A program made the position numbers and the translations under genes. Positions 1 to 8,386 of a stretch of 8,386 bases of DNA are shown here, in pieces. Source of the stretch: Deltaproteobacteria bacterium (lineage in GTDB: Bacteria; Desulfobacterota; Desulfobacteria; C00003060; C00003106); the NCBI GenBank assembly GCA_019314005.1, contig JAFDAE010000175.1, forward strand, positions 1 through 8,386, written 5' to 3'. How positions within the stretch are numbered: the stretch's first letter is position 1; each line of letters begins with the position of its first letter. The notes beneath the pieces were generated by a model, which ran no database searches, had not been told where the DNA came from, and worked only from the letters and a program-made list of their open reading frames with translations.

Positions 1-702
1 GAAAGGAGCCTGGTCCATGCTTTTTCTTTGTCGGGTTGGTAATAGAATACAACCCCATCCATAGATGGTCTGCCGTCATAATAATCTTCGTTCGCCACGA
101 GAACAACTTCTTTCTCGCCATTTCTGTAGGCGAATTTAAATGGGCCGGACCCAATAGGATGGTTGTAATAGTCGATTTTGTCTCCATTGGATTTTGGAAT
201 AATCTCGAAGTCCCAGATTTTTTTAGGGAATTCAGGAGCATTTCTCTTGAGGCGTATGCAAATAACAGTATCTGATAAAAGGTAGATCTGGTCTATTAAA
301 GAGGACATGGAAGAACTAATCGTGCGTAAAGGGGTCTCCAATGAAAACTTTATATCCTTTGAAGTAACAGGCTGTTTGTTGTGGAACAAAGCGTCTTTTC
401 TGAGGTGGATAGTCCAGGTAAAGCTCATGGGATCATAGGTCCATTTGGTGGCCAGGTCCGGTTCAAGTTCTCCGCTTGGATTTGGTACAAAAAGATAACT
501 ATACAGCAGAGGAAAGATATGGTTTGAACCGGACCCAAGAACCTCTGTGGGATTCAAAGATGTGAATGGGGCGTTGACATCATACCGGAGGATATTTTCA
601 TTTTGCGGGATTTTAGTGTCAGAAGTGACGTCAGATTTTTTACAGGACGTAAGAGGGCATATAAGGCAAATACAGAGTAGGAACAAAGTCAAATGTCTAA
701 GC

Positions 703-917
703 GAGACCTTTACATAACTGCCATTATGAGCGCTATGCTTCACTTCGTGTCCGTGATGCGGCGTCAGGCTTCAAACTATGCACGAAGTGAAGCGTCAGCG
801 CTATCCTCAAAATACCCAATGTATTCCTCCGGTTAAAGTTTTCGCCTTTCCCCGGCGACGGGATTTCACTTCGTTCAACTTGCCTGACGAAAAAATGTCG
901 CGTTATGCAAAGGTCTC
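703..917. mobile_element. MITE-like element A (215 bp) with TIRs and TAAGC target duplication
   Basis: The ends are a 16-bp terminal inverted repeat with one mismatch: GAGACCTTTACATAAC at 703-718 and its complement GTTATGCAAAGGTCTC at 902-917. TAAGC directly flanks both sides (698-702 and 918-922), as expected for a 5-bp target-site duplication. No transposase is encoded, so it would be mobilised in trans. The interior contains a 13-bp perfect inverted repeat (737-749/781-793) and a 48-nt core (803-850, minus orientation) shared with element B at 7618-7759. Small ORFs can be read on both strands but look like repeat translation, not genes. I do not assign the parent IS family. Confidence 0.85.
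737..793. repeat. Internal inverted repeat of MITE A
   Basis: GCTTCACTTCGTG at 737-749 is perfectly complementary to CACGAAGTGAAGC at 781-793, with a 31-nt loop. Less regular outer pairing involves AGCGCT on both sides. On the minus-strand transcript this stem contains the GTG (743-741) that could restart translation of the interrupted lipoprotein gene, so pairing would tend to hide it. Confidence 0.7.
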
Positions 918-959
918 TAAGCAGGGTTGTCATAGCTTTCAAGAAAATGTTCTTAGCCA

Positions 960-2828
960 TTAAAACTCAAACCTCACCCCACCTTCGACCCACCGGTCCG
1001 GCTGGGGCCAGACCGCACGATACACGTAATTGCTGTTGGTCAGGTTGTACACGGCGGCAAAGAGGCTCACCTTTCCATGGCGCTCAGGACAGGGGAGGGT
1101 GACCTGCAGTAGATAGTCGAGGATCATGCGGTCGTCTTCGGTTTCAGGGTAGGTAGAGTTATGATCGATATATTTTCCGTTAATGGAGTGTGTCATCCAT
1201 TTATAGGTATAAGCGGCCGAGACATTGAACGTCTTTCTCGGGATATCATTGATTGCCGTGTTTGTCTCCTCATCCGTTACGTGGACGTAGCTTCCGCCAA
1301 ATGCGAGGCGCAGCCCGAAATCAAAGTTTGCTGATATGCTTCCCTCTACGCCTCTACGGGTGACTTCGTCGATATTTTCGTATCGTCCGGTGTCGCTATT
1401 CCAGTCGATAAGATCGTCGACTTCCGCACGAAAGGCGTTCACCTCAAGTCTCAGGAATTTGATTGGCTGGATTTCAACGCCGAGTTGATAATTTATTGCA
1501 ATCTCAGGGTCGAGGTTCGGATTGGTTGAGAGCTCGTTAGGGTCGGGGGCTGAGAACCCTTTGGCGACCTGTGCGCGGACAAGGGCGTTGTATTCTGCGA
1601 TACGATAGACCACGCCGCAGGACGGGCTGAATTTGCCGCCGAAATCTCTGTTGTCGTCGTAGCGGAGTCCCGCGTTAAGAGAGATGTCGCCCACGGTGAG
1701 GGTATCATTGGCATATGCCGCCCAGTTTCGGGTGTGGCCGTCAAGGTCCGAACCCCACACCTCGGAGAGATAATCGAATCTGCCCCAGTCCTCGTCAAAC
1801 CCGAGGTTAAGGGTGTTTGTTGCCCCGCTCGTATGGTTCACACGGGCGCTGACGCCCCAGATCTCATCTTCGTAATCGTTGTAGATCTCCGGATCACTGC
1901 CATCAAAAAAGATATCGATGACCGAGCTATCAAATTGATGATGCCTCCCCTCAAGGGTAAAAGTAAGGTTATCGGCAGGCGAGGTTTCAAAGAGAAGGCG
2001 CTGGTACGAGCGACGCTGATCAATGTCATCCCACAAACTCGGCCAGTTAGGGACGGGGTCTTCACTCTCGCCTTTATCATAGCTGTACGCAAAGTTGAGG
2101 CGGCTTGCCGTGCCTAATTCGTAATTGAGCTTGGCATATACGGCATCCTGCTTGTATTCGGTGTAGTCAATAAATCCATCGCTTTCGTCATGGGTGAGGG
2201 AGAGGAGGTAGCCAAAACCATCCTTTGTACCGCTCACGGTGCCGCGGCTCTTTGAGGTCCTGTGTTCTCCGTACGAGGTGCGGACATCTGCCGAAAACGG
2301 CTTTGTTTTGTCCGGTTCCTTGGTGATGATATTGATCACACCGCCCAGCGCGGAGCCCCAGGCAGAGGAGGCCGCCCCTTTGTAGATCTCAATCCGGTCG
2401 ATGGTATCAATCGGTATGTAAGAAAGGTTTGTTCGGGGATTGAGCAGTTGGTTGAGAGGAACGCCATCCTGATAGACCGCCACGTGCCTGGTGCTCGATC
2501 CCTGGATGCTGGCCGTGGTATCGCTTCCCAATCCGGCGCCGAACTCCACGTAGACACCCGGTATGTACTGGAGTACTTCGGCCGCGTTGGAGACCGGCAT
2601 TTTTTCTATGTCTTCTCTGGTAACAACGGTGATGTTGGCCGCTATATCCTGTCTGGGGGTCTCCGCACGCGTGGCAGTGACCACAATCTCTCCTAATTGA
2701 TAAGCCTCTGGCTCGGATACCGCATCCTCAGCCTGCACATTGCAAGAGAAGATAACGAGAAAAAAGAAAGCAAGAATAAACCATGACTCACCGCAAAGAC
2801 GCAAAGAACGCAAAATTTTAAAGCTCAT
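960..2828 (-). CDS. TonB-dependent outer-membrane receptor, BtuB/siderophore-receptor-like
   Basis: The product is a 622-residue outer-membrane transporter that would take up a scarce chelate or cofactor using TonB-ExbBD energy. Residues 1-33 form a signal peptide with a hydrophobic core (WFILAFFFLVIF) and likely cleavage after VQA. A TonB box GEIVVTATR lies at 46-54. The plug domain (about 55-165) has typical blocks such as AEVLQYIPGVYV, VAVYQDGVPLN and IDRIEIYKGAASSAWGSALG, with GGVINIITK closing it. The rest is strand-rich barrel sequence ending in aromatic Phe, the usual outer-membrane C-terminal signal. I chose ATG 2828 over TTG 2864 because an AAGGGG Shine-Dalgarno lies 8 nt upstream and the TTG lies inside a heptamer repeat. 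The stop overlaps the start of the downstream lipoprotein gene (TAATG). Length and plug resemble cobalamin receptors, but a family-5 binding protein next door argues for a peptide- or metal-chelate-like ligand; the substrate is unresolved. Confidence 0.93.
   Translation of the reverse strand: MSFKILRSLRLCGESWFILAFFFLVIFSCNVQAEDAVSEPEAYQLGEIVVTATRAETPRQDIAANITVVTREDIEKMPVSNAAEVLQYIPGVYVEFGAGLGSDTTASIQGSSTRHVAVYQDGVPLNQLLNPRTNLSYIPIDTIDRIEIYKGAASSAWGSALGGVINIITKEPDKTKPFSADVRTSYGEHRTSKSRGTVSGTKDGFGYLLSLTHDESDGFIDYTEYKQDAVYAKLNYELGTASRLNFAYSYDKGESEDPVPNWPSLWDDIDQRRSYQRLLFETSPADNLTFTLEGRHHQFDSSVIDIFFDGSDPEIYNDYEDEIWGVSARVNHTSGATNTLNLGFDEDWGRFDYLSEVWGSDLDGHTRNWAAYANDTLTVGDISLNAGLRYDDNRDFGGKFSPSCGVVYRIAEYNALVRAQVAKGFSAPDPNELSTNPNLDPEIAINYQLGVEIQPIKFLRLEVNAFRAEVDDLIDWNSDTGRYENIDEVTRRGVEGSISANFDFGLRLAFGGSYVHVTDEETNTAINDIPRKTFNVSAAYTYKWMTHSINGKYIDHNSTYPETEDDRMILDYLLQVTLPCPERHGKVSLFAAVYNLTNSNYVYRAVWPQPDRWVEGGVRFEF
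2784..2816 (-). repeat. Dispersed TTTGCGT-type repeat read as receptor signal-peptide codons
   Basis: On the minus strand this reads TTTTGCGTTCTTTGCGTCTT followed by TGCGGTGAGTCATGG, with three spaced TTGCG units. From memory, runs of this kind are a common dispersed, usually intergenic, bacterial repeat. Here it is in frame and encodes receptor residues about 5-16 (ILRSLRLCGESW), supplying the basic N-region of the signal peptide. Confidence 0.55.
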
Positions 2829-2848
2829 TGAAAAAACCCCTTTTTTTA
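2829..2848 (-). promoter_or_regulatory. Shine-Dalgarno of the receptor gene within an A6-C4-T6 palindrome
   Basis: The minus strand reads AAAAAAAGGGGTTTTTTCA and then ATG. The AAGGGG is a good ribosome-binding site with 8 nt spacing, which fixes the receptor start at 2828. The flanking A and T runs (2831-2836 and 2841-2846) could pair, putting the GGGG in a four-base loop. Confidence 0.65.
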
Positions 2849-2854
2849 AATCAT

Positions 2855-2896
2855 CAATCGACAATCTTCAATCTTCAATCTTCAATTTTCAATCCC
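2855..2896. repeat. Heptamer tandem repeat array 1 (CAATCNN, six units)
   Basis: The plus strand contains CAATCGA, CAATCTT, CAATCTT, CAATCTT, CAATTTT and CAATCCC in exact 7-nt phase. The array fills most of the gap between the receptor and activator genes. It includes the activator stop codon TGA (2889-2891, minus), so the activator 3' end runs into the repeat. The same unit recurs at 6159-6247. Confidence 0.8.
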
Positions 2897-4241
2897 CCAA
2901 TTCCTCAACCCCATACCCCTTGACCTTGTCAATCAGGGTCTTGCGGCTTATACCCAATAGCTCGGCCGCCTTGGTTTTATTGTTTTGGGTACGTTTCAAG
3001 GCCATGGTGATAAAGTGCTTCTCCATATCCTTCAGGTTCATATCAGACATGTCTTGGTACTCTTGGGTATCAAAAGGGAGGTGTTTGGTGGTGATAATAG
3101 TCTCTTTGCAGGTTATCACGGCCCTTTCTATGATGTTTATCAGTTCCCGGACATTGCCCGGCCAATCGTATTCCCTGAGGGCGAGCATGGCAGTAGTAGA
3201 AATACCGTCTATTGGCCGATGATACGCCTGAGTGAATTGTTTAAGATAGAATTCAGCGATGAGAGGGATATCGTCTTGCCTGTGTCTCAGGGGCGGGATC
3301 TCAATGGGATAAACGTTTAAACGGTAAAAAAGATCCTTACGAAAGTGACCGCTTGCAACATCTGCCTCCAAGTCGCGGTTGGTGGCCGCGATAACACGAA
3401 AGTCTGAATATATGGGAAAGGTCCCTCCTACGCGCGTAAAGCTCTTGGTTTCCACTACCCTGAGGAGTTTAGGTTGAACGAAGTGCGGCGCTTCGCTTAT
3501 TTCGTCCAAGAAGATGGTTCCCTTGTGAACCAACTCAAAAATGCCTGTTCTCCTCTCTATCGCGCCGGTAAACGCACCCTTTTCATGGCCGAACAACTCA
3601 CTCTCCAGGACTCCGGAGGCGAATTCATTGCAGTTTACCGCAAAAAAAGGGTTGTCCCGTCTGTCACCTTGATTATGAATAGCCCGGGCAACCAGCTCCT
3701 TACCTGTGCCGGTTTCCCCGTATATAAGGACAGTAACAGGCAGCTTTGCGACCTCATCTATTGACCTGAGCACCTTTGTGAGTCCATCTGATTGGCCTAT
3801 GATGGTCACCGGTATTTTTGCATGGAGGGACTTCTCCCTGCGAAGAGAGGCTACCTCTTTGGTCATCTCTCGCTTGACCAACGCCTCCCGGACGGTTGTC
3901 CAGAACAGGTCCAATTTGTCGTTGATCGGCTTTTCAAAATAGTGGAAGGCGCCTTGCTTGACCGCCTTGATGGCATCTTCTGTGGAACCAAAGGCGGTGA
4001 TCAGGATGACGGGAATGTCAGGGTAGAGGTCCTGGACCGTGGTGAAAAGCTCGGTCCCTGTCATCTCAGGCATCTGCACATCTGAGATAATCAGATCAAC
4101 CGGTTTTTTCTTAAGCGCTTCGAGTGCTTCCCTGGCCGATGTGAGAGGGAGTACATCAAAGCTTTTAGCCTCAGGGAGTGAGACAAAGAGTTCTAAGAAT
4201 GCCTTGTTGTCGTCTACTAACAGGAGTTTCGGTTTATTCAT
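2889..4241 (-). CDS. Sigma-54-dependent response regulator (NtrC/AtoC family)
   Basis: The product is a 450-residue cytoplasmic enhancer-binding protein that would activate sigma-54 promoters when phosphorylated by a partner kinase. Residues 1-110 are a receiver with acidic D10/D11, phospho-acceptor D54 (LIISDVQMP), T82 and K104. The AAA+ domain (about 147-380) has Walker A GETGTGKE at 175-182, the sigma-54 contact loop GAFTGA at 222-227, and Walker B FLDE at 244-247. The C-terminus carries a Fis-type helix-turn-helix (KTKAAELLGISRKTLIDKV). All key residues are present and the length is normal for the family. The start at ATG 4241 has no good Shine-Dalgarno but begins exactly at the receiver (MNKPKLLLVDD). 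It is the first gene of a probable operon with the receptor and lipoprotein and is divergent from the hybrid kinase at 4591, whose promoter is sigma-54 type. That kinase is the obvious candidate partner, but this is inference. Confidence 0.95.
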   Translation of the reverse strand: MNKPKLLLVDDNKAFLELFVSLPEAKSFDVLPLTSAREALEALKKKPVDLIISDVQMPEMTGTELFTTVQDLYPDIPVILITAFGSTEDAIKAVKQGAFHYFEKPINDKLDLFWTTVREALVKREMTKEVASLRREKSLHAKIPVTIIGQSDGLTKVLRSIDEVAKLPVTVLIYGETGTGKELVARAIHNQGDRRDNPFFAVNCNEFASGVLESELFGHEKGAFTGAIERRTGIFELVHKGTIFLDEISEAPHFVQPKLLRVVETKSFTRVGGTFPIYSDFRVIAATNRDLEADVASGHFRKDLFYRLNVYPIEIPPLRHRQDDIPLIAEFYLKQFTQAYHRPIDGISTTAMLALREYDWPGNVRELINIIERAVITCKETIITTKHLPFDTQEYQDMSDMNLKDMEKHFITMALKRTQNNKTKAAELLGISRKTLIDKVKGYGVEELGD

Positions 4242-4265
4242 AACGAGTTGAGTAACTTACTAAAC

Positions 4266-4294
4266 AAAATAGCTAATGTCCACAGTTTTTTCAA
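4266..4294 (-). promoter_or_regulatory. Possible sigma-70 promoter P2 for the activator operon
   Basis: On the minus strand, -35 TTGAAA (4294-4289) and -10 TATTTT (4271-4266) are separated by exactly 17 bp. The predicted start would leave a leader of only about 15-20 nt before ATG 4241. It competes with the better-placed P1 at 4392-4420. Confidence 0.35.
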
Positions 4295-4372
4295 AAAATG
4301 GAGAGTTTTGCACAACTGCCATAGGAACTGTGTAGAAAGGTAACACCAAGAGGCCGGGGAAAAGGCCGCTAT

Positions 4373-4389
4373 TGTAACGTTTTGTTACA
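4373..4389. promoter_or_regulatory. Palindrome TGTAAC-N5-GTTACA, candidate activator binding site
   Basis: This is a perfect 6+6 inverted repeat with a 5-nt centre. Its midpoint is about 119 bp upstream of the predicted sigma-54 start site (near 4500), a typical distance for an NtrC-family enhancer. It also lies just past the -10 of leftward promoter P1, so a bound protein could repress the activator's own gene. A poorer similar sequence (GTGT..GTAACAC) lies about 40 bp to the left, near 4331-4347. Confidence 0.5.
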
Positions 4390-4391
4390 GT

Positions 4392-4420
4392 AGTAAAAGA
4401 GCGTGTGTCGCCTCCGTCAA
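4392..4420 (-). promoter_or_regulatory. Candidate sigma-70 promoter P1 for the activator-receptor-lipoprotein operon
   Basis: On the minus strand, -35 TTGACG (4420-4415, 5/6 to consensus) and -10 TTTACT (4397-4392, 4/6) are separated by 17 bp. Transcription would start near 4385, inside the TGTAAC-N5-GTTACA palindrome. Confidence 0.45.
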
Positions 4421-4473
4421 AAAATAATATAAAATTACAGTTAGTTAGAACTTTTTTCTCAAAAGCAATTTTT

Positions 4474-4489
4474 TGGCATACCGCTTGCT
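4474..4489 (+). promoter_or_regulatory. Sigma-54 (RpoN) promoter for the hybrid kinase
   Basis: TGGCAT-ACCGC-TTGCT matches the -24/-12 consensus TGGCAC-N5-TTGCW with one mismatch. The invariant GG (4475-4476) and GC (4487-4488) have the required 10-bp spacing. Transcription would start near 4500, leaving a leader of about 90 nt before the kinase ATG at 4591. Confidence 0.8.
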
Positions 4490-4581
4490 ATTATTAAATC
4501 CCCTGGGAGTTGCAAGTAGTATGTGAAGGTCTCTCTCAATGAGCGAATCTATGTCGTTGCGATGGCAAGTATTAAGGTAAT

Positions 4582-4590
4582 GGAGGTATA
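4582..4590 (+). promoter_or_regulatory. Ribosome binding site of hybrid kinase copy 1
   Basis: GGAGG followed by TATA precedes ATG 4591. The equivalent bases in copy 2 (ATGGAGGATAA at 7823) are used as coding sequence instead, so the two copies appear to begin differently. Confidence 0.65.
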
Positions 4591-6171
4591 ATGGAAGGAA
4601 AGCGTACACATAAAAATTCGAAGCGAACTGAAGAGTCAATCAAAGCTTCCTATGATGAACTTAATCAAATATTCAACAGCACAGCTCCCGGAATTCGCGT
4701 AGTTGACAAGGACTTTAACTTGGTTCGCGTTAACGATACATTTTGGAATTTGTCTGGGATAAGCCCGGAAGAAGGCATGGGCAAGAAGTGCTATGAGGTG
4801 TTGAGCGGTCCGAGCTGTCATACTTCGAACTGTCCGCTGGTCAAGATTCTCAGTGGAGAGAAATGCGTTGAATGCGATGTTGAAATGACACTCGACAACG
4901 GCGCCAAAATCGATTGCTGTGTAGCGGCAACGCCCTTTGTGGGCAGTAATGGCAAGCCGATCGGCATTGTCGAAGCTATCAGCGACGTTACTGATCGCAA
5001 GAGGATTGAGGAGGAAGAAAAGAGCCGCGCAATACAACTGCAGCATGCTCACAGGATGGAATCTGTCGGCGCTTTTGCCGCTAAGATTTCCCACAGGTTT
5101 AACAATCTGCTTATGGGTATTCAGGGGTACTCTTTAATGTTCATGGATATCGATTCTTCAAACCCGCATTTTGAAAAGCTGCAAGGTATAACGGAACTCG
5201 TCAGGAAAGGCGCGGGGTTTACACAACAACTGTCAGACCTTGCAGTTGCCCACAAATACGATGCCAAACCGACCAGCCTCAACGAGCTTATTGAAAAGAC
5301 TCTGGAGGTATTCTCCCGTACCGGAAAAGATATAAAGATTTATACAGAATATGAAAAGGAAATTTGGCCGGCTGAAGTAAGCCGACGACAAATTCAACTG
5401 GTGCTCGCAAACCTTTATGTTAATGCCCGGGAGGCTATGCCGGGGGGCGGTAATCTCTTTATCAAGACTGATAATGTTACGCTTGATGAAAATGATGCCA
5501 AAGCATTTAATGTGACACAGGGTAACTACATTAAGCTATCTATAACCGACACGGGAATCGGCATGGATGAAGTGACACAGCGCATGATATTTGAGCCCTT
5601 TTTTACTACCAAAAATATAGGGGAAGCGGTCGGCCTTGGTCTGTCAGTGGTCTATACCATTATCAAGTGTCACGGGGGGGGTATCAACGTTGACAGTGAG
5701 CCGGGCATGGGAACTACTTTTTATATTTATCTGCCGGCCTCAGAAAAAGAAACAATAAAAGAAGAGAAAACGTCGGACCAACTAAGGAGAGGTAACGAGA
5801 CCATCCTTCTTGTCGATGATGACGAGAGGGTCATATGGGTTGCTGAACAGCTTCTCAAAACACTCGGCTACAGGACCCTATTGGCGAAAAGCGGCAAAGA
5901 AGGCATAGAGATCTATAAGAAGAATAAGGACAAGATTGATATGGTCATCCTCGACATGATTATGCCGGAGATGGATGGTAGTGAGACTTATGGCAGGATA
6001 AAGGAGATAAACCCTGATGTAAAGGTCCTGCTTGCAAGTGGATACAGCATGGATGAGCACATAACAGAATTGTTGGACCGCGGTTGTAACGGTTTTATCC
6101 CGAAGCCGTTCCGAATCAAAGGCTTGTCAGACAAGCTAAGAGAGATACTGGACGAGACAATTGAAGATTGA
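4591..6171 (+). CDS. PAS hybrid sensor histidine kinase with C-terminal receiver (copy 1)
   Basis: The product is a 526-residue signalling kinase without obvious membrane segments, so probably cytoplasmic. A short coil (1-25) leads into one PAS domain (about 20-137) containing a Cys-rich segment: C67, C76, C81, C92, C95, C109 and C110. The dimerisation/phospho-acceptor helix has the H-box SHRFNNLL with His168. The ATPase domain has N278 (VNAREAMP), the G1 box DTGIGM (320-325), the F box FEPFFTTK (334-341) and the G2 box VGLGLSVV (347-354). A receiver follows (about 403-526) with D409-D411, phospho-acceptor D455, S483 and K505, so phosphate may pass internally to D455 or on to another regulator. 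It is driven by the sigma-54 promoter at 4474 and is divergent from the sigma-54 activator. The last codons (ETIED) are contributed by the heptamer repeat. A near-identical second copy begins at 7823. Confidence 0.95.
   Translation: MEGKRTHKNSKRTEESIKASYDELNQIFNSTAPGIRVVDKDFNLVRVNDTFWNLSGISPEEGMGKKCYEVLSGPSCHTSNCPLVKILSGEKCVECDVEMTLDNGAKIDCCVAATPFVGSNGKPIGIVEAISDVTDRKRIEEEEKSRAIQLQHAHRMESVGAFAAKISHRFNNLLMGIQGYSLMFMDIDSSNPHFEKLQGITELVRKGAGFTQQLSDLAVAHKYDAKPTSLNELIEKTLEVFSRTGKDIKIYTEYEKEIWPAEVSRRQIQLVLANLYVNAREAMPGGGNLFIKTDNVTLDENDAKAFNVTQGNYIKLSITDTGIGMDEVTQRMIFEPFFTTKNIGEAVGLGLSVVYTIIKCHGGGINVDSEPGMGTTFYIYLPASEKETIKEEKTSDQLRRGNETILLVDDDERVIWVAEQLLKTLGYRTLLAKSGKEGIEIYKKNKDKIDMVILDMIMPEMDGSETYGRIKEINPDVKVLLASGYSMDEHITELLDRGCNGFIPKPFRIKGLSDKLREILDETIED
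4607..5151 (+). repeat. Direct repeat, left copy (kinase 5' half)
   Basis: This segment aligns with 7839-8386 at a constant offset of 3232, becoming 3235 after a 3-nt difference near 5130 (GYSL versus GYASL). I judge it roughly 95% identical by eye, including scattered silent changes. The repeat presumably continues past the right window edge. Confidence 0.9.
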
Positions 6172-6247
6172 AGATTGAAGAATGAAGGAAGACATGATAA
6201 ATAGTCAATCTTCAATCGACAATCTTCAATCGACAATCTTCAATGAT
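6159..6247. repeat. Inverted heptamer repeat arrays after the kinase gene
   Basis: AAGATTG-type units in 7-nt phase (6164-6191) are followed by six units in the opposite orientation: CAATCTT/CAATCGA alternating from 6206 to 6240, then CAATGAT to 6247. The two arms could pair into a long imperfect hairpin in RNA. No T-run follows, so I do not call it a terminator. The kinase stop codon (6169-6171) lies inside the first arm. Confidence 0.75.
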
Positions 6248-6289
6248 ATCGGGTTCTATCTAACAAAAGTATTCTCATGGTAAGGACTT

Positions 6290-6303
6290 AAGGACTATCT
6301 ATA
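6290..6303 (+). promoter_or_regulatory. Ribosome binding site deciding the GTG start at 6304
   Basis: AAGGA at 6290-6294 sits 9 nt before GTG 6304. This supports the GTG start of the PAS-LuxR gene even though no ATG begins the frame. Confidence 0.6.
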
Positions 6304-7539
6304 GTGGTCAATAAACCTACATACGAAGAATTGGAACAAAGACCGGAAGAAGAGAGAATCAAAGCAGAAACAATTATCGAAAGCATGGGGGATGCTGTTT
6401 GCGTCTTATCTGCTGACTTTAGGGTCTTGTATGAGAATAAAATTTGTAGAGATGCTTTTGGAATACATACGGGTGAATATTGTTACAAAGTATATCAGAA
6501 CAGGGACCAGGTCTGTGAGAGGTGCCCTGTGGCCGCGTCTTTCAAGGACGGTGAGACCCACACCATGGAAAGAACCGCGCGGACTGAGAAAGGAATATTA
6601 TACATTGAGAATACCGCATCTCCCTTAAAAGATTCGCGAGGAGAAATCATAGCGTGTATCGAGGTTGTGAGAGATATCACCAAGCGCAAGCGGACGGAAC
6701 AGAGGTTGCATCAGAGCGAGGAGAAGCTCAAGGGGATTGTCGATTCGGTGACAGATTGCATGTGCATGATCGACGAGCATTTCAATGTTGTGTGGACAAA
6801 TGATATCGCAGAGCGCGTGTGCGGATCGGATATAGTGGGCGAGAAGTGTTATAGCGCTTATCACGGACGTGGGAAAATGTGCGACCCCTGCATCGTGCGA
6901 CAGTGTTTTGAAGACGGCATGGTTCACGAATTTGAGACGGAAATTCACAGAACTGGTGAAAAACGGACCTTCTGGTGTACGGCCAGCGTGGCTGAGCGTT
7001 ATGAGGACGGCCGCCCTAAAATGGTGGTGGAATTTTTGCGGGACATGACCGATCGCAAACGGGCCGAGCAAGCGCTGAGAGGTAGAGAAGCCGCTTTGGA
7101 GATTCAGGCTAATGAGTTTGCGGAAGTAAATATCGCGTTAAGGGTGTTGCTGAGGCAAAGAAATGTGGATAAGGCAGAGCTGGAAGAAAACGTATTGTCC
7201 AACGTTAAGCAACGGGTTTTACCCTACGTGGAAAAAGCAAAGAATAGCTGTACTGATCCGAAACAAATAGCCTGCTTGGACATAGTAAAAACAAATCTAA
7301 CTAATATTATTTCATCATTTTCTCGCACGCTATCCTCCAAATATTTAAGTCTTACTCCCGCAGAAATTGAGATAGCCAATCTTGTAAAGCAGAATAAGAC
7401 CACTAAGGAAGTGGCAGAAATGCTTACTCTATCCAGCAGGACGGTTGAGTCTCACAGAAGCAATATTAGAAAGAAACTCGGGCTAAGACAGAAGAAGGCC
7501 AACCTCAGAACCCACCTCTTATCGATCGAGGAATACTGA
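6304..7539 (+). CDS. PAS-PAS-coiled-coil-LuxR HTH regulator
   Basis: The product is a 411-residue protein without a receiver or kinase domain, likely a direct-sensing transcription factor or a partner of a kinase. A short coil (1-20) precedes PAS1 (about 21-130) with C60, C71 and C74 (CYKVYQNRDQVCERCP). PAS2 (about 137-255) has C182, C193 and C196 (CYSAYHGRGKMCDPC). Each PAS domain ends in a DITKRKR/DMTDRKR-type linker. A helical segment (about 256-345) precedes a LuxR/FixJ-type helix-turn-helix at 348-395 (LTPAEIEIANLVKQNKTTKE, then SSRTVESHRSNIRKKLGL). The start is GTG with an AAGGA site 9 nt upstream. It lies 132 bp after the hybrid kinase on the same strand, so read-through is plausible although inverted repeats lie between. 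Its PAS cysteine pattern resembles that of the kinase, suggesting related signals. The target promoters are unknown. Confidence 0.92.
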   Translation: MVNKPTYEELEQRPEEERIKAETIIESMGDAVCVLSADFRVLYENKICRDAFGIHTGEYCYKVYQNRDQVCERCPVAASFKDGETHTMERTARTEKGILYIENTASPLKDSRGEIIACIEVVRDITKRKRTEQRLHQSEEKLKGIVDSVTDCMCMIDEHFNVVWTNDIAERVCGSDIVGEKCYSAYHGRGKMCDPCIVRQCFEDGMVHEFETEIHRTGEKRTFWCTASVAERYEDGRPKMVVEFLRDMTDRKRAEQALRGREAALEIQANEFAEVNIALRVLLRQRNVDKAELEENVLSNVKQRVLPYVEKAKNSCTDPKQIACLDIVKTNLTNIISSFSRTLSSKYLSLTPAEIEIANLVKQNKTTKEVAEMLTLSSRTVESHRSNIRKKLGLRQKKANLRTHLLSIEEY

Positions 7540-7617
7540 AAGATCCTCCGTATTTTATCCGCAATAATTGAGGATTGTGATTGTATAAAGATTAATATAC
7601 TAAAACAATATACTCTT

Positions 7618-7759
7618 GAGGCAGTTTCAAAACGTTCAATTTTGTCCAAGGTCAAGAAAGGCGAAGATTTTAACCGCAGGAATACTTTGGGTATTTCGAG
7701 GATTAAAATCTGAGCCTGACGCAGAGATTGGGCAAAAGGGGACATTTTGAAACTGCCTC
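7618..7759. mobile_element. MITE-like element B (142 bp)
   Basis: The terminal inverted repeats are GAGGCAGTTTCAAAACGTTC at 7618-7637 and the complement of GACATTTTGAAACTGCCTC at 7741-7759: the outer 15 bp are perfect, with weaker pairing further inward. It encodes no protein. The core 7656-7703 matches the 803-850 core of element A (other strand) at 43 of 48 positions, and GCCTGACGC follows in both. I see no clear target duplication. It sits 63 bp upstream of the second kinase copy, where a sigma-54 promoter is found in front of the first copy. Confidence 0.72.
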
Positions 7760-7822
7760 TCATGTCTTTGCAAACAAAGCGGGTTGGGTATGTGTGCCTG
7801 CAAAAAAGGTAATGCAAAAGCA

Positions 7823-8386
7823 ATGGAGGATAAGCTGCCACATAAAAACTCGAAGCAAAGTGAAGATTCAATCAAAGCTTCCTATGATGAACTTAATCAA
7901 ATATTCAACAGCACAGCTCCCGGAATTCGTGTAGTTGACAAGGACTTTAACTTAGTTCGCGTTAACGATACATTTTGGAATTTGTCTGGAATAAGCCCGG
8001 AAGAAGGCATGGGCAAGAAGTGCTATGAGGTGTTGAGCGGTCCGAGCTGTCATACTCCGAACTGTCCGCTGGTCAGGATTCTCAGTGGTGAAAAATGCGT
8101 TGAATGCGATGTTGAAATGACACTCGACAACGGCGCCAAAATCCATTGCTGTGTGGCGGCAACGCCCTTTCTGGGCAGTAATGGCATACCGATCGGCATT
8201 GTCGAAGCTGTCAACGACATTACTGATCGCAAGAGGATTGAGGCGGAAGAAAAGAGACGCGCAACACAACTTCAGCATGCTCACAGGATGGAATCTGTCG
8301 GCGCTTTTGCCGCTAAGATTTCCCACAGGTTTAACAATCTGCTTATGGGTATTCAGGGGTATGCCTCTTTAATACTCATGGATATC
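7823..8386 (+). CDS. PAS hybrid histidine kinase copy 2, 3' end outside window
   Basis: The first 188 codons are visible. They contain the same PAS domain with the Cys triad (CYEVLSGPSCHTPNC) and the H-box SHRFNNLL, cut off within the dimerisation helix. Apart from the first 20 residues (MEDKLPHKNSKQSEDSIKAS here) there are only about 16 amino-acid differences from copy 1, for example S-to-P in the Cys segment, D-to-H before the CC pair and an extra Ala in GYASL. The start is less certain than in copy 1. ATG 7823 is preceded by AAAAAAGG with a long 13-nt gap, and an in-frame ATG at 7790 is possible. No sigma-54 promoter lies in the 283 bp upstream, which hold element B and AT-rich DNA instead. 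Whether the full kinase is intact cannot be seen. Confidence 0.88.
   Translation, partial: MEDKLPHKNSKQSEDSIKASYDELNQIFNSTAPGIRVVDKDFNLVRVNDTFWNLSGISPEEGMGKKCYEVLSGPSCHTPNCPLVRILSGEKCVECDVEMTLDNGAKIHCCVAATPFLGSNGIPIGIVEAVNDITDRKRIEAEEKRRATQLQHAHRMESVGAFAAKISHRFNNLLMGIQGYASLILMDI
7839..8386 (+). repeat. Direct repeat, right copy (kinase 5' half)
   Basis: This is the partner of 4607-5151. Similarity fades into the first codons, where the two starts are remodelled, although short stretches such as AAGGTAATG and GAGG..ATAA upstream suggest that the ancestral duplicated unit began further left. Confidence 0.88.

Follow-up and report, generated by a model that had tools for sequence, protein, structure and literature searches.

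A type II MITE in a lipoprotein gene and its family, with one palindromic body under several classes of ends

The window, that is the whole stretch of 8386 bp that was analysed, comes from a bacterium probably related to sulfate reducers and carries at positions 703-917 a 215-bp element that is a type II MITE. As an insertion event, in which a MITE breaks a gene or gives it a new start, this is nothing out of the ordinary. The main interest probably lies in the family to which the element belongs, in which the MITE body stays constant while the ends, and so probably the transposases, vary. We are highly confident in a joint explanation in which an IS5-type MITE, mobilised in trans, inserted into a lipoprotein gene, and in which one body is found under seven end classes, has been served by several related transposases and carries small cassettes. 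The composite make-up of 703-917 and the presence of a sister element with other ends at 7618-7759 go beyond the preliminary description of this DNA.

The element lies on the minus strand and belongs to the GAGACC end class. An inverted-repeat search places its terminal inverted repeats at 902-917 (minus strand, the end nearer the original gene start) and at 703-718 (plus strand, the other end, with one mismatch); the arms are 16 nt long and 15/16 positions pair (94% complementary). Copies of the target duplication TAAGC, read from the sequence, stand at 698-702 and 918-922. Under an equal-base model with an arm spacing of 30-300, an inverted pair of this kind together with an exact 5-bp flanking repeat is expected about 2.5e-5 times by chance in 8386 bp. 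The coordinates given earlier for the MITE and its duplication are correct, and both the arms and the exact 5-bp repeats are found. The element is below 500 bp, has terminal inverted repeats and contains no transposase gene; in a listing of frames of at least 60 aa, those touching it measure 61-75 aa, the binding-protein frame at its edge excepted. TAAGC agrees with the 5-bp repeats of its class, multiple copies were counted in relatives, and likeness to an IS is confined to the ends, which are described as the only part that type II MITEs have in common with an IS (PMC10969869, available part). Folded as single-stranded DNA, 703-917 gives z = -5.66, and 0/200 shuffles fold as well. Its core hairpin (803-850, minus strand) recurs at 7656-7703, 90% alike over 48 bp, and in elements of other genomes. 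In phage and plasmid collections the element has no match at E 1e-5, and among viral contigs searched with the receptor none was confirmed. Two viral loci (L034 and L035) each contain one match to a 17-nt end pattern, which we took as chance after reading the surrounding sequence.

The GAGACC class is abundant. The 15-nt end sequence (both strands, at most 1 mismatch) has 90, 92, 37 and 44 matches in 4/4 genomes, against 0 for a reversed-pattern control, and the matches divide between the strands as 47+43, 51+41 and 18+19 in the three small genomes. With 40 candidates scored in each, 3/3 genomes of relatives contain at least 46, at least 55 and at least 37 matches to the element, and the best full-length matches in three genomes reach 90, 86 and 82%. 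When at most two candidates are scored per genome, 121/291 relatives of genome G265 match at E 1e-6, in most cases with the core as the only matching part.

These copies also carry target duplications. End pairs with a spacing of 30-420 bp number 90; exact repeats of at least 5 bp flank 50 of them, and if one mismatch in 5 is allowed the number rises to 69, including one pair whose flank is cut. For core-bearing GAGACC elements an exact 5-bp duplication is seen in 48/89 and one of 6 bp or more in 0/89, against 0.18 expected from cross-pairing of flanks; the remaining 41/89 lack an exact 5-bp duplication. A first GAGACC set gave 33/65 against 0.19 expected. In a set of 48 sites the duplications are AT-rich (GC 0.33) and varied, any one sequence occurring at most 2 times. 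The preliminary description had proposed looking for other copies with different 5-bp duplications, and this is what the search returned. Few GAGACC insertion sites appear to be intragenic: in a test of 65 elements that is blind to insertions near gene ends, such as the one in the window, and that scored the window's own element on the wrong strand, sites open in phase on both sides numbered 5/57 at 50 codons, 1/54 at 70 and 0/50 at 90.

The second element of the window (7618-7759, plus strand, 142 bp) has the same body and is likewise palindromic. It shares the core of 703-917, has other ends (GAGGCAGTTTCAAAA) and lies between sensor-type genes. Its flanks, TCTT and TCAT, are perhaps a decayed 4-bp duplication, and its fold (7617-7759) gives z = -8.38. 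A search with its 142 bp matches 34/297 genomes at E 1e-7, the genomes being drawn from the phylum of G265 with at most two candidates scored in each. Around the element, the first part of a PAS/histidine-kinase gene is present twice, at 4574-5151 and 7806-8386 (93% identity). This looks like a duplication whose copies are separated by a LuxR-type PAS gene and the second element.

Altogether 132 elements with recognisable ends fall into seven pattern-defined classes: GAGACC 89, GTGCC 15, GGSTACC 9, GAGSCAG 7, GTGTCC 6, GGGTACC 5 and GAGCCTC 1. The classes were defined after the elements had been inspected, and six of the seven are small (1-15 elements). The body is usually 141-142 bp long under all seven, and in every class tip and core are most often 54 nt apart. 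Duplications differ by class. Exact 4-bp duplications are found in GGSTACC (5/9, 0.38 expected), GAGSCAG (4/7, 0 expected) and GGGTACC (3/5, 0.5 expected). Exact 6-bp duplications are found in GTGCC (7/15, 0.86 expected) and GTGTCC (3/6, 0 expected), the cut of the GTG class having been moved by one base between counts, which turned the duplication from 4 into 6 bp. The single GAGCCTC element is without a duplication. A stricter core pattern leaves 21/106 cores without an end class; with a looser one, 612/755 distinct matches lack two recognised ends or have too short a flank, and many of these 612 must be chance matches or cut flanks. One GGGTACC-class element (L018) has a further insert in the left arm, a length of 191 and a tip-to-core distance of 87.

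Most length variants of GAGACC elements arise because cassettes of 22-29 bp sit at a few fixed places of the hairpin. Lengths cluster at 142, 164-165, 187-188, 193-194 and 216. An alignment of 64 GAGACC elements resolves a 142-bp base, a 29-bp left-arm cassette, a 22-bp cassette behind the tip and, in the right arm, a third cassette that is the inverse of the 22-bp one; the hairpin tip reads either AATAC..GTATT or TCCGCC..GGCGGA. In the window these optional parts are M1 (850-879, minus strand, net 29 bp, left arm), M2 (782-803, minus strand, 22 bp, behind the core hairpin) and M3 (728-749, plus strand, the inverse copy of M2, right arm), all placed by alignment. The AATAC..GTATT tip without any cassette is seen in 13/64 elements (11 of 142 bp, and two of 175 bp with another insert). 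All three cassettes occur together in 3/64, namely the window copy with the AATAC..GTATT tip, and L048 and L091 with the TCCGCC..GGCGGA tip. Some GAGACC elements have other inserts, or a cassette at another place. The 22-nt cassette is itself dispersed: at no more than 1 mismatch it has 46 matches in genome G141, is present in 10/14 genomes (reversed control 0) and stands without a GAGACC end within 150 nt at 8/14 loci, GAGACC ends alone being scored. It thus behaves as a small dispersed repeat, of about 20-27 nt and found also outside its host repeat. RNAalifold recovered only the four-pair tip from 55 cores and so gives no support for a more extended conserved RNA structure.

An IS5-family transposase is probably the mobiliser of 703-917. 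In our explanation a transposase of this family (DUF772/DDE) would recognise GAGACCTTTG ends, duplicate 5 bp and move the MITE in trans. DUF772 is found in 51/146 genomes, of which 30 loci were examined. One IS5-type transposase gene, truncated at a contig edge (L233), is followed by GAGACCTTTGAAAA, a single GAGACC end; it scores 176.4 bits against NF033581 (cut-off 140). Two ISs are complete, at 1288 and 1289 bp; their left ends are GGG..CCTCTAAAAAT, and their 4-bp duplications read TTTA and TTAA. The transposases of L233 (GAGACC) and L236 (GGG) both lie above the NCBIfam IS5_4 cut-off and are 30% identical. An inverted-repeat scan, whose 11 rows from 45 loci mostly look like chance, adds one DUF772 IS with GAGACTGTCGAAAAA ends and a 5-bp duplication, and two other DUF772 ISs with other ends and 6-bp TANNTA duplications, a form shared by most GTGCC-class duplications. 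The right group thus contains enzymes that duplicate 4, 5 and probably 6 bp; the enzyme for most end classes is one that we infer. ISNme1, an IS5 element, has the end GAGACCTTTGCAAAA in Table 2 of PMC4596501 (seen as an extract).

MITE ends match IS ends by pattern. When both window elements are compared by blastn with L233, L234 and L236 (E 1), there is one 15-nt match, at E 0.21 and outside the IS. Neither 15 DDE_Tnp_1 loci nor 30 DUF772 loci yielded a complete IS bounded on both sides by GAGACC, and the DDE_Tnp_1 loci were dropped as a source of the parent IS (0/15 with paired GAGACC ends). End pairs 1637 and 2400 bp apart were also rejected as a parent IS, as they show no matching duplication and enclose host-type frames with no transposase seen.

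Because the end classes differ in duplication length (4, 5 and 6 bp), several related transposases probably moved one body. The body of about 142 bp, its ends and their duplications are observed directly; the several enzymes are putative. We find it fairly probable that the 142-bp palindrome is a chassis freed from any single transposase, which keeps its length, wears several kinds of ends with 4-, 5- or 6-bp duplications, spreads through what is probably Desulfobacterota and docks small repeats and alternative tips.

How the ends came to differ can be read in two ways, and on the sequences these appear to fit about equally well. The first would have the elements swap ends, either through gene conversion or through template switching on the palindrome, with the body thereby moving from one transposase to another; we rate it slightly short of an even chance. 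It is favoured by the re-aligned loci, 27/30 of which match inside only, with similarity ending at least 7 nt short of both tips, and by the identical spacing across classes. Arms that are 97% alike (36 nt) stand beneath unlike ends, GAGACC in L265 and L270 and GAGSCAG in L060. The two ends of one element are identical in 28/64 cases, with 12.3 expected across elements, but such agreement also follows from whole-element copying. Changes in the arms tend to be complementary: in 45 cores 204/225 pairs are, against a shuffle mean of 179.7, and 0/5000 shuffles reach 204 in this purpose-made test, which retains the relatedness of the elements. Against this stand the finding that, where the left arm has changed, a fully complementary right arm is present in only 6/18 cores, and the fact that ends of different classes are not unrelated.

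The last point leads to the second reading, in which one old MITE lineage would have kept pace with diverging IS5-type transposases, its ends drifting with them and none being exchanged; the window would then hold a plain MITE insertion. We hold this, too, only tentatively, at just under even. In register and with the core excluded, ends of different classes are 40-80% alike and arms 64-89% (medians), the ends being above the 25% expected by chance; GGGTACC and GGSTACC ends are close, at 73%. The constant tip-to-core distance is what substitution would leave, and the two candidate parent transposases are related. The nearest arm belongs to the same end class in 74/91 elements, a figure to be read with the uneven class sizes in mind (54/91 are GAGACC). 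What speaks against drift is that the nearest arm lies under another class in 17/91, at up to 97% likeness, and that the window and locus L095 of genome G194 each contain both GAGACC and GAGSCAG elements.

The minus strand of the window encodes a response regulator of the sigma-54 type, a TonB-dependent receptor (960-2864, an open frame directly upstream of the binding protein) and a family-5 solute-binding protein of which the first part is visible (3-743, running off the window), the last two placed by ORF list and profile match. The visible part of the binding protein matches SBP_bac_5. The element sits 15 codons into this gene, behind the receptor. When it is removed with one TAAGC (220 bp; 220 mod 3 = 1), a single frame results: it starts at an ATG that overlaps the stop codon of the receptor (TTTTAATGG), passes the lipobox LTSC and continues as the binding protein. 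The frame and the protein letters of this reconstruction had been given correctly beforehand, and the ORFs, the lipobox and the SBP_bac_5 match agree with the receptor/binding-protein unit and interrupted lipoprotein start described there. The insertion is thereby borne out; its being 'recent' is not established to the same degree, as it goes back to the perfect duplication alone.

Whether the gene is 'damaged' also needs qualification. Its original lipoprotein start is interrupted: the frame from the original ATG is now truncated to 75 aa (733-960, minus strand, from the ORF list) and ends on a TAG inside the element, at 733-735. Gene death is less sure, because an in-frame GTG supplied by the element at 741-743, which opens the binding-protein frame as (start)KHSAHNGSYVKVSLRHLTLFLLCICLICPLTSCKK, overlaps the broken frame's stop. 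Since the restarted and truncated frames overlap by 11 nt, termination-reinitiation is possible. The gene may thus have survived, the element providing start and n-region and the binding protein still being made as a lipoprotein, which we regard as unlikely. The in-frame GTG is followed by an n-region with K, K and R, a hydrophobic stretch and the LTSC lipobox; the 11-nt overlap and a frame that is open as far as the window edge point the same way. However, the ribosome site before the GTG consists of GGA only, six nt ahead, and an open frame would be expected anyway after a recent insertion. We consider it likelier that the gene probably lost its normal start and that the binding protein is reduced or absent, with a weak restart from the codon inside the element as a possible exception.

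Relatives provide empty sites. A genome scan with the receptor yields three loci, two from Desulfobacterales MAGs (58% and 52% identical) and one distant Parapedobacter receptor; the closest receptor gene found has 73% DNA identity, and the phylum and kinship of the compared genomes are inferred from the two MAGs. The receptor was compared with 291 genomes, which include G001 and G002, and matches 36 of them at E 1e-60. In both MAGs (L001, L002) a regulator-like frame, the receptor and an open binding-protein frame are followed by two further frames. A profile scan of L001 identifies the frames after the receptor as SBP_bac_5, radical SAM/SPASM and MFS, and those of L002 resemble them by eye, the scan having covered L001.

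The spacer behind the receptor was scanned in 24 loci (L001, L002, L036-L047 and L078-L087), several of which are one place seen twice; L042, L046 and L084 have no receptor-end match and were excluded from the count. Five distinct places, each in a different genome, have a binding-protein motif (at most 3 mismatches) no more than 700 nt from the receptor stop, at distances of 117, 117, 109, 287 and 300 nt. The corresponding distance in the window is 357 nt, or 137 nt after subtraction of the 220. None of the five spacers (0/5) carries the MITE ends or core. At seven other places a search of the 700 nt behind the receptor did not reveal the motif, and the contig of the G265 receptor locus ends 162 nt further on. 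The empty site anticipated by the preliminary description is therefore present in relatives, as orthologous sites, not as the same strain without the element.

The frames behind the binding protein occupy 13843-16370 in L001 and 13848-16387 in L002, being in L001 the radical SAM/SPASM protein and an MFS transporter. The best NCBIfam match of the former is a geopeptide maturase, below the cut-off, and the full-length L001 binding protein comes closest to nickel and staphylopine-metal binding proteins, also below their cut-offs. To judge from these matches, a modified peptide or a metallophore may be what the receptor/binding-protein unit deals with.

Further repeats are present in the window. 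Between genes, at 2847-2893 and 6156-6244, TTCAATC/GATTGAAGA-like units form arrays in which both orientations occur, and a short repeat, ACCGCAAAGACGCAAAGAACGCAAA, lies at 2790-2814 in the leader/signal region of the receptor. The part of the receptor query containing it has matches in many compared genomes, two of them in L132. Small repeats are thus found in the leaders of two adjoining secreted-protein genes, as ACCGCAAAGACGCAAAGAACGCAAA sits in the receptor leader and the MITE in that of the binding protein. Rfam at gathering cut-offs gives no match in the window.

Small dispersed repeats of cyanobacteria are reportedly very short, and some are said to lie inside other repeats. Our cassettes can be likened to them by description, not by sequence, both being very short and dispersed. 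Such repeats (Elhai 2008) are named in the consulted portion of PMC3116915. Among known MITEs, Chunjie of Geobacter uraniireducens (178-235 bp) is similar in its many copies and in keeping its ends and direct repeats; it disrupts a phosphate uptake operon, as the window MITE does a receptor/binding-protein unit, and interchangeable ends are not mentioned in the part of its description at hand (PMC10969869), the comparison being with that description and not with its sequence. BrickBuilt, ATR and ISNme1 (IS5 family; excerpted text of PMC4596501) resemble the window MITE in the end sequence GAGACCTTTGCA(AAA); here ends alone are compared, and they differ from it in that a minisatellite lies within BrickBuilt and ATR is an AT-rich repeat. 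The Tn3-derived TIMEs, according to extracts of PMC4133298, are likewise non-autonomous and mosaic, but their ends are alike and the core varies, whereas in the present family the body is alike and the ends vary. A literature text search with five core, tip, cassette and end strings returned no match, and the family is not described in the titles and abstract openings of the MITE and mosaic literature among the matches listed.

A usual MITE has conserved ends and filler inside. In the family analysed here this is reversed, the body being kept while the ends vary. It therefore offers a testable case of how a transposon parasite comes to use another helper enzyme, and of whether the hairpin body is what is kept.
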